Shown: in pieces, positions 1 through 64,000 of the stretch
Position numbering within the stretch: position 1 is the stretch's first letter
Layout of the letters: every line of letters starts with the position of its first letter
Assembly (NCBI GenBank): GCA_902524235.1
Contig: CABZCF010000001.1
Location: 62,001-126,000 of the forward strand
Direction: 5' to 3'
Source: an uncultured Pelagibacteraceae bacterium
Lineage (GTDB): Bacteria > Pseudomonadota > Alphaproteobacteria > Pelagibacterales > Pelagibacteraceae
Length of the DNA stretch: 64,000 nucleotides
The notes under the pieces: generated by a model
What the model was told of the DNA's origin: nothing
What the model saw: only the letters and a program-made list of their open reading frames with translations
Database searches by the model: none
Made by a program: the position numbers and the translations under genes

Positions 1-457
1 GAGGCGAAATTGCTTCACCATTTTTGAATGCAATAAAGTATACTTTTCCATCTCTTTCAATTGTAAGTTCTAATTTCTCTGAAAGAGCATTTACAACTGA
101 CACACCCACACCATGTAAGCCACCAGAAACTTTATAAGATTCGTGATCAAATTTTCCTCCAGCATGAAGTTGTGTCATAATTACTTCTGCTGCGGACTTT
201 TTCTCGGTTTTATGAATATCTACAGGAATCCCTCTTCCATCATCTTTAACGGTGATTGATCCGTTTAAATTTAAAATTACATCAATTTGTTTACAGTAAC
301 CAGCAAGTGCCTCATCAATAGAATTGTCTACAACTTCATAAATCATATGATGTAAACCCGTACCATCATCTGTATCACCAATATACATTCCAGGTCTTTT
401 TCTTACAGCTTCTAAGCCTTTTAAAACCTTTATTGAATCTGCTTGATAGTTGTTCAT
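1..457 (-). CDS. gyrB: DNA gyrase subunit B, N-terminal part (cut by window edge)
   Basis: ATP-hydrolysing subunit of DNA gyrase, which introduces negative supercoils. About 152 residues are present; the gene runs off the left edge. The GHKL (Bergerat) ATP-binding fold is complete as far as it goes: [10 protein letters not shown] around residues 41-50 (catalytic Glu and Mg-binding Asn), DDGRGIP around 72-78 and GGLHGVGVS around 112-120. The start ATG is followed directly by the usual gyrB opening ([18 protein letters not shown]). GyrB is preferred to ParE because of this opening and the GLHHM motif, but the two cannot be fully separated on this fragment. In many bacteria gyrB follows dnaN-recF; here dnaA-dnaN lie about 43 kb away and recF is not seen. 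Confidence 0.93.
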
Positions 458-613
458 ATTTTTATATTTGGAAACTATTAATTATATCATTAATACGTTT
501 ATTTTTGAAAATTATTTAAAAAGAGTTAATTAAATAATTATTGAAATTCAATGTTAATTACACCGGAAATAAATATTTTTACTCATTATTTGAAAATTCA
601 GTTTATAAGCAAA

Positions 614-627
614 TTATCTATAGATAA
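614..627. repeat. 14-bp perfect palindrome between tRNA-Ser and gyrB
   Basis: TTATCTATAGATAA is a perfect palindrome 10 nt beyond the 3' end of tRNA-Ser, in the gyrB upstream region. It could be a weak tRNA 3' processing or termination hairpin, or a binding site. There is no T-tract after it on the minus strand. The rest of 458-636 shows no ORF or other structure I can support. Confidence 0.3.
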
Positions 628-636
628 ATTAAAAAA

Positions 637-726
637 TGGCGGAGAGAATGGGATTCGAACCCATGAAAGAGTTTCCCCTTTACACGCTTTCCAAGCGTGC
701 GCCTTCAACCACTCGGCCATCTCTCC
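637..726 (-). tRNA. tRNA-Ser (anticodon GGA)
   Basis: Read on the minus strand, a 90-nt cloverleaf: acceptor stem GGAGAGA/TCTCTCC, discriminator G and an encoded CCA at 637-639. The anticodon stem is CACGC/GCGTG with loop TTGGAAA, giving anticodon GGA (reads UCC/UCU). A long variable arm follows, as expected for class II tRNA-Ser. The T arm is ATGGG-TTCGAAT-CCCAT. It lies between gyrB and the glycan gene island. Confidence 0.97.
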
Positions 727-730
727 AAAA

Positions 731-1606
731 TTAGTTAACAAATTTTTTTTTAAACTTATTGTAAGCTAAAATTCTAGAATAATAATACACACATTTTTCA
801 AACCTTAATAAAAAAAAGTTTATTATAAATTTTAGGAAATAATTAATAATTTTTTTGCTTAGTTTATTAAATAATTGATCATGCTTTTTTACTTTAAATA
901 AATAATAAAGTTGATCATAGGTAAAATTATACTCTCTTAAATAAATTCTCTTAAATTTGTTTTTTACCTTGCTTATTCCATGCTCATGTGTGCAACTCGC
1001 ATCATAAATCTGTATAATAGATTTTTTAAAACTAAGGATTCTTCTGCATAAATCGTCGTCCGAGAAATATAAAAAAAAATTTTCATCAAAATAAAGATTT
1101 TTTGCTTTTATGTCACTTGTCCTTAAAAGCATACATGCTCCAAGAACTCTTTGTACACAAGTGTCTCCTTTGAGATCCAATACCTTAGATGTTTTCTGAT
1201 TTTCTACAAGTGGACCACCATTGAAAGATAGGTTGTTAGTAGAGTCATATGAGGTAGGTGAAACTATCAAAGCATCCTTATACTGATCAATTTTTTCACA
1301 CAAAATTTTCAAATTTTTCTCTGTAATTATACAATCGGGATTTATAACTAAGGAGAACTTACTATCAGATAATCTTAGTCCTTGATTGCAAGCAGCTGAA
1401 TAACCAGTGTTTCTCTCATTTAAAATATATTTTTCAACATTATATTTTGAGATTATTTTTTTTTTTAATTTTTTATTACCTCCGTTATCAATAATAATTT
1501 TCTTTATATTTTTTAGGTTATCAAGATTTCTACCTAAAATTTTTTCTTTTTCCCCATAAAGCACAATTATTGCGGTGATATTTTCAAGGAAATTGAAATT
1601 TTTCAT
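731..1606 (-). CDS. GT2-family glycosyltransferase (rhamnosyltransferase-like)
   Basis: Predicted to transfer a sugar from a nucleotide-sugar donor onto a surface glycan. The 291-residue protein has a GT-A fold: TAIIVLYG near residues 11-18, the conserved NTGYSAACNQG around 66-76 and the metal/nucleotide-binding NPD at 89-91 (a DXD equivalent as in WbbL-type rhamnosyltransferases). An FLYFSDDDLCRR segment in the second half resembles the catalytic base region of the family. The C-terminus is rich in Lys and aromatic residues and may associate with the membrane. It is transcribed divergently from the epimerase gene with only 43 bp between them. Donor and acceptor cannot be told from sequence. 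Confidence 0.85.
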   Translation of the reverse strand: MKNFNFLENITAIIVLYGEKEKILGRNLDNLKNIKKIIIDNGGNKKLKKKIISKYNVEKYILNERNTGYSAACNQGLRLSDSKFSLVINPDCIITEKNLKILCEKIDQYKDALIVSPTSYDSTNNLSFNGGPLVENQKTSKVLDLKGDTCVQRVLGACMLLRTSDIKAKNLYFDENFFLYFSDDDLCRRILSFKKSIIQIYDASCTHEHGISKVKNKFKRIYLREYNFTYDQLYYLFKVKKHDQLFNKLSKKIINYFLKFIINFFLLRFEKCVYYYSRILAYNKFKKKFVN

Positions 1607-1649
1607 TTAAATTATTATACATAATTTAGTAATAATTGAGACTGTTAAA

Positions 1650-2507
1650 ATGAAAAAGATTCTGATTACAGGTTCAAATGGTTTTATTGGTAGAAATATT
1701 CTTAATGAATTACTCCCGAAATACAAAATATATGTAACTGTGAGGAAAAAATTTTTTAGAGAGAGAAAAAAAACGTACAAAAATCTTTCTTTCATTATCT
1801 TTAAAAATTACAGTGATTTAAATCTTAAATTAAAAAAAATTAAAGTAGATTACGTAATACATTGTGCAACAAAGTATTTAAAAACACATAAATCAGATGA
1901 TATATATGAACTAATAAATGCAAACATTACATTTGGAAATATAATTTTAGAAAATTTGAATAAAATGAATGTAAAAAAATTTATAAATTTTTCAACTGTT
2001 TGGCAAGATTTTGATGGTAAAGAAAATTCGCCATTTAATCTATATTCAGCAACCAAAAGTGCATTTGAAAATATAATACGCTATTATGAAAATAGATTAA
2101 AAAAGATTAGTTTTTATAATCTATATATTGGAGACACTTACGGATCTTATGATAATAGAAATAAAATTATAAGTGTAATCAAAACGAATATTAATAATAA
2201 TAAATTGATTAATATAATATCTAAAAATTTATTTTTAAACTTATTGAATGTTTTAGATATTACTATTGCTATAAAAGTTTTATTAACAAAAGATATCAAA
2301 TCTGGAAACTACAATTTAACTAATAAGAATTTTATTAAAATTTCTAAAGTACTAAATATATTGAGAATGAAATATAATTTTAAGATTTCATTAAAATATG
2401 ACTCAAATAGGTTTATCAAATTCAAGATTTTAAAATTAAAAAGACTACCTCATTGGAAACCACTTAATAGTGATATAACTGATTTAATAAAATTCTTAAT
2501 TAATTAA
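1650..2507 (+). CDS. NAD(P)-dependent epimerase/dehydratase (extended SDR)
   Basis: Nucleotide-sugar epimerase, reductase or dehydratase of the extended short-chain dehydrogenase family, probably supplying a modified sugar to the neighbouring transferases. The 285-residue protein starts with a Rossmann motif GSNGFIG (8-14). The catalytic triad elements are visible: S/T in STVW (115-118) and YSATK with Tyr132 and Lys136. It is first of a plus-strand run with the GT17-like and methyltransferase genes, spaced by 2-3 bp, so the three are very likely co-transcribed. The exact product is unknown. Base composition is even more A-rich than in the housekeeping genes around it. Confidence 0.85.
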   Translation: MKKILITGSNGFIGRNILNELLPKYKIYVTVRKKFFRERKKTYKNLSFIIFKNYSDLNLKLKKIKVDYVIHCATKYLKTHKSDDIYELINANITFGNIILENLNKMNVKKFINFSTVWQDFDGKENSPFNLYSATKSAFENIIRYYENRLKKISFYNLYIGDTYGSYDNRNKIISVIKTNINNNKLINIISKNLFLNLLNVLDITIAIKVLLTKDIKSGNYNLTNKNFIKISKVLNILRMKYNFKISLKYDSNRFIKFKILKLKRLPHWKPLNSDITDLIKFLIN

Positions 2508-2509
2508 AT

Positions 2510-3313
2510 ATGCAAAAATTATTTGATTGTATTACATTTTTTAGAGAAAATTTTATAACAAATATACGCATGGAAATTATTGGAAATGAAGTAGACTTTT
2601 TTGTAATATGTGAGTCTAAGTACGATCATAAAGGGAGAAAGAAGGATTTAAACTTTAAGCTCCAAAATAAAAAATTTAAAAAAAAAATCATTTACCTTGT
2701 AATCGATAAGCCTTTTCATATCTCTAACAACCCATGGGAGAATCAAGCTGAACAAAGAGAGCATATATTTAATGGACTTAAATTTGCGAAACCTGATGAT
2801 TACGTTCTTTTCTCAGATCCAGACGAAATTCCAAATCCCAAAGCTCTTAAAAATTTAAAGCTGAGAAATAAATACGGTATATTTATGCAAAAATGTTTTT
2901 GCTATAAATTTAATTTGTTTAACAAGTATGAGAGCCCATGGGAGGGTACTAGAGTTTGTAAAATGAAAAACTTAAAATCGATAGATTACATGCGCCAAAA
3001 AATCAGATCTAAGAATATTTCATCCTCCAAATTAAACATCTTAAAAAATAAAGATATACAATTAATCCAGAATGGAGGGTGGCATTTTAATTCATTAATG
3101 AAACCTCAAGAAATCTCTTTAAAACTTAAAACTTTTGCTCATGAAGAATTTTCAAGTTCGAAGTTTTCAAATTTAAAGGTAATAAAAAAAAATATAGTTA
3201 ATAAAAAAGATTTATTTAGAAGAGACTGGACATATGATGAGGTAAGTTTAGACAAATCTTTTCCTAAATATATTTTAAAAAATAAAAAAAAGTTTAAAAA
3301 TTGGATACTTTAA
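2510..3313 (+). CDS. GT17-like glycosyltransferase (MGAT3-type N-acetylglucosaminyltransferase family)
   Basis: The 267-residue protein resembles glycosyltransferase family 17, whose founding member is the eukaryotic bisecting beta-1,4-GlcNAc transferase. Visible features are FDCITFFRE at the N-terminus, NPWENQAEQRE (74-84), a DXD-like DPDE motif in FSDPDEIPNP (102-110), and NGGWHFNSL about residue 190. These are diagnostic of the family as I know it. The start ATG lies 3 nt after the epimerase stop. The real donor and acceptor in bacteria are not established; a role in lipopolysaccharide or capsule decoration is inferred from context. Confidence 0.78.
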   Translation: MQKLFDCITFFRENFITNIRMEIIGNEVDFFVICESKYDHKGRKKDLNFKLQNKKFKKKIIYLVIDKPFHISNNPWENQAEQREHIFNGLKFAKPDDYVLFSDPDEIPNPKALKNLKLRNKYGIFMQKCFCYKFNLFNKYESPWEGTRVCKMKNLKSIDYMRQKIRSKNISSSKLNILKNKDIQLIQNGGWHFNSLMKPQEISLKLKTFAHEEFSSSKFSNLKVIKKNIVNKKDLFRRDWTYDEVSLDKSFPKYILKNKKKFKNWIL

Positions 3314-3316
3314 TTT

Positions 3317-4003
3317 ATGGAAAAAATAAATAAAATTAAATTTAAGTTTAACAAAATTTATTATTCGTTATTTAAGGAAAGATTTGATAAGTCTATTAAT
3401 TTTAATTTTCCAAAAGGTATCAATCGCTGGGATTTAATAAGAGAAGTAATTAAAAATCATAATTTTAGATCCTACTTGGAAATTGGTTGTGATGACGATT
3501 ATTCTTTTAAAAAAATTGATGTGCCAGAAAAAATTGGGGTTGATCCATATTCAGGTGGAAATTTTAAAGGAACCAGTGATCAATTTTTCTCTCAAAATAA
3601 AAAAAAGTTTGATTGCATATTTATAGATGGTCTACATGAATATGATCAGGTTTGTAAAGATTTAGAAAATTCACTTAATTGTATAAATGAAAAAGGTATT
3701 ATTTTTTTACATGATGCTTTACCTGCAAATGTTCACCAGCAAGCTGTACCAAGATATAAAGTTATTTGGAACGGTGATGTTTGGAAATCTATTGTAAATT
3801 ATAGGACACGAGATGATTGTGATATTGTAACATGCAAGATCGATCATGGGGTATCAATCGTTCGAAAGATTTATAACAAAGATAGATTAAATATAAATAC
3901 TAAGAATTTTAAAAGTTTAAAATTTGAGGATTTTTATAATAATTACCAGAAATATTTAAGAGTTATAGAATACGATAAAATTTTAAATTATTTAGAAAAA
4001 TAG
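3317..4003 (+). CDS. class I SAM-dependent methyltransferase
   Basis: Predicted S-adenosylmethionine-dependent methyltransferase of the Methyltransf_24 type often found in glycan loci. Motif I is YLEIGCDDDYS (53-62). The second acidic strand is KIGVDPYSG, and DCIFIDGLHEYDQV (99-112) with FLHDALP (130-136) are typical of this subfamily. It could O-methylate a sugar of the surface glycan. It is the last gene of the plus-strand trio and ends one base before the stop of the convergent GT61-like gene, so there is no room for a separate terminator. Substrate unknown. Confidence 0.8.
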   Translation: MEKINKIKFKFNKIYYSLFKERFDKSINFNFPKGINRWDLIREVIKNHNFRSYLEIGCDDDYSFKKIDVPEKIGVDPYSGGNFKGTSDQFFSQNKKKFDCIFIDGLHEYDQVCKDLENSLNCINEKGIIFLHDALPANVHQQAVPRYKVIWNGDVWKSIVNYRTRDDCDIVTCKIDHGVSIVRKIYNKDRLNINTKNFKSLKFEDFYNNYQKYLRVIEYDKILNYLEK

Positions 4004-5077
4004 TTATAAGTATTTTTTTAAATCATCTATATTTAGGCGCATATCACCATTTTTATTGTTGTAGACTTTATCTAAATATATTGATTTATATTTTAATTTA
4101 TTAATTTTACTAATTCTTTTAAAAAGAAAATTTTTGTTGTTTTTAGGTATAATCTCAATAACTTTGGTCTTTTTTTTACAAAATGCAATATTTGTTAATC
4201 CTGCTCCATGTGGTGCTATAATTGTGTTACAATTTTTAAATATTGATATTTGATCTTTTAGATTTAATTCAGCCAATCTAAGACATTTATATCTTTTAGA
4301 CTTTAAATATTTAATTACCTCATTATTATTTATCAGTTTACTATGATTTTGTAATGAATCACTCCTATCAATAAAAATTCTTTTATAGCCCTTTTTTTTT
4401 GATTTAACTTTTTTTGATATATCGTCTCTTAAAAATTTGATAATCCAAGATGGTAAGTTACTTTGGGCGTAAAACCATGATTTTTTAAAATAATATGGGT
4501 GTGACACCGAGATTATTTGATCAGCCTTTACGTGTCTAAAAATATTTGGATCAATAATTTTAAATGATTTTATACCAAGATAACTAAATGATTGATTTTG
4601 AAATTTATTTAATCTTGTAACATAAATATTTTTTATCTCAGAAATTAACATTTTTGATAATAACAATTTTATTTTGGGAAGAACATCTAGCATCCAATGA
4701 GCGTAATTATTATGACCACTCGCCCCTTGAGTTAAAATTAACAGACTTCCATTTATGCTCTTAATTAATTTTGGTGTACCGGTATTAAGTGTTACATTTT
4801 TATTTATTTTAAGTAATCCATTTATTTGCTGAAATGATGCTTTTTTTACTAAATAGTTGCCTGAAATTATACTAACATTTTCGACATTATTTGTAAAAAC
4901 TCTTCCTTGGTTTAATTTATATAAATTGTAGTGATATTTTGATAGATTTTCGTTATTAATTTTATCTAACTTAGTAATATTTAAATTTTTGATTTTTTTA
5001 TTCGTTATAATTACTTTTCCATAAATAATTATGAACAAATTTTCTAAAATCTTTTTATAAATCAAACTTAATTTCAT
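4004..5077 (-). CDS. GT61/DUF563-family glycosyltransferase
   Basis: The 357-residue protein carries the two signatures of the family: NYAHWMLDVLPK at 124-135 and APHGAGLTNIAF at 288-299 (the nucleotide-sugar binding end). FIDRSDS near 235-241 is also typical. The family includes plant xylosyl/arabinosyl transferases and the animal EOGT enzyme; bacterial members sit in capsule or O-antigen loci. It shares the minus strand with the PQQ dehydrogenase, whose stop lies 2 bp upstream, so it may be read through from that gene. Substrate unknown. Confidence 0.82.
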   Translation of the reverse strand: MKLSLIYKKILENLFIIIYGKVIITNKKIKNLNITKLDKINNENLSKYHYNLYKLNQGRVFTNNVENVSIISGNYLVKKASFQQINGLLKINKNVTLNTGTPKLIKSINGSLLILTQGASGHNNYAHWMLDVLPKIKLLLSKMLISEIKNIYVTRLNKFQNQSFSYLGIKSFKIIDPNIFRHVKADQIISVSHPYYFKKSWFYAQSNLPSWIIKFLRDDISKKVKSKKKGYKRIFIDRSDSLQNHSKLINNNEVIKYLKSKRYKCLRLAELNLKDQISIFKNCNTIIAPHGAGLTNIAFCKKKTKVIEIIPKNNKNFLFKRISKINKLKYKSIYLDKVYNNKNGDMRLNIDDLKKYL

Positions 5078-5079
5078 TG

Positions 5080-7089
5080 TTAATTTAATGAGAAAGATAC
5101 GATTTTGTTTCCAGTCTCAACCAAATCTGGATAACCAGTTTCAAGAGTTTTTCCACCTGTTGAATGGACAATAACATATTGCCTACCATTTACAGAATAA
5201 GTTGTTGGAGGAGCCGAACCAATAAATGGTAGTTTCTTAGAATATAGTATACTGCCATTGCTGCTATCAAAAACATAAAATTTTTTATCTAAGGTGCCTG
5301 TTGCAAATAATATATCACCCTCTGATCCAGTAACTCCACCAAAGTTTTCTGTACCAGTGTTTTGAACTCCAATTTTCGACAGTTCCTCGTACTCACCAAA
5401 AGGTACCTGCCAAATAATTTTTCCAGTATTTAAATTAAGGGCGGTAATTGTACCCCATGGTGGCCTTGTGATTGGAAAACCTTTTTCGTCGAGTGCTCTT
5501 TGAAAGATACTTGAATAAGAAGGTATTTCACTTGAATTGTCTTCGATTTGATCGATACTTGTTTCCCAAGGTATATTGTTACTAGTAACATACATAATAC
5601 CTTTCTTGTGGTCCACAGACGCACCCATCCACTCAGCTCCACCATTAAAGTTATACTGTAGATTTTTTTTATTTAATTCGTATGTGTTATAGAAACCGAC
5701 TTTATGGTTTTTATATTTTTTCTTTATAGCTTCTAATTTTTCTAAATCGTAGGACCATAAATCTTCATAAAAAAATTCATTTTTACCAAATGGTTCTGGT
5801 AAATCTAAAAATGGTTGGTAGGGACTAGTTTTTTCACCCCTGACTTTTGATGTAGGAACTTTTCTATATCTAAAGTCAAAAATAGGTTCTCCACTAATTC
5901 TATCAAGTATTAAGGTATTAGCTCTTTTTGTAGGTGCAAGTACTATGTCAATTTTTTTATTTTCAACATTTATAGATGATAAAACTGGTGGAGATGGTAT
6001 ATCAGAATTCCATATGTCATGGGATGTTTCTTGAAATCTCCAAATTACTTTTTTTTCATTTAAATCAATAGCAATTATACTATTTGAGCTTGGATTATTT
6101 CCAGGCCTTAGAGTGCCGTCGAAATAATAATGAGGATTTCCAGTTGTAAAATATAAAATACCTCTTTTATCATCAAGAGAGATGCCGCCCCACGGATTAT
6201 AACCATCATTGATAAATTTTTTTCCACCTTGTCTAGTGTTTATGTCTTTTTTATATTTTAATTTCCATTTTTTTTTACCATCATTTAAATCATAAACTTC
6301 TACAGCGTGATCCCATGTAACAATAATTATATTATTTTTATAAATTACCGGTGTAAGTACATTTAAACCAGTTCTAATTCTTCCTTCTTTTCCAAACGTT
6401 TCTATGGGTTTTCCATCAAGGGCATTTATGCATATTAGTCTTTCTCTATTAGAAAAAAATAATTTTGATGGTTCGTCATTTATATTTGATTGGTAATATA
6501 ACAAACCTCTTTTGGCAACAAAATTGCCATATTGTTTTGACTTCCAAATTAAATTTCCATTTGTACCATCAATGGCAGCTAAGTATCCACCCGTTATTGG
6601 TGTATATATAACTCCATTAACTACAACAGGATTAGCTTGTATATCATTTAAAAATCCTTCATGCTCAAATGTCCAAACAACTTCCAAATCTTTAGCATTG
6701 TTTTTGTTTATTTTTTTTAAAGAGGAAAATCGGTTGGATGAGTTATTGCCATGACTTCTGTACCAGTTTACTCCGGTGTTTTTTAAGTCTGCAATTGATT
6801 TAGTGAAATTTTTATCAGATTTTAAAATTTTAAAATTCGGTAAATTATCTCTTTTAGATTTATCTTCAACTTCCCAATAGTTCTTATGCTTTTCAAAATT
6901 ATTGTATAAAAAATTATCATAAAAGGAATTTATGAGATGGTGAATTTTCTTTATAAAATTGCTATTTAGATTGTCATAGCTGTAGGTTATGCTGCTCTGG
7001 TTTACAAAACCCGTATCAATTTTTTTGTAATCCTTCCATATCCAAACTAAAGAAGCAACTATTGAAAAAAGTATGATTTTTTTATACAT
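5080..7089 (-). CDS. PQQ-dependent dehydrogenase, membrane-anchored beta-propeller
   Basis: Quinoprotein alcohol/sugar dehydrogenase family: oxidises a substrate with PQQ and passes electrons to the respiratory chain. The 669-residue protein has one N-terminal membrane segment (about 4-18) or uncleaved signal and then repeated propeller blades with W-motif endings (GNLIWKS, KKWKL, KVIWRF, KIIWQV). SHDIWNSDIPSPPVL (about 356-370) matches the active-site region of glucose-dehydrogenase-like enzymes, with a candidate catalytic Asp, and GGAEWMGAS lies near the PQQ site. There is no cytochrome c CXXCH motif, so the electron acceptor must be ubiquinone or a separate cytochrome. About 100 residues precede the propeller and look unstructured. 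No PQQ biosynthesis genes are in the window. Confidence 0.85.
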   Translation of the reverse strand: MYKKIILFSIVASLVWIWKDYKKIDTGFVNQSSITYSYDNLNSNFIKKIHHLINSFYDNFLYNNFEKHKNYWEVEDKSKRDNLPNFKILKSDKNFTKSIADLKNTGVNWYRSHGNNSSNRFSSLKKINKNNAKDLEVVWTFEHEGFLNDIQANPVVVNGVIYTPITGGYLAAIDGTNGNLIWKSKQYGNFVAKRGLLYYQSNINDEPSKLFFSNRERLICINALDGKPIETFGKEGRIRTGLNVLTPVIYKNNIIIVTWDHAVEVYDLNDGKKKWKLKYKKDINTRQGGKKFINDGYNPWGGISLDDKRGILYFTTGNPHYYFDGTLRPGNNPSSNSIIAIDLNEKKVIWRFQETSHDIWNSDIPSPPVLSSINVENKKIDIVLAPTKRANTLILDRISGEPIFDFRYRKVPTSKVRGEKTSPYQPFLDLPEPFGKNEFFYEDLWSYDLEKLEAIKKKYKNHKVGFYNTYELNKKNLQYNFNGGAEWMGASVDHKKGIMYVTSNNIPWETSIDQIEDNSSEIPSYSSIFQRALDEKGFPITRPPWGTITALNLNTGKIIWQVPFGEYEELSKIGVQNTGTENFGGVTGSEGDILFATGTLDKKFYVFDSSNGSILYSKKLPFIGSAPPTTYSVNGRQYVIVHSTGGKTLETGYPDLVETGNKIVSFSLN

Positions 7090-7105
7090 TAAAGAATTGT
7101 TTAGA

Positions 7106-8911
7106 TTATTCTTTATTTATTTTCAATACGCCAATAAATGCCTCTTGGGGAATTTCTACTTTACCAAACTGTTTTGATCTTGCTTTTCCTTTTTTTTGTT
7201 TATCGAGTAGTTTCCTTTTTCTATCTCTTGCGCCGCCACCATGAATTTTTGTCAAAACGTCTTTTTTAAACCCTTTAATAGTTTCTCTAGCGATAATCTT
7301 GCCTCCTATTGCAGCTTGAACTGGTATCATAAAGTTATGTCTTGGGATTAAATCTTTTAGTTTTTCGCACACATCTCTACCTATGGATTGGGCAAAATCT
7401 TTATGAACCATCATCGCAAGCGCATCTACCGGTTCTGAGTTTACGAGTATACCCATTTTAACTAAATCACCTTCTTTATGTCCAATTATTTCATAGTCAA
7501 AGCTAGCATAACCGCTTGTCATTGACTTCAGTCTATCATTAAAATCAAATACTACTTCATTTAGAGGGATTTCGTAATTTATTACAGCTCTATTTCCTGA
7601 ATAACTTAAATTTGTTTGAACTCCTCTCTTATTTTGACAAAGCTTTATTATTGAACCTAAGTATTGATCAGGAGTAATAATTGTTGCTTTAATCCAAGGT
7701 TCCTCAATCATTTTGATAAAAGTTGGGTCAGGTAAGTTAGATGGGTTCTGCAGATTTTTAATTTCGCCACTGATCATATACACTTTATAAACAACACCTG
7801 GTGTAGTAGTTAACAAATTTATGTCAAATTCTCTCTCAAGTCTCTCTGTAACTATTTCTAAATGTAGTAAACCTAAAAAACCACATCTAAAACCTAATCC
7901 TAGTGCTGATGAAGTTTCAGCTTCATAAGTAAAACTTGCATCATTTAATTTTAATTTTGCTAGACCATCTTTTAATTTTTGGTATTCAGAACTATCAACG
8001 GGAAACAAGCCACAAAAAACGACAGGTTTGCTAGGTTTAAAACCTGGTAATGCATCACTGATCGGGTTATTTGCATCACAAATTGTGTCTCCAACCTTTG
8101 TATCGGAAAGCTCTTTAATACCTGTTGTGATAAAACCAATTTCTCCAGCTTTAAGATCATCCACATCCTCAGGTTTTGGAGTAAATACTCCGACCTTTTC
8201 AATTAAATATTCTTTATTATTTGACATCATTTTAACGCTCATATTTTTTTTTAGTTTACCATCGATAATCCTCACTAATATAACAACTCCTAAATAAGTA
8301 TCGTACCAACTATCAACTAATAAACATTTAAGTTTTTCATTTATTTGACCTTTTGGACTTGGTAGAACTTCAATAATTTTTTCTAGTATTTCATCAACTC
8401 CTTCTCCAGTTTTTCCAGAGCACGGAACAGAATTTTTAGTATCAATTCCTATAACATCCTCTATTTGTTTATTTGATCTATCTAAATCTGATGCAGGTAA
8501 ATCAATCTTATTTAAAATAGGTATAATTTCATGATTAGAATCTAAAGCTTGATATACATTTGCTAATGTTTGTGCCTCTACACCTTGAGTACTATCTACA
8601 ATTAGTATTGATCCTTCGCATGCATACAAAGATCTACTCACCTCGTAACTAAAGTCGACATGTCCAGGTGTATCTATTATATTTAAAATATACTCTTTCC
8701 CAGACTTTGATTTGTAATTTAACTTAACAGTCTGTGCTTTTATTGTTATCCCTCTTTCTCTTTCAATATCCATAGAGTCAAGAACTTGTGCCTTCATTTC
8801 TCTATCTGTAAGACCACCACATTTATGTATAATACGATCAGCTATTGTTGATTTACCATGATCTATGTGCGCTATTATTGCAAAATTTCTAATATTCTCA
8901 ATTGATGACAT
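7106..8911 (-). CDS. lepA: elongation factor 4 (LepA), ribosomal back-translocase GTPase
   Basis: Translational GTPase that remodels stalled or early-initiation ribosomes. 601 residues, the normal family length. The G domain shows G1 AHIDHGKST (14-22), G3 DTPGHVDF, and G4 NKIDLP. Domain II, EF-G-like domains and the LepA-specific C-terminal domain (ending around the [15 protein letters not shown] segment) are all present. It is on the minus strand 2 bp after pheT and could share its transcript. The upstream start ATG is well placed for [20 protein letters not shown]. Confidence 0.97.
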
Positions 8912-8912
8912 T

Positions 8913-11294
8913 TTAAGATCTTAGTTGCGCACCCGTGTGCTCTTCAACTGATTTGATAATTCTATTCGATATATCTTTCAATTCATAATCATTTAAAGTT
9001 TTTTCATCTGATTGAATGGTTACTTTTAAAGCAATTGATTTTTTATCAGACGGAATATTTTCTCCTTCATAGACATCAAATATATTAATTTTTTTAATCA
9101 TTGATGTTTCTGTATTTTTAATTGCATCAACTAATTGTTGAGCATTTATGTTTTTACTGATTAAGAAGGCAAAATCTCTTTCTGACTTTTGAAAATCTGA
9201 TAACACAAGACTTTTATTTATTTTTTTATTAATTTGTTTAAACTGAACTAGATTATCTAAAAAAATTTCAAAACCAAACGTTTCATTTATTATTTTAGGA
9301 TGTAGCTGACCAAAATATGCCAGTAAACTTTTTTCATTTTTTGATGAAATTGTACCTGAGATACCAGGATGATAGTATGAGGGCGAAATATCTTCTATTA
9401 ACATTTCATTTCTTTCTAACCCTAACTCTAAAAGTGATTGGATAAGATCTTTTTTAATATCAAATACATTAATATTTTTTTCTCCGAAGTTATTCTGATC
9501 ATCATGTTGTTTTTTTCTAATACCGCATATTACTGTAATCTGATCACCAGGTTTTTTACCTGTGAATACTGGACCAATCTCAAACAAGGATTGATCAGCA
9601 AAACCTCTATTTAAGTTTTTTTCCATATAGTAAATTAAGTTTGGATACAGAGAATTTCTAAGCACACTTAACTCTGAGCTTATAGGATTAATTATTCTTA
9701 TAGTTTCCAAATTTTCTTTAAACTTATCGTTTATTTTATCATCACTAAACGACCATGTTATAGTTTCATAGTAACCTTTTGATGCTACTGATCTTTGAGC
9801 TAAATGGAAATGTTTTTGATAAAAGTTTAGTGTTGGCTTTATTCTAATTTTTTCAGGCTCTATAGATTTAATATTATCAAAACCTAAAATTCTAATAATC
9901 TCCTCAACTAAATCAATCTCACCAAATATATCTGGTCTCCAAGTAGGAACCTTTATTTCAATAAACTTACTTTTATTTTTAGTTTCAAAACCTAATCTAG
10001 TCAAAATTTTAATTATGTCTTTCTGATTAATTTTTACACCAATTGTTTTTGATACTAAATTAGAATTAAATTTTATTATTTTCTTTCTAAATTTTTGTGT
10101 TTCTTGAATGTCAAAATTTGAAACTTCTCCACCACATATTTCAGTTACTAATTTAGCAGCCATTTCAAGACCCTCTTTAACTGACTGAGGATCAATTCCT
10201 CTTTCAAATCTAAATTTTGCATCGCTATTAATTTCTAACTCTTTTGATGTTTTTCTTGTAATACTTGGATCAAAATATGCTGACTCTATTAAAATATTTT
10301 TAGTGTCTAATTCTGTTCCTGATCTAACACCCCCAATTATTCCACCCAAACCAAGAGCTCCCTCATCATCTGAAATTACACACATATTCTTTTTTAAAAC
10401 ATATGTTTTATTATCAAGTGCCTTTAGTGTTTCACCTTTTTTTGAATTTCTTACAGTGATTGAATTTTTTATTTTATCTAAATCATATGCATGAAGTGGT
10501 CTATTCAAGTCAAACATTACATAATTTGTTATATCAACAACTGCAGATATTGGTCTTAAACCTAATGCCAAAATTCTTTCTTTTAACCAGCTCGGACTTT
10601 CTTTATTAGATATATTTTTAATAAGGCAACTTCCAAATATAGAACATGCTTGATTTTTACTTTTTTCTATTTTTGTCTTCAAGTTGTGCTTTGACTTTTT
10701 GTTAAATTTAATTTTCTTAATTTCTTTTAGATTGCCGTATCCACATGCATAAAGGTCTCTAGCTATTCCTCTTACTCCCAAACAATCTGGTCTATTAGGT
10801 GTAATAGATAATTCTATAACATTATTATTATTTTTATTTTTAAAATATGGTTTTCCGATACTGCTAGAATATTTTTGATTTAGCGCAATAATACCCTCAG
10901 ACTCATTGGACAATTTCAATTCAGATTCAGAGCAAAGCATCCCATAAGAAGTTTCTCCCCTTATTTTTGAAACCTCCAACTTCATTCCATTTTTTGGTAT
11001 TGTTGCGCCTGGTGGAGCATAGATAGTTAATAAACCGTCTTGCGCATTTGGTGCTCCACAAACAACTTTTATAGTTTCTTTTGTTCCTATATCAACATCA
11101 CATAATTTTAATCTGTCAGCGTTAGGATGTTTGTTAGCTTTAATAATTTTTGCTACTACAAATTCACTTAGTTCATTTTTTGCATGATCAACCTTTTCAA
11201 CTTCTAAACCAATTCCGTTAAGTTTTTCAATAATTTGTTTTTCACTTTTACTGGTACTTAAATGATCACTCAACCAATCTTTGGTAAACTTCAT
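8913..11294 (-). CDS. pheT: phenylalanine--tRNA ligase beta subunit
   Basis: Beta subunit of the alpha2-beta2 PheRS. 793 residues, full length. The order is an N-terminal tRNA-binding OB domain ([23 protein letters not shown] around 46-68), B3/B4 editing domain, B5 domain, catalytic-like core and a C-terminal FDX-ACB anticodon-binding domain ([19 protein letters not shown] near 690-710). It overlaps the 3' end of pheS by 4 bp, indicating translational coupling. Confidence 0.97.
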
Positions 11295-12358
11295 CTACTT
11301 AATCCTCTATAATTAGTTGGAACGTCTAATGGATCAAAACCATAATGATTTAACCATCTATAATCACATTCAAAAAAAGATCTCAAATCATTGATCCCAT
11401 ATTTTAACATAGCCAGTCTATCTATACCTATACCAAATGCAAAACCTTGAAATTTATTTGGATCTACTTTGCAATTTTTTAAAACATTTGGGTGGACCAT
11501 TCCGCAACCTAGTATTTCAAGCCACTTATCTCCCTCTCCAATTATAATTTTACTATTTTCGATTCTATAACCTATGTCTACCTCTGCCGATGGTTCAGTG
11601 AAAGGAAAATGGCTAGGACGAAATCTCATTTTAATTTTTTCTACTTCAAAAAATTCTTTAATAAAATAGTTGAGACAACCTTTTAAATGACCCATGTTTA
11701 TATCTTTATCTATGTGAAGACCTTCTAATTGGTGAAACATAGGAGTGTGAGTTTGATCACTATCACTTCTATATGTCCTACCTGGGGCTATTATTTTAAA
11801 AGGCGGTCTTCCTTTTAACATTGTACGTACTTGAACTGGAGAAGTATGGGTTCTCAATAAAGTTTTCATATCTTGATCTAAATAAAAAGTATCATGCATA
11901 TCTTTTGCTGGATGATTTTCAGGTGTATTGAGTGCTGTAAAATTATTATATTCATTCTCTACATCTGGTCCCTCTTCGACGGAAAATCCTATCTCTGAAA
12001 ATATACAAGATATTTCATCAATTACTTGAGAAACTGGATGAACTTTTCCAATTTTAAATTCTTTTTCAGGCAAAGTTACATCAATTTTTTCTTTATTAAC
12101 TTTTTCAATAATTTCTTTATCTAAAACTTCATTTGATTTTTGTGAAAAAAGTTCTGAAAGTTCTTTTTTTGAACTATTTATATTAGCAGCAATATTTTTT
12201 TTCTCATCTGGGGATAATGATCCTAGTTTTTTAAACTCTGAGTTTATTACTCCGTTTTTACCAAATAATTCAGAATTTATATTGTTTAATTCAGATAAAT
12301 TTTTTGTGTTTTTTATTTTTTCTTTAAATTCAATTATTTTTTTTTCAAATTCAGACAT
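11291..12358 (-). CDS. pheS: phenylalanine--tRNA ligase alpha subunit
   Basis: Catalytic subunit of PheRS, class II synthetase fold. 355 residues. An N-terminal coiled coil is followed by motif 2 ([20 protein letters not shown]) and motif 3 ([17 protein letters not shown] near the end). The ATP-Phe site element [10 protein letters not shown] is present. It follows rplT after 47 bp, as in the widespread infC-rpmI-rplT-pheST order. I see no clear phe leader peptide or attenuator in the 47-bp gap. Confidence 0.97.
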
Positions 12359-12405
12359 TTAAACAGACTATTTCTTAAACAAATAAAAACAATAGACAAT
12401 GATTG

Positions 12406-12762
12406 TTAATTAAGAGCCGCTTGAGCTTTTTTTACAATAGTTTTGAATGCCTCTGGGTTATCATATGCAATTTCTGCAAGAATTTTTCTATCAATTTTAA
12501 TACCTGATTTGTTTAATCCATTAATAAATTTTGAATATGTCAAACCTTCTTGTCTTACTCCAGCGTTAATTCTCTGTATCCAAAGAGATTTGAATTCTCT
12601 TTTTTTATTTCGTCTGTCCCTGTAAGCATATTGCATTGCTTTTTCCATCGCTTGTCTAGCGACTCTAATGGTATTTTTTCTTCTGCCCCACTGACCTTTT
12701 ACAGCTTTTAAAACTTTTTTATGTTTAGCTCTGCTTGTTACACCACGCTTTACTCTTGACAT
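12406..12762 (-). CDS. rplT: 50S ribosomal protein L20
   Basis: 118-residue basic protein, normal length for L20, which nucleates 23S rRNA folding. The recognisable start is [19 protein letters not shown], and [12 protein letters not shown] and [20 protein letters not shown] follow. It lies one base after the rpmI stop codon. In other bacteria L20 represses the operon through the infC/rpmI mRNA; no such structure can be demonstrated here. Confidence 0.98.
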
Positions 12763-12763
12763 A

Positions 12764-12970
12764 TTAACCCCTCAAACTGTAGGGCATGTAAGATTTCACA
12801 ATCTTTCCATCTTGTTTTGACATTACAGTTGTTCCTCTTTGTTTTCTTATTTGCGAATTAGTTCTTTTAATCATACCATGCCTTTTACCAGCTTGAGCCA
12901 TTATTACTTTTCCACTTGCTGAAATTTTAAACCTTTTTTTAGCTGAACTTTTTGTTTTTAGTTTTGGCAT
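12764..12970 (-). CDS. rpmI: 50S ribosomal protein L35
   Basis: 68-residue L35, opening [20 protein letters not shown] and ending [10 protein letters not shown]. Second ribosomal protein in the thrS-infC-rpmI-rplT-pheS-pheT block. The start codon is preceded by CCACCACTATG, the same 11-mer found at the gltD start; no purine-rich ribosome binding site is visible. Confidence 0.98.
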
Positions 12971-13020
12971 AGTGGTGGGTTATACTAATATAAATATTAT
13001 TTTACAATAGATAATATAGC

Positions 13021-13566
13021 CTATAAAGGCTGAATTACCATGATCATTTGTTTACCATCAAATTTTGGTTGCAACTCTACTTTACCAATTGTCTCCATAT
13101 CGATCTTAATTTTTTCCATTAGATCATTCCCTAACTTGGCATGTTGCATTTCTCTTCCTTTAAATCTTATAGTAAACTTTACTTTGTCTCCTTTAGAAAG
13201 AAATTTTTGAGCATTTTTAATCTTAAAGGTATAGTCGTGAACTTCTGTAACAGGTCTTAATTTAATTTCTTTTAGTTCAATTTTTTTTTGTTTCTTTTTT
13301 GCTTTGTTTAATTTTTTCTGTTGGTCGTATTTATATTTACCCATATCCATTATTTTACATACAGGTGGTCTTGCATTTGGAGCTATTTCGATTAAATCAA
13401 GATTTTCCTCTTTAGCTTTGGATATTGCCTCTTGTAGGTTTAGCACTCCAAGATTTTCACCTTCACTATTAATAACTTGTACTTCTGGTGAAGTAATTCT
13501 ATTATTAGATCTAGGACCTTTAGGTTTTGTTCTTTTTTGAAAATAATTTTGTTTTGGAAATGGCAC
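13021..13566 (-). CDS. infC: translation initiation factor IF-3 (GTG start)
   Basis: IF3 binds the 30S subunit and checks start-codon pairing. 181 residues: N-domain with EVQVINSEGENLGVLNLQEA, a lysine-rich linker (KLNKAKKKQKKIELKEIKLR, about 91-110) and C-domain ending MVIQPL. The start is GTG at 13566, directly abutting the thrS TAA stop with no spacer. Many bacteria use AUU for infC for autoregulation; here no in-frame AUU is needed to give a full-length protein. Initiation probably depends on coupling to thrS termination. Confidence 0.95.
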   Translation of the reverse strand: MPFPKQNYFQKRTKPKGPRSNNRITSPEVQVINSEGENLGVLNLQEAISKAKEENLDLIEIAPNARPPVCKIMDMGKYKYDQQKKLNKAKKKQKKIELKEIKLRPVTEVHDYTFKIKNAQKFLSKGDKVKFTIRFKGREMQHAKLGNDLMEKIKIDMETIGKVELQPKFDGKQMIMVIQPL

Positions 13567-15486
13567 TTAGTTAATTGGAGGCTTACTTAATGAAGAATAT
13601 TTTATTAAAAATTTTTCTAAATCCATACTTTCTTGTTTTTTAGAATCTAATTGTCTAATAGTTACTGTGTTAGAGTCAACTTCTTTTTTCCCACAAATCA
13701 ATAATAAAGGTATTTTTTTTAAGGAATGTTCTCTTATTTTGTAATTAAGGTTATGATTTTTTAAATCAACCTCACTAGTTACGCCAATTTTTCTTAATTC
13801 AATGTTTACTTTTTTTGCGTAATTATCAAAATCGTCAGAGATAGGTATGACCATTGTTTGTAATGGTGAAAGCCAGAAAGGAAGTTTTCCTGAGTAATTT
13901 TCAATTAAAATTCCAATAAATCTCTCTAAGGACCCAAATAAAGCCCTATGCAACATCACAGGAACTTTTTTTGAACCATCTTTATCAACATAGCTAGCAC
14001 CTAGTCTGCCAGGTAAATTTAAATCAACTTGTAGAGTTCCACATTGCCAATCTCTTCCAATAGCATCTCTAAGAACAAATTCAATTTTAGGACCATAGAA
14101 TGCTCCCTCGCCTTTATTAATGCTATATTCTAAATCTGTTTCTTTAATTGCTTTTAATAAAGCTTTTTCAGATTTGTCCCAAACATGATCCTCTCCTACT
14201 CTAACTTCTGGTCTATCTGAATACTTTAAAATTATATTTTCGAAACCTAAATCTTTATAAATTTCTAAAATTAAATTTGTTACCGACAAACATTCTTGAG
14301 TAATTTGATCCTCAGTACAAAAAATATGTGCGTCGTCTTGTGTGAATGCTCTAACTCTTAATAAACCATGCAAAGAGCCAGATGGCTCATATCTATGAAC
14401 CTTTCCAAATTCCGACATCTTTAGTGGTAAATCTCTGTAGCTTTTCAAACCTTGATTAAACACCTGAACGCATCCAGGACAATTCATTGGCTTTATTGCG
14501 AATACTTTTTCATCTGGAGTAGTAGAAGTATACATGTTATCCCCAAATTTCTCCCAATGTCCTGACTTTTCCCAAAGAGATCTATCTAAAATCTCAGGTG
14601 TATTAATTTCGTTGTAACCTGCTTTATCCTGTTTCGCTCTCATATAAGAAATTAATTTTTGAAATAAATTCCAACCTTTTTGATGCCAGAAGACTGATCC
14701 TGGACTTTCCTCTCTGAAATGAAAAAGATCCATCTCTTTACCCAGCTTTCTGTGATCTCGTTTTTCTGCTTCCTCTAATCTATTTAAGTATTCATCTAAT
14801 TCTTTTTTTGAACTCCAACACGTACCATATATTCTTTGAAGCATTTCATTATCTGAGTTACCGCGCCAATATGCTCCTGAAACTTTTGTAAGTTTAAAAG
14901 CTTTTCCAATTTTACCTGAGGAAGATAAATGAGGACCTCTACATAAGTCATACCAAGTTTCACCGTGATGATATATTGAAAGTTCCTCACTATCTGGAAT
15001 GCTTTCTATAATTTCTGCTTTGTATTTTTCCCCAATTTTTTTAAAATGATTTATAGCTTTATTCCTCTCCCAGACCTCTCTTTTTGTTTTAACATCTTGA
15101 TCTATAATCTCAGACATTCTAGTTTCGATCTTTAATAAATCATCGCTAGTAAAAGGTTCTCTTCTCGCAAAATCGTAATAAAAACCATTTTCAATTACTG
15201 GACCAATGGTTACTTGGGTGCCAGGAAATAACTGTTGAACTGCCATTGCCATTATATGAGCTGCATCATGTCTTATAACCTCTAAACCTTCTTTATTTTT
15301 AGACGTAATTATTCTTACTTTAGAATCTTTGGTAATTTCATGGCTAAGATCTTTTAATATTCCATCAACCTCCATAACAAGAGCTTGCTTCGCTAAAGAG
15401 CTGCTTATTAATCCTGCAATTTTTAAGCCATCAATTTTTTTTTCAAAATTGAGCTTTTTTCCGTCTGGTAAAATAATGTTAGGCAT
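13567..15486 (-). CDS. thrS: threonine--tRNA ligase
   Basis: Class II synthetase of 639 residues. Domains: TGS (about 1-60), editing domain with the HDAAHIMAMAV zinc/HXXXH-type motif (about 73-83), catalytic core with MNCPGC (zinc Cys) and MHRALFGSLERFIGIL motif 3, and the C-terminal anticodon-binding domain (PLQTMVIPISDDF onward). The start lies within the last 8 bp of the upstream glycosyltransferase gene, so the two are translationally coupled. It heads the conserved thrS-infC-rpmI-rplT-pheST series. Confidence 0.98.
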   Translation of the reverse strand: MPNIILPDGKKLNFEKKIDGLKIAGLISSSLAKQALVMEVDGILKDLSHEITKDSKVRIITSKNKEGLEVIRHDAAHIMAMAVQQLFPGTQVTIGPVIENGFYYDFARREPFTSDDLLKIETRMSEIIDQDVKTKREVWERNKAINHFKKIGEKYKAEIIESIPDSEELSIYHHGETWYDLCRGPHLSSSGKIGKAFKLTKVSGAYWRGNSDNEMLQRIYGTCWSSKKELDEYLNRLEEAEKRDHRKLGKEMDLFHFREESPGSVFWHQKGWNLFQKLISYMRAKQDKAGYNEINTPEILDRSLWEKSGHWEKFGDNMYTSTTPDEKVFAIKPMNCPGCVQVFNQGLKSYRDLPLKMSEFGKVHRYEPSGSLHGLLRVRAFTQDDAHIFCTEDQITQECLSVTNLILEIYKDLGFENIILKYSDRPEVRVGEDHVWDKSEKALLKAIKETDLEYSINKGEGAFYGPKIEFVLRDAIGRDWQCGTLQVDLNLPGRLGASYVDKDGSKKVPVMLHRALFGSLERFIGILIENYSGKLPFWLSPLQTMVIPISDDFDNYAKKVNIELRKIGVTSEVDLKNHNLNYKIREHSLKKIPLLLICGKKEVDSNTVTIRQLDSKKQESMDLEKFLIKYSSLSKPPIN

Positions 15487-16636
15487 TTATTAATTTTTTG
15501 TACTCTGAATAAGTAGTATTGCACATTTTTTCAACATTAAATTTCGCAATTATATTTTTTCTACCCTCGGCGCCAATGCCATTTAACGTTAGTTCGCTTA
15601 AATTTAATACCTCTTTAAGTTTTTCGCTTAAATTTTTCGAGTCACCAGCTTTAAATAAAAAACCAGTTTTATCATTGATAATAGTTTCATTAGAGCCACC
15701 AATGTTACTTGCAACAATTGGTTTTTCCATGGATTGTGCTTCTACCGATACTCTACCAAATGCTTCTGGTTCAATTGAAGATGACACAATAACAGTTGAT
15801 ATTTCGTATGCTATTGGCATTAATTCTAAATGATCTACAAAAATAACATTACCGCTCAATCTGTGTTGTTCAACTAATCTTATTAATTTTTTTTTATATA
15901 TTTTCCTACCTTGGTCACTTCCAAGTATTACTGCAATAAATTCTAGTTCAGATAAATTTTTTTTTAATAAGCTTATTGCCTCAATAAACATTTCTTGACC
16001 TTTCCATTCAGTTAATCTTCCTGGTAGTAGGATTATTTTTTTTTCGTCAGTTATATTCCATTTTTTTTTTAATAAATTTTTGTCGCTTTCTTTAATTTTT
16101 TTTGGATTGAAATAGTCTGTATTTATACCTCTAAAAATAACTAAAAATTTTTTTTTATTTGACAAATATTTTGAATAATTTTCTTTTATGTGTGAAAATA
16201 TAAAATTAGATCCTGCTATAATTAGATCAGATCGAACCATTACTGAATTATACCATTTTTTTAAATCACTTTTAAAATTATAAGTGCCATGAAAAGTAGT
16301 TACAAATTTTCGTCTAGTTAACTTTGTTGCGATGAGACATGACCAAGCTGGTGCTCTACTTCTAGCATGAACTATATCTACATTGAGGAAAAAAATTATT
16401 AATGTTAATAATATAGAGTTCACAAAAATTAAAATTGGATTTTTGCTTTGAACGGGTAATCGTATTATTTTTACTTTTTTTTTATTAATATATTTTAATA
16501 ACGGTCCGCCACTAGTTACAATATAAGAATTGCAATTATGTTCATGAAGATAGTGAGCTAGGTCAAAACATCCAGTTTCAGCTCCTCCATAACCTAACTT
16601 TGGTATTACCTGTAGAATTTTTATTTTTGATGACAT
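15479..16636 (-). CDS. GT4-family glycosyltransferase
   Basis: GT-B fold sugar transferase, probably acting in lipopolysaccharide or exopolysaccharide synthesis at the cytoplasmic face. 385 residues. The N-domain opens with VIPKLGYGGAETGCFDLA (about 9-26); the C-domain has LLPGRLTEWKGQEMFIEAI and the EX7E donor-site motif in SIEPEAFGRVSVEAQSMEKPIVAS near 285-305. It is the first gene of a unit continuing into thrS (8-bp overlap), an unexpected place for a glycan gene. It is divergent from the alpha/beta hydrolase with a 42-bp gap that must hold both promoters. Confidence 0.88.
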   Translation of the reverse strand: MSSKIKILQVIPKLGYGGAETGCFDLAHYLHEHNCNSYIVTSGGPLLKYINKKKVKIIRLPVQSKNPILIFVNSILLTLIIFFLNVDIVHARSRAPAWSCLIATKLTRRKFVTTFHGTYNFKSDLKKWYNSVMVRSDLIIAGSNFIFSHIKENYSKYLSNKKKFLVIFRGINTDYFNPKKIKESDKNLLKKKWNITDEKKIILLPGRLTEWKGQEMFIEAISLLKKNLSELEFIAVILGSDQGRKIYKKKLIRLVEQHRLSGNVIFVDHLELMPIAYEISTVIVSSSIEPEAFGRVSVEAQSMEKPIVASNIGGSNETIINDKTGFLFKAGDSKNLSEKLKEVLNLSELTLNGIGAEGRKNIIAKFNVEKMCNTTYSEYKKLINA

Positions 16637-16678
16637 TGCAACTAACTATATATTAAGTAATAATTCTAATAAACTTTT

Positions 16679-17434
16679 ATGAACCAAATTAAATACATTA
16701 AAATATCAAAAAATATAAAAATTAGATATTTAACAAACAACTTAAGGAAGAATCCCTATATAATTTTTTTACATGGATTTATGTCTGATATAGACGGCGA
16801 GAAACCAAAAGTATTCAGTAAATTATGTAATAAACTTAAGTTGGGTTTTTTTGCTATTGAATATTCCGGACATGGAAAATCATCAGGTAAATTTACTCAG
16901 GGAAATATTACTAAATGGAGTAATCAAGTCAGCTCTTTTATAAAAAAGAAAGTTAAAAATAATAAATTTATTATTATTGGATCTAGTATGGGTTCATGGT
17001 TATCCACATTGCAATTTAAACATTTTGAAAGACAGATAAAAGGTTTTATTGGGATAGGTTCAGCTCCTGAGTTTCTTGATAAAGTTATGTGGAAAAAATT
17101 TACTAGCAAAATGAAATATGAAACTATGAAAAAAGGAGTTTATAACCTTAAACATGGTGGGTATGAGTATCCTATAACATATCAATTAATTAAAGATGGA
17201 AGAAAAAATAAAGTATTCAATAAGAAAATTATCTCTAAAATTCCAGTGACATTATTTCACGGAACTAAAGATGAGGCAATTCCAGTAAAATTTTCTAGAA
17301 AATTAATCAAAATATTTACTAATGCAAAACGAAAATTAATTGTAATCAAAAATGGTGATCACAGTTTATTTTCAAAAAAATATCAAAAGAAAATATTAAA
17401 AGAACTAGAAAATATAATTAATCAGAGCGTTTAG
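16679..17434 (+). CDS. alpha/beta hydrolase
   Basis: 251-residue serine hydrolase fold. Oxyanion-hole region is FLHGFMSDIDG (30-40). The nucleophile elbow GSSMGSW puts Ser at 103. The acid is likely Asp in GTKDEAIPV and the base His in NGDHSLF. The family resembles small acylpeptide/lysophospholipase-like hydrolases (COG1073/BD-FAE type); the substrate is unknown. The stop overlaps the convergent gltB stop by 4 bp. Confidence 0.8.
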   Translation: MNQIKYIKISKNIKIRYLTNNLRKNPYIIFLHGFMSDIDGEKPKVFSKLCNKLKLGFFAIEYSGHGKSSGKFTQGNITKWSNQVSSFIKKKVKNNKFIIIGSSMGSWLSTLQFKHFERQIKGFIGIGSAPEFLDKVMWKKFTSKMKYETMKKGVYNLKHGGYEYPITYQLIKDGRKNKVFNKKIISKIPVTLFHGTKDEAIPVKFSRKLIKIFTNAKRKLIVIKNGDHSLFSKKYQKKILKELENIINQSV

Positions 17435-20400
17435 CTCGCAAATTCTTGTAACTCTTTATTTGTAATTGGGTTATCTAATTTATCGATCATTTCTTTCGGA
17501 CAAACCTGGTAGAAATGATTCAACTCTTGATTAAAGTTATTAATTATTTTTTCTGAAACTTTTGAATTGGTCTCTTTAAAATGTTGACTTACTAAGTTTT
17601 TCAAGTAGTTTTTCCAGTATTCTGTTTCTAATCTTTGCCAAACGACTGTTTCCAGATTAACTTTTTTTTCAAATTCTTTTTCCTCATCGTAAACGAATGC
17701 CATACCACCTGTCATTCCTGCTCCAAAATTATCGCCTATGATACCCAATATTATCACAGTTCCACCAGTCATATACTCACAACCGTTTGATCCACATCCT
17801 TCAACAACTGATGTAGCTCCAGAATTTCTCACCGCGAACCTCTCTCCAGCTTGACCAGCTGCAAACAAATTTCCTGAAGTGGCTCCATATAGGACTGTGT
17901 TACCGATAATTGTATTTTCATTTGATATCAAATTACTTTCTTCACGTAATTTTATTGAAATAGTTGCACCAGATAAACCTTTCGCGACATAATCATTAGC
18001 ATCGCCTTTAAGATTGAGTTTTAAACCTTTTGTTCCAAAAGCACCAAAAGATTGCCCTGCCGATCCTACAAAATTTATCTCCACGGAATTCTCAGGCAAT
18101 TTATTATTTCCAAATTTTTTATATAAATTATAAGAAATTCTTGTTCCTACTGCCCGATCTGTATTTTGTATATTATAGATTTTTTCATTTTTTTTATCAT
18201 TATCGATACAATCCTCAATCTCACCCCATATTTTTTGGTCAAGTGTGTCAGGGACCGAATTAATAATTCGTTTTTCACAGAACCTTTTGTTTTTGCCTGG
18301 ATCAGCTTGTACAAATAATGGATTAAGATCTAGATCATCTAAATTAGAAGAACCCTTACTAATCTGCTTTAATAAATCTGTTCTCCCAATAATATCATTT
18401 AGACTTTTGAAACCTAACTCAGCGATTATTTCTCTAACCTCTTGAGCAATAAAACTAAATAGATTTACAACTTTTTCTGGTGTTCCATTGAATTTTTCTC
18501 TCAGTTTTTCATCCTGAGTACAAACGCCTACAGGACAAGTATTTGAATGACATTGTCTAACCATTATACATCCCATCGCCACCAATGATGTGGTTGCTAC
18601 ACCATATTCCTCTGCACCCATCATTGCTGCAATAACTACGTCTCTTCCAGTTTTGATACCTCCATCAGTTTTTAAAGTAACAGTATGTCTAAGATTATTT
18701 AGTGTTAATACCTGATTAGCCTCTGTAAGACCCATTTCCCATGGAATTCCAACATATTTTACACTAGTTTGAGGAGAGGCCCCCGTACCACCATTATGTC
18801 CAGAGATTAAAATTATATCCGCTTTTGCTTTCGCTACTCCTGCTGCAATAGTTCCAACGCCTGATGAAGCTACTAATTTTACACTTACTCTTGCTTTCGG
18901 ATTAATTTGTTTAAGATCATAAATTAATTGCGCTAAATCTTCGATAGAATAAATATCATGATGTGGTGGTGGAGAAATAAGTGTAACACCTTTCGTAGAA
19001 TGTCTTAATCTAGCTATTTCATCTGTAACTTTAAAACCAGGCAGTTGTCCACCTTCACCTGGTTTTGCTCCTTGAGCAATTTTTATCTCTATTTCATTAC
19101 AATTATTGAGATAGTCGACTGTCACTCCAAAACGCGCTGATGCTATTTGCTTTACTCTAGAATTTGCGGTGTCACCATTAGACATTATTTTAAATCTCTC
19201 AGAGTCTTCTCCTCCTTCTCCACTACAGGATGCCCCTTTAATTCTGTTCATAGCTACTGCTAACGTCTCGTGGGCCTCTTTTGACAATGCGCCATGAGAC
19301 ATACTTCCGCTACCAAATCTTTTTAAAATATTTTCAATTGGTTCAACCTCTTCAATCCCTACAGATGTTTTTTTATTAAAATCAACTAAATCTCTTAAAC
19401 TTATAGGTGGTAGGTTATAAATGCCTTTAGCATATTTTTTATATGTTTCATATGAGCCTGTTGCTACTGCGCTTTGTAAAAGATGTATTAATTTCCCTTG
19501 ATACTGATGTTTTTCACCATTTTTTCTGTATCTATAAATTCCACCAATTGGCAGGATATTTGCACCAGTTTGAAAAGCATCTTTATGAATTGATCTAATT
19601 TTTTTTTCTATTCCTGTTAATCCAATTCCGGAAATTTTGGACATCATTCCAGGAAAATACTCATTAACTACAGTTCTACTTAAACCTACTGTTTCAAAGT
19701 TACACCCACCTCGATAAGAACTTAAAACTGATATACCCATCTTAGACATTATTTTTAACAATCCAAGATTAACTGATTTAATATATCTAACTATACAATC
19801 TTCGAAACTTAAATTTTTGAATAATTTTTTTTGAAATCTTTCATACAAACTATCAAAAGCTAAATATGGATTTACTGTGGTCGCACCAACACCTATTACG
19901 GTTGCAAAAGAATGAGTATCTAAACATTCGCCTGATTGCACGTTTATTGAAACATATCCTCTAAGTCCCAATTTGACCAAATTTGTATGAATTGCACCAA
20001 CACTTAATAGAGTAGGTATAGGATATTTATCATCTGAAATATCTTTGTCAGATATGACTATCTGTGTTATTCCTTGTCTAACAGCAATTTCAGTCTCTTT
20101 TTTAAGCCTGTTTAAAGCGTCTTCGAGTGTTTCTCCATTTTTAAAAGTACAGTCAAAAATTTTATAATTGTTTCCAAAGTAAGTTATAAACTTTTGAAAC
20201 TGCGAATTTGATAAGATTGGGCTGTTGAGGACATATATGTTTTCTTCTGTAAGATTATTAAAATCAAGAATATTTCCTAAATTACCAAATCGAGTTTTTA
20301 AACTCATAACTTTATTCTCTCTTAATGAGTCAATTGGAGGGTTGGTTACTTGGCTAAAATTTTGTCTAAAGTAATGATATAAAGGTCTGTATTTATCTGA

Positions 20401-21930
20401 AAGTACCGCTAAGGGTGTATCATCTCCCATTGATCCAGTTGCTTCTTTTGCATCTTCTGCCATTGGATGGAGAATTAGTTCTAAATCCTCTAAACTATAT
20501 CCAAAAGTATGCTGACGTTTTCTAAGTTCTGCGCCCTCATAATTATTATTTTCTTTTTCTATAGGAAACTTTTTATCTAGGTCAATGATTTGATTATTAA
20601 AATGTTTATACTCTTTCGCTAAATAGTCTTTGATCTGGCTGTTAGTAAATACTTTGCCCTTCTCAATTCTAACTCCTATTATCTCCCCAGGTCCCAATCT
20701 TCCTTTTTTTATGATTTTCTTTTCATTCAAATCAACCATACCGGTCTCAGATCCTGCAAATAAAAGTTTATCTCTGGTTATGGTAAATCTTAAAGGTCTT
20801 AATCCATTTCTGTCTGATGCTGCAATAACCCATTCATTATCAGTGCCTGCTAATGCTGCTGGTCCATCCCAAGGCTCCATTGTACTATTTAAGAAATTAA
20901 ATAATTTTAATTGATTTTTCGGTAAGATTTTACTCTTCTTCGACCAAGCGTCTGGTATCAACATTAACTTGGTTAACGGTGCTGAATGGCCTGACATACT
21001 TAAAAGTTCAAATACGTTATCCAATGATGCTGAATCTGAATTACCTTCGGGAATTACTGGTTTTAAATTTTCCATGTTATCATAGTTTGAGTCAAACATT
21101 TCTTCCTCGTGAACTTTCATCCAGTTTACATTTCCCTTTAAAGTATTTATTTCACCATTATGTGCAATTGACCTGAAAGGTTGAGCGAGGTCCCAACTCG
21201 GTGCTGTATTGGTTGAAAATCTTTGGTGAAATATTGCATATCTTGATATGAACCTTTCATCTTTTAGGTCTAGGTAAAAATCTGATAATGCTTCTGCTAA
21301 AAACATTCCTTTATAAATAATTGACTTTGAGCTGAAAGAACAAATATAAAAATTATTCAAATGTTTCTGTCTACAGGACTTTTCTATTTTTCTTCTAGTC
21401 TCGTAAAGTTTTCTCTCTAAATCTTTACCTCTAATTTCTTTGTTATTTATTTTAAATAAAACTTGAGTTATTTCTGGTCTTGTAAGCTCGGCTTTTTCAC
21501 CTAAAACTGTTGAGTCTACTGGAACCTGTCTCCATCCATATATGTAGAAATTATTTTTGGTTAACTCACTTTCAACTATAGTCCTGCAGCTTTCTTGAGC
21601 AGAATAATCATTTCTTGGAAGAAATATCATGCCCACACAAACTTCATCATTAGAATTATGCTTGTGGCCTGTGACCTCTATTTTTTCAACAAAGAAATCT
21701 GATGGTATTTCAATATGAATACCTGCACCGTCACCAGTTTTCCCATCCGCATCTACGGCTCCTCTGTGCCAAACAGCTTTCAGTGCTTGTATTCCATATT
21801 CTACTACTTTTCTACTTTTTTTACCTTCTGTTGAAGCTACCAATCCAACACCACATGCGTCATGCTCCATTTTTTCTGAGTAGACATGGTTTTTTTTAAG
21901 TTTTTTTAGATTTTTATTTCTTAAATTCAT
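17431..21930 (-). CDS. gltB: glutamate synthase (NADPH) large subunit
   Basis: Transfers the amide of glutamine to 2-oxoglutarate; with GltD it forms the main ammonia-assimilation route with glutamine synthetase. 1499 residues from the ATG at 21930. A short propeptide ends at the catalytic N-terminal Cys in HDACGVGLVAS (Cys about residue 26). Glutaminase domain, central domain, FMN-binding barrel (SGEGGEDSERF; GGTGASPQTS), the 3Fe-4S cysteines (CIMVRQCHSNTCPVGVC) and the C-terminal GXGXG beta-helix are all present. The ATG shares its A with the gltD TGA stop. A TTG 3 nt upstream is a possible but unlikely start. Confidence 0.98.
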   Translation of the reverse strand: MNLRNKNLKKLKKNHVYSEKMEHDACGVGLVASTEGKKSRKVVEYGIQALKAVWHRGAVDADGKTGDGAGIHIEIPSDFFVEKIEVTGHKHNSNDEVCVGMIFLPRNDYSAQESCRTIVESELTKNNFYIYGWRQVPVDSTVLGEKAELTRPEITQVLFKINNKEIRGKDLERKLYETRRKIEKSCRQKHLNNFYICSFSSKSIIYKGMFLAEALSDFYLDLKDERFISRYAIFHQRFSTNTAPSWDLAQPFRSIAHNGEINTLKGNVNWMKVHEEEMFDSNYDNMENLKPVIPEGNSDSASLDNVFELLSMSGHSAPLTKLMLIPDAWSKKSKILPKNQLKLFNFLNSTMEPWDGPAALAGTDNEWVIAASDRNGLRPLRFTITRDKLLFAGSETGMVDLNEKKIIKKGRLGPGEIIGVRIEKGKVFTNSQIKDYLAKEYKHFNNQIIDLDKKFPIEKENNNYEGAELRKRQHTFGYSLEDLELILHPMAEDAKEATGSMGDDTPLAVLSDKYRPLYHYFRQNFSQVTNPPIDSLRENKVMSLKTRFGNLGNILDFNNLTEENIYVLNSPILSNSQFQKFITYFGNNYKIFDCTFKNGETLEDALNRLKKETEIAVRQGITQIVISDKDISDDKYPIPTLLSVGAIHTNLVKLGLRGYVSINVQSGECLDTHSFATVIGVGATTVNPYLAFDSLYERFQKKLFKNLSFEDCIVRYIKSVNLGLLKIMSKMGISVLSSYRGGCNFETVGLSRTVVNEYFPGMMSKISGIGLTGIEKKIRSIHKDAFQTGANILPIGGIYRYRKNGEKHQYQGKLIHLLQSAVATGSYETYKKYAKGIYNLPPISLRDLVDFNKKTSVGIEEVEPIENILKRFGSGSMSHGALSKEAHETLAVAMNRIKGASCSGEGGEDSERFKIMSNGDTANSRVKQIASARFGVTVDYLNNCNEIEIKIAQGAKPGEGGQLPGFKVTDEIARLRHSTKGVTLISPPPHHDIYSIEDLAQLIYDLKQINPKARVSVKLVASSGVGTIAAGVAKAKADIILISGHNGGTGASPQTSVKYVGIPWEMGLTEANQVLTLNNLRHTVTLKTDGGIKTGRDVVIAAMMGAEEYGVATTSLVAMGCIMVRQCHSNTCPVGVCTQDEKLREKFNGTPEKVVNLFSFIAQEVREIIAELGFKSLNDIIGRTDLLKQISKGSSNLDDLDLNPLFVQADPGKNKRFCEKRIINSVPDTLDQKIWGEIEDCIDNDKKNEKIYNIQNTDRAVGTRISYNLYKKFGNNKLPENSVEINFVGSAGQSFGAFGTKGLKLNLKGDANDYVAKGLSGATISIKLREESNLISNENTIIGNTVLYGATSGNLFAAGQAGERFAVRNSGATSVVEGCGSNGCEYMTGGTVIILGIIGDNFGAGMTGGMAFVYDEEKEFEKKVNLETVVWQRLETEYWKNYLKNLVSQHFKETNSKVSEKIINNFNQELNHFYQVCPKEMIDKLDNPITNKELQEFAS

Positions 21931-23363
21931 CAAGCAACTTTTTTCTCTCTCTTTGAGTTTACATATTTAATAATTTGATCGGACACATCTCTTCCATCTT
22001 TTATAGCCCAAACGACTAGGGATGCTCCTCTAACAATGTCACCAGCTGCAAAAACTCCTGGCACTGATGTTTCCATTGTTTCATAATCAATTTTAATTGT
22101 TCCCCACTTAGTAACTTTTAGTCTTTCCTCATTAAATAAGTTTGGTAAATCTTCTGGATCAAAACCCAAAGACTTGATTACTAAATCAGCATTAATAGTA
22201 TAATTTGAGTTTTTAATTATTTCTGGTCTTCTCCTTCCACTATCATCAGGTTCTCCAAGCATAATTTTATTTACTTCAACACTTTCAACTTTGTTATTTC
22301 CGTTAAATTTTGCTGGACTTGATAACCATACAAATTCTATTCCTTCCTCCTCTGCGTTTTGGACTTCTCTAGCTGACCCAGGCATATTTTCTTTATCTCG
22401 CCTATATAAACATTTTACAGATTTTGCCTCTTGTCTGATTGCCGTCCTTACACAATCCATTGCTGTATCACCCCCTCCGATTACAACCACATTTTTTCCC
22501 TTAGCGTTTAAAGTGCCATTGTCGAATAATTCTACTTTATCTCCTAAGCCTTTTTTGTTTGAAGCAGTCAAAAATTCCATTGCGGGGAAGATATTAGCTA
22601 AGTCGCTACCTGGTAAATTTATTTCTCTTGCTTTGTAAACTCCTGTAGAAATTAAAATTGCGTCGTGCCTATCTCTTAAATCTTTTAATGTAGCGTCTTT
22701 ACCTACTTCAAAGTTATGAACAAACTTTATTCCACTATTTTCTAAAAGTTCAGTCCTTCTTTGAACAACATATTTTTCAAGTTTAAAATTAGGTATCCCA
22801 TAAATTAAAAGTCCACCAGATCTATCATATCTATCATAAATAGTTACTTGGAAATTTTGTTTTCTAAGTTCCTCTGCACATGCTAGACCAGCTGGTCCAG
22901 CACCTATAATACCGATACTTTCACTTCTCTCTTTTTTTACTTGAATTGGTTTAACCCAACCTTGCTCCCATGCATTCTCTGTAATGAATTTTTCTACAGA
23001 GCCAATTGTTACAGTTCCATGACCTGATTGCTCGATAACACAATTACCCTCGCATAATCGATCTTGAGGACATATTCTCCCACAGACCTCCGGCATGTTG
23101 TTTGTACTTTGAGATAGCTGATATGCTTCCTCTAGCCTACCCTCAGCAGTTAATTTTAGCCAATCAGGTATGTTGTTACTTAAGGGACAGTGAACCTGGC
23201 AAAAAGGTACACCACATTGAGAACACCTGCTTGATTGCTCTTTTGCTTTTGACGAAATAAACTCTTTATAAATCTCATTGAAATCATCTTTTCGCTCTTT
23301 TATTCCTCTTTTAGGTGGTGTTTGTTGACCTAAATCTACAAATTTTAGCATTTTTTCAGACAT
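21930..23363 (-). CDS. gltD: glutamate synthase small subunit (NADPH, FAD, Fe-S)
   Basis: Takes electrons from NADPH and passes them through FAD and Fe-S clusters to GltB. 477 residues from the ATG at 23363 (MSEKMLKFVDLG). The N-terminal cysteine-rich region (CSQCGVPFCQVHCPL; CGRICPQDRLCEGNC) binds 4Fe-4S clusters. FAD site GIIGAGPAGLACAE and NADPH site VVIGGGDTAMDCVRTA are clear. An in-frame GTG 18 nt upstream is an alternative start but adds no conserved residues. gltD precedes gltB here, the reverse of the usual gltB-gltD order. The upstream region holds a hairpin (23405-23435). Confidence 0.97.
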   Translation of the reverse strand: MSEKMLKFVDLGQQTPPKRGIKERKDDFNEIYKEFISSKAKEQSSRCSQCGVPFCQVHCPLSNNIPDWLKLTAEGRLEEAYQLSQSTNNMPEVCGRICPQDRLCEGNCVIEQSGHGTVTIGSVEKFITENAWEQGWVKPIQVKKERSESIGIIGAGPAGLACAEELRKQNFQVTIYDRYDRSGGLLIYGIPNFKLEKYVVQRRTELLENSGIKFVHNFEVGKDATLKDLRDRHDAILISTGVYKAREINLPGSDLANIFPAMEFLTASNKKGLGDKVELFDNGTLNAKGKNVVVIGGGDTAMDCVRTAIRQEAKSVKCLYRRDKENMPGSAREVQNAEEEGIEFVWLSSPAKFNGNNKVESVEVNKIMLGEPDDSGRRRPEIIKNSNYTINADLVIKSLGFDPEDLPNLFNEERLKVTKWGTIKIDYETMETSVPGVFAAGDIVRGASLVVWAIKDGRDVSDQIIKYVNSKREKKVA

Positions 23364-23404
23364 AGTGGTGGACTCGTACACTAAAAATAGTCACTCTGGT
23401 AGTT

Positions 23405-23435
23405 AAATAAGGACAGCAGTACTGTCTCATTATTT
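23405..23435 (-). promoter_or_regulatory. hairpin in the gltD upstream region
   Basis: On the minus strand an outer stem AAATAA/TTATTT encloses an inner stem GACAG/CTGTC with a 5-nt loop, about 42 nt upstream of the gltD ATG. Inside it the plus strand reads CAGTACTG, a perfect palindrome. It may be a leader hairpin of gltD mRNA or a protein-binding site in the gltD-uppP divergent spacer (23364-23539). It does not match a riboswitch I recognise. Confidence 0.35.
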
Positions 23436-23539
23436 AAAAAAAGTAGCAATTTATGCCATTTTTACCAATTGATCATATTAGATATGCATTCATGGAATTG
23501 CTTTATTTTGATTTTATTTAGTTTAGGAAAATTAAATCA

Positions 23540-24307
23540 ATGACCTCTTATTATTTGGAAATTTTATTACTTTCTATTATTCAAGGCATATCAGAGTTTA
23601 TTCCTGTAAGCTCATCTGCACATTTGTTTTTATTTTCAAAAATTAAAGAGTCGAATTTTTCGTCTTTAGAAATTGATGTTAGTCTGCATTTAGGGTCCCT
23701 TATTGCAATTATAGTATATTTTTGGAAAGACCTTTTAAATGTTTATAAAAGTAAAGAATTATTGAATTTAATTTTTTTTGGATCAATACCTTTGTTAATT
23801 TTCGGTTACTTTTTTTATAGTTTTGGATTTATTGATCATGTTAGAAACTTAAAAGTAATTGCTTGGACAACTCTAATATTTGGCATTCTTTTATATTTTT
23901 CTGATAAAAAAATTCAGAATAAAAATATTAAAGAAAATTTAAATCTAAAAAACATATTTTTAATAGGTTTTTTTCAAGCATTATCTATAATTCCGGGTGT
24001 GAGTAGATCGGGTATAATTATTACAGGTTGTAGATTTTCAAACTTTAATAGAGTTGATGCAGCAAAAATTTCTTTTTTCTTGTCAATACCTGCGTTAACA
24101 GGTGCAAGTTTTTTAAGCTTAAATGATATGCCAGATAAAACTTTCGAATTTAACTTAGCAATATTCTTATCAATTTTATTTTCATTTATTTTTTCATATA
24201 TGACAATAAAATTTTTACTTTACTATTTGAAAAAATTTTCCTTAAATATTTTTGTTTACTATAGATTGGTATTGTCTTTATTATTATTTATTATCGCTTA
24301 CGGCTAG
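23540..24307 (+). CDS. uppP: undecaprenyl-diphosphatase (BacA/UppP)
   Basis: Integral membrane phosphatase that recycles undecaprenyl pyrophosphate to the monophosphate lipid carrier for peptidoglycan and O-antigen. 255 residues, about 7-8 membrane segments. Family motifs: GISEFIPVSSSAHLFL (17-32) and the PGVSRSG loop near 155-161 (SRSG conserved active-site Arg/Ser). It is transcribed divergently from gltD. Its 3' end overlaps the convergent EamA transporter gene by 24 bp. Confidence 0.95.
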   Translation: MTSYYLEILLLSIIQGISEFIPVSSSAHLFLFSKIKESNFSSLEIDVSLHLGSLIAIIVYFWKDLLNVYKSKELLNLIFFGSIPLLIFGYFFYSFGFIDHVRNLKVIAWTTLIFGILLYFSDKKIQNKNIKENLNLKNIFLIGFFQALSIIPGVSRSGIIITGCRFSNFNRVDAAKISFFLSIPALTGASFLSLNDMPDKTFEFNLAIFLSILFSFIFSYMTIKFLLYYLKKFSLNIFVYYRLVLSLLLFIIAYG

Positions 24308-25189
24308 TTTTTTAAATGATGGTGTAATTTGGGATAGGATAACTGCGATTAGAATTAGAAAGCAACCTAAGATATTATTGAAATCTAACATTTGGTTAAG
24401 TATTATCCATCCCGCTAACGCTGCAAATACTCCCTCTAAAGAGTAAATTATAGCAGCAGGGGCTTCCTCAATATTTTTTTGCGCATACATTTGCAAAGTA
24501 AAAGCAATTCCTCCTGACAGAAAACCTGCGTAAATAATCGAATAGTTTTCTAAAAGAATATTTGTCATTTTTATTTCTTCAAATAATAATGCAAATAAAA
24601 GTGAGTACATACCGACCAATATTGCTTGCAATGCCGCAAAAAAAATTGGAATATCAAATTTCTCCATAAATTTTCCTGCAAAGATTATATGCAATGCCCA
24701 AAATACTGAACATAATATTACCAAGCTATCCCCGATCAAAATTTCTGAATTTGAAAAATCACTTAAAAAGTAAACACCAATAATACAAAGTAATATTGAG
24801 GGCCAAATACTCCAATGTACTTTGATTTTGTAAATTATGAATAATATTATTGGAACTAATGGAACATAGAAAACCGTAAAAAACGCAGCATTGGCTATAT
24901 TGGTGTACAATAAAGATGTTTGTTGAAGGTAGGTGCCAAAAAATAATGATAAACTCATCAAAAATAAATATTTAAAGAAAAGTTTTTTATCTAAATTTAT
25001 ATTTTCAATTATTTTTCCCCTTTCAACTAAAAAGGCAATTGGTAAGACTGTTACAAATCCTACAAAAAACCTTGCTGTGTTAAAGGTTAATGGACCAATA
25101 TTGTCCATTCCAGTATCTTGAGCAATAAAAGCTGTTCCCCAAATAAAAGTTGTGATTAATGCGCAAATTAAGGATATCGATTTACTCAT
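24284..25189 (-). CDS. EamA/DMT-family transporter
   Basis: Drug/metabolite transporter superfamily, 301 residues with about ten hydrophobic segments arranged as two EamA repeats (ITTFIWGTAFIAQDTG near the start; LSGGIAFTLQMYAQKNIEEAPAAIIYSLEGVFAALAGW in the second half). Members export amino acids or metabolites or take up small organics. It lies 8 bp downstream of the dioxygenase gene on the same strand, so it may move the dioxygenase substrate or product. Specificity cannot be told. Confidence 0.88.
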   Translation of the reverse strand: MSKSISLICALITTFIWGTAFIAQDTGMDNIGPLTFNTARFFVGFVTVLPIAFLVERGKIIENINLDKKLFFKYLFLMSLSLFFGTYLQQTSLLYTNIANAAFFTVFYVPLVPIILFIIYKIKVHWSIWPSILLCIIGVYFLSDFSNSEILIGDSLVILCSVFWALHIIFAGKFMEKFDIPIFFAALQAILVGMYSLLFALLFEEIKMTNILLENYSIIYAGFLSGGIAFTLQMYAQKNIEEAPAAIIYSLEGVFAALAGWIILNQMLDFNNILGCFLILIAVILSQITPSFKKLAVSDNK

Positions 25190-25197
25190 TTATAAAG

Positions 25198-26292
25198 TTA
25201 AATGATATTGTGTATTCTACATGAGCTGTCAAAATCTTCTTTATTAATATAACAGCCAGACATTTTTCTTTCTCCGCTAAATGATCCTCTGCCATGAAGT
25301 ATTCTCCAATTATTAAATATTAATAATTCCCCTGGTTTAAGCACGTGTCTCCACTGATATTCTTTGTTATTTGCAATTAAATCAAATTCTTTAATAGCTT
25401 CATAAAATTTTTTAGTTTTATCTTCACTCAATTTAAATGGTGCACGGTCATAATTATTAAAACTAACTTGAATTAGTTCATTATCGTTATTAACCCTAAA
25501 TATAGGTCTTTTCGCTTTAAGGAAAACTCCATCTCCAATATATTGACCGGTGACTTCAATCTGGGTTAATAAATCATAAATTTCTTTTTTTTCATTTTTA
25601 ATTTTTTCGGCAATTTTAAAACCATCAACCATTATAGATTCTCCTCCAGAAGCCTTGTAATGACAACAAAGCAACAACTGAAGACCTGGCGCATCATTGC
25701 TGTAAGTAGAATCTGTGTGTGGTCTAAGCTCCTCTTGTGTGTATGCACTGTCTGCCTTATCCTCATTAGACTCAAAACTCCATAACCCACCAAAAATTGA
25801 TTCTCTTATATAACCAATTTTGTTTGCTATTTTTTCTACTGAACTCATTTCAGCTTTACAATTTTGAATTACAGCGAAGCCATATTTGTATAATTTTTTT
25901 AGAAAAAGTTTGTAACCATCCTCTGAAATAGTTTCGTTAAAATCTGTGTATATATTTTGATCTAGATCCTTATTTGTCCAAATTTTTAAATTTTGATATT
26001 TATTATTAGATTTTGTTAAATTGTTTAAAAAAAAATCAGCAGTATAATTTATACTTTTATTTAAATCGGACCAAAAAATATCGACGGAATGACCGTTATC
26101 TTTTACCTCAGCTTTTTTAACATGTAAATTTGTGTCTAATTTTGCTGTAAATACTTTTCTTTGATGACTTCTCTTATCCCAGCTATTATCATCCTGGGCG
26201 TGATCTCTTAGCCAAATATTCAAAAAAATTTCCTCTTTATTAGAAAAAAAAATTTTTAGTTTATCAGGTAATATTTCTACATTTTTAATCAT
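25198..26292 (-). CDS. gamma-butyrobetaine hydroxylase-like Fe(II)/2-oxoglutarate dioxygenase
   Basis: 364-residue enzyme with the two-domain layout of gamma-butyrobetaine and trimethyllysine hydroxylases: an N-terminal DUF971-like domain (IWLRDHAQDDNSWDKRSHQR about 26-45) and a C-terminal TauD/BBOX jelly roll. The iron triad is His192-X-Asp194 (PHTDSTYS) and His333 (RILHGRGSF); Arg342 is placed to bind 2-oxoglutarate. A methylated-amine or betaine substrate is likely from the family but not proven. No carnitine pathway genes stand next to it. Upstream (26293-26478) is a 186-bp gap with one micro-ORF on the opposite strand. Confidence 0.82.
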   Translation of the reverse strand: MIKNVEILPDKLKIFFSNKEEIFLNIWLRDHAQDDNSWDKRSHQRKVFTAKLDTNLHVKKAEVKDNGHSVDIFWSDLNKSINYTADFFLNNLTKSNNKYQNLKIWTNKDLDQNIYTDFNETISEDGYKLFLKKLYKYGFAVIQNCKAEMSSVEKIANKIGYIRESIFGGLWSFESNEDKADSAYTQEELRPHTDSTYSNDAPGLQLLLCCHYKASGGESIMVDGFKIAEKIKNEKKEIYDLLTQIEVTGQYIGDGVFLKAKRPIFRVNNDNELIQVSFNNYDRAPFKLSEDKTKKFYEAIKEFDLIANNKEYQWRHVLKPGELLIFNNWRILHGRGSFSGERKMSGCYINKEDFDSSCRIHNII

Positions 26293-26364
26293 TTTTTATA
26301 AGTAATAATATTTCTACCACAATTGTATCTATTTTAGGACAAGTTTTAATAATTAAATATCTAT

Positions 26365-26469
26365 ATGATTAAATTTATTATCAAAAAAATATTTAATGTT
26401 AATAAAAGTGATGACCTAGACGCCAGGGTTTGGATACAATACACTTTACTTAAAAAGAGATTTGATTAA
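26365..26469 (+). CDS. putative 34-residue micro-ORF, hypothetical
   Basis: ATG at 26365 to TAA at 26467-26469 gives a 34-residue basic/aromatic peptide opening MIKFIIKKIFNVNK and ending QYTLLKKRFD. It lies in the spacer between the dioxygenase start and the thiolase end, opposite to both. No purine-rich ribosome binding site is visible; A/T-rich promoter-like sequence precedes it. The composition (LDARVWIQY) is less random than AT-rich noise, which is why it is listed. It may not be translated. Confidence 0.3.
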   Translation: MIKFIIKKIFNVNKSDDLDARVWIQYTLLKKRFD

Positions 26470-26478
26470 GTTTAAAAA

Positions 26479-27591
26479 TTAGTCTCTTTCGATACACATC
26501 GCAATACCCATTCCTCCACCAATGCAAAGAGTTCCTAAACCTTTTTTTGCATTTCTTCTGATCATTTCATGAATTAAAGTAACAATTATTCTTGTGCCAG
26601 AAGCTCCTATAGGATGGCCAAGAGCAATAGCTCCTCCATTTACATTTACAATTTCTTTTGGTATTTTTAAATCTTTAATAACTGCTAAACTTTGAGATGC
26701 AAAAGCTTCGTTAGACTCGACTAAATCCAAATCTTTTATTTCCCAATTAGCTTTTTCAAGTGCTTTTTTTGCTGATGGTATAGGGCCTGATCCCATTAAT
26801 GCAGGATCAACACCGCAAGAGGCCCAAGAGACTATTTTTACTAAAGGATTTAATTTTCTCCTTTCTGACTCACTTCGCTGCATCATAATAACCCCTGCAG
26901 CACCATCATTAATTCCGGAAGAGTTTCCTGGGGTAACAGTTCCATTCTCCTTAAAAATTGTTTTTAATTTAGCCAAGCTGTCAATCGTAACATCAGATCT
27001 TGGATGCTCATCTAATACACCAAATTCGTCTAAAATTTCTTCCTCAAAATTATTATTTTTTATAGCTTCTTGTGCTTTAACTTGAGATTCAAAAGCGAAC
27101 TTATCTTGTTCTCTTCTGGAAATATTCCATTTTTCTGCAACATTCTCGGCTGTAACACCCATATGATATTTGTTATAAACATCTACTAGTCCATCTTTAA
27201 GCATCACATCTTTATCACAATTTGTCATACTCTCTTGGCCGCCGGCAAATACGATACTTGCGTCATTTAACTTTAAATTTTGATATGCGGAAACAATACT
27301 TCTTAATCCTGAACCACAAACCTGATTTACAATATAAGCTGTTTTGTTTGTAGGTATTTCAGCTTTGATTGCAGCTTGTCTTGCTGGGTTTTGCCCTGTG
27401 TTTCCTGTAAGTACTTGCCCCATTATAACTTCATTTATATGCTCTGGAGAAATTTTTGATATTTTTAATAATTTTTTTATAATAGCGGCACCCAAATCGT
27501 GCGCTTGATAAGAGGATAGACTACCTTTATATTTGCCTATTGGTGTCCTTAAAGCGTTAGTGATAACAATATCATTAAAATTTTTTGACAT
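26479..27591 (-). CDS. acetyl-CoA C-acetyltransferase (thiolase)
   Basis: Condenses two acetyl-CoA to acetoacetyl-CoA or does the reverse thiolysis. 370 residues. Catalytic Cys92 in NQVCGSGL, His326 in [14 protein letters not shown] and Cys356 in [10 protein letters not shown] are all present. It is about 20 residues shorter than the usual 390-393: the loop after GGQESM, before the conserved [11 protein letters not shown], is shortened. With the acetoacetyl-CoA synthetase 750 bp away it may form an acetoacetate/acetoacetyl-CoA pathway. It is divergent from tRNA-Arg. Confidence 0.93.
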
Positions 27592-27657
27592 TTCAAATAC
27601 AATAATTGCTAAATTAATAAATTACATTAAAAATATAAAGAATTAAAATATAAAAGT

Positions 27658-27734
27658 GCGCCTGTAGCTCAATTGGATAGAGCGCTTGGCTACGGACCAG
27701 GAGGTTCTGGGTTCGACTCCTAGCAGGCGCACCA
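27658..27734 (+). tRNA. tRNA-Arg (anticodon ACG)
   Basis: 77-nt cloverleaf with acceptor stem GCGCCTG/CAGGCGC, discriminator A and encoded CCA at 27732-27734. Anticodon stem CTTGG/CCAGG with loop CTACGGA gives anticodon ACG (A34 normally edited to inosine, reading CGU/CGC/CGA). T arm CTGGG-TTCGACT-CCTAG. Confidence 0.97.
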
Positions 27735-27829
27735 GGAAAGGAGTCTATGAAAATATCTTTACAATCTTCTGTGATTTACTTTTTTTTAATTGTTGTAATA
27801 ATATTAATTTTAATAACTTTGGTTATATA

Positions 27830-28240
27830 ATGAAGAAATTTGAAAATATAAGCACAAAACCTGGTTTTATGAAACATAACGGTGGGTTAATGTTTCGAAA
27901 AATTAACAAGAATAAGTATCAATTTAAAACTACGGTAAAAAAAATTCATTTAAATAGAGCGGGAATTACCCATGGAGGATTTCTTTCTGGAATTATTGAT
28001 GCAGGTTCTGGTACAGCAGTACACAGAGCATCGGGTAACAAACATGTCTGTGTAACAATATCTCTAGATATCAAATTTATAGGATCCAGTGAAATAGGTG
28101 ACAAAATCATTGGAGATGTTGAAATACAAAAAGTTACAAACTCTCTTATTTTTATGAGGTGTAAATTATCATCAAATAAAAAAGTTTTAGCAATTGGTTC
28201 TGGTGTTTGGAAAAAAATTAGAAGAAACTTTATTAATTAA
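27830..28240 (+). CDS. hotdog-fold thioesterase (PaaI/YdiI-like)
   Basis: 136-residue protein starting at the ATG at 27830 (MKKFENISTKPGF). The signature NRAGITHGGFLSGIIDAGSGTAV is the hotdog helix with the catalytic-region GG and Asp; SLDIKFIGSSEIGDKI follows as the second strand pair. Acts on acyl-CoA thioesters; substrate unknown. The open frame extends upstream into the tRNA gene, but the start at 27830 is the first that fits the fold. The next micro-ORF begins in its stop codon. Confidence 0.85.
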   Translation: MKKFENISTKPGFMKHNGGLMFRKINKNKYQFKTTVKKIHLNRAGITHGGFLSGIIDAGSGTAVHRASGNKHVCVTISLDIKFIGSSEIGDKIIGDVEIQKVTNSLIFMRCKLSSNKKVLAIGSGVWKKIRRNFIN

Positions 28241-28341
28241 TGAAAAAAAAATTTAAGTATATTTTGTATGGATTAATATATGTAATATTAATTTTTTTAA
28301 TGGCACTATATTTTTATAAAAATGGTATAAGTTTAATTTAA
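28240..28341 (+). CDS. 33-residue single-pass membrane micropeptide, hypothetical
   Basis: ATG shares its A with the TAA stop of the thioesterase (TAATG), the same coupling seen between several definite genes in this window. The peptide begins with a basic head (MKKKFKYILYG), then a continuous hydrophobic stretch of about 18 residues (YVILIFLMALYF), then a short polar tail. This is the pattern of a small integral membrane protein with cytoplasmic N-terminus. Its stop ends one base before the convergent acetoacetyl-CoA synthetase stop. No homologue is recognised. Confidence 0.5.
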   Translation: MKKKFKYILYGLIYVILIFLMALYFYKNGISLI

Positions 28342-30306
28342 TTAATCTTTAAGCTCTTTGATATTTTCAAAATTTTTTAATATTTCAGGGTTAGAAATAG
28401 CTTCAATATTCTTGATTTTGTTTCCTTCAATTATGTTTTTTACAGCTAATTCTACAATTTTACCATTTTTAGTTCTTGGTATATCTCCAATTTGAATTAA
28501 TTTACTTGGGACATGTCTAGGGGAAGCATATTTACGTATGCTTTTTTTTATTTCTATTTTGAGTTTTTCAGATAATTTTATATTTTTTTTTAAGACTAAA
28601 AATAATACAATCCTAATATCATTTTTCCAATTTTGACCTATCGCTAATCCTTCCTCTATCTCAGAAAATTTTTCTAGAACAGTGTAAATTTCAGCTGTAC
28701 CTAATCTTACCCCTCCTGGATTTAAAGTTGCATCTGATCTTCCATAAATCACAAAACTATTTGATTTAGTTTTTTCTGCAAAATCCCCATGATGCCAAAC
28801 TCCAGGGTATTTATTAAAATAAGCATTTTTAAATTTGTTATCATTTTTATCTTTCCAAAATTTTATTGGCATAGATGGAAATGCATTTTTACAAACTAAT
28901 TCACCTTTTTTATTTTTAACCGATTTACCTTTATCATTGTAAACATCTACGTCCATTCCAAGACCGCAGTTTTGAATCTGACCTTTGACAACAGGTTCAT
29001 AAATATTCCCCAAAACAAAACAAGAGACAATGTCAGTCCCTCCAGAAATTGATGCTAAATGAACATTTGATTTAACTTTCTTGTAAATAAATTCAAAACC
29101 ATTACCTGATAATGGAGAACCTGTTGAACAAATAGTTCGTAATTTCTCAAGCTTATATTTTGATTTAATATTTACTTTATCTTTATTGAGTGTATCGATG
29201 TATTTTGCGCTAACACCAAACAATGTAACTTTTTCTTCATTTGCAATTTTGAATAGTAGGTCTTTTCTTTTATACATTGGAAAGCCATCAAATAATAATA
29301 AAGATGCATTGGATGATAAAGCACTAACGAGCCAATTCCACATCATCCATCCACAGGTGGTAAAATAAAAAACTTTATCTCCTGGCTTTATATCGCAATG
29401 CAATTGATGCTCTTTCAAATGTTGTAATAATACACCACCTGCTCTATGACAAATACATTTTGGTTTTCCTGTAGTGCCACTAGAGTATAAAATTGCAAGT
29501 TCATGCTCGAAGTTAAATTTTTTAAATTCAATTTTTGACGTGGTAGTTTTAAGAATATCTTTCCATTTATAGATTTTTATTTTTTTTATTTTTTTTATTT
29601 TTTTTGTATTTAAATTTTTTTTACCAGGATAATTTATTACTAAAACTTTTTTTATACTTTTTATATTTTTAACAATTTCTGGGACTCTGCTTAAAACGTT
29701 TATTTCTTTACCATTATAATAATATCTATCTACAACGATTAAAATCTTAGGATCGATTTGAGAAAATCTTTCAATCACACCTTGTGTGCCAAAATCAGGA
29801 GAACAGGATGACCATATTGCTCCTATTGAGGATGTTGCTAAAAAGCATTCAACAGTCTCTATTATATTTGGTAAGTAAGCTGCAACCCTATCTTTTGGTT
29901 TTATGCCATTAGTTTTTAAAAATGAAATAATTTTACTTGTATTATTATAAAGTTCTTTCCACGTTTTTTTTTCACTAAAACCATTTTCAGACTTAAATGT
30001 GATCGCCAAATCCGCATCTTTTTTTCTAAGCATATTTTCAGCAAAATTTAATTTAGAGTTTAATAAAAATTTACTTTGATACAAATTTTTGGATAACTTT
30101 ATTTTTTTTCTCTTTTCTCCATATACTTTAGCAAAATCCCAAATCGAACTCCAAAAATATTTAGGTTTTTTTATGCTCCAACTAAGTAAACTTTTATAAT
30201 TTTTAATTTTTTTTGTTTTGTAATTAATTTTTAGAAATTTTTCATAACGATAAAGATTTGAGTTTTCTATCTGACTTGTACTGGCTTTCCACAAAATTTT
30301 AGTCAT
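28342..30306 (-). CDS. acetoacetyl-CoA synthetase
   Basis: AMP-forming ligase activating acetoacetate (654 residues, expected length). Adenylation P-loop YSSGTTGKPK (274-283), ISGGTDIVSCF in the acetoacetyl-CoA-synthetase-specific region, and YGRSDATLNPGGVRLGTAEIY near 520-540 are characteristic of AacS rather than AcsA. C-terminal PRTKNGKIVELAVK carries the catalytic Lys. A 9-bp tandem repeat (29579-29605) encodes a Lys-Lys-Ile tract (about 235-245). A 17-bp palindrome sits 11 bp upstream of the start. Confidence 0.92.
   Translation of the reverse strand: MTKILWKASTSQIENSNLYRYEKFLKINYKTKKIKNYKSLLSWSIKKPKYFWSSIWDFAKVYGEKRKKIKLSKNLYQSKFLLNSKLNFAENMLRKKDADLAITFKSENGFSEKKTWKELYNNTSKIISFLKTNGIKPKDRVAAYLPNIIETVECFLATSSIGAIWSSCSPDFGTQGVIERFSQIDPKILIVVDRYYYNGKEINVLSRVPEIVKNIKSIKKVLVINYPGKKNLNTKKIKKIKKIKIYKWKDILKTTTSKIEFKKFNFEHELAILYSSGTTGKPKCICHRAGGVLLQHLKEHQLHCDIKPGDKVFYFTTCGWMMWNWLVSALSSNASLLLFDGFPMYKRKDLLFKIANEEKVTLFGVSAKYIDTLNKDKVNIKSKYKLEKLRTICSTGSPLSGNGFEFIYKKVKSNVHLASISGGTDIVSCFVLGNIYEPVVKGQIQNCGLGMDVDVYNDKGKSVKNKKGELVCKNAFPSMPIKFWKDKNDNKFKNAYFNKYPGVWHHGDFAEKTKSNSFVIYGRSDATLNPGGVRLGTAEIYTVLEKFSEIEEGLAIGQNWKNDIRIVLFLVLKKNIKLSEKLKIEIKKSIRKYASPRHVPSKLIQIGDIPRTKNGKIVELAVKNIIEGNKIKNIEAISNPEILKNFENIKELKD
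29579..29605. repeat. three perfect tandem ATTTTTTTT units inside acetoacetyl-CoA synthetase
   Basis: Three consecutive 9-bp ATTTTTTTT units, read on the minus strand as repeats of Lys-Lys-Ile in frame (residues about 235-245, between the N-terminal core and the P-loop). Each unit is a whole number of codons, so unit gain or loss keeps the frame, while slippage within an 8-A run would not. Confidence 0.85.
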
Positions 30307-30316
30307 AATTTCTTAT

Positions 30317-30333
30317 ATTGAAATAATTTCAAT
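30317..30333. promoter_or_regulatory. 17-bp perfect palindrome upstream of acetoacetyl-CoA synthetase
   Basis: ATTGAAAT-A-ATTTCAAT is perfectly symmetrical (8-1-8) and lies 11-27 bp upstream of the acetoacetyl-CoA synthetase ATG, in the 164-bp divergent spacer shared with the SUV3-like helicase (30307-30470). Symmetry and position suit a dimeric repressor operator. No regulator is encoded next to it. In very AT-rich DNA some palindromes occur by chance, but 17 bp is long. Confidence 0.45.
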
Positions 30334-30470
30334 TATGTTATTCTTTAATTATAAAAAAAAGAAAAATGAGAACTTTTCATTGAACGATTCGGACTATTTT
30401 TAACCTATTTTTGTTCTTTTTAGATAACAATATGTAGTTATAAAAATAGTTGATATACAAATAGTAGATA

Positions 30471-32945
30471 ATGCAAAAAGATAAAATCACCGCTGTTCTT
30501 GGACCTACGAATACTGGGAAAACTTTTATGGCTATTGAAACAATGCTTAGTTTTGATACAGGCATGATTGGCTTCCCATTAAGATTACTAGCAAGAGAAG
30601 TGTACGATAAAATTGTTAAAAGAGTAAGTGTAAACAATGTTGCTTTAATAACAGGAGAAGAAAAAATAATACCCGCTAATTCAAAATACTTTTTATGTAC
30701 AGTAGAATCAATGCCAATCGATAAGCAATTGGATTTTGTTGGTATCGATGAAATTCAGATGTGTTCTGATCGGGAAAGGGGTCATATTTTTACAGACAGA
30801 TTATTAAATTTAAGAGGTGAAAAACTAACTATGCTAATGGGATCTAATACAATGAAATCTCTTTTATCAAATTTAAAAGAGGATATAGAATTCATAGGCA
30901 AAGATAGGCTTTCACAACTTACTTATAGTGGCTATAAAAAAATATCTAGAATAGAACGAAAAAGTGCAATTATAGCCTTCTCTGCTGAAGAGGTATACGC
31001 GATTGCAGAACTTTTAAGGAGACAGAAGGGTGGAGCAGCTATTGTCATGGGTTCACTAAGTCCTAAAACAAGAAACTCTCAAGTTGAGTTATACCAGAAA
31101 GGTGATGTTGATTATTTGGTAGCTACAGATGCAATAGGAATGGGTATCAACATGGATTTAGACAATATTTATTTTTCTAATCTAAAGAAATTTGATGGAA
31201 AAAAACTAAGAAGACTTAACTTACCAGAGATTGGGCAAATTTCAGGACGAGCAGGGCGAAATAAAAACGATGGTTCTTTCGGTATAACTGGAGAATGTAA
31301 AGAAATTACTTCCGAAGAAGTCGAACTTTTAGAGAAACATAAATTTAAAGATATAAGAAATATATTTTGGAGAAATTCTAATTTAGACTTTAGATCTATA
31401 AATAATTTAATAAAAACTTTAGAGGAGAAGCCAAACAAGGATTGGTTGAGAAGAATAAGTGAATGTGAAGATGAAAAAGTGCTAAAATATTTGATAAAAG
31501 ATAATGATCTTAAGATTGAGGAAAAATCTGAAGAAATAAAACTTTTATGGGAATGTTGTCAAATTCCTGATTTTGTTAAAAAAACATATGGACATCATCT
31601 TGAAATAGTTAAGAAAGTCTTTCAATTTTTAAAAGGCGGTAAAGCAAAAATTACTAATCAATATATGAAAGCTCAATTATCAAATCTAGATAAATTAGAG
31701 GGAAATGTAGACTCTATTTCGAATAGAATTGCTAATGTAAGAACTTGGTCTTATGTCGCGAATAAATCAAATTGGGTCGAGAACCAGGATTACTGGATAG
31801 AAAGGACAAAATACTTGGAGGATAAGTTATCTGATAGACTGCATGAAGAATTAACGAAGAGCTTTATAGACAAAAGAGCAAGTGTCTTAGCAAAAGGTTT
31901 AAAGCAAGATATTACTTTTGAAACAAAAATTATTGAAAATGAAAGAGTTCTTATAAACGATCAATTCATAGGAACATTAAAAGGATTGAAAATGGATTTA
32001 GACCTTAAAATTGGAGCGCTGGATGCAGACATTAAATCATTAAAGAAAGCTGCAAGACAAAATGTTGCTCCTGAAATATTAAGAAGAATTAATTTAATTT
32101 TGAGATGTACCGATTTTGAATTGAATGAGGACTTTAAAATTTATTGGAATAAATATCCAATAGCAAAATTATATCCTGGTAAAGATTATTTGAATCCTGA
32201 AATTGAATTAATTATAGATGATATGATTGAATTTACAGAACAAAAAGATCTTAAAGATTACCTTGTAAAATGGATATCAAATAAAATTACAATTGAATTA
32301 GATTCTTTATTTAAACTTAAGTCCATAAAAGAAAGCAACTCACAGGTAAGAGCCTTAAGCTATCAATTATATGAAAACTATGGGGTAGTAAAAAGGGAAA
32401 AGGTAGGATCATTAGTGAAAAAACTAACCCAAGAAGACAGAAAATCTTTAAGAGATATAGGTGTCAAATTTGGCAGATATCATATTTTTCTTTTTAAATT
32501 ATTTAAACCCAAACAAGTTTCATTAAGAGTTTTATTGTGGAAAAATTTTAAACAAATTAATTTATCACTAAAGCCTCCAACATTTGGTCTAAATTTTACA
32601 GATAATTCAAAATTTGAAAATAAAGATTTTATGCTGCTGTGTGGCTTTGAAAAATTTGATAGGTTTTTTGTGAGAATTGACATTTTAGAAAGACTGTTTA
32701 TTCATATAATAAAAAATAATTTAGAAAATAATCAGGAAGTAAAACTTGTCCCTGAAATGTTAAATTTATTAGGGTGCAGTAAGGAAAATTTTATAAAATT
32801 AATAAAAAGTATGAATTACAAACTATTTGAAAAAAACAAAGAGACATATTTTAAATATAATCCTAGAAAAGCTAATTACAGACAAAAAAATAATTTTAAT
32901 AGTGATAACCCATTTAATGTTTTGAACCAGATAAACTTTGATTAA
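30471..32945 (+). CDS. SUV3-like superfamily 2 RNA/DNA helicase
   Basis: 824-residue ATP-dependent helicase related to mitochondrial SUV3. Walker A GPTNTGKTFM (11-20), DEAH-type motif II as DEIQM (93-97), and motif VI GQISGRAGRNKNDG near 257-270. The C-terminal half contains the SUV3 C-terminal region and a long alpha-helical, basic tail. Likely acts in RNA turnover or RNP remodelling. In alphaproteobacteria this gene usually heads a helicase/S4-protein/fdxA/carD block; here the S4 gene is missing and a TerB-like gene stands in its place. The next gene overlaps the stop by one base. Confidence 0.9.
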   Translation: MQKDKITAVLGPTNTGKTFMAIETMLSFDTGMIGFPLRLLAREVYDKIVKRVSVNNVALITGEEKIIPANSKYFLCTVESMPIDKQLDFVGIDEIQMCSDRERGHIFTDRLLNLRGEKLTMLMGSNTMKSLLSNLKEDIEFIGKDRLSQLTYSGYKKISRIERKSAIIAFSAEEVYAIAELLRRQKGGAAIVMGSLSPKTRNSQVELYQKGDVDYLVATDAIGMGINMDLDNIYFSNLKKFDGKKLRRLNLPEIGQISGRAGRNKNDGSFGITGECKEITSEEVELLEKHKFKDIRNIFWRNSNLDFRSINNLIKTLEEKPNKDWLRRISECEDEKVLKYLIKDNDLKIEEKSEEIKLLWECCQIPDFVKKTYGHHLEIVKKVFQFLKGGKAKITNQYMKAQLSNLDKLEGNVDSISNRIANVRTWSYVANKSNWVENQDYWIERTKYLEDKLSDRLHEELTKSFIDKRASVLAKGLKQDITFETKIIENERVLINDQFIGTLKGLKMDLDLKIGALDADIKSLKKAARQNVAPEILRRINLILRCTDFELNEDFKIYWNKYPIAKLYPGKDYLNPEIELIIDDMIEFTEQKDLKDYLVKWISNKITIELDSLFKLKSIKESNSQVRALSYQLYENYGVVKREKVGSLVKKLTQEDRKSLRDIGVKFGRYHIFLFKLFKPKQVSLRVLLWKNFKQINLSLKPPTFGLNFTDNSKFENKDFMLLCGFEKFDRFFVRIDILERLFIHIIKNNLENNQEVKLVPEMLNLLGCSKENFIKLIKSMNYKLFEKNKETYFKYNPRKANYRQKNNFNSDNPFNVLNQINFD

Positions 32946-33370
32946 TGTTTGATTTCTTGAAAGATAAAACTGCTGATAAAAGTAAAAGAGAATTTTCTTT
33001 GATAGAGGTGGCTTGTCTATTAATTCATGCCTCTAAAATCGATCAAAATTATACAGAAAAAGAAAAGGAAATTGTTAAAAAAACATTACTAAATCTTGAT
33101 GCAAACTCAAACGAAATCGAAAAGATTATTGAGGAAGCAGAAAAAATAGAAAGTGACTCAAACCAAATCCTGGATTTTACAAAAAATTTAAAAAATATAG
33201 ATGAAGAAATGAAATTAATTGTTGTTGAGTCTTTATGGGAAATTATTTACTCAGATAATGAATCAGATATGTATGAGGCAAATTTGATGAGAAGATTAAC
33301 AGGACTGTTATACCTAGATCAAAAAAAAGTTGGCGAGATAAAAGAAAAAATTAATTTAAAACTTAAATGA
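32945..33370 (+). CDS. TerB-like (tellurite-resistance/DjlA N-domain fold) protein
   Basis: 141-residue all-alpha acidic protein resembling the TerB family: [31 protein letters not shown] near 20-50 and [28 protein letters not shown] near 97-124. Such domains sense metals or mediate membrane stress in other systems; the role here is unknown. It begins in the stop codon of the helicase gene and overlaps fdxA by 4 bp, so it belongs to the helicase-ferredoxin-CarD operon. Confidence 0.8.
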
Positions 33371-33690
33371 CTTACATAGTTAACGATAAATGTATAAAAT
33401 GTAAACTAATGGATTGTGTCGAAGTATGCCCAGTTGATTGTTTTTATGAAGGAAAAAATATGCTTGTAATTAAACCTGATGAGTGTATAGATTGTGGCGT
33501 TTGTGAACCTGAGTGCCCTATAGGTGCAATTGAACCAGATACAAACAAGGGGACAGATAAATGGCTTCAGATTAATAAACAATATTCAGATGTTTGGCCA
33601 AATATTAAAGAAAAAAAAGAAAGTCCTTATGGAGACAAATTAAAAGATGAAAAAAATAAATTTGAAAAATATTTTGAAGAAAACCTTTAA
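33367..33690 (+). CDS. fdxA: 7Fe ferredoxin (FdxA type)
   Basis: 107-residue electron carrier. Cysteines 9, 12, 17, 21 and 25 and the second set 40, 43, 46, 50 ([12 protein letters not shown]) match the alphaproteobacterial seven-iron ferredoxin with one 3Fe-4S and one 4Fe-4S cluster. The C-terminal extension (about 60-107) is charged, as in the family. ATG overlaps the TerB-like gene by 4 bp. Its last 44 bp overlap the start of the CarD gene in another frame. Confidence 0.95.
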
Positions 33691-34495
33691 AAAAAAGAAG
33701 AATAAACAAATTAAATCTATATCTGCAAAAAAAAAATCTAATAATCCTATAAAGTTAAACAAAATAGCCAAAACCGTAAAATTGAGAAAAAGTAATAACA
33801 AAAAAGTTAAAGACGATAAAAAAATCAAACAGAAAAAAAGTGAGAATAATCAACAAAATTTAAGACTTACTAAAAGTATTGCAGATCAAAAACCTGAGAT
33901 TAAAAAAATAAAAAAACAATCTACTGAAAAAAGGGTTTACAAAATTAAAGATTATGTCGTTTATCCTAAACATGGAGTGGGTCAAATTTCTGAGTTCAAG
34001 AAAATTAGTATAGGTGGAATTGATGTAGAGACTTACATCTTAAAATTTGAAAAAGATAAGGCTAGCGGAATGATACCCGTTAATAAACAGTCACATTTGA
34101 GGCCATTAGCAACAATAAATCAAATTAACAAATGTGTAAGTATACTTAAAAGCAAGCCTAAAATTAAGAGATCCATGTGGAGTAGAAGAGCACAAGAGTA
34201 TGAAGCGAAAATTTCATCAGGTAAAATTTATGAGTTAGCAGAAGTAGTTAGAGACCTAAATAAAGGTGAAGATCTAATGATCGACCAATCCTATAGTGAA
34301 AGACAGCTATTCGAGAAAGCGTATGAAAGACTACTTACAGAATTTCAAATAGTGTTAGGCACAAATTTAGAGAATACTCAAAAAAAATTGGATAAAGCCT
34401 TAAAGCGGAATTTAGATAAAGAGAATCCTAAAGAGGTTAAAGTCAATACAGAGGAAAAAGTAGTTGACACTAATGAAGTTTCTGAGAGCGTATAA
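33647..34495 (+). CDS. CarD/CdnL-family transcription regulator with lysine-rich N-terminus
   Basis: RNA-polymerase-binding regulator that stabilises open promoter complexes. The CarD domain spans about residues 96-255 ([59 protein letters not shown]). The first 90 residues form a poorly conserved extension with about 33 lysines and are probably unstructured and nucleic-acid-binding. No ATG exists between residue 1 and the domain, so the start at 33647 inside fdxA is the only ATG option, although a TTG near residue 46 is possible. The stop codon lies in the U-tract of the opposite-strand terminator. Confidence 0.92.
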
Positions 34496-34530
34496 AAAAA
34501 CGCTTCCCACGCAATCGCCATGAGAAGCGT
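34494..34530 (-). terminator. rho-independent terminator of the 23-residue basic peptide gene
   Basis: On the minus strand the stem pairs ACGCTTCTCATG with CGTGGGAAGCGT over 12 positions around a 7-nt loop, followed by six T. Two of the pairs are G-U in minus-strand RNA but would be C-A mismatches in plus-strand RNA, so it is a minus-strand terminator. It lies 27 nt after the peptide stop codon and its T-tract overlaps the carD stop. It is the clearest intrinsic terminator in the window. Confidence 0.9.
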
Positions 34531-34556
34531 AATTATTAAAGAAAAAGAATACTAAA

Positions 34557-34628
34557 CTATCTTCTTCTTCTTTTCTTAGCCTTTTTAGCTTTCTTTTTCT
34601 TTTTAGCTTTTTTTCGTCTTTTAGCCAT
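34557..34628 (-). CDS. 23-residue Lys/Arg-rich micropeptide
   Basis: The ATG at 34628 begins MAKRRKKAKKKKK and the frame closes with TAG after a run of Arg; 18 of 23 residues are Lys or Arg and the remainder are Met and four Ala. Support for translation is strong: a GGGAG ribosome binding site 6 nt before the ATG, a TTGACA promoter element upstream and a dedicated terminator downstream. The composition resembles the Ala/Lys-rich tails of histone-H1-like and ribosome-associated basic peptides. It probably binds nucleic acid, but no function can be assigned. It is too short for ordinary gene finders. Confidence 0.75.
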   Translation of the reverse strand: MAKRRKKAKKKKKAKKAKKRRRR

Positions 34629-34648
34629 TTTTAGCTCCCTTGTTTTAC

Positions 34649-34664
34649 GAATCATTATTGATTC
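34649..34664 (-). promoter_or_regulatory. 5' UTR hairpin of the basic peptide gene
   Basis: GAATCA-ATAA-TGATTC on the minus strand forms a 6-bp stem with a 4-nt loop, about 10 nt upstream of the ribosome binding site at 34635-34639. It may stabilise the short mRNA or control access to the ribosome binding site. Confidence 0.4.
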
Positions 34665-34676
34665 GCGCATATATAA

Positions 34677-34705
34677 TTTTTATTTTTTTTAATTAGTTAT
34701 GTCAA
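34677..34705 (-). promoter_or_regulatory. putative promoter of the basic peptide gene
   Basis: A consensus -35 box TTGACA (34705 down to 34700) is followed after 17 nt by a weak -10 TAAAAA (34682-34677); a TTATAT lies 6 nt further. The surrounding spacer (34629-34815) is nearly pure A/T and otherwise empty. Spacing is right but the -10 is poor, so confidence is moderate. Confidence 0.4.
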
Positions 34706-34815
34706 TTCTTTAATTAAATAAAAAAAAAACAAAAAAAATTTTTATTTTTTTAATTTTTAAATAATTTAAAAAAAGTTAAGTAAATTGCGATTAATAAACT
34801 ATTTATTTGGTTTAT

Positions 34816-36525
34816 TTATTGGTAAAGTTTTTCAATTGAATTTTTATATTTTTGAATAATTTTAAATCTTTTTAACTTTAAAGTTGGTGTCAACATTCCA
34901 TTCTCGATTGAAAATTTTTCATTAATTAAAAAATATTTTTTAATTTTTTCAATTTTTGATAAATTATTATTAATTTTTTCAATTTCTTCTTTAATTTTGA
35001 CTTTATCTAAATCTTTTTTGTCATCACTTAAAGCTAACAATGCAATTAAATAAGGTTTGTTCTCTCCAAATACAATTGCTTGATCAAAAAGATTTGAATT
35101 TATAATCTCATTTTCAATCTTTAAGGGACTTATGTTGTCACCTCCAGGTGTAATTATAATATCTTTTTTTCTGTCAGTTATCTTAAGATAATTTTTTTCA
35201 AACACTCCAATATCTCCTGTGTGTAACCATCCATCTTTCAAAACTTTATTGGTCTCTATAGTATTATTCCAATAACCCAACATAACATTTTCGCCTTTAA
35301 CTAATATTTCTCCATCCTCAGCTATTTTGACCTCATTTCCTTTAAATGGAGGTCCTACCGTATCAACTCTTATGTCGTCTATTGGATTGCAGCTTACCAC
35401 CGGTGAGGCCTCTGTTAGACCATAACCTTGTAAAGTAGGCAATCCTATTGCATTAAGAAAATAACCAACTTCTTTATCCAAAGCACCACCGCCTGAAACA
35501 AAAGTTTTAATAGACCCCCCAAATTGTGCTTTAATTTTTTTTCTGATTATTTTATCTAGTAGGAAATTTTGAATTTTTTCAAAAAAATTCAAAGGTATTT
35601 TTTTATTTTTTTTTAAACCTAAACTAATTGTTTTGTTTATTAACACTTTTTTAACACCCTTTATTTTTTCAAAATTAGAATTTATCTTTTGAAATAAATT
35701 TTGATAAAATCGTGGAACAGCCGTCATAATATCGGGGGAACAATCATTCATATTCTTTATCAATTTTTCAATACTTTCTGCATAAAACACTTTTGCATTT
35801 ACACTAACCTGAACAAACTGGACAGTATGCTCATAGGAATGAGATAGAGGTAGCCATGTAAGAAATTTCGGATTATTATTTTTAATTAGCGGATTTAAAA
35901 GTTCAATTGCTCCCTCGCAATTATTTAAAATTCCACCATGACTTAACATAACACCTTTTGGATTCCCTTGTGTCCCTGAAGTATAAATTATGCAAGCCAC
36001 ATCTTTTCTATTCAAATTAGATGAAAAATTAAAATTGTTATCTTTTGTTTCAATTATTAAATTATTTATATTTACATAACTCTCAGGATCTAAATCTTCT
36101 ATTTTTTCAAAAGAAAATATCTTTTTTATAAAATTTTTTTTTTTTACTAAATTTTTTATCTTATTAAATTGTTCATTGTTTGAAACGAATATAACTGATG
36201 GACTGCAATCATCAATAATGTACTCATAGTCTTTCTCGATATAAGTTGTATAAGCTGGAACAGTAATTGATTGTGAAAGCATGATTGACATATCAGAAAT
36301 AAACCACTCAGGTCTGTTTTCAGATATTAGTAAACATCTATCACCTTTTGTAACAAATTTGCTCAGTTCTGTAGAAAGGATATTAATTGATTTAAAGACT
36401 TCTAACCAACTATAACTTTTTTTTGGCTCTTTAAGATTTGTTAATAGAATTTCATTCTTATCTTTTAGTGACAAATATTTTTCAAAGAAAAGCTGATTTA
36501 GATTATTAATATTTTTTATGTTCAT
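34816..36525 (-). CDS. long-chain acyl-CoA synthetase (AMP-forming)
   Basis: Activates fatty acids to acyl-CoA; COG1022-like membrane-associated ligase of 569 residues. P-loop YTSGTQGNPKGVMLSH about 181-196, the GYGLTEASPV motif near 367-376 and the GWLHTGDIG/DRKKDIIITPGG region near 428-455 are present. It lies just downstream of tRNA-Leu on the same strand (7 bp). No other beta-oxidation genes are beside it. Confidence 0.9.
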   Translation of the reverse strand: MNIKNINNLNQLFFEKYLSLKDKNEILLTNLKEPKKSYSWLEVFKSINILSTELSKFVTKGDRCLLISENRPEWFISDMSIMLSQSITVPAYTTYIEKDYEYIIDDCSPSVIFVSNNEQFNKIKNLVKKKNFIKKIFSFEKIEDLDPESYVNINNLIIETKDNNFNFSSNLNRKDVACIIYTSGTQGNPKGVMLSHGGILNNCEGAIELLNPLIKNNNPKFLTWLPLSHSYEHTVQFVQVSVNAKVFYAESIEKLIKNMNDCSPDIMTAVPRFYQNLFQKINSNFEKIKGVKKVLINKTISLGLKKNKKIPLNFFEKIQNFLLDKIIRKKIKAQFGGSIKTFVSGGGALDKEVGYFLNAIGLPTLQGYGLTEASPVVSCNPIDDIRVDTVGPPFKGNEVKIAEDGEILVKGENVMLGYWNNTIETNKVLKDGWLHTGDIGVFEKNYLKITDRKKDIIITPGGDNISPLKIENEIINSNLFDQAIVFGENKPYLIALLALSDDKKDLDKVKIKEEIEKINNNLSKIEKIKKYFLINEKFSIENGMLTPTLKLKRFKIIQKYKNSIEKLYQ

Positions 36526-36532
36526 AATATTT

Positions 36533-36619
36533 TGGTGGGCAAAGAGAGAATCGAACTCTCACAGTATTGCTACTATTGGATTTTGAGTCCAACGCGTCTA
36601 CCAATTCCGCCATTCGCCC
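36533..36619 (-). tRNA. tRNA-Leu (anticodon CAA)
   Basis: 87-nt class II cloverleaf on the minus strand: acceptor GGGCGAA/TTTGCCC with one G-U pair, discriminator A, encoded CCA at 36533-36535. Anticodon stem TTGGA/TCCAA with loop CTCAAAA gives anticodon CAA (reads UUG). The long variable arm and T arm GAGAG-TTCGATT-CTCTC fit tRNA-Leu. Confidence 0.96.
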
Positions 36620-36685
36620 AAGTATTAAATATATTAATATTTAATTTAAATAGTATAAAAAGAATATCACAAAATAAAAGTAAAT

Positions 36686-37297
36686 ATGTTTAAAGAGCTT
36701 TATAATAAAACAATTAAATTGGCTGGGCATAAAAGTTCTAAATTAATACTTGGAATAATATCATTTATAGAAAGTTTTATTTTTCCAATTCCTCCTGATG
36801 TGCTGATTATTCCAATGACCATAGCAAAAAAAAATGATTGGGTTAAAATAGCTTTTGTAGCAACTACAGGATCTGTTTTAGGTGCTTTACTCGGATATTT
36901 AATTGGTTTTGTTTTCTTTAATGAAATTGGAATAAAAATTTTTGAACTATATGGTGTAGACAATACTTCCTTTTTAAAAGAAAAGTTTTCTTCAGAGGGT
37001 GGTGTAATTGCTTGGATGACTCTTTTAGCAATTGCAGGATTTACTCCTGTTCCTTTTAAACTTTTAACGATAACTAGTGGCTTTGTAGGATTCAATATTT
37101 TTTACTTTTTAATAGTTTCTGCTATTACAAGAGGTACAAGATTTTTTTTAATTTCTTTTTTAATTGGTAAATTCGGTTCTGCTATGAAGGAAATAATCGA
37201 AAAAAAGCTAATTAAAGTATCAATTATTATAAGCATTATAATTATAGTTGTTGCTTTTTTTGTTTATAAATTTTTAAAAGGATTTATTGTAATATGA
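36686..37297 (+). CDS. YqaA/DedA-like SNARE-associated membrane protein
   Basis: 203-residue integral membrane protein of the VTT/DedA fold (COG1238, YqaA). ESFIFPIPPDVLIIPMTIAKK (28-48) is the typical re-entrant segment and GFTPVPFKLLTITSGF near 117-132 the second. DedA relatives move polyprenyl or phospholipid carriers across membranes; the specific role of YqaA is unknown. First of a plus-strand run YqaA-DsbB-Coq7, overlapping dsbB by 4 bp. Confidence 0.87.
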   Translation: MFKELYNKTIKLAGHKSSKLILGIISFIESFIFPIPPDVLIIPMTIAKKNDWVKIAFVATTGSVLGALLGYLIGFVFFNEIGIKIFELYGVDNTSFLKEKFSSEGGVIAWMTLLAIAGFTPVPFKLLTITSGFVGFNIFYFLIVSAITRGTRFFLISFLIGKFGSAMKEIIEKKLIKVSIIISIIIIVVAFFVYKFLKGFIVI

Positions 37298-37788
37298 TTA
37301 AGAACTACGTAGATGAAAAAAAATTCTTTTTAATTATATTCTTAATAAGTGTTTTTTCTTTACTAAGTGCTATGTACATTGAATATGTTTTAAAAGTTTA
37401 TCCATGTAAACTTTGTATCTATCAAAGAATACCTTTTATATTATCTGTATTTATTTGCTTCTTTGGGTACAATTTAAGCGACAAAACTATTTGGCTAGTA
37501 GCATTGGTAAGTATTTTTTCTCTAAATGCATTCTTGTCAGGATATCACGTAGGTATAGAAAACTCAATTTTTTCAGAATTTAGCGGATGTACGAACGAAA
37601 GCTTAAATATTCAAGATAAGGACGAGTTATTAAACAAATTAAAGGATATAAATGTTTCCTGTAAAGATGTCGTTTTTAAGATATTTGGATTATCACTTGC
37701 GACGATAAATTTGATCATTTCATTGACTATAATAGCACTTGGAATTAATTATTTAAATTATGCAAAAAACAAACAAAAAAAAACTTGA
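37294..37788 (+). CDS. dsbB: disulfide bond formation protein DsbB
   Basis: Inner-membrane quinone reductase that re-oxidises DsbA. 164 residues with four membrane segments. The periplasmic redox pairs are Cys38/Cys41 (YPCKLCIYQR) and Cys99/Cys123. It overlaps coq7 by 29 bp, and the pairing with a ubiquinone biosynthesis gene fits DsbB's quinone dependence. Confidence 0.9.
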   Translation: MIKNYVDEKKFFLIIFLISVFSLLSAMYIEYVLKVYPCKLCIYQRIPFILSVFICFFGYNLSDKTIWLVALVSIFSLNAFLSGYHVGIENSIFSEFSGCTNESLNIQDKDELLNKLKDINVSCKDVVFKIFGLSLATINLIISLTIIALGINYLNYAKNKQKKT

Positions 37789-38293
37789 AGAATTTATAAG
37801 AGTAGATCACGCAGGTGAAAGAGGTGCGATTAAAATTTATGAAGGGCAACTTTTAGCTTTAAATACAATATATAAAGATAACCAATTGAAAGAAACAATT
37901 GAAGAAATGAGAGAGCACGAGAGAGAGCATTGTGATTATTTTGAGAATGAAATAAAAAAAAGAGAAATTAAACCTACAAAGTTTCTACCATTATGGGATT
38001 TATTAGGTGTAGGTTTAGGTTTTGGAACTACACTGCTTGGTAAAAAAGCTGCAATGTTGTGTACCGCCTCTGTAGAAGAAGTAATAGATAAACATTATCA
38101 AGACCAAATAAATCAAATTAAAGATGATGAAAAAGAATTAAGGGATAAGATCATAAAATTTAGAGAAGATGAACTACATCATAAAGATATCGCATACGAA
38201 AAAGGCGCATCTAAAAAAGGATTTTACTCTATATTGGATAAAATTATTAAAACTGGTTCAAAAATTGCAATAAATATATCTGAAAAAATATAA
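37760..38293 (+). CDS. coq7: demethoxyubiquinone hydroxylase Coq7 (diiron)
   Basis: Carries out a ring hydroxylation in ubiquinone biosynthesis. 177 residues of the COQ7 ferritin-like family with diiron ligands: E of VDHAGERGAIKIYEG near 13-26, EXXH in MREHEREHCDYF near 53-64, E of ASVEEVIDKHY near 115 and EXXH in EDELHHKDIA near 141-150. The stop is immediately next to the convergent HNH gene stop. This enzyme takes the place of UbiF in gammaproteobacteria. Confidence 0.93.
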   Translation: MQKTNKKKLEEFIRVDHAGERGAIKIYEGQLLALNTIYKDNQLKETIEEMREHEREHCDYFENEIKKREIKPTKFLPLWDLLGVGLGFGTTLLGKKAAMLCTASVEEVIDKHYQDQINQIKDDEKELRDKIIKFREDELHHKDIAYEKGASKKGFYSILDKIIKTGSKIAINISEKI

Positions 38294-38863
38294 TTAGGGT
38301 TCTAATTCTACATCCCAGTATAAATAGTCCATCCAACTCTTATGAAGAAAATTGGGTGGGAAATTTTTACCATTCCTGTGTAAATCCTCAGTACTAGGTC
38401 TGAAAGGCTTTTGACTTAAGATCATTCCTGAATTTTCATAAAGTCTTCCCCCTTTTTTAACATTGCAATTAGAACATGCTGTCACAACATTATCCCAATC
38501 GGTTTTACCACCTTTTGATCTTGGTAGTAAATGATCAAAGGTTAATTCGCTCTTACTACCACAATAAACACAACTGAATTTGTCTCTTAAAAAAACGTTA
38601 AATCTTGTAAAGTTGGGATTTGACAATGGTTTCACAAATGACTTGAGAGCTATGACACTAGGGAGTTTCATACTAAATGATGGACTTCTAATAACTCTAT
38701 CATAGTAGCTTACTATAGATACTCTATCTAAATAAACAGATTTAATTGAGTCCTGCCAACTCCATAATGACAACGGATAATAACTCAAAGGTCTATAATC
38801 AGCATTAAGCACTAAAGCAGGGCATTTTTCTAGTGACAAACTTTTATCCAATGCAGATATCAT
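38294..38863 (-). CDS. HNH endonuclease family protein
   Basis: 189 residues. The HNH domain has the structural zinc pairs Cys98/Cys101 (CVYCGS) and Cys130/Cys133 (CSNCN) and the catalytic DHLLPRSKGG at 110-119. A long N-terminal part (PALVLNADYRPLSYYPLSLWSW) is conserved among alphaproteobacterial stand-alone HNH proteins. Not associated with a methylase, intron or phage gene here, so a host DNA-repair or processing role is more likely than restriction; this is inference. Confidence 0.88.
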   Translation of the reverse strand: MISALDKSLSLEKCPALVLNADYRPLSYYPLSLWSWQDSIKSVYLDRVSIVSYYDRVIRSPSFSMKLPSVIALKSFVKPLSNPNFTRFNVFLRDKFSCVYCGSKSELTFDHLLPRSKGGKTDWDNVVTACSNCNVKKGGRLYENSGMILSQKPFRPSTEDLHRNGKNFPPNFLHKSWMDYLYWDVELEP

Positions 38864-38916
38864 TTGAAAAGACTAACCTAAATAAAATAATAATTCAATG
38901 TTACAAATTGAAAAAA

Positions 38917-39575
38917 TTAATTATTTAAATTTTCTTTTATAAAATTTATAGCTATTGAAGAGGCTTCTAACGGTATATTATGATCACAGTTATCTATTAT
39001 TTTTGTATCACAATGAATTTTATTTCTGATTAGAAAATCTTTTGCATCTAGAAGATTATCAGGAGTTACAACATTGTCTAAATTACCATGAATTAACAAA
39101 ATTTTAGGTTTTGAACTTATCCTTTCTGATAGATTTTTTTTGTTTATTATTTTTCCAGAAAAACCAACTAAACAATTGAATGGTATCTTTGAAGTAAGAG
39201 CAACATTTATTGCCATCATACAGCCTTGACTGAAACCTGATAAGCAAATGTCAGAATTCTTCAATTTATATTCATTTTTAATCTCTGATAAAAAATTATT
39301 AATTTTTATCTCAGCATTTAATGACTGATTTAGAATATAATCTTCATCATCTGTAGATAAATCAAACCACTGAAATCCTGATGGGTTGATTTTACACCTC
39401 TCATGACCATTTGGACATATGATTACCGTATTTTTTAAATGTCTTTTCCAATTATGTGATAGCATACTTATGTCGCTACCATCACCTCCATAGCCATGTA
39501 ATAGTACAATTGCTTTTTTTATAGCCTCATTTTTTTTGGTTTTATAGTAATGCTATCTAAACTAAAATTTTCCAT
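38917..39575 (-). pseudogene. phospholipase/carboxylesterase-like serine hydrolase with apparent frameshift
   Basis: The downstream frame (38917-39465) encodes a YpfH/acyl-protein-thioesterase-type hydrolase with nucleophile GFSQG (Ser79 of that part), Asp in HGNLDNVVTP and His in NCDHNIP. The conserved oxyanion strand AIVLLHGYGGDGSD lies upstream of its first ATG in the same frame but has no start codon. A good ATG at 39575 (MENFSLDSITIKP), 9 nt after tlpA, enters that frame only if the 8-A run (39530-39537, minus strand) is read with one extra A; as written it hits TAA a few codons later. Either a sequencing/assembly indel, a true lesion or transcriptional slippage; the rest of the gene looks intact. 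Confidence 0.7.
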
Positions 39576-39583
39576 TTATTCAT

Positions 39584-40114
39584 TCAGTCAAAATTTTTTA
39601 ACCATTTAATTAGTTTTTTATCTTCAAAATCTACACTACCTAAAATTCTTGCAAATTCCTCACCTTTTTTGTTAATTAATAAAGTTGTGGGTAAACCTCT
39701 TAGCAAAAGTTTCTTTGGTAACTTCATGTCAATATCGTGATAAATTTTTAAATTTTCTATTCCCACTTCTTCAAAAAATATTTTAGACTTAGAAATTTTT
39801 TCACTGCCAACATTAATTGGCAAAATCTCTAAGTTGTTAAAATTTTTTTCACTGGCTAATTTATCTAATGATGGCATTTCTTCTCTACAAGGAGCACACC
39901 AAGTCGCCCAAAAATTAATAATTAAAAATTTATCTTTAAGGTCATTCAATTTAATCAATTTATTATTGATGTTTTGAAATTCAATGTTTTCAAGTTTTTT
40001 AGGTTGTTTATGTAAAATTAGATTTTTAATTTTCGGGACCTCTATTGAATATGCTGAACTTGATGATATTAAATATATAAAAATAATAAATAATTTAATA
40101 AACAATGATTTCAT
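39584..40114 (-). CDS. TlpA-like periplasmic thioredoxin
   Basis: 176 residues. An N-terminal signal or anchor (KLFIIFIYLISSSSAYS, about 7-23) exports a thioredoxin domain with redox site WCAPC (Cys73, Cys76) and the cis-Pro loop LRGLPTTLLIN. TlpA proteins reduce apocytochrome c or cytochrome oxidase assembly factors. It is divergent from argH with only 15 bp between the start codons, an arrangement shared by many alphaproteobacteria. Confidence 0.9.
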   Translation of the reverse strand: MKSLFIKLFIIFIYLISSSSAYSIEVPKIKNLILHKQPKKLENIEFQNINNKLIKLNDLKDKFLIINFWATWCAPCREEMPSLDKLASEKNFNNLEILPINVGSEKISKSKIFFEEVGIENLKIYHDIDMKLPKKLLLRGLPTTLLINKKGEEFARILGSVDFEDKKLIKWLKNFD

Positions 40115-40129
40115 TGAAAAATACTTATC

Positions 40130-41521
40130 ATGACAAAAAATAAAAACAACACGTCAGTTTGGAACACGAGAATAATTAAATCTTCCTCACTGTTTCAAAA
40201 AATAGGAAGCTCAATAAGCTTTGATAAACGACTTTTTAAAGAGGATATACAAGCCTCAATTGCTCATGTGGAAATGCTTTTTAAAAAAAAGATAATTACT
40301 TTTAAAGTAAAAAATAAAATTATTTTTGGACTTAACAGAATTAGAAATGAAATTGTCAAAAAAAAATATAAATTTGATAGCAAAGATGAAGATATTCATA
40401 TGAGTATTGAGAAAAGGTTGTTTGAAATTATCGGAGAAGATGCTGGCTATGTTCATACGGCAAGATCTAGAAATGACCAAGTCATTACGGATTTAAAGTT
40501 ATGGATGATAAAAAGTACTAATGAAATAATTAAGTTATTAAATGTTTCATCAAAATTAATAATAAAAATTTCTGAAAAAAACATTTATACAATAATGCCA
40601 GGCTTTACACATTTAAAAAATGCACAAGCTGTTTCATTCTCACATTACATGCTTGCCTATGTAGAAATGTTTTCCAGAGATAAAATACGATTTAAGAATA
40701 ATTTAAAAAATTTAAAGGAAAATCCATTGGGTGTAGCTGCTTTAACAGGAACATCATTTGATATAGATCGAAATTATACTACTAAAAAACTTGGATTTAT
40801 AAATCCTACTAGAAATTCGATTGATACAGTATCAGATAGAGATTTTGTAACAGATTTTCTTTACTCAGCTTCTTTATGTTCAATGCATATATCAAGACTT
40901 TCAGAAGAATTTATTATTTGGAATTCGGATGCATACAATTTGATATTTTTAAATGATAAGATTGTTACTGGTTCGTCTATTATGCCTCAGAAAAAAAATC
41001 CTGACCCACTAGAATACTTAAGAGGAAAAACAGGAGGGATTTATGGCAACCTTTTCTCTATGCTTACTATTTTAAAAGGTTTACCGTTATCATATTTTAA
41101 AGACTTACAAGATGACAAAAAAATAGTTTTTGAAGCTTTTGATAATTTGAAAAATTGTATTTTAGTTATGAATGAAGTTTTGTCTAACTTTAGTGTTAAT
41201 AAAAAACAAATGACTAATCTAACAAAACAGGGTTTTATTACAGCGACGGATCTAGCAGATTATTTTGTAAAACAATTAAGATATCCCTTTAGAAAAGCAT
41301 ATATATTAACTGCGAAAGTAATAAATTTTTGCGAAAAGAATAAAAAAAACTTACAAGATTTATCTTTAAAAGAAATGCAAAAATTTGAGCCTAATATTAA
41401 AGCAGATGTGTTGAAAGTTTTTGATTTAAATGTTTCCATTAAATCAAAAAAATCTTTTGGTGGAACTTCTTTTGAAAATATAAAAAAAATGATAAAGTCT
41501 TATAAAAGGGATTTGAAATGA
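40130..41521 (+). CDS. argH: argininosuccinate lyase
   Basis: Last step of arginine synthesis: argininosuccinate to arginine and fumarate. 463 residues, expected size. The fumarase/aspartase signature GSSIMPQKKNPD (281-292) holds the catalytic Ser; THLKNAQAVSFSHY (160-173) carries the base His and HTARSRNDQV (109-118) binds substrate. The stop TGA overlaps the lptM ATG (ATGA). Confidence 0.97.
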   Translation: MTKNKNNTSVWNTRIIKSSSLFQKIGSSISFDKRLFKEDIQASIAHVEMLFKKKIITFKVKNKIIFGLNRIRNEIVKKKYKFDSKDEDIHMSIEKRLFEIIGEDAGYVHTARSRNDQVITDLKLWMIKSTNEIIKLLNVSSKLIIKISEKNIYTIMPGFTHLKNAQAVSFSHYMLAYVEMFSRDKIRFKNNLKNLKENPLGVAALTGTSFDIDRNYTTKKLGFINPTRNSIDTVSDRDFVTDFLYSASLCSMHISRLSEEFIIWNSDAYNLIFLNDKIVTGSSIMPQKKNPDPLEYLRGKTGGIYGNLFSMLTILKGLPLSYFKDLQDDKKIVFEAFDNLKNCILVMNEVLSNFSVNKKQMTNLTKQGFITATDLADYFVKQLRYPFRKAYILTAKVINFCEKNKKNLQDLSLKEMQKFEPNIKADVLKVFDLNVSIKSKKSFGGTSFENIKKMIKSYKRDLK

Positions 41522-41640
41522 TTAAAAAATTTATATTCGTTATCATTGTTTTAAATTTGGCGTTTTCTTGTGGAAAAAAAGGAGATCCTGAATATAAGGG
41601 AAGCAATTTTAAAGTATTGAAAAAAATAGTAGTTGGTTAA
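41518..41640 (+). CDS. lptM: LptM-like small lipoprotein
   Basis: 40-residue lipoprotein: basic start MIKKF, hydrophobic core, lipobox LAFSC with the lipidated Cys about residue 18, then CGKKGDPEYKG, the LptM (formerly YifL) hallmark of CG-K-G. LptM assists disulfide maturation of the LPS translocon LptD in E. coli; its role here is by analogy. It overlaps argH (ATGA) and lysA (TAATG); argH-lptM-lysA is the usual alphaproteobacterial order, which supports the call despite the small size. Confidence 0.85.
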   Translation: MIKKFIFVIIVLNLAFSCGKKGDPEYKGSNFKVLKKIVVG

Positions 41641-42854
41641 TGAAATATAAAAATGATCGTTTTTATATAGAAAAGGTAAGTGCTAACAAAATCGCAAAAA
41701 AATATAGCACTCCAGCTTATGTTTACTCATTTGAGAAAATTGTAAGTAATATAAAAAAATTTAAAACAAATTTTAAAAAAATTAATCCAATAATCTGTTT
41801 TTCAGTAAAATCTAATGCGAATCTAGATATTCTAAAAATTATTAAAAGTCACAATATAGGCGCAGATGTAGTATCAAAAGGAGAAATGATGATGGCTTTA
41901 AAAGCTGGTATAGATGTAAAGAAAATAGTATTTTCAGGTGTAGGGAAAACGTCAAATGAAATTGATTATGCAATTAAAAAAAATATACTGTTAATAAATG
42001 CTGAGTCAGAGGATGAAATTATTAATATCGAAAAAATTGCTAGAAAAAATAAGAAAAAAGTTAGCATTGGCATTAGGTTAAATCCTGATATAGACGCAAG
42101 AACAATAAATAAAATTTCGACAGGAAAAAAAGAAAATAAATTCGGTGTTGATATTAATACTTTTAAAAAAATAATTAGAAACTACAAAAACTCGAAATTT
42201 TTGGAGTTTAATTGTCTAAGTGTTCATATTGGTAGTCAAATAACTCATCATCAACCCTATAAAACAATGCTTAACGTAATTCAAAAATGTTTAAATCAAT
42301 GTAATCATAAATTTAGATTTATAGACCTCGGTGGTGGTATGGGTATTCAATACACTAAAAATGATAATTTGCTAAACTATAAAAAATATAGCTCTATGAT
42401 ACAAAAATTTTTAAGAAAAAATAAAGTTAAAATAATTTTTGAGCCTGGAAGATCTATAATAGGAAACACTGCAATTATTTTAACCAAAGTTACATATATA
42501 AAAAGAAGTGGAAGAAAAATTTTTATAATTTTAGATACTGCAATGAATGATTTTATTAGACCTGCCTTGTATGGTTCAATTCATAGAATACTTCCCTATA
42601 AAATTAGTAAAAATAAAATTACTAAAAAACATGAATTTGTTGGACCAATTTGCGAAACAACTGACAAATTCTTAGAAACTTCAAGTTTTCAGAAACTTAC
42701 AAATGGTGATTTAATGATTATTTGTGATGTGGGCGCATATGGAATGGTTCTATCATCAAATTATAATCTAAGACCTGCTTCACCAGAAATATTGGTTAAA
42801 GGCCTAAAAACCATAGTAATTAAAAAAAGACAAAAAATTACTGATTTAATTTAA
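41640..42854 (+). CDS. lysA: diaminopimelate decarboxylase
   Basis: Converts meso-diaminopimelate to lysine. 404 residues, fold III PLP enzyme. PLP-binding Lys57 in FSVKSNANL; HIGSQI (about 196-201), GGGMGI (about 235-240), EPGRSI and CDVGAYGMV near the C-terminus are the expected phosphate-loop and active-site motifs. ATG shares its A with the lptM stop. Confidence 0.96.
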   Translation: MKYKNDRFYIEKVSANKIAKKYSTPAYVYSFEKIVSNIKKFKTNFKKINPIICFSVKSNANLDILKIIKSHNIGADVVSKGEMMMALKAGIDVKKIVFSGVGKTSNEIDYAIKKNILLINAESEDEIINIEKIARKNKKKVSIGIRLNPDIDARTINKISTGKKENKFGVDINTFKKIIRNYKNSKFLEFNCLSVHIGSQITHHQPYKTMLNVIQKCLNQCNHKFRFIDLGGGMGIQYTKNDNLLNYKKYSSMIQKFLRKNKVKIIFEPGRSIIGNTAIILTKVTYIKRSGRKIFIILDTAMNDFIRPALYGSIHRILPYKISKNKITKKHEFVGPICETTDKFLETSSFQKLTNGDLMIICDVGAYGMVLSSNYNLRPASPEILVKGLKTIVIKKRQKITDLI

Positions 42855-42862
42855 CAAATAAT

Positions 42863-43561
42863 ATGATTAGAGGATTTTTTTTTAAATTTTTTTTTTATAT
42901 AGGTTTTGTTTTAATATGTGTTATTTTTTTACCATCATTAATAATGCCGAGCAATATTGCATCATTTGGTGGTAAGCTATCAGGATATTGGGCAAAATTT
43001 TGTTTAAGAATATTTTTATCAACAAAAATAATTGTTAAAGGTCTAGAAAATATTGACAGAAGTAATAAATTTTTCATTGCTTGTACCCATCAATCCCAGT
43101 TTGAAACCTTCTTTTTACAAACAATATTTGAATCACCTTTTTTTATTTTAAAAAAGGAATTAATAAGAATTCCAATATTTGGTTCATTTTTAAAAAAAAT
43201 AGGATGTATAGAAATTACTAGAAATAAAACTAGCAAGGATAATGTTGATTTTTATGAGAGAGTAAAATTATCAATTCATAAGAAAAATAACCCATTAATA
43301 ATATTTCCACAAGGTACAAGATACGATGTGAAAGAAAGACCAGATTTTAAAAAGGGAGTTTCAAGAATTTACAATTTAAATATTAAATGTCTTCCAGTTG
43401 TTTTAAATTCAGGATCAGTTTGGCCTAAAAAAGGCGTAATGAAATCAAATAAACAATTGATAATTTCAATTTTAAAACCCTTTGAAATTGGATTAGATGA
43501 AAATGTTTTTTTGAAAAGTTTACAAAATAAAATGTATGAAGAGTTGGATAAGATAAGTTAG
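42863..43561 (+). CDS. plsC: 1-acyl-sn-glycerol-3-phosphate acyltransferase (PlsC)
   Basis: Second acylation of phosphatidic acid synthesis at the inner membrane. 232 residues with an N-terminal hydrophobic anchor. Motif I is HQSQFE (HX4E rather than the usual HX4D), and FPQGTR near 150-155 is motif III, KGVSRIYNL motif IV. The Asp-to-Glu change in motif I is found in some PlsC relatives, as far as I know, and should still support activity. The 3' end overlaps dnaN by 4 bp (convergent). Confidence 0.9.
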   Translation: MIRGFFFKFFFYIGFVLICVIFLPSLIMPSNIASFGGKLSGYWAKFCLRIFLSTKIIVKGLENIDRSNKFFIACTHQSQFETFFLQTIFESPFFILKKELIRIPIFGSFLKKIGCIEITRNKTSKDNVDFYERVKLSIHKKNNPLIIFPQGTRYDVKERPDFKKGVSRIYNLNIKCLPVVLNSGSVWPKKGVMKSNKQLIISILKPFEIGLDENVFLKSLQNKMYEELDKIS

Positions 43562-44670
43562 CCTTTCATTGGCATTACGACATAAATACTATCAAAATCT
43601 GAAGGATCTTTTATTAAAGCGGGGGATCCAGTATCTTTCAAAAAAAATTCAATTTTATCACCATCTAATTGTGAAGCGATGTCTAAAAGATATCTCGAAT
43701 TAAAACTGATATCTAACTCATGGTCAAACTTAACATTTAAATTTTCATTACCATCTCCACTATTGGTATTGTTGACCGATAAATCTAATTTATCTTTAGA
43801 TAATTTAAACTTTACTCCATCTTTTTTATCTAATGAAACAGATGCAACTCTATCTACTGAATTTAAAAATAATTTTAAATCAATTTCTAATTTTTTTTGG
43901 TTTTCTTTGGGAACAACTTGAGTATAGTTAGGAAATTTACCATCAATTAATTTTGAAATTAATATACTAGTTCCAACTTTAAACTTAATTTTTGATTTAG
44001 TTGTTGAGACTTTTACATTACCATTATTATCCTCCAATAGAGAACAAAGTTGAAATATTGTTTTTTTTGGTAGTATAAGAGAATCAATTTTTACATCATC
44101 TTTTAGTCTTAGTTTTGAAATAGACATTCGATGGCTATCAGTTGCAGCCGCAGTTAAATAACTGCTGTTGTTTATGCTTGTTATATGTAAAAAGATGCCA
44201 CTTAAATAGTGTCTTGTTTCATCAGAGGATATTGAAAATTTACATTTATTTAGTAATTTAAGAAGACCCTTTGAATTTATTTCGAATTCTTTTTCATTAA
44301 AATCCTCATCGGTGACAGGAAATTCAGTTGAGCTTATGCAATTTAAATTAAAGACTGAATTTTCCGATTCTAAATTTAGCTTGGAGTCATTAATATTCGA
44401 AAAATTAATTTTCCTCCCAGATGAAATTTTCCTTATAATATCATACATAATTGATGAAGATGTTGTGGTTTTTCCCTCCTCTTGTATTTCCACGTTCTCG
44501 ATTTCATGAATAAAAATTACATCTAAATCCGTAGCTGTAAGTTTTAATTTTGAGTTTGAGGCATCCAATAGTACGTTTGACAATATTGGTAATGTACTTC
44601 TTTTTTCAATTACACCCTGACAATAGTTAAGGGATTTTTGAATATCTTGTTGATTTACACTAAATTTCAT
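43558..44670 (-). CDS. dnaN: DNA polymerase III sliding clamp (beta)
   Basis: Ring-shaped processivity clamp. 370 residues with the three-domain beta-clamp pattern: MKFSVNQQDIQKSLNYCQGV start, FLHITSINNSSYLTAAATDSHRM in domain 2, and the canonical C-terminus SIYVVMPMKG. The start overlaps the end of dnaA by 11 bp. recF and gyrB do not follow. Confidence 0.97.
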   Translation of the reverse strand: MKFSVNQQDIQKSLNYCQGVIEKRSTLPILSNVLLDASNSKLKLTATDLDVIFIHEIENVEIQEEGKTTTSSSIMYDIIRKISSGRKINFSNINDSKLNLESENSVFNLNCISSTEFPVTDEDFNEKEFEINSKGLLKLLNKCKFSISSDETRHYLSGIFLHITSINNSSYLTAAATDSHRMSISKLRLKDDVKIDSLILPKKTIFQLCSLLEDNNGNVKVSTTKSKIKFKVGTSILISKLIDGKFPNYTQVVPKENQKKLEIDLKLFLNSVDRVASVSLDKKDGVKFKLSKDKLDLSVNNTNSGDGNENLNVKFDHELDISFNSRYLLDIASQLDGDKIEFFLKDTGSPALIKDPSDFDSIYVVMPMKG

Positions 44671-46072
44671 TACTCTTATTTAATAAAATTTGATTTTTTA
44701 AATTGTCTATGTTTGAATTAAGCTCATTATCAATTTTCTTCAGTTTTTCAATAGTTTTAACAGAATGTATTACAGTTGTATGATCTCTATTAGCAAATGC
44801 TCTACCTATCTCCGGTAAAGATTTTGATGTCAATGACTTGGCTAAATATATTGCTGTTTGCCTAGGTCTTACCAAGTATCTTGATCTTCTAGATGATAAC
44901 ATCTCATTTTTACTAATTTTAAAAAATTTGCATACTTCAGTTTGTATAACATCCATTGTTACTTTGTTTTCTGGAATACTTAGTAGGTCTTTTAAGATGA
45001 CTTTTGTTTCTGCTAATGAAGGCACTTTGTTATAAATTCTTGAAAATGAAACTATTCTATTTAGAGCACCTACTAGCTCTCTGATACTTGTTTTAATTTC
45101 AGTGCTAATAAGAATTTTTATCTCTTCAGATATTTCTATACTATTGAAATTTAGATATTTTAATTCATCTGATTTAATTTTAATTATTTTATATCTTAAT
45201 TCTTTATCAGGGTTTTGAATATCAACAACAAGCCCTCCAGAAAATCTTGATTTTATACGCTCTTGTATACGAACCAATTTACTTGGCGGGCGATCCGCTG
45301 AAACTATAATTTGTGATCCTTTATCAAGTAGTGCATTAAATGTATGAAAAAACTCTTCCTGCATTGCTTCTTTTCCATTCATAAATTGGATATCATCAAT
45401 TAACAAAACATCTGTATTTCTAAAGTATTCTTTAAATTTTACCATATCATTTGTTTTTATAGATTTTACAAATTGATACATAAATCTTTCTGCTGAAATA
45501 AACATAACCTTGTTTATGTTTTTTAGTTTTAAACCAATTGCATTCAATAAATGAGTTTTACCCATACCAACTCCACCGTAAATATAAAGAGGGTTATAAT
45601 GAGAAATATCATTTGAAACTTTTTTTGAAGCTTCAAATGCTAACTTGTTACTTTCTCCTATAACAAAGTTTTCGAAATTTTTATTTGGATCTATTCTATT
45701 ATATTGTAAATAACTATCTTTTAAAAAAGATATGTTTTTATTTGGAAATGATTTTAAATCTGTTTTTTTTTCAGTAAGTTTGCTGTCCTTTGGTGTATCG
45801 ATGATAAATTCAACTCTAATTATCTCTTTTTTTTTAATTTTGATTATTTGTAAAATTTGATCTAAATATCGTGAGGTAATCCAATCTCTGATAAATCTAG
45901 TTGAAACCGAAAGAAGTAAATAATTTTTGTATTCCTCAACAAAAACTATTTTCTTTAACCAGCTTTCAAATATCTCGCTACCAAATTTTTCTTTGAAAAC
46001 TATTTGAACATCTTCCCAGCTAATTTTTTTTTCAAATATTTGATCTGAATTTTGAGTTAAATTATTTTTCAT
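44660..46072 (-). CDS. dnaA: chromosomal replication initiator DnaA
   Basis: AAA+ protein that opens oriC. 470 residues. Domain I with WEDVQIVFKEKFG start; Walker A GGVGMGKTHLLNA (about 165-177); Walker B LLIDDIQF; domain IV DNA-binding signature FANRDHTTVIHSVKTIEKL near 430-448. Upstream 319 bp to rpsT is the only large spacer near it and is described separately. Confidence 0.98.
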   Translation of the reverse strand: MKNNLTQNSDQIFEKKISWEDVQIVFKEKFGSEIFESWLKKIVFVEEYKNYLLLSVSTRFIRDWITSRYLDQILQIIKIKKKEIIRVEFIIDTPKDSKLTEKKTDLKSFPNKNISFLKDSYLQYNRIDPNKNFENFVIGESNKLAFEASKKVSNDISHYNPLYIYGGVGMGKTHLLNAIGLKLKNINKVMFISAERFMYQFVKSIKTNDMVKFKEYFRNTDVLLIDDIQFMNGKEAMQEEFFHTFNALLDKGSQIIVSADRPPSKLVRIQERIKSRFSGGLVVDIQNPDKELRYKIIKIKSDELKYLNFNSIEISEEIKILISTEIKTSIRELVGALNRIVSFSRIYNKVPSLAETKVILKDLLSIPENKVTMDVIQTEVCKFFKISKNEMLSSRRSRYLVRPRQTAIYLAKSLTSKSLPEIGRAFANRDHTTVIHSVKTIEKLKKIDNELNSNIDNLKNQILLNKSNEI

Positions 46073-46391
46073 GGGATGTTTGAGTTAGAACTTTGGAAAT
46101 AATTATTCAATAAAATTATTTTAATTTTAAAAAATATTTAAAATCTGCAATTGTAAAATTTAAACTAGAATTCAACTAATAGTTAAACTAAAATTAAATT
46201 AGTACAAAAAATATTACTTAAAGATTTATTGTCTCTTACCATATATAGATGCAACTAATTATTTTTATTTATATTTTGTGTCAAATTAAAAATAAATATC
46301 TTCTAAGTTGAAAAACTTAGAGTAAAAAAAAAATTTAATGTAAAAGATCTGTTTGTATCTAAGACTACTTAAAGTTGTTTGTATTACCTAA
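46073..46391. other. 319-bp non-coding spacer upstream of dnaA (possible oriC or dnaA promoter region)
   Basis: Very AT-rich and free of ORFs of any quality. I see no exact or one-mismatch copy of the classic DnaA box TTATCCACA on either strand, so oriC cannot be asserted. Structure that can be seen: an 8-bp stem with GAAA loop at 46302-46321, and a 9-bp direct repeat TGTTTGTAT at 46350-46358 and 46376-46384 (26-bp spacing). It must hold the dnaA promoter and the end of the rpsT transcript. Confidence 0.5.
46302..46321. repeat. 8-bp inverted repeat (stem TCTAAGTT/AACTTAGA)
   Basis: Perfect 8-bp stem with a 4-nt loop (GAAA on plus, TTTC on minus), about 70 nt downstream of the rpsT stop. On the minus strand it is followed after 5 nt by T-rich sequence, so it may be the rpsT transcript terminator; on the plus strand the loop would be a GNRA tetraloop but no plus-strand gene is nearby. 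Confidence 0.45.
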
Positions 46392-46652
46392 CTAAAGGTT
46401 GTTTATTTTTTTTGTTATTCTTGAAATATTTCTTGACGCATTTTTCTTTTTAACAATGCCAGTTTTGGCTATTTTCATTAACTCAGAATTAAGTTTAGGC
46501 AAAAATTTTAAAGCTTCATTTTTATCTTTTTTTTCTAACAAAATATTCATTTTTTTTATAGCTCTTCTAAATCTATTTTTTCTTGATTTGTTAACTACTG
46601 TTTGTTTAGAAATTCGCCTAATTGTTTTAATTGCAGATTTTGTATTTGCCAT
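46392..46652 (-). CDS. rpsT: 30S ribosomal protein S20
   Basis: 86-residue very basic protein with the S20 pattern MANTKSAIKTIRRISKQTVVNKSRKNRFRRAIKKM at the start and a three-helix-bundle composition. It lies between mutM and dnaA, a common alphaproteobacterial location. Confidence 0.97.
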   Translation of the reverse strand: MANTKSAIKTIRRISKQTVVNKSRKNRFRRAIKKMNILLEKKDKNEALKFLPKLNSELMKIAKTGIVKKKNASRNISRITKKINNL

Positions 46653-46703
46653 AATCGCGAACGTATAACTTGGTATTTATAAGTGGTCAATAAAATAATA
46701 AAT

Positions 46704-47567
46704 TTATTTTTGACAGATATTACAATAGAATGTTGATCTATTAGAAATATTAAGTTTTTTAATTTTGTTTTTACAACTGCTATTGGGACAATTTTCATTT
46801 TCTTTATTGTAAACTTTAAACTCGTTTTGAAAGGACCCAGCGTTACCATCTGAGTTTTTAAAATCTCTTATAGATGATCCTCCCTTTCTAATAGCTTTAT
46901 TTAAAATGAATTTTGTTGATATGATTATATTGCTGATTTCTTTTAAGTTTAAGCTATTTGCTAATCTAATTGGTCTAATTTTTGAATGGAATAAAATTTC
47001 ACTTGCATAAATATTTCCAATTCCTGAGATAATTTTTTGATCTAATAATACATTTTTAATATTTTTTTTGGATAATTTTAAATTTTTTTTCAAGTATTCT
47101 AAATTAAATTTTTTACTTAATGGTTCACAACCATTTCTGCTAAAGTAATTATTAAAAGTACTCTCATTTTCAAATAGTTTTATAAATCCAAATCTTCTCG
47201 GATCATTATAAATTATCTTGAAGTCTTTAAAATAAAAAATTAAATGATTGTGATTTTTACCTAACACCGGAGAGTGATAAAAACTTAAATTTGTTTTTTT
47301 ATTTTTAAATTTATTTTTGACTATGTGAAGCGTTCCTGACATACCAAGATGTATACAAAAAAAAGTATAGTCATCTAACGAGATTGTAATATATTTAGCT
47401 TTTCTAGAAATATTTAATATTTTTTTACCTTTAAGTTTTTTTTCGAAATTATTATCTACTTTGTATCTAAGCTTTCGATTATTTACTTTGACATTAAGTA
47501 TTTTTCTTAAATATACGCTTTTCTGGAGTGACCGTTTGACGATTTCTACTTCTGGCAATTCTGGCAT
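46704..47567 (-). CDS. mutM: formamidopyrimidine-DNA glycosylase (MutM/Fpg)
   Basis: Bifunctional glycosylase/AP lyase removing oxidised purines. 287 residues. Catalytic Pro2 and Glu3 in MPELPEVE, the H2TH region near DQKIISGIGNIYASEILF (168-187), and the C-terminal zinc finger with Cys in CPNSSC and CNIC. Shares the minus strand with rpsT, 51 bp apart, and is divergent from ubiE (30 bp). Confidence 0.96.
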   Translation of the reverse strand: MPELPEVEIVKRSLQKSVYLRKILNVKVNNRKLRYKVDNNFEKKLKGKKILNISRKAKYITISLDDYTFFCIHLGMSGTLHIVKNKFKNKKTNLSFYHSPVLGKNHNHLIFYFKDFKIIYNDPRRFGFIKLFENESTFNNYFSRNGCEPLSKKFNLEYLKKNLKLSKKNIKNVLLDQKIISGIGNIYASEILFHSKIRPIRLANSLNLKEISNIIISTKFILNKAIRKGGSSIRDFKNSDGNAGSFQNEFKVYNKENENCPNSSCKNKIKKLNISNRSTFYCNICQK

Positions 47568-47597
47568 TTAATATTATATTACCATTTTAAAAAAATT

Positions 47598-48302
47598 ATG
47601 ACCCAAAATTTACAACAAAATAGATCTTTCGTCGAAAATGTTTTTAGCACGGTCTTTGAAAGATATGATGTTATGAATGACTTGATGTCTTTTGGAATGC
47701 ACAGAATTTGGAAACAAAGGTTACTAAACATTATGCGTCCCTCAAATGACCAGTCTTTGATTGATGTAGGTTGTGGTACAGGCGACATATGCGAATTATT
47801 TTCTAAACATACAAGCAATGACACAAAAATTTTAGCAGTTGATCCAAATATTAATATGATTGAGAAATGTAAAAAAAGATTAGGCCATCTAAAAAATTTA
47901 GAGTTGAAAATTTGTAACGGAGAAAAATTGAAGGTTAAGGATAATAGTTTTGATTTTTATACAATTAGTTTTGGTCTAAGAAATACAGCAGATATTGAAA
48001 AAACTATATCAGAAGCTTATCGTGTACTCAAAAAAGGTGGTCGTTTTTTCTGTTTGGAATTTTCAAAAATTGATAACGAGAATTTGGATTTTATATACAA
48101 ACAATATTCCAAGATAATTCCAAGTATTGGTAAATATGTAGTTGGAGATAGTAAACCATATGAATATTTAATTAAAAGTATAGAAAATTTTGTAAACCAA
48201 GAAGAGTTATTAGAAGTTTTAAAAAGTAAAAATTTCAAGAACTGTAACTACGTCAATTTAAATGGTGGGATAGTTGCTATACATTATGGTTGGAAAATAT
48301 AA
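47598..48302 (+). CDS. ubiE: demethylmenaquinone/2-polyprenyl-6-methoxybenzoquinol methyltransferase UbiE
   Basis: C-methyltransferase of ubiquinone biosynthesis. 234 residues. FSTVFERYDVMNDLMSFGMHRIWK (16-39) is the UbiE family opening, SAM motif I is IDVGCGTGDICEL (55-67), and YTISFGLRNTADIEKTI (about 118-134) is diagnostic. The stop codon TAA shares its last A with the ubiB ATG. Confidence 0.97.
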   Translation: MTQNLQQNRSFVENVFSTVFERYDVMNDLMSFGMHRIWKQRLLNIMRPSNDQSLIDVGCGTGDICELFSKHTSNDTKILAVDPNINMIEKCKKRLGHLKNLELKICNGEKLKVKDNSFDFYTISFGLRNTADIEKTISEAYRVLKKGGRFFCLEFSKIDNENLDFIYKQYSKIIPSIGKYVVGDSKPYEYLIKSIENFVNQEELLEVLKSKNFKNCNYVNLNGGIVAIHYGWKI

Positions 48303-49870
48303 TGATAAAAAAAATTCTAATCCTATTTAAAATAGCGAGATCCCTAGCATTATCAGATGCCTTAGATGTCATTTACAAAATACATCAACCACCACTTAGT
48401 CTTAAAATTTTTTTTAAATTATTTTCAATTAGGTTTTCAAAAAAAAAAAACGAAACTTTGAATTTAAGCGATGAGGAAAAACTTTGTAATTCAATTCAAA
48501 ATATGGGTACAAGCTTTATTAAACTCGGTCAATTCTTATCTACGAGACCTGACATTATTGGAGAGAAGCTATCAAATAAGTTGGAAAAATTACAAGATAG
48601 AGTTCCTGAATTTCCTTTGTCAGATGCTAAAGAAATATTAAAAAAAAACATTGGTGAACAAAATTATAATTTAGTTTTAAATCTTAGCGAACCGGTAGCA
48701 GCAGCATCAATTGCACAGGTTCATAAAGCACAAATAGATGATAACGGGATAATTAAAGATGTTGCTATAAAAATTTTGAGACCAAATATAAAAAAGATTT
48801 TTAATGAACAGATTGATGCACTAATGCTTTTTGCTTATTTAATAGAAAGTACAATTAAAAGCACAAGAAGACTGAAACTTGTTGAAGTTGTATTTTTATT
48901 GAAACAAATTACTAATCACGAGATGGATCTTAGATTTGAGGCAGCTGCAGCAAACGAATTTGCTGAGAATACTAAAAACGATGTTGGATTTAAAGTTCCA
49001 AAAATTTATTGGAATTTTACAAGTGAGGAAGTACTTACACTAGATTGGATTGAGGGAGTTTCAATAAGAGAGAAAAACGAATTAGAGAAGAAAAATATTG
49101 ACATTAAAAGCATAGCGAATGATGTGATTCAGCATTTTTTAAGACACGCAGTTAGAGATGGGTTTTTCCATGCTGATATGCATCAAGGGAATTTATTCGT
49201 GAATGAGAATGGTCAGATTGTACCTGTTGATTTCGGGATAATGGGTAGAATCGATAAGATTAATAGAAGATTTCTTGCTGAGATTTTATACGGTTTTATA
49301 AAAAGAGATTATAAAAAAGTTGCAGAGGTTCATATTCTTGCAGGACTGGTCCCAAAAGATACTCAAGTTGAATCTCTTTCACAAGCTTTAAGATCTATAG
49401 GTGAGCCAATTTTTGGACAGAAGGTTAAGGATATTTCAGGGGGGAAATTGTTAAAACAATTATTTGATATTACTGATAAGTTTAATATGCAAACTCAACC
49501 TCAGCTTTTGATGTTACAGAAAACTATGGTCGTTGTAGAAGGGGTGGCAAGAAAATTAAATCCAGACACCAATATATGGGATACTTCTAAACCAGTTTTG
49601 GAAAAATGGCTAAAAGAAAGTAAAGATCCAATAAATAATTTTAAAGATACGATTAAGGATACAGCTGAAGCATTAAAAAGACTACCTGAACTTCCTGAGA
49701 TAATGGACAAAGCTAATCAGGCATTAACCTACTTGTCTAGCGGACAGATACCACAAACTTCAACATCTTATTCTGCATTTAAAGAAAAACAATTAGAAAT
49801 TAAATCATTTAGAAATCAAAGTATTATTGGTATAATATTTCTTGTTTTTTTTAGTATCATAGTATTTTAA
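48302..49870 (+). CDS. ubiB: UbiB/ABC1-family atypical kinase, ubiquinone biosynthesis
   Basis: Needed for ubiquinone synthesis, probably by ATP-driven lipid or complex remodelling (COQ8-like). 522 residues from the ATG at 48302, which overlaps the ubiE stop; a TTG 12 nt earlier is a weaker alternative. KxGQ motif IKLGQFLSTRPDII, the Ala-rich nucleotide loop AAASIAQVHKA, and HADMHQGNLFV with DFGIMGR mark the kinase-like core. The C-terminus has one hydrophobic helix (about 503-520). Confidence 0.94.
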   Translation: MIKKILILFKIARSLALSDALDVIYKIHQPPLSLKIFFKLFSIRFSKKKNETLNLSDEEKLCNSIQNMGTSFIKLGQFLSTRPDIIGEKLSNKLEKLQDRVPEFPLSDAKEILKKNIGEQNYNLVLNLSEPVAAASIAQVHKAQIDDNGIIKDVAIKILRPNIKKIFNEQIDALMLFAYLIESTIKSTRRLKLVEVVFLLKQITNHEMDLRFEAAAANEFAENTKNDVGFKVPKIYWNFTSEEVLTLDWIEGVSIREKNELEKKNIDIKSIANDVIQHFLRHAVRDGFFHADMHQGNLFVNENGQIVPVDFGIMGRIDKINRRFLAEILYGFIKRDYKKVAEVHILAGLVPKDTQVESLSQALRSIGEPIFGQKVKDISGGKLLKQLFDITDKFNMQTQPQLLMLQKTMVVVEGVARKLNPDTNIWDTSKPVLEKWLKESKDPINNFKDTIKDTAEALKRLPELPEIMDKANQALTYLSSGQIPQTSTSYSAFKEKQLEIKSFRNQSIIGIIFLVFFSIIVF

Positions 49871-49877
49871 TCTAGAA

Positions 49878-51077
49878 ATGAATTATTTAAATAATAAAAA
49901 AATACTTCTCATTATATGCGGAGGAATTTCTGCATATAAAAGTCTCGATTTAATAAGATTGTTAAAAAAAAATGGATCTAGTGTTAAAACAATTCTTACT
50001 AAGTCTGCAGAGAAATTTGTTACACCTTTATCAGTGGTCTCATTATCGCAAGAGAAAATTTATACAGATATATTTGATTATAATAATGAAGCTGAAATGG
50101 ATCATATATCATTATCTAGGTGGGCTGACATAGTTTTAATCGTCCCTGCAACAGCAAATACTATAGCAAAACTAAGTAATGGAATAGCTGATGACCTTGC
50201 TACTACAGTTGTTTTAGCCTCAAATAAAAAAATCTTTTTAGCACCAGCAATGAATGTAAGAATGTGGGAACATGTTTCTAACAAACATAATATTCAAAAG
50301 ATAAAAGAGTTTGGATACAATGTTATAGGTCCAGATATAGGTGATATGGCTTGCGGTGAATATGGCGAAGGAAAAATGTCGAGTGTGGAAGATATCTTTA
50401 ATGAAATTAATAATTACTTTAAAAAAATTAATCGTAATAAAAAACTAAAAGCTTTGGTAACAGCAGGCCCTACGGTAGAGCCAATTGATCCTATAAGATT
50501 CATATCTAATAGATCAAGCGGTAAGCAGGGATATGAAATTGCAAGAGCATTAGCTGATAATGGATACGATACGACTCTTATAACAGGGCCGACGAACCTA
50601 AAAATTCCCTCCAGTTTAAACGTAATAAAAATTAATACTGCTGATCAAATGCTTGAACAAACATTAAAAAATTTACCCGCTGATGTAGCTATCTTTTCTG
50701 CTGCTGTTTCAGACTTTAAAATAGATAATTTTAGTAAATCTAAAATTAAAAAATCAGAAAATATGAAATTAAACTTAACAAGAAACAGAGATATTCTGAG
50801 CTTGGTATCTAAACATAACTCTTTAAGACCAAAATTAGTTATTGGTTTTTCAGCAGAAACGGATAATCTCGAGAAAAATTCTAAACTTAAATTGAATGAA
50901 AAAAATTGTGACTGGATTATTGCGAATGATGTAAGTAACAAAGATATAGGTTTTAATTCAGATTTTAATAAAGTTTCAATATTTTATAAAAATAGAAAGT
51001 CAGAAGTCATATCTAAAATGAAAAAAGCTTTGTTAGCAAACGAAATTGTAGAGAAAATTAATCAAGAATTAAATTGA
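49878..51077 (+). CDS. coaBC: phosphopantothenoylcysteine decarboxylase/synthetase (CoaBC, Dfp)
   Basis: Two consecutive steps of coenzyme A synthesis in one protein of 399 residues. The N-terminal flavoprotein CoaC domain has ICGGISAYKSLDLIR, PAMNVRMWEH and ACGEYGEGKM. The CoaB half begins near 193 with VTAGPTVEPIDPIRFISN and has GFSAETDNL and DWIIANDVS. Spaced 7 bp from ubiB and 4 bp from dut; dfp-dut is a widely conserved pair. Confidence 0.97.
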   Translation: MNYLNNKKILLIICGGISAYKSLDLIRLLKKNGSSVKTILTKSAEKFVTPLSVVSLSQEKIYTDIFDYNNEAEMDHISLSRWADIVLIVPATANTIAKLSNGIADDLATTVVLASNKKIFLAPAMNVRMWEHVSNKHNIQKIKEFGYNVIGPDIGDMACGEYGEGKMSSVEDIFNEINNYFKKINRNKKLKALVTAGPTVEPIDPIRFISNRSSGKQGYEIARALADNGYDTTLITGPTNLKIPSSLNVIKINTADQMLEQTLKNLPADVAIFSAAVSDFKIDNFSKSKIKKSENMKLNLTRNRDILSLVSKHNSLRPKLVIGFSAETDNLEKNSKLKLNEKNCDWIIANDVSNKDIGFNSDFNKVSIFYKNRKSEVISKMKKALLANEIVEKINQELN

Positions 51078-51081
51078 TAAT

Positions 51082-51519
51082 ATGATCAAGGTTATGATTA
51101 AGAAACTTGATCCTAATGTTGAGATGCCTGAATATAAAACTGCAGGGTCTTCAGGTGTTGATTTAATGGCGAATTTAAATGAGAAAATTACTCTAAAATC
51201 TGGAGAGTCTTGCATAGTGCCTACTGGATTATCTATCTCTATACCTAAAGATTGCGAGGTGCAAATAAGGCCGAGATCAGGGCTAGCAGCAAAGTCTCAA
51301 ATATCAGTTTTAAATACACCAGGAACAATTGATAGCGATTACAGAGGTGAAATTAAAATTATTCTTTTTAACCATGGTAAAAATGAATTTATAATAAATA
51401 ATAAAGATAGGATTGCACAAATGGTACTTACGCCAATATTAAAATTCGACTTTCAAGAAGTAGATGATTTAGATAATAGCTTAAGGGGATCTGGTGGGTT
51501 CGGTTCGACGGGTAAATGA
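51082..51519 (+). CDS. dut: dUTP diphosphatase
   Basis: Hydrolyses dUTP to dUMP, keeping uracil out of DNA. 145 residues with all five trimeric dUTPase motifs, including AGSSGVDLMA, RPRSGLAAK, NTPGTIDSDYRGEI and the C-terminal GSGGFGSTG arm. Follows coaBC and overlaps the ThiF-like gene by 4 bp. Confidence 0.97.
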   Translation: MIKVMIKKLDPNVEMPEYKTAGSSGVDLMANLNEKITLKSGESCIVPTGLSISIPKDCEVQIRPRSGLAAKSQISVLNTPGTIDSDYRGEIKIILFNHGKNEFIINNKDRIAQMVLTPILKFDFQEVDDLDNSLRGSGGFGSTGK

Positions 51520-52262
51520 GTTTAAGATTAAATAAATATCAACTTGAAAAATATTCAAGACAAATAATATTGAAAGATGTGGGTGCCTTAGGTCAAAAAA
51601 AAATTATAAAATCAAAGGTGTTAATCATAGGGATGGGTGGTTTAGGTTGTCCTGTTGCAGAATTTTTAACAAGAGCAGGAATAGGAAATATAGGTATAGT
51701 TGATTTTGATAAAGTTGACTTATCAAATATTCATCGTCAAAGTCTTTTTAATTTAAAAGATTTAAAGAAATCAAAAGTGATAACTGCAAAAAAAAAATTA
51801 AATAAAATTAATATTCAAACTAAAGTTAAATGTTATAATTTAAAATTAAATAAAAAAAATCAAAGTAAAATTATCAAAAAATACGACTATATCGTTGATG
51901 GATCTGATAATTTTGAAACAAAACTTTTAGTAAATGATTTTTGTAAAAAATATAAAAAATTTCTTGTTACAGGTGCTATAAGTAAATTTAATGGACATAT
52001 TTTTAGTTTTGATTTTAAGAAAAAAAATACTCCCTGTATAAGAAGTTTTTATCAAGAAGAAAATATATCTGACGAAATACTAAACTGTGACTATGAAGGG
52101 ATTTTAGGCACTGTAGCAAGCACGATAGGATCAATTCAATCTAATGAAATTTTAAAAAAAATATTGAATATTGGTAAAAATCTTAATGGTTATGTACTTA
52201 TTTTAGATTTATTAAATTTGAATTTTAGAAAAGTTAAATATAATAAAATTAAAAGTTTTTAG
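51516..52262 (+). CDS. ThiF/MoeB-type E1-like adenylyltransferase lacking one zinc cysteine
   Basis: Activates the C-terminus of a ubiquitin-like sulfur carrier (ThiS/MoaD type) by adenylation. 248 residues. ATP-binding GMGGLGCPVAEFLTRAG (38-54), Asp in DFDKVDLSNIHRQSLF with the Arg finger (about 63-79), and GTVASTIGSIQSNE as in MoeB. The usual zinc pair CXXC appears as CIRS (second Cys replaced by Ser) and no second CXXC is seen near the C-terminus, so a zinc site is probably lost. No thiS or moaD gene is adjacent. It may serve thiamine, molybdopterin or another sulfur-transfer path. Confidence 0.85.
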   Translation: MSLRLNKYQLEKYSRQIILKDVGALGQKKIIKSKVLIIGMGGLGCPVAEFLTRAGIGNIGIVDFDKVDLSNIHRQSLFNLKDLKKSKVITAKKKLNKINIQTKVKCYNLKLNKKNQSKIIKKYDYIVDGSDNFETKLLVNDFCKKYKKFLVTGAISKFNGHIFSFDFKKKNTPCIRSFYQEENISDEILNCDYEGILGTVASTIGSIQSNEILKKILNIGKNLNGYVLILDLLNLNFRKVKYNKIKSF

Positions 52263-52265
52263 TAA

Positions 52266-52718
52266 ATGTGCCTTAAAAAAGTTTTAATATTCACTTACTT
52301 TATTTTTTTTTTCTTTAGCAACGCGTATTCATCTGAAAGTTTTTTCTTAATGTTAAAAAATAGCAAAGTAAACGTTAGGTATGGCCCAAGCTTTGACTAT
52401 CCAATTAAGTTCATATATAAAAAAAAATTTCTTCCAGTTGAAATAATCGATAAGAAAGAAAATTTTAGACGCATTATTGACCACAAAAAAAATAGCGGAT
52501 GGATACATATATCTCAGCTACAAAAAGTAAAATCTGCTGTTACATTAAATGATATTAATATTTTTAAAAAACCTTCTAAATTTTCAAAACCAGTTGTAAA
52601 AGCAAAGACTGGAAGACTCTTATTAGTAAAAAAATGTGAAAAGAGTTGGTGTAAAATTGAAACAGGTAAATACTTCGGTTGGGTTGAAGTCAAAAATCTT
52701 TGGGGATTAAATAAATAA
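52266..52718 (+). CDS. secreted SH3-domain protein
   Basis: 150 residues. Signal peptide with hydrophobic FTYFIFFFFSNAYSS (about 9-23), then bacterial SH3 domains: KVNVRYGPSFDYPIKFIYKKKFLPVEII (about 35-62) and GWIHISQL, followed by a second repeat ending YFGWVEVKNLWGL. Similar proteins (COG3807) occur widely in alphaproteobacteria and may bind peptidoglycan. It is the last of the ubiE-to-dut run and faces the permease gene with a 25-bp gap. Confidence 0.85.
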   Translation: MCLKKVLIFTYFIFFFFSNAYSSESFFLMLKNSKVNVRYGPSFDYPIKFIYKKKFLPVEIIDKKENFRRIIDHKKNSGWIHISQLQKVKSAVTLNDINIFKKPSKFSKPVVKAKTGRLLLVKKCEKSWCKIETGKYFGWVEVKNLWGLNK

Positions 52719-52743
52719 AATATTAAAAAGAAATTATTTTTAA

Positions 52744-53907
52744 TTACTCAAACAAAAACATATACCCATATGCTACTATCATTGCTGGAACAGCACTGTA
52801 TAGAGTCGCTATTACTGCTGCTTTCGGCGCAAGTGCTATTGCTGGAAATAATGCATCTCCATCATTTGAAATTGCATTACCTATTTCAGCAGATAATGGT
52901 ATGGAACCATTAATATAAAACGTGGTAACAACAATTTGTGGCCCACATCCCGGTAAAAATCCAAAAAGTATTGCCATGAATGGCACAAAAGGTAACCAAA
53001 TTTCAAAAAAGGTTTTTAAATTATAGTCCGTAAAATACATAAATATTTCAAAAGTTAAAAATCCGCATATTACCCAAGTAGTTACAAAATTTGTTGTATC
53101 AACAACTCGTGATAAAAGATTTCTGCTTCTATCAGTAGAACACTGAAAATCACTTAAAGGATTAAGAGACCACATAAATATACATAAAATTGCCCCACAA
53201 GCTCCAACAGTGCTGGTTAGACTTATTCCATTCGGAATTCCGATTGTCTGGTCAACATCTACTTGGAATGCAACAAATAATCCAATAACAAAGCCAGGTA
53301 AAAAAATTAATGTCCAGAATATGTTAAATTTAGAGACAAAAGTTTTAGAAATCTTTTCAAACTCAACTTTTAATTTTGAATTTCCTTGAAGATAACTTTC
53401 TCCATGAATTTTGTCTACTATATATCCGGATAATGCCCCAACTATAGCTCCTAGTCCAAATATAAAAAACCCTGTGACTGGTTCAGCGGCTAATAGAAGA
53501 AATGCTGCATCTCCCATTGTTGCTGTTAAAACCGCCACTAAAGATCCAAAACCAATTCTACCTTGTATATATTGAGTAACTACTATGATTGCACCTCCGC
53601 ATCCTGGTAAAGCTCCTAACAGAGAGGCCATAATTACATGGTATTTTTTTGTTTTATATAGAACGTCCGAAATATTAAACTTAGTTAAAGTATCCATCCC
53701 TATAAAAATAAATAATGTAAAACCAACAAAAACAGATACTTGCAAATACGCATCTACTAGAGTACTTCGTATCATTTCTCCGAAATTATTTCCTTGAAAA
53801 GCCATTGCAAGAATAGCAATACCTAAAAAACTTTTTTTTAGTAGTCTTGCTTCATTAGCTACTAAAATAGTTTTTTTTTCAAGAACAGCAGCAATAAATG
53901 CATTCAT
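52744..53907 (-). CDS. putative 10-TM heavy-metal/manganese permease (ArsP_2-like)
   Basis: 387-residue membrane protein with about ten hydrophobic helices. Two matching cores, LPGCGGAIIVVTQY with ATMGDAAFLLL in the first half and LPGCGPQIVVTTFY with NAISNDGDALFPAIAL in the second, show an inverted or repeated two-fold transporter design. I know the family as putative manganese or heavy-metal exporters (PF11449-type). The substrate here is inferred only. It lies next to katG and an Irr-like regulator, an oxidative-stress/metal context. Confidence 0.72.
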   Translation of the reverse strand: MNAFIAAVLEKKTILVANEARLLKKSFLGIAILAMAFQGNNFGEMIRSTLVDAYLQVSVFVGFTLFIFIGMDTLTKFNISDVLYKTKKYHVIMASLLGALPGCGGAIIVVTQYIQGRIGFGSLVAVLTATMGDAAFLLLAAEPVTGFFIFGLGAIVGALSGYIVDKIHGESYLQGNSKLKVEFEKISKTFVSKFNIFWTLIFLPGFVIGLFVAFQVDVDQTIGIPNGISLTSTVGACGAILCIFMWSLNPLSDFQCSTDRSRNLLSRVVDTTNFVTTWVICGFLTFEIFMYFTDYNLKTFFEIWLPFVPFMAILFGFLPGCGPQIVVTTFYINGSIPLSAEIGNAISNDGDALFPAIALAPKAAVIATLYSAVPAMIVAYGYMFLFE

Positions 53908-53939
53908 ACTATTTTACCAAAAGTTACTATCATATTAAT

Positions 53940-56147
53940 TTAATTGATATCAAATCTGTCGAGGTTCATGACTTTAGACCAAGCCTTAATGAAATCATCT
54001 ACAAATTTTTTCTCTGATCCTTCACAAGCATAGACCTCTGCTAAAGCCCTTAATTGAGAATTAGATCCAAAGATTAAATCAACACGAGATCCATGCCATA
54101 TAATTTTGTTTGTTTTTCTGTCTCTACCTATAAAAAATTTGTCTTTATCATCTTTTTCACTCCATGTAATATTCATATCTAAGAGATTTTTAAAAAAATC
54201 ATTTGATAAAGTTTCTTTTTTGCTCGTAAATATTCCATTATTAGAACCATCATAATTAGAATTTAGTGACCGCATGCCACCTACTAAGACTGTCATTTCT
54301 GGGCTAGTGAGACCCATTAATTGAGATTTATCTATTAACATCTCCTCTGGTGAAATGTTATAATCATGTTTTACGTAATTTATAAACCCATCAGCTTTTG
54401 GTTCAAGCAAACCAAATGAAAATACATCTGTATTTTCTTGAGTTGCATCTCCCCTACCTTGTAGAAATGGAACATTAATTTTACGACCACCTTTTAAAGC
54501 TGCCTTCTCAATGGCTGTATTACCTGCAAGTACAATTAAGTCTGCCATTGAAACATTTTTTTTATTTCTATCGAAATTTATTTTAATATTTTTTAATTTT
54601 TTTAAAACTTTTTCTACTTTTGCAATTTTATTAATATTCCAGTCTTTTTGTGGTTGTAGTCTTATTCTAGCACCATTTGCGCCACCTCTTTTATCAGATC
54701 CTCTAAATGTTGAAGCCGAAGACCAAGCGGTAATTACAAGTTGAGAAATCGATAAACCAGATTTCAATATTTTTTTCTTCAAGCTTCCTATATCTTTACT
54801 TGTAAGTTTATATCTTTGTTTTGGAATAGGGTCCTGCCATATTAAGTCTTCTTTTGGTACATCTGGTCCTAAATAGCAAACTTTTGGCCCCATGTCTCTG
54901 TGAGTTAATTTAAACCATGCTCTTGCAAAAGCATCATGAAATTCTTTTGGATTTTTATGGAAATGTTTTGTTATTGGACCATAACTAGGATCTACTTTTA
55001 AAGAGATATCTGTTGTTTGCATCATTGGTGGGTGCATTTTGTTTTTATCATGAGCATCTGGAACCATTTTAATTTTTTGGCCATTTTTCTTAGGTGTCCA
55101 CTGATGTGCTCCTGCAGGGCTTTTTGTAAGTTCCCAGTCATGCCCGTACAAACAATCTAAATATCCCATATCCCATTTAATTGGATTTTGTGTCCAAGCA
55201 CCTTCAATACCACTGCTTATTGTATCAATACCTTTTCCGCTTTTATAATTGCTATTCCAACCAGTTGATTGTTCATGAATTTTTGAACCTTCTGGCTCAG
55301 GTCCTTTATGAGACTCTGGTGCTGCTCCGTGAGATTTTCCAAATGTATGACCACCGGCCACTAGTGCTGCCGTCTCGTAATCATTCATTGCCATTCTCCC
55401 AAAAGTTTCTCTTATATCATGAGCTGCTAACATAGGATCTGGGTTAGCGTCTGGTCCTTGCGGATTAACATATATTAAACCCATATGTGAAGCTCCAAGA
55501 GGTTGTTCTAGATCTCTTTTTCCGCTATATCTATTTACTCCAAGCCATTCTTTTTCAGATCCCCAATAAATATCATCCTCAGGTTCCCATATGTCTTCTC
55601 TACCTGCTCCAAATCCAAATGTTTTAAATCCCATCGAATCTAAAGCAATATTACCCACCAATATAAATAAATCGGCCCAAGAAATTTTATTTCCATATTT
55701 TTTCTTTATGGGCCATAGTAGTAATCTTGCTTTATCCAGGTTTACATTGTCTGGCCAACTATTTAATGGGGCAAATCTTTGATTTCCTGTACCAGCCCCA
55801 CCTCTACCATCAGCAGTTCGATATGTTCCTGCCGCATGCCATGCTAATCTTATAAATAAAGGACCATAATGCCCATAGTCGGCGGGCCACCAGTCTTGGG
55901 AGTCTGTCATCAATTTTTGTAAATCTTTTTTTAATTTTTTAAAATCTAATTTTTTAAATTCTTTTGCATAATTAAATTTATCATCCATAGGATTAACTAA
56001 ATTTGAATGCTGACTTAAAATTTTTAAATTTAAGCTATTTGGCCACCAATCTCTGTTAGATGTACCTTTTCCAGTTGGATTTTTTGGTGGTGTGCCTGCG
56101 CCAGTAAATGGACATTTTGACTTTTCTTTGAGGATTTCTTTACTCAT
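53940..56147 (-). CDS. katG: catalase-peroxidase
   Basis: Heme enzyme that destroys hydrogen peroxide. 735 residues, two homologous halves as in KatG. Distal site [11 protein letters not shown] (about 101-111, Arg/Trp/His), covalent-triad Tyr in [10 protein letters not shown] and proximal His in [14 protein letters not shown] (about 260-273). No signal peptide, so cytoplasmic. It follows the Fur-family gene on the same strand after 71 bp that hold operator-like repeats, suggesting regulation by that protein. Confidence 0.97.
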
Positions 56148-56153
56148 AATCAG

Positions 56154-56170
56154 ATTATAACTATTCTAAA
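56154..56170 (-). promoter_or_regulatory. ICE-like Irr operator candidate upstream of katG
   Basis: ATTATAA-CTA-TTCTAAA. Read on the minus strand this is TTTAGAA-N3-TTATAAT; the first half is identical to the alphaproteobacterial iron control element TTTAGAA-N3-TTCTAAA and the second matches at five of seven positions. It ends 7 bp before the katG start codon, where a bound repressor would block transcription or translation. Confidence 0.5.
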
Positions 56171-56175
56171 GTAAT

Positions 56176-56192
56176 AATCAAGTGCGTTGATT
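56176..56192. promoter_or_regulatory. inverted repeat AATCAA-GTGCG-TTGATT upstream of katG
   Basis: Perfect 6-5-6 inverted repeat in the 71-bp spacer between the Fur-family gene and katG, next to the ICE-like element. The left half is part of the 10-mer ATAATCAAGT (56174-56183), which recurs in the Fur-fabA spacer (56676-56685). Confidence 0.4.
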
Positions 56193-56216
56193 TGAAATTA
56201 TTTATTTTATTTCAAA
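56191..56216. repeat. 8-bp inverted repeat just after the Fur-family stop codon
   Basis: TTTGAAAT and ATTTCAAA separated by 10 A/T bases, starting 2 bp beyond the stop. It could form a transcript-end hairpin for the regulator gene, but no U-tract follows on the minus strand, so read-through into katG remains likely. Confidence 0.4.
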
Positions 56217-56218
56217 GA

Positions 56219-56632
56219 TTAAATGTTTTGTAATTTGACTAGGACTTCTATAGATTTTATTTTCTTACCAGGAATTTTTCTATTAATTTTTACTGGTTCA
56301 ACTTCACTATCGTGTATATCAATTAATTGATCCTTATCAACATCGTAGAAATGATGATGGTCAGAAACATTTGTATCATAATAACTTTGTTCGGAATTTA
56401 CTGCGATCTGCTTTAAGTATCCCTTGCCTAAAAAGGCATGCACCGTGTTATATATTGTAGCTAAAGAAATTTTTTCATTTGTTTTTTGTGCAATAATTTT
56501 TGAAAGGTCGTTAATGGAAAAATGAAAGGTTTCTTTCCCACCAAATAAAATTTCACAGATCTTTATTCTTTGCTTTGTTGGCCTTAAGCCAGAATTTCTG
56601 AGTTTTGCAACAAAATCAAGGTTATTGCTCAT
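56219..56632 (-). CDS. Fur-family regulator, Irr-like
   Basis: 137 residues from ATG at 56632 (MSNNLDFVAKLRNSGLRPTKQRI). Winged helix with TIYNTVHAFLGKGYLKQI (59-76), close to the Irr recognition helix, and a metal/heme-site cluster DHHHFYDV (91-98). No CXXC zinc motif is present, as in Irr and unlike Fur/PerR. A frame extension to 56683 (TTG) or 56677 (ATG) adds hydrophobic residues before the domain and is less likely, since it would bury the 56676-56685 repeat. It is divergent from fabA and precedes katG. Irr proteins respond to heme/iron. Confidence 0.85.
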   Translation of the reverse strand: MSNNLDFVAKLRNSGLRPTKQRIKICEILFGGKETFHFSINDLSKIIAQKTNEKISLATIYNTVHAFLGKGYLKQIAVNSEQSYYDTNVSDHHHFYDVDKDQLIDIHDSEVEPVKINRKIPGKKIKSIEVLVKLQNI

Positions 56633-56675
56633 TATTAATAAACTTATCTTGGAGAAATTTATATTAAATTGTGCC

Positions 56676-56685
56676 ATAATCAAGT
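56676..56685. repeat. second copy of ATAATCAAGT, in the Fur-fabA spacer
   Basis: Identical to the 10-mer at 56174-56183 upstream of katG. It lies 44 bp before the Fur-family ATG and 18 bp before the fabA ATG, so it could be an autoregulatory half-site. Confidence 0.35.
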
Positions 56686-56702
56686 ACTAAGATATTTTGT
56701 TA

Positions 56703-57203
56703 ATGAAGAAAAATTCCTTCAATTATAAAGACTTAATTAACTGCGCTAATGGCGAACTTTTTGGACCTGGAAACGCAAAACTTCCTTCTCCGCCAATGCT
56801 TATGTTTGACAGAATCACAGAAATTAAAGAAAATACAGGAGAATTTAAAAAGGGTATTATAAAAGCTGAATTAGATATTAAAGATGAACTTTGGTTTTTT
56901 GATTGTCATTTTAAAGAAGATCCAGTAATGCCAGGTTGTTTGGGGTTAGATGCAATGTGGCAATTGGTTGGTTTTTATTTAGGATGGCTTGGTAATCCTG
57001 GTAGAGGAAGAGCATTAGGAGTTAACAGTGTTAAGTTTACAGGAGAGGTGCTCAAAAACTGCAAAACTGCTTTTTATCAAATCGATATGAAGAGAATACT
57101 TATTAAAGAAGGTACAACAGTAGGTCTTGCAAACGGAATTTTGATGGCAGATGGAAAAAAAATTTATAATGCTGAAAATTTAAAAGTAGGATTATTCAAA
57201 TAA
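56703..57203 (+). CDS. fabA: 3-hydroxydecanoyl-ACP dehydratase/isomerase
   Basis: Introduces the cis double bond of unsaturated fatty acids. 166 residues from the ATG at 56703 (an upstream TTG is in frame but adds only two residues). Catalytic His in [25 protein letters not shown] (about 69-93), with the conserved Asp in the following helix, and the GxRALG-like [13 protein letters not shown] loop. Its stop overlaps the fabB ATG by one base. Confidence 0.96.
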
Positions 57204-58414
57204 TGAAAAGAGTTGTTGTCACAGGTATTGGTGTTGTTTCTTGTTTAGGAAATAATCAAGAAGAAGTTTATCAATCTTTGTTAAATTCCAAGTCAGGAAT
57301 AACTTTTTCGGAGGAATATAAAGAGTACAATTTAAAAAGTCATGTACACGGTAAACCAAATATTAAACTTGAAGACCATGTTGACAGAAAATTTATAAGG
57401 TTTATGGGCCCTGGATCTGCTTACAACTATATTTCAATGGCAGAGGCAGTGAAAGACTCTGGATTAGAGGAAAAAGAAGTTAGTAATATTTCTACAGGTA
57501 TGATAATGGGTTCCGGAGGTCCATCAATAGAAAATGTAATTTTAGCGGCAGATAAGACAAGAGAAAAAAGTCCAAAAAGAATGGGTCCTTTTGTTGTACC
57601 AAGAACCATGTCAAGTACAGCTTCAGCTACTTTGGCTGTACCTTTTAAAATTAAAGGTGTTAATTATACAATTAGCTCTGCTTGCGCAACAAGCGGTCAT
57701 TGTATTGGAAATGCGATGGAATTAATTCAATTAGGTAAACAAAATATTATATTTGCAGGCGGAAGTGATGAAGTTCATTTTGCTATGACTGCTATGTTCG
57801 ATGCAATGACAGCTCTTTCTTCAAAGTATAACGATACGCCAGAAAAAGCATCTAGACCTTACGATAAAACTAGAGATGGATTTGTTATATCAGGTGGTGG
57901 AGGAGTTTTAGTATTAGAGGAATACGAACACGCAAAATCAAGAGGTGCTAAAATTTATGCAGAGATTACTGGTTATGGTGCTACTTCAGATGGATACGAC
58001 ATGGTAGCTCCATCTGGTGAAGGAGCAGTTAGATGTATGCAAATGGCGTTAAATACCTCTAAGAACAAAATTGATTATATTAATACTCATGGAACCTCAA
58101 CACCCGTAGGTGACATAACAGAATTGAAAGCTGTGGGAAAAGTATTTAATGATTATAAACCTAAAATAAGTTCTACGAAATCACTAGCGGGCCACTCACT
58201 TGGTGCTACCTCTGTTCATGAGGCAGTTTATAGTATAATTATGATGAAAAATAATTTTATTGCAGCCTCAGCTAACATTGCTGATATGGACGACGAAGCA
58301 AAAAATTATCCTATTGTCACAAAAGTAGAAAAAGGCATTAATTTAGATTCAGTTATGTCTAACAGTTTTGGTTTTGGAGGAACAAACGCAACATTAGTTT
58401 TTGAGAAAGTTTAA
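57203..58414 (+). CDS. fabB: 3-oxoacyl-ACP synthase I
   Basis: Elongating condensing enzyme that works with FabA in unsaturated fatty-acid synthesis. 403 residues. Catalytic Cys in [14 protein letters not shown] (about 156-169), the two His in [11 protein letters not shown] and [14 protein letters not shown], and [13 protein letters not shown] at the end. Paired with fabA, which supports FabB rather than FabF. Confidence 0.95.
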
Positions 58415-58417
58415 ATT

Positions 58418-59203
58418 ATGAGTTTAATGGAAGGTAAAAAAGGTCTTGTTATGGGTGTCGCAAATGAAAGATCCATAGCCTGGGGAATTGCGCAAAAACT
58501 TTCTGAATCTGGGGCAGAGCTTGCATTCACTTATTTAGGAGATGCATTGAAAAAAAGGGTTATTCCATTAGCAGAAAAATTAAACTCAAATTTAACATTT
58601 AGCTGCGACGTAGAAAGAAAAGATGAAGTTATTAAGTTATTTGAAGATATAAAATCAAAATGGGGACAATTAGATTTTGTTGTACATGCAATAGCGTTTT
58701 CAGATAAATCTGAATTATCAGGAGAATATCTTAATACATCAAGAGAAAATTTTTTAAGAAGTATGTTAATTTCATGTTTTTCTTTTACAGAGGTTGCTAA
58801 AGAAGCGTCTAAAATTATGAATAAAAATGGAAGTTTGGTAACACTTAGTTATGAAGCAAGTAAAGCAATTCCTAACTACAACGTTATGGGTGTTTGTAAA
58901 GCAGCTTTAGAGGCGAGTGTCAAATATTTAGCCCGAGATCTTGGATCAAAAGGTATACGAGTAAATGCTATAAGTGCTGGTCCAATAAAAACACTTGCGG
59001 CATCAGCGATTGGTGATGCTAAATTTCTTTATAAATGGAATGCTGATCATTCTTTTTTAAGGAGAAATGTCGATAATATGGATGTTGGTAATTCTGCTTT
59101 ATATTTATTAAGTGATATGGCAGGAGGGGTTACTGGTGAAATTCATTATGTAGATGCAGGTTATAACAAAGTGGGAATGCCAGATCCAAAAAATATCTCT
59201 TAA
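58418..59203 (+). CDS. fabI: enoyl-ACP reductase (NADH)
   Basis: Last reduction of each fatty-acid elongation round. 261 residues, SDR fold of the FabI type: GVANERSIAWGIAQKL (13-28), and SYEASKAIPNYNVMGVCKAALE (about 144-165) with catalytic Tyr and Lys spaced YX6K. Follows fabB after 3 bp; completes a fabA-fabB-fabI operon. Confidence 0.96.
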   Translation: MSLMEGKKGLVMGVANERSIAWGIAQKLSESGAELAFTYLGDALKKRVIPLAEKLNSNLTFSCDVERKDEVIKLFEDIKSKWGQLDFVVHAIAFSDKSELSGEYLNTSRENFLRSMLISCFSFTEVAKEASKIMNKNGSLVTLSYEASKAIPNYNVMGVCKAALEASVKYLARDLGSKGIRVNAISAGPIKTLAASAIGDAKFLYKWNADHSFLRRNVDNMDVGNSALYLLSDMAGGVTGEIHYVDAGYNKVGMPDPKNIS

Positions 59204-59206
59204 ATA

Positions 59207-59320
59207 ATGTCCAAAAGATATAGTGGAAAATCATTTAAAGACTCAAGTGTTAAAAAAAAACCGAAGTTATCACTTAAAGAAAAAAGAAAATTGAAAAAGG
59301 AAAAAAAGAGAAGAAATTAG
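59207..59320 (+). CDS. 37-residue basic micropeptide downstream of fabI
   Basis: ATG 3 nt after the fabI stop, opening MSKRYSGKSFKDSSVKKKPK; the frame closes with TAG at 59318. Nearly half of the residues are Lys or Arg, the second half forming a charged helix (LKEKRKLKKEKKRRN). Close coupling to fabI and a distinct Ser/Lys-rich composition favour a real gene. It ends 1 bp before the convergent 74-residue gene. No homologue is recognised. Confidence 0.55.
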   Translation: MSKRYSGKSFKDSSVKKKPKLSLKEKRKLKKEKKRRN

Positions 59321-59321
59321 T

Positions 59322-59546
59322 TTAACAACAGCCGCAGCTTTTTTTTTCTTTTTTTTTAACTTTATCTTTGTTCACATTCTCATTAAGTTTATTCTCTTCT
59401 ATTTCGGCAGACTGTTTTTCTTTTAAAATTTTGTCTTCAAAGTATGCATAAAGAGATGGGAAGCCTAGTTTAGTTGCTTTCTTTTGCTCATAATTTTTTC
59501 TTCCTTTAAGATTTTCAATTAATTTAATAATTTCTTGGTTTTCCAT
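59322..59546 (-). CDS. 74-residue hypothetical protein with CGCC tail
   Basis: Short charged protein opening MENQEIIKLIENLKGRKNYEQ, with a compact N-terminal region (KKATKLGFPSLYAYFEDKILKEK), a Glu/Asn/Lys-rich linker and a lysine run before the final CGCC. The terminal cysteines could bind metal or be modified. It lies 8 bp downstream of pnp on the same strand. No known family is recognised. Confidence 0.7.
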   Translation of the reverse strand: MENQEIIKLIENLKGRKNYEQKKATKLGFPSLYAYFEDKILKEKQSAEIEENKLNENVNKDKVKKKEKKSCGCC

Positions 59547-59554
59547 TTTTTTTC

Positions 59555-61627
59555 TTATATTGCTGCTTGTTTTATAGATAATTTAACCTTTCCCCTATCA
59601 AAACCAATTACTTTGACTTTTACTTCATCACCTTCTTTTACAACATCTGTAACTTTTGCTACTCTTTTATCTGCAAGTTCAGAAATATGAACAAGTCCAT
59701 CTTGTTTCCCTAAAAAATTTACAAATGCTCCAAATTCCATGATTTTCATGACTTTTCCATTGTAAATCTTATTCAATTCAGCTTTTGCAGTTAAGTCTTT
59801 AATCATCTGCATTGCTTTATTTCTAGACTCCTCATCTGGTGCTGAAACTGTCACTTCTCCATCATCGTTGACATCAACTTTAGCTCCAGATTTTTCAACT
59901 ATCTCTCTTATTGTTGCTCCACCTTTTCCGATAACAGTTGCTATATCTTTTTTATCAACATTTATTTTTTCCATTTTAGGAGTATGTTTTCCTACATCGT
60001 CTCTAGATTTAGATAAGGCCTTATTCATTTCACCTAATATGTGAATCCTTCCATCTTTAGCTTGTTTTAAAGCTTGCTCCATTATTTCGAATGTTATACC
60101 TGTTATTTTTATATCCATCTGAAGAGACGTTATCCCGTCTTTTGTACCAGCAACTTTAAAATCCATATCACCAAGATGGTCTTCGTCACCTAAAATATCA
60201 GATAAAACACTAAACTCGCTTCCTTCTTTTATTAATCCCATTGCAATTCCAGCCACTGGCTCTTTAATAGGTACTCCGGCATCCATTAATGCAAGTGATG
60301 AACCACAGACTGTTGCCATTGAGGACGATCCATTAGACTCGGTTATTTCAGATACTATTCTAAATGTATATGGAAAACTTTCTTTTGGAGGCAACGAGGA
60401 TTTTATCGCTCTCCATGCTAACTTACCGTGTCCAATTTCTCTTCTGCCTGTTCCAATTCTTCCTGTTTCACCAACTGAAAAAGGAGGAAAATTGTAATGA
60501 AGCATAAATCTTTCTTTTTGTAATCCATCTAAACTTTCAATTTTCTGCTCATCATCAGATGTTCCAAGAGTTGTTGTAACTATAGCTTGTGTTTCTCCTC
60601 TTGTAAAAAGAGCTGATCCATGAACCCTTGGTAGAAATCCTACTTCACACATAATCGGTCTTACATCAGATAAACCTCTTCCATCTATTCTGTTTTTATT
60701 TTTTAATATATCTGTCCTTACTATTCTTTTTTCTAGATTTTTAAGTTCTGAATTCACATCAAGATCTGTATAATTTTCATTTTCCTCAAAAATTTTTTTA
60801 GCTTTATCTGTTATTTCAGATATTTTATTAGATCTTTCTTGTTTATCTATAGTAGAGAATGCTTCTTTTAATTGATCGGTAAACTCTTCTTCAAGTTTTT
60901 TAGTAATTTCTGAAAGATCTTTTTTTTCTACGACCCAATCAGGCTTCTTACATTCTGCAGCAAGTTCATTTATCATATTAATTATTGGCACAAAACCTTC
61001 ATGTCCAAATTTTACTGCATTTAACATTTCCTCCTCATTTAATCCGTTAGCCTCGGACTCAACCATTAAAACCGCGTCTTTAGTACCTGCTACTACTAAA
61101 TCTAATTTTGAGTTTTTTAAATCTTCTTTTGATGGATTTAAAATATATTTACCATTTATAAAACCAACTCTAGATGCACCAACAGGGCCTAAGAAAGGCA
61201 TACCAGATATCGCCAACGCAGCAGAGGATGCAATTATAGACAATATATCGGCTTCATTCTCTCTATCATAAGAAATTACTGTTGGGAGAACTTGTACTTC
61301 GTTTTTAAATTCATCAGGGAACAAAGGTCTTATTGGTCGATCTATTAATCTTGATATTAAAGTTTCACTGTCAGTTGGTCTAGCTTCTCTTTTAAAATAA
61401 CCACCAGGTATTTTACCCGCTGCATAGTATTTTTCTTGATAATTTACAGATAAAGGAAAGTAGTCAATATCCGGGTTAACTTTTTTTGAACCAACCGCGG
61501 TTGCCAATACTACAGTTTCTCCACATGTTGCTATTATTGCTCCATCTGCCTGTCTTGCAATTTTTCCTGTTTCTAAACTTATTTTTTTTCCAGCAATTTC
61601 TATTTCTTTTTTTATAATTTTAAACAT
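59555..61627 (-). CDS. pnp: polyribonucleotide nucleotidyltransferase (PNPase)
   Basis: 3'-5' phosphorolytic exoribonuclease of the RNA degradosome. 690 residues: two RNase PH domains ([24 protein letters not shown] start; [15 protein letters not shown] in the second core), a KH domain ([15 protein letters not shown] about 568-582) and an S1 domain ([19 protein letters not shown] near 640). It follows rpsO immediately, the usual rpsO-pnp pair. Confidence 0.98.
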
Positions 61628-61873
61628 TTATTTCCTTAGATTTAATTTTGACAATACTTGTTTGTAAGCATCATTTTTATTTTTTTTGAGATACTGTAAT
61701 AATTTTTTTCTCTTATTGACTGCTTTAAGCAATCCTACAGAAGAATGTTTATCTTTTTTGTTGTTTTTTATATGCTTTGATAAATTTTCTATTTTATTAG
61801 TAAGTTGTGCAACTTGCACCTCGGAGGATCCAGTATCCTTTTCATGAATTGCTAATTCTTTTTTTTTATTCAT
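61628..61873 (-). CDS. rpsO: 30S ribosomal protein S15
   Basis: 81 residues, slightly shorter than the typical 88-89. [23 protein letters not shown] (13-35) and [20 protein letters not shown] (43-62) are the family signature. The stop is directly next to the pnp ATG. truB, often found between rbfA and rpsO, is missing here. Confidence 0.97.
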
Positions 61874-61882
61874 TTATTCCTT

Positions 61883-62245
61883 TTACTTATTTGTTTGTTT
61901 TATTAAGTTTTCGATTTTCTCTGCATAGTCAAAAGACTCATCTTTAACAAATAAAATTTTTGGTAAAAATTTCATTGCTACCTTTTTTGACAAAACTTTT
62001 CTTATTACAAATGAGAATTCTTTTAATTTATCAACAGCTTCATTCGAGTCTTTACCACCTAGCGGTAAAACAAATGCTTTTGCCGTTTTTAAATCTGGAC
62101 TCATTCTTACTTCTGTAACTGTTATTTCTTTTGTTTCTAGGTTTGGTAATTTTGCTTCATCTCTAATAAAAATCATGCTTAAAGCCTGTTTTATCATTTC
62201 TCCAACTCTTAATTGTCTCTGCGAGACGGGCTTACTATTTTTCAT
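61883..62245 (-). CDS. rbfA: ribosome-binding factor A
   Basis: 16S rRNA maturation factor, 120 residues, single KH-like domain. RQLRVGEMIKQALSMIF at the start and VTEVRMSPDLKTAKAFVLPLGG about 43-64 are typical. ATG overlaps the infB stop by 4 bp, giving translational coupling infB-rbfA. Confidence 0.95.
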   Translation of the reverse strand: MKNSKPVSQRQLRVGEMIKQALSMIFIRDEAKLPNLETKEITVTEVRMSPDLKTAKAFVLPLGGKDSNEAVDKLKEFSFVIRKVLSKKVAMKFLPKILFVKDESFDYAEKIENLIKQTNK

Positions 62246-64000
62246 TGTATAGATCTTTCTAGAATTTTTGAGCTATATACCTCAATAATGTCTTTTTTCT
62301 GAAAATCACTAAAATCCTTTAAGGTAATACCGCATTCAAGTCCAGCGGAAACTTGTTTGGCTTGGTTTTTTTCTCTAAAAATAGACCCTATTTTACCATT
62401 GAACACAATACTACCATCTCTTATTACTCTTGCGCTAGAGTCTTGTATAATCTCACCCTCTAAAACCTTTGAACCTGCAACTTTACCAACTTTTGAAACC
62501 TTAAATATTTCAAGTATCTCAGCTGAACCTATAATGTTTTCCTCAACATCAGGCGTTAACAATCCAGACATTTTATTTTTTATATAATCAATTACTTCAT
62601 AAATAATATTATATGAATTGATCGTTATTTTTTCTTGCTCAGCCAATTTTTTAGCTTCTTTTGTTGGTTTTACATTAAATGCTATTAATATTGCGCTTGA
62701 AGCTTTTGCCAATGTCACATCTGTTTCTGTTATCATACCAATGTCAGATAATATTATTTTTGGAGAAACCTCATCGTGCTTAATATTAGATATTGCATTT
62801 TTAATTGCTTCAGAGGATCCATGAACATCCGATTTAATTATAATATTTAACTCCTCTATTTTATTTTCTTTAAATGTAAATTCTTTATTGATAATAGATA
62901 ATGGATTTTTTCCTTCTTTGTGCTCCTGTAATCTTGAATTACTTATTGATTTAGCCTCTTTTTCATTTTTTAAAACAATAAAATCATCTCCAGCTTTAGC
63001 CGCTCCATTAATACCCAAAATTTCTACAGGAGTTGCTGGTAACGCTATGTCCACGCTATCACCTTTATCATTAACTATTGCTCTTACTTTGCCCCATTTT
63101 AGGCCGCTGACAAAATAATCTCCTTTTTTTAACGTACCAGATGTAACTATAGTGCTTACAACAGGCCCCCGTCCGGTGTCAATCTTTGACTCAAGCACAA
63201 TTCCTTTTGCCGATTTTTCAAAATTTGTTTTTAGATCAACCATTTCTGCCTGAAGAAGAACAGCTTCAATTAATTTATCTAAATTTTTTTGAGTTTTTGT
63301 TGATATATCGACCATAAGAGTATCACCTGACATCTCCTCTGAAATTAATTCGTATTCAAGTAATTGATTTCTGACATTTGATGGATTCGCTTCTGGCAAG
63401 TCACATTTGTTAATCGCAACTACAATTGGCACCTTTGCAGCTTTAGCATGTTTAATTGACTCCACTGTTTGTGGTTTTACACCATCATCTGCTGCAACAA
63501 CTAGAATTACTATATCAGTTAATTTTGAACCTCTAGCTCTCATTTCTGTAAAGGCTGCATGACCCGGTGTATCTATAAAAGTAATATTATTATTCTTATA
63601 ATTGATTTGATAAGCACCAATATGTTGTGTGATGCCGCCGTATTCTCCATCAATAACTTTCGTATTCCTTAACGAGTCTAAAACCGATGTTTTGCCGTGA
63701 TCAACATGCCCCATAACTGTTATAATTGGAGGTCTATTCTTCAGGTTTTCGTTTTTATCTTCTATAATTTTGTCAATAATCTCATCTGTTTTTTGTTCTC
63801 TTAAAGGTATATGTCCAAACTCTTTTACAAGATATTCTGCTGTATCCTCGTCTATTGTATGATTTATTGTAACTGTTAGGCCAATACCTAATAAATGTTT
63901 AATAATGTTACTAGATTGCTCTGCCATTCTATTAGCAAGCTCTCTTATTGTTATTACCTTTGGAATTTTTATTTCTCTTTTAATTTGCTTGGTTTCATTT
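62242..64000 (-). CDS. infB: translation initiation factor IF-2 (5' part beyond window)
   Basis: GTPase delivering initiator tRNA. The frame is open to the window edge and the N-terminal part is missing; the first visible residues read IKIPKVITIRELANRMAEQS, the IF2_N domain. G1 GHVDHGKTSV, G3 DTPGHAAFTEMRARG and G4 NKCDLP are present, followed by the EF-Tu-like and C1/C2 domains ending IEVYSSKILERSIQ. The apparent ATG at 63927 (MAEQSS) is internal, not the start. Confidence 0.98.
   Translation of the reverse strand, partial: NETKQIKREIKIPKVITIRELANRMAEQSSNIIKHLLGIGLTVTINHTIDEDTAEYLVKEFGHIPLREQKTDEIIDKIIEDKNENLKNRPPIITVMGHVDHGKTSVLDSLRNTKVIDGEYGGITQHIGAYQINYKNNNITFIDTPGHAAFTEMRARGSKLTDIVILVVAADDGVKPQTVESIKHAKAAKVPIVVAINKCDLPEANPSNVRNQLLEYELISEEMSGDTLMVDISTKTQKNLDKLIEAVLLQAEMVDLKTNFEKSAKGIVLESKIDTGRGPVVSTIVTSGTLKKGDYFVSGLKWGKVRAIVNDKGDSVDIALPATPVEILGINGAAKAGDDFIVLKNEKEAKSISNSRLQEHKEGKNPLSIINKEFTFKENKIEELNIIIKSDVHGSSEAIKNAISNIKHDEVSPKIILSDIGMITETDVTLAKASSAILIAFNVKPTKEAKKLAEQEKITINSYNIIYEVIDYIKNKMSGLLTPDVEENIIGSAEILEIFKVSKVGKVAGSKVLEGEIIQDSSARVIRDGSIVFNGKIGSIFREKNQAKQVSAGLECGITLKDFSDFQKKDIIEVYSSKILERSIQ

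Follow-up and report, generated by a model that had tools for sequence, protein, structure and literature searches.

A 72-bp open reading frame on the minus strand of the window, by which we mean the whole stretch of 64,000 nucleotides analysed here, is, on comparative sequence evidence, a genuine small-protein gene of the Pelagibacterales, the SAR11 order, whose bacteria are very abundant in the ocean. The sequence-only reading had described a lone peptide of 23 residues; this has to be corrected, because comparison across loci places the peptide among the shortest members of a family that spans the order and ranges from 21 to 91 aa. As to function, we lean, with slightly better than even confidence, towards a minimal polycation for nucleic acid that resembles histone H1 or a protamine and has DNA as its most likely partner. 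The elements on which the earlier proposal was built, namely a 72-bp gene with 18 Lys/Arg in 23 residues, a TTGACA box with a weak -10, a 5' hairpin, a GGGAG site 6 nt before the ATG and a terminator stem of 12 bp, were reread and recomputed, and all of them stand (Table 1).

Table 1. Features of the basic ORF and its neighbours (positions in the window)
Feature	Position	Strand	Remarks
-35 box TTGACA	34700-34705	minus	read directly from sequence
Weak -10 box TAAAAA	34677-34682	minus	17-nt spacer from -35 box
Predicted transcription start	~34668-34670	minus	placed by promoter spacing alone
Predicted 5'-terminal mRNA hairpin, GCGAATCA / TGATTCGT	34647-34666	minus	8 bp, outermost pair G-U, -8.8 kcal/mol
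Shine-Dalgarno GGGAG	34635-34639	minus	6 nt before ATG
ORF for 23-residue peptide MAKRRKKAKKKKKAKKAKKRRRR	34557-34628	minus	72 bp, ATG...TAG; 18 K/R of 23
3' untranslated stretch with TTTAGTATTCTTTTT	34531-34556	minus	predicted pairing to Lys codons of its own ORF
Intrinsic terminator	34494-34530	minus	12-bp stem (within 34500-34530) and 7-T tract 34494-34500
carD, convergent	33647-34495	plus	Pfam PF02559 (CarD_TRCF_RID) and PF21095 (CarD_C)
Long-chain-acyl-CoA-ligase-like gene	34816-36525	minus	other flank of basic ORF; name presumed from likeness

Within the window, the frame stands apart. Among the 878 ATG-started open stretches of at least 15 aa on both strands, nested starts counted, it is the only one that reaches at least 50% K/R, and its composition is therefore not a product of chance. 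The T tract of its terminator overlaps the carD stop codon. The transcript from 34490 to 34670 is computed to fold at -47.1 kcal/mol (z -5.35), and none of 200 shuffles folded as well. A longer start, which would give a 37-aa ORF from 34670, was rejected, because the conserved ribosome site belongs to the internal ATG and the expected transcription start coincides with the upstream one. A scan of the window with Rfam covariance models at gathering score returned three tRNAs only and no match at this locus. Amino-acid attenuators are likewise built from a short ORF full of one residue class, the leader peptide, followed by a terminator. Attenuation was rejected here, since carD is convergent, homologues reach 91 aa, and no gene-sized ORF lies on the minus strand from the basic ORF down to 31000.

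How widely is the gene kept? Homologous loci were found with CarD as the anchor, so that copies elsewhere in the genomes are invisible to the survey. CarD was matched in 50 of 61 genomes (the window's own and relatives), the 11 without a match being mostly incomplete, and a genome scan confirmed 159 CarD stretches, the best 80 of which were used. Together, 30 loci of the window's genus and these 80 Pelagibacteraceae records make up the close relatives (L001-L110); 20 loci of a second family (L111-L130) and 18 of other genera (L184-L201) complete a set of 148 Pelagibacterales loci. Conservation of start, frame and terminator in other SAR11 genomes had been set beforehand as the sequence part of the test of the proposal, and the gene passed this part: an intact homologue convergent to carD is present in 141 of the 148 loci. 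The seven misses comprise six loci that run off the contig and one frame-shifted copy, which leaves 141 of 142 among loci with enough sequence. In the close relatives, for which the 80 scan records are the best of 159, the basic ORF lies opposite the carD strand in 106 of 110 loci, and the four without it have 86-134 bases left before the contig end. Its position is shared by two families, with genera g1 and g5-g11 in one and g2-g4 and g13 in the other. The frame-shifted copy, in L184, the sole g12 locus, breaks after a run of eight A, which may reflect sequencing error, decay or slippage. Across the 141 loci, 82 different coding sequences specify 60 different peptides. Shared ancestry and a degree of redundancy keep the counts from being independent: L052/L055 and L058/L059 each represent opposite ends of a single contig, and some genomes may be present in both collections. 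By contrast with the order, nine CarD loci from other alphaproteobacterial families have no basic ORF within 380 bases downstream (225 in L208). A phage origin was rejected after a scan of viral contigs with one ribosome-site-plus-start pattern had given 0 matches. Two side observations concern carD itself. The single contigs behind L052/L055 and L058/L059 carry it near both ends in opposite orientation and are probably amplification chimeras of single-cell genomes, and in L030 (genome G032) the carD match holds 11 stop codons next to an intact basic ORF.

The variation among homologues is that of a translated frame. Lengths differ by whole codons, with K/R at 53-86%; the 34 distinct peptides of the 106 close-relative loci, 21-30 residues long, consist, apart from the initial Met, of K, R, A, T and P alone, although 54% of weighted one-step nonsynonymous changes would have led to a stop, to D/E or N/Q/H, or to other residues that are neither A/T/P/S/G nor K/R. 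Values of pN/pS range from 0.05 to 0.65 in all ten length classes with at least three sequences. Lys-Arg swaps are frequent in the codon list of the homologues, which suggests that charge rather than residue identity is kept. The longest A run averages 7.2, against 9.9 in synonymous shuffles, and is below the shuffle mean in 80 of the 82 distinct coding sequences. As a control, 21 other Lys-rich 27-codon stretches gave 8.0 against 8.04 when shuffled (8 of 21 below); these come from the window's long open frames and hold 9 or more Lys each, the gene's 27-residue homologues holding about 15. Of the gene's 12 Lys codons, 4 are AAG (33%); the share is 29% among its homologues, compared with 12.7% for the 50 long open frames of the window. 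We read the avoidance of A runs as selection against slippage during translation of the frame.

The signals ahead of the frame are kept with it. Of the 141 loci, 131 extend far enough upstream to include the -35 box; at the matching place, 128 of these have TTGACA and 3 have TTGACT. CGAATC, the 5' arm of the leader hairpin, is present in 136 of 141 loci, the other five being cut by contig ends, and in 130 of these 136 it sits 38-42 nt after TTGAC. At that distance the hairpin would lie only a few bases from where the transcript is expected to begin, so that it should form a 5'-terminal stem. In 126 of 136 loci, GGAG and ATG are separated by 6 nt. Given 37 bases, each of the 80 distinct leaders has a predicted fold no weaker than -4.5 kcal/mol; that of L200 reaches only -3.0 kcal/mol when given 30. 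Loop length varies, and in genera g5, g6, g7 and g11 the unchanged 5' arm takes part in another stem, so that an RNA hairpin is favoured over a DNA operator. Sliding the hairpin by 1-3 columns lowers the share of paired cells to 22-43%, from 93% in register. A covariation test on 25 of the 80 distinct leaders, a set without the leaders that form the other stem (g5, g6, g7, g11), found compensatory base changes in 1 cell only, which 238 of 500 shuffles reach; the core stem is too constant for such changes to be visible. What favours RNA over DNA is thus the variation in loop and stem and not covariation.

Searched as an exact pattern, hairpin plus ribosome site occurs in 273 of 397 genomes of the order (the pattern backwards in 2 of 397), in 114 of 151 near-complete ones and in 7 of 13 genera, the misses including incomplete genomes and genera whose leaders deviate from the pattern. 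At the level of the class it occurs in 31 of 289 genomes (backwards in 8 of 289), two of them Pelagibacterales (G000, G062). The 29 matches outside the order were taken for chance; the surroundings were read for one, G629, whose loop resembles SAR11 loops but whose match lies on another contig than its carD. CGAATC-N(3-8)-GATTC has one other place in the window's own genome (C2:52218-52236). The second family (L111-L130) has a further conserved stretch in its leader, CCTCTAACTAAACCC...GGGGGGAG, which could pair with the ribosome site and hide it.

At the other end of the unit, the terminator had been held to act on the gene's strand only. It is indeed predicted to be stronger in the gene's sense, at -16.4 against -9.9 in the other direction for the window and at means of -16.2 against -10.7 over 137 of the 141 loci, but the restriction to one strand may not extend to the whole family: 29 of the 137 loci have 5 or more A at the stem foot (17 of 137 were unreadable by script), and in those 29 the terminator could work both ways. 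With start, frame, ribosome site, hairpin and terminator all conserved beside carD, the sequences support the proposal that a translated Lys/Arg peptide has a transcription unit of its own here.

Between stop codon and terminator, TTAGTATTCTTT recurs in 90 of 106 close-relative loci and the full 15-letter TTTAGTATTCTTTTT in 70 of 106. The pyrimidine-rich stretch that holds it is present in a longer version, TTTTTCTTT, in the window and the nearest loci, L031-L033, which also have a longer Lys run in the ORF. In the folded transcript, this 3' element is predicted to pair with codons for Lys and Ala in the ORF itself. Its pairing surpasses that of 95% of shuffled 3' stretches in 67 of 72 distinct pairs from close relatives, in 11 of 16 from the family's other genera and in 1 of 18 from the second family. 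Native ORF/3' pairs exceed the expectation from both partners by 1.07 kcal (78 of 88, with the second family excluded), a figure confounded by relatedness. When the ORF is shuffled synonymously, pairing is about as good (median rank 0.57), and codon order is thus not selected for 3' pairing. The element is a possible self-pairing control element. Conceivably, the locus might instead make a noncoding or dual-function small RNA whose ORF is incidental or secondary, as its structured transcript, the complementarity of 3' element and ORF and the surplus of the native pairs would allow. We consider this quite improbable, given the in-frame length changes, the residue classes, the pN/pS values and the avoidance of A runs, the equal performance of synonymous shuffles, and a pairing that weakens in other genera and is absent in the second family.

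What might such a peptide bind? Among the 34 distinct close-relative peptides, 21 start with MAKRRKK and all 34 end in four K/R residues of which at least two are R; small residues lie three or four apart in 95 of 119 spacings, and aromatic and glycine residues are missing. Homologues of genus g5 have 36-38 aa and those of g7 37-58 aa; the second family's, of 40-91 aa, start with MEELK or MEDLK and continue with KKAKKKAAPKKK...KPAKK repeats. With their KKKAAPKK and KPA repeats, the longer homologues look, by composition, like histone-H1 tails, of which the close relatives would keep the short end. A search of Pfam and NCBIfam with two short and two long homologues gave 0 families at E up to 1, HMMER scoring low-complexity chains poorly. 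Size and charge, as well as the recurrent start and end, would also fit a micropeptide associated with the ribosome or other RNA, placed on rRNA or mRNA rather than DNA like the tiny basic ribosomal proteins of the bTHX type. This is possible but in our view unlikely: the range of 21-91 aa across the order is unlike a fixed ribosomal slot, the close relatives lack aromatic and glycine residues, and a family match is missing, although for so short a chain this is a weak test. The evidence fits DNA, RNA or the ribosome as partner alike, and charge alone suits several partners. Of the partners named by the sequence-only reading, nucleoid and ribosome are compatible with what the sequences suggest, whereas polyphosphate is disfavoured. 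In 41 genomes, own and relatives, PPK1 was found in 11 (among the 16 with a completeness of 90% or more, in 4) and PPK2 in 0, and the complete genome G012 has the peptide (L017) without either enzyme. Because the search turned up a polyphosphate kinase in only a minority of the genomes, polyphosphate is a most improbable general target, even if the H1-like AlgP associates with polyphosphate granules, according to the part of its description consulted (PMC9239181).

How might a minimal H1/protamine-like polycation work? We envision a free and presumably unstructured product, in composition a cut-down C-terminal tail of histone H1, that would bind DNA, and perhaps RNA, by charge. Screening of backbone phosphates would then tune the compaction and accessibility of the tightly packed nucleoid. 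The gene's own promoter would give a short mRNA whose decay the 5' hairpin is expected to slow, and a strong ribosome site together with its own terminator would be an arrangement suited to high steady output. We infer nucleic-acid binding and the nucleoid role, and likewise transcription and expression level, from sequence features. HU/IHF-type genes are present in 31 of 31 genomes, and the peptide would therefore act beside HU/IHF. Its likeness to H1 is partly a matter of composition, since the tails of the neighbouring CarD proteins show that Lys-rich stretches are common in the clade.

In the window, that tail is N-terminal, Lys-rich and ~97 residues long (33647-33937, plus strand). Across Pelagibacterales it has 56-133 residues with 32-46% K/R in 71 of 76 loci, those with an in-frame Met; the other five (L021, L030, L129, L187, L197) are cut, damaged or lacking a start, and the set of 76 takes in only 8 of the 80 genome-scan loci. 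The same stretch has only 4-11 residues in nine of nine CarDs of other alphaproteobacterial families. In L129, KKKAAPKK repeats occur both in the CarD tail and in the neighbouring basic peptide. Long tail and basic micro-gene thus share one taxonomic range in the sample, which includes nine outgroup loci, and confinement to the same clade means that the pair may act together. Free peptide and tail might form a two-part system, either acting at shared promoters or competing with each other for DNA. The near-complete linkage of the two genes, broken only by the frame-shifted copy, would agree with this, as would the long tails set against the short outgroup stretches and the repeats common to both proteins of L129. 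We nevertheless find a CarD partnership doubtful: the loci were found through carD, so that unlinked copies would be missed; the genes are convergent and share no promoter; synteny can persist in streamlined genomes; and both stretches are of low complexity. Similarly speculative is a fuller scheme, in which an H1-like tail would carry CarD, an RNA-polymerase activator, along AT-rich DNA, a free 'micro-H1' of 21-91 residues would set the charge screening of the nucleoid, and the micro-H1 mRNA would be tuned by its leader hairpin, to which the window's lineage would add base-pairing between the 3' end of this mRNA and the Lys codons that it carries.

If the peptide is a nucleoid polycation, as we favour, it would to our knowledge be among the smallest known, and chromosome packing in a very small cell would become directly testable. 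The finding further highlights a CarD variant that bears a histone-like tail. Though kept at nearly every locus with adequate sequence, the gene is easily missed by annotation, as neither Pfam nor NCBIfam has a model that matches it, and in proteomics trypsin would chop its Lys/Arg chain into small fragments. No description of it was found in the open-access literature, judged by titles and the starts of abstracts, and the portion of text covered of PMC2704228 contains neither 'carD' nor 'lysine'. As far as the consulted parts of two related articles go, active SAR11 promoters have been mapped (PMC5069720) and 6,675 Pelagibacter candidate antimicrobial peptides have been listed (PMC10491242).

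In being a Lys/Ala(/Pro)-rich polycation of repeat-variable length, here 21-91 aa, the SAR11 family matches the bacterial histone H1-like proteins. Protamines of eukaryotic sperm are likewise very short and made of nearly pure basic residues; in the SAR11 peptide, however, Lys rather than Arg dominates, and we claim no homology. The ribosomal bTHX peptide has about 25 residues and is very basic, whereas the length of the SAR11 peptide is not fixed and no family matches it, 23 low-complexity residues giving HMMER little to score. The chlamydial histone H1-like proteins Hc1 and Hc2 are Lys-rich too and, in the part of the source consulted, Hc2 is given as 165-237 aa with a size that varies by repeat number (PMC2848022); the SAR11 peptide is shorter and, unlike them, matches no Pfam or NCBIfam model, low-complexity chains being a weak point of HMMER. 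Another close parallel is AlgP of Pseudomonas, whose C-terminus, in the consulted part of its description, resembles H1 with a KPAA tail, predicted to be disordered, peptides of which bind DNA (PMC9239181); this tail and the similar one of PhaF share the Lys/Ala/Pro-rich, H1-like repeats of the SAR11 family. The same source gives AlgP 352 aa, with a helical N-terminal domain of 124 aa ahead of the tail, and describes it as needed for the even spacing of the granules with which it associates (PMC9239181). The SAR11 family, in contrast, does not consistently co-occur with polyphosphate synthesis, and its longest homologues place only about ten residues (MEELKVIFAKA or MEDLK...) and no helical domain before the tail, so that what AlgP carries as an appendage stands alone in SAR11, down to a length of 21 residues.
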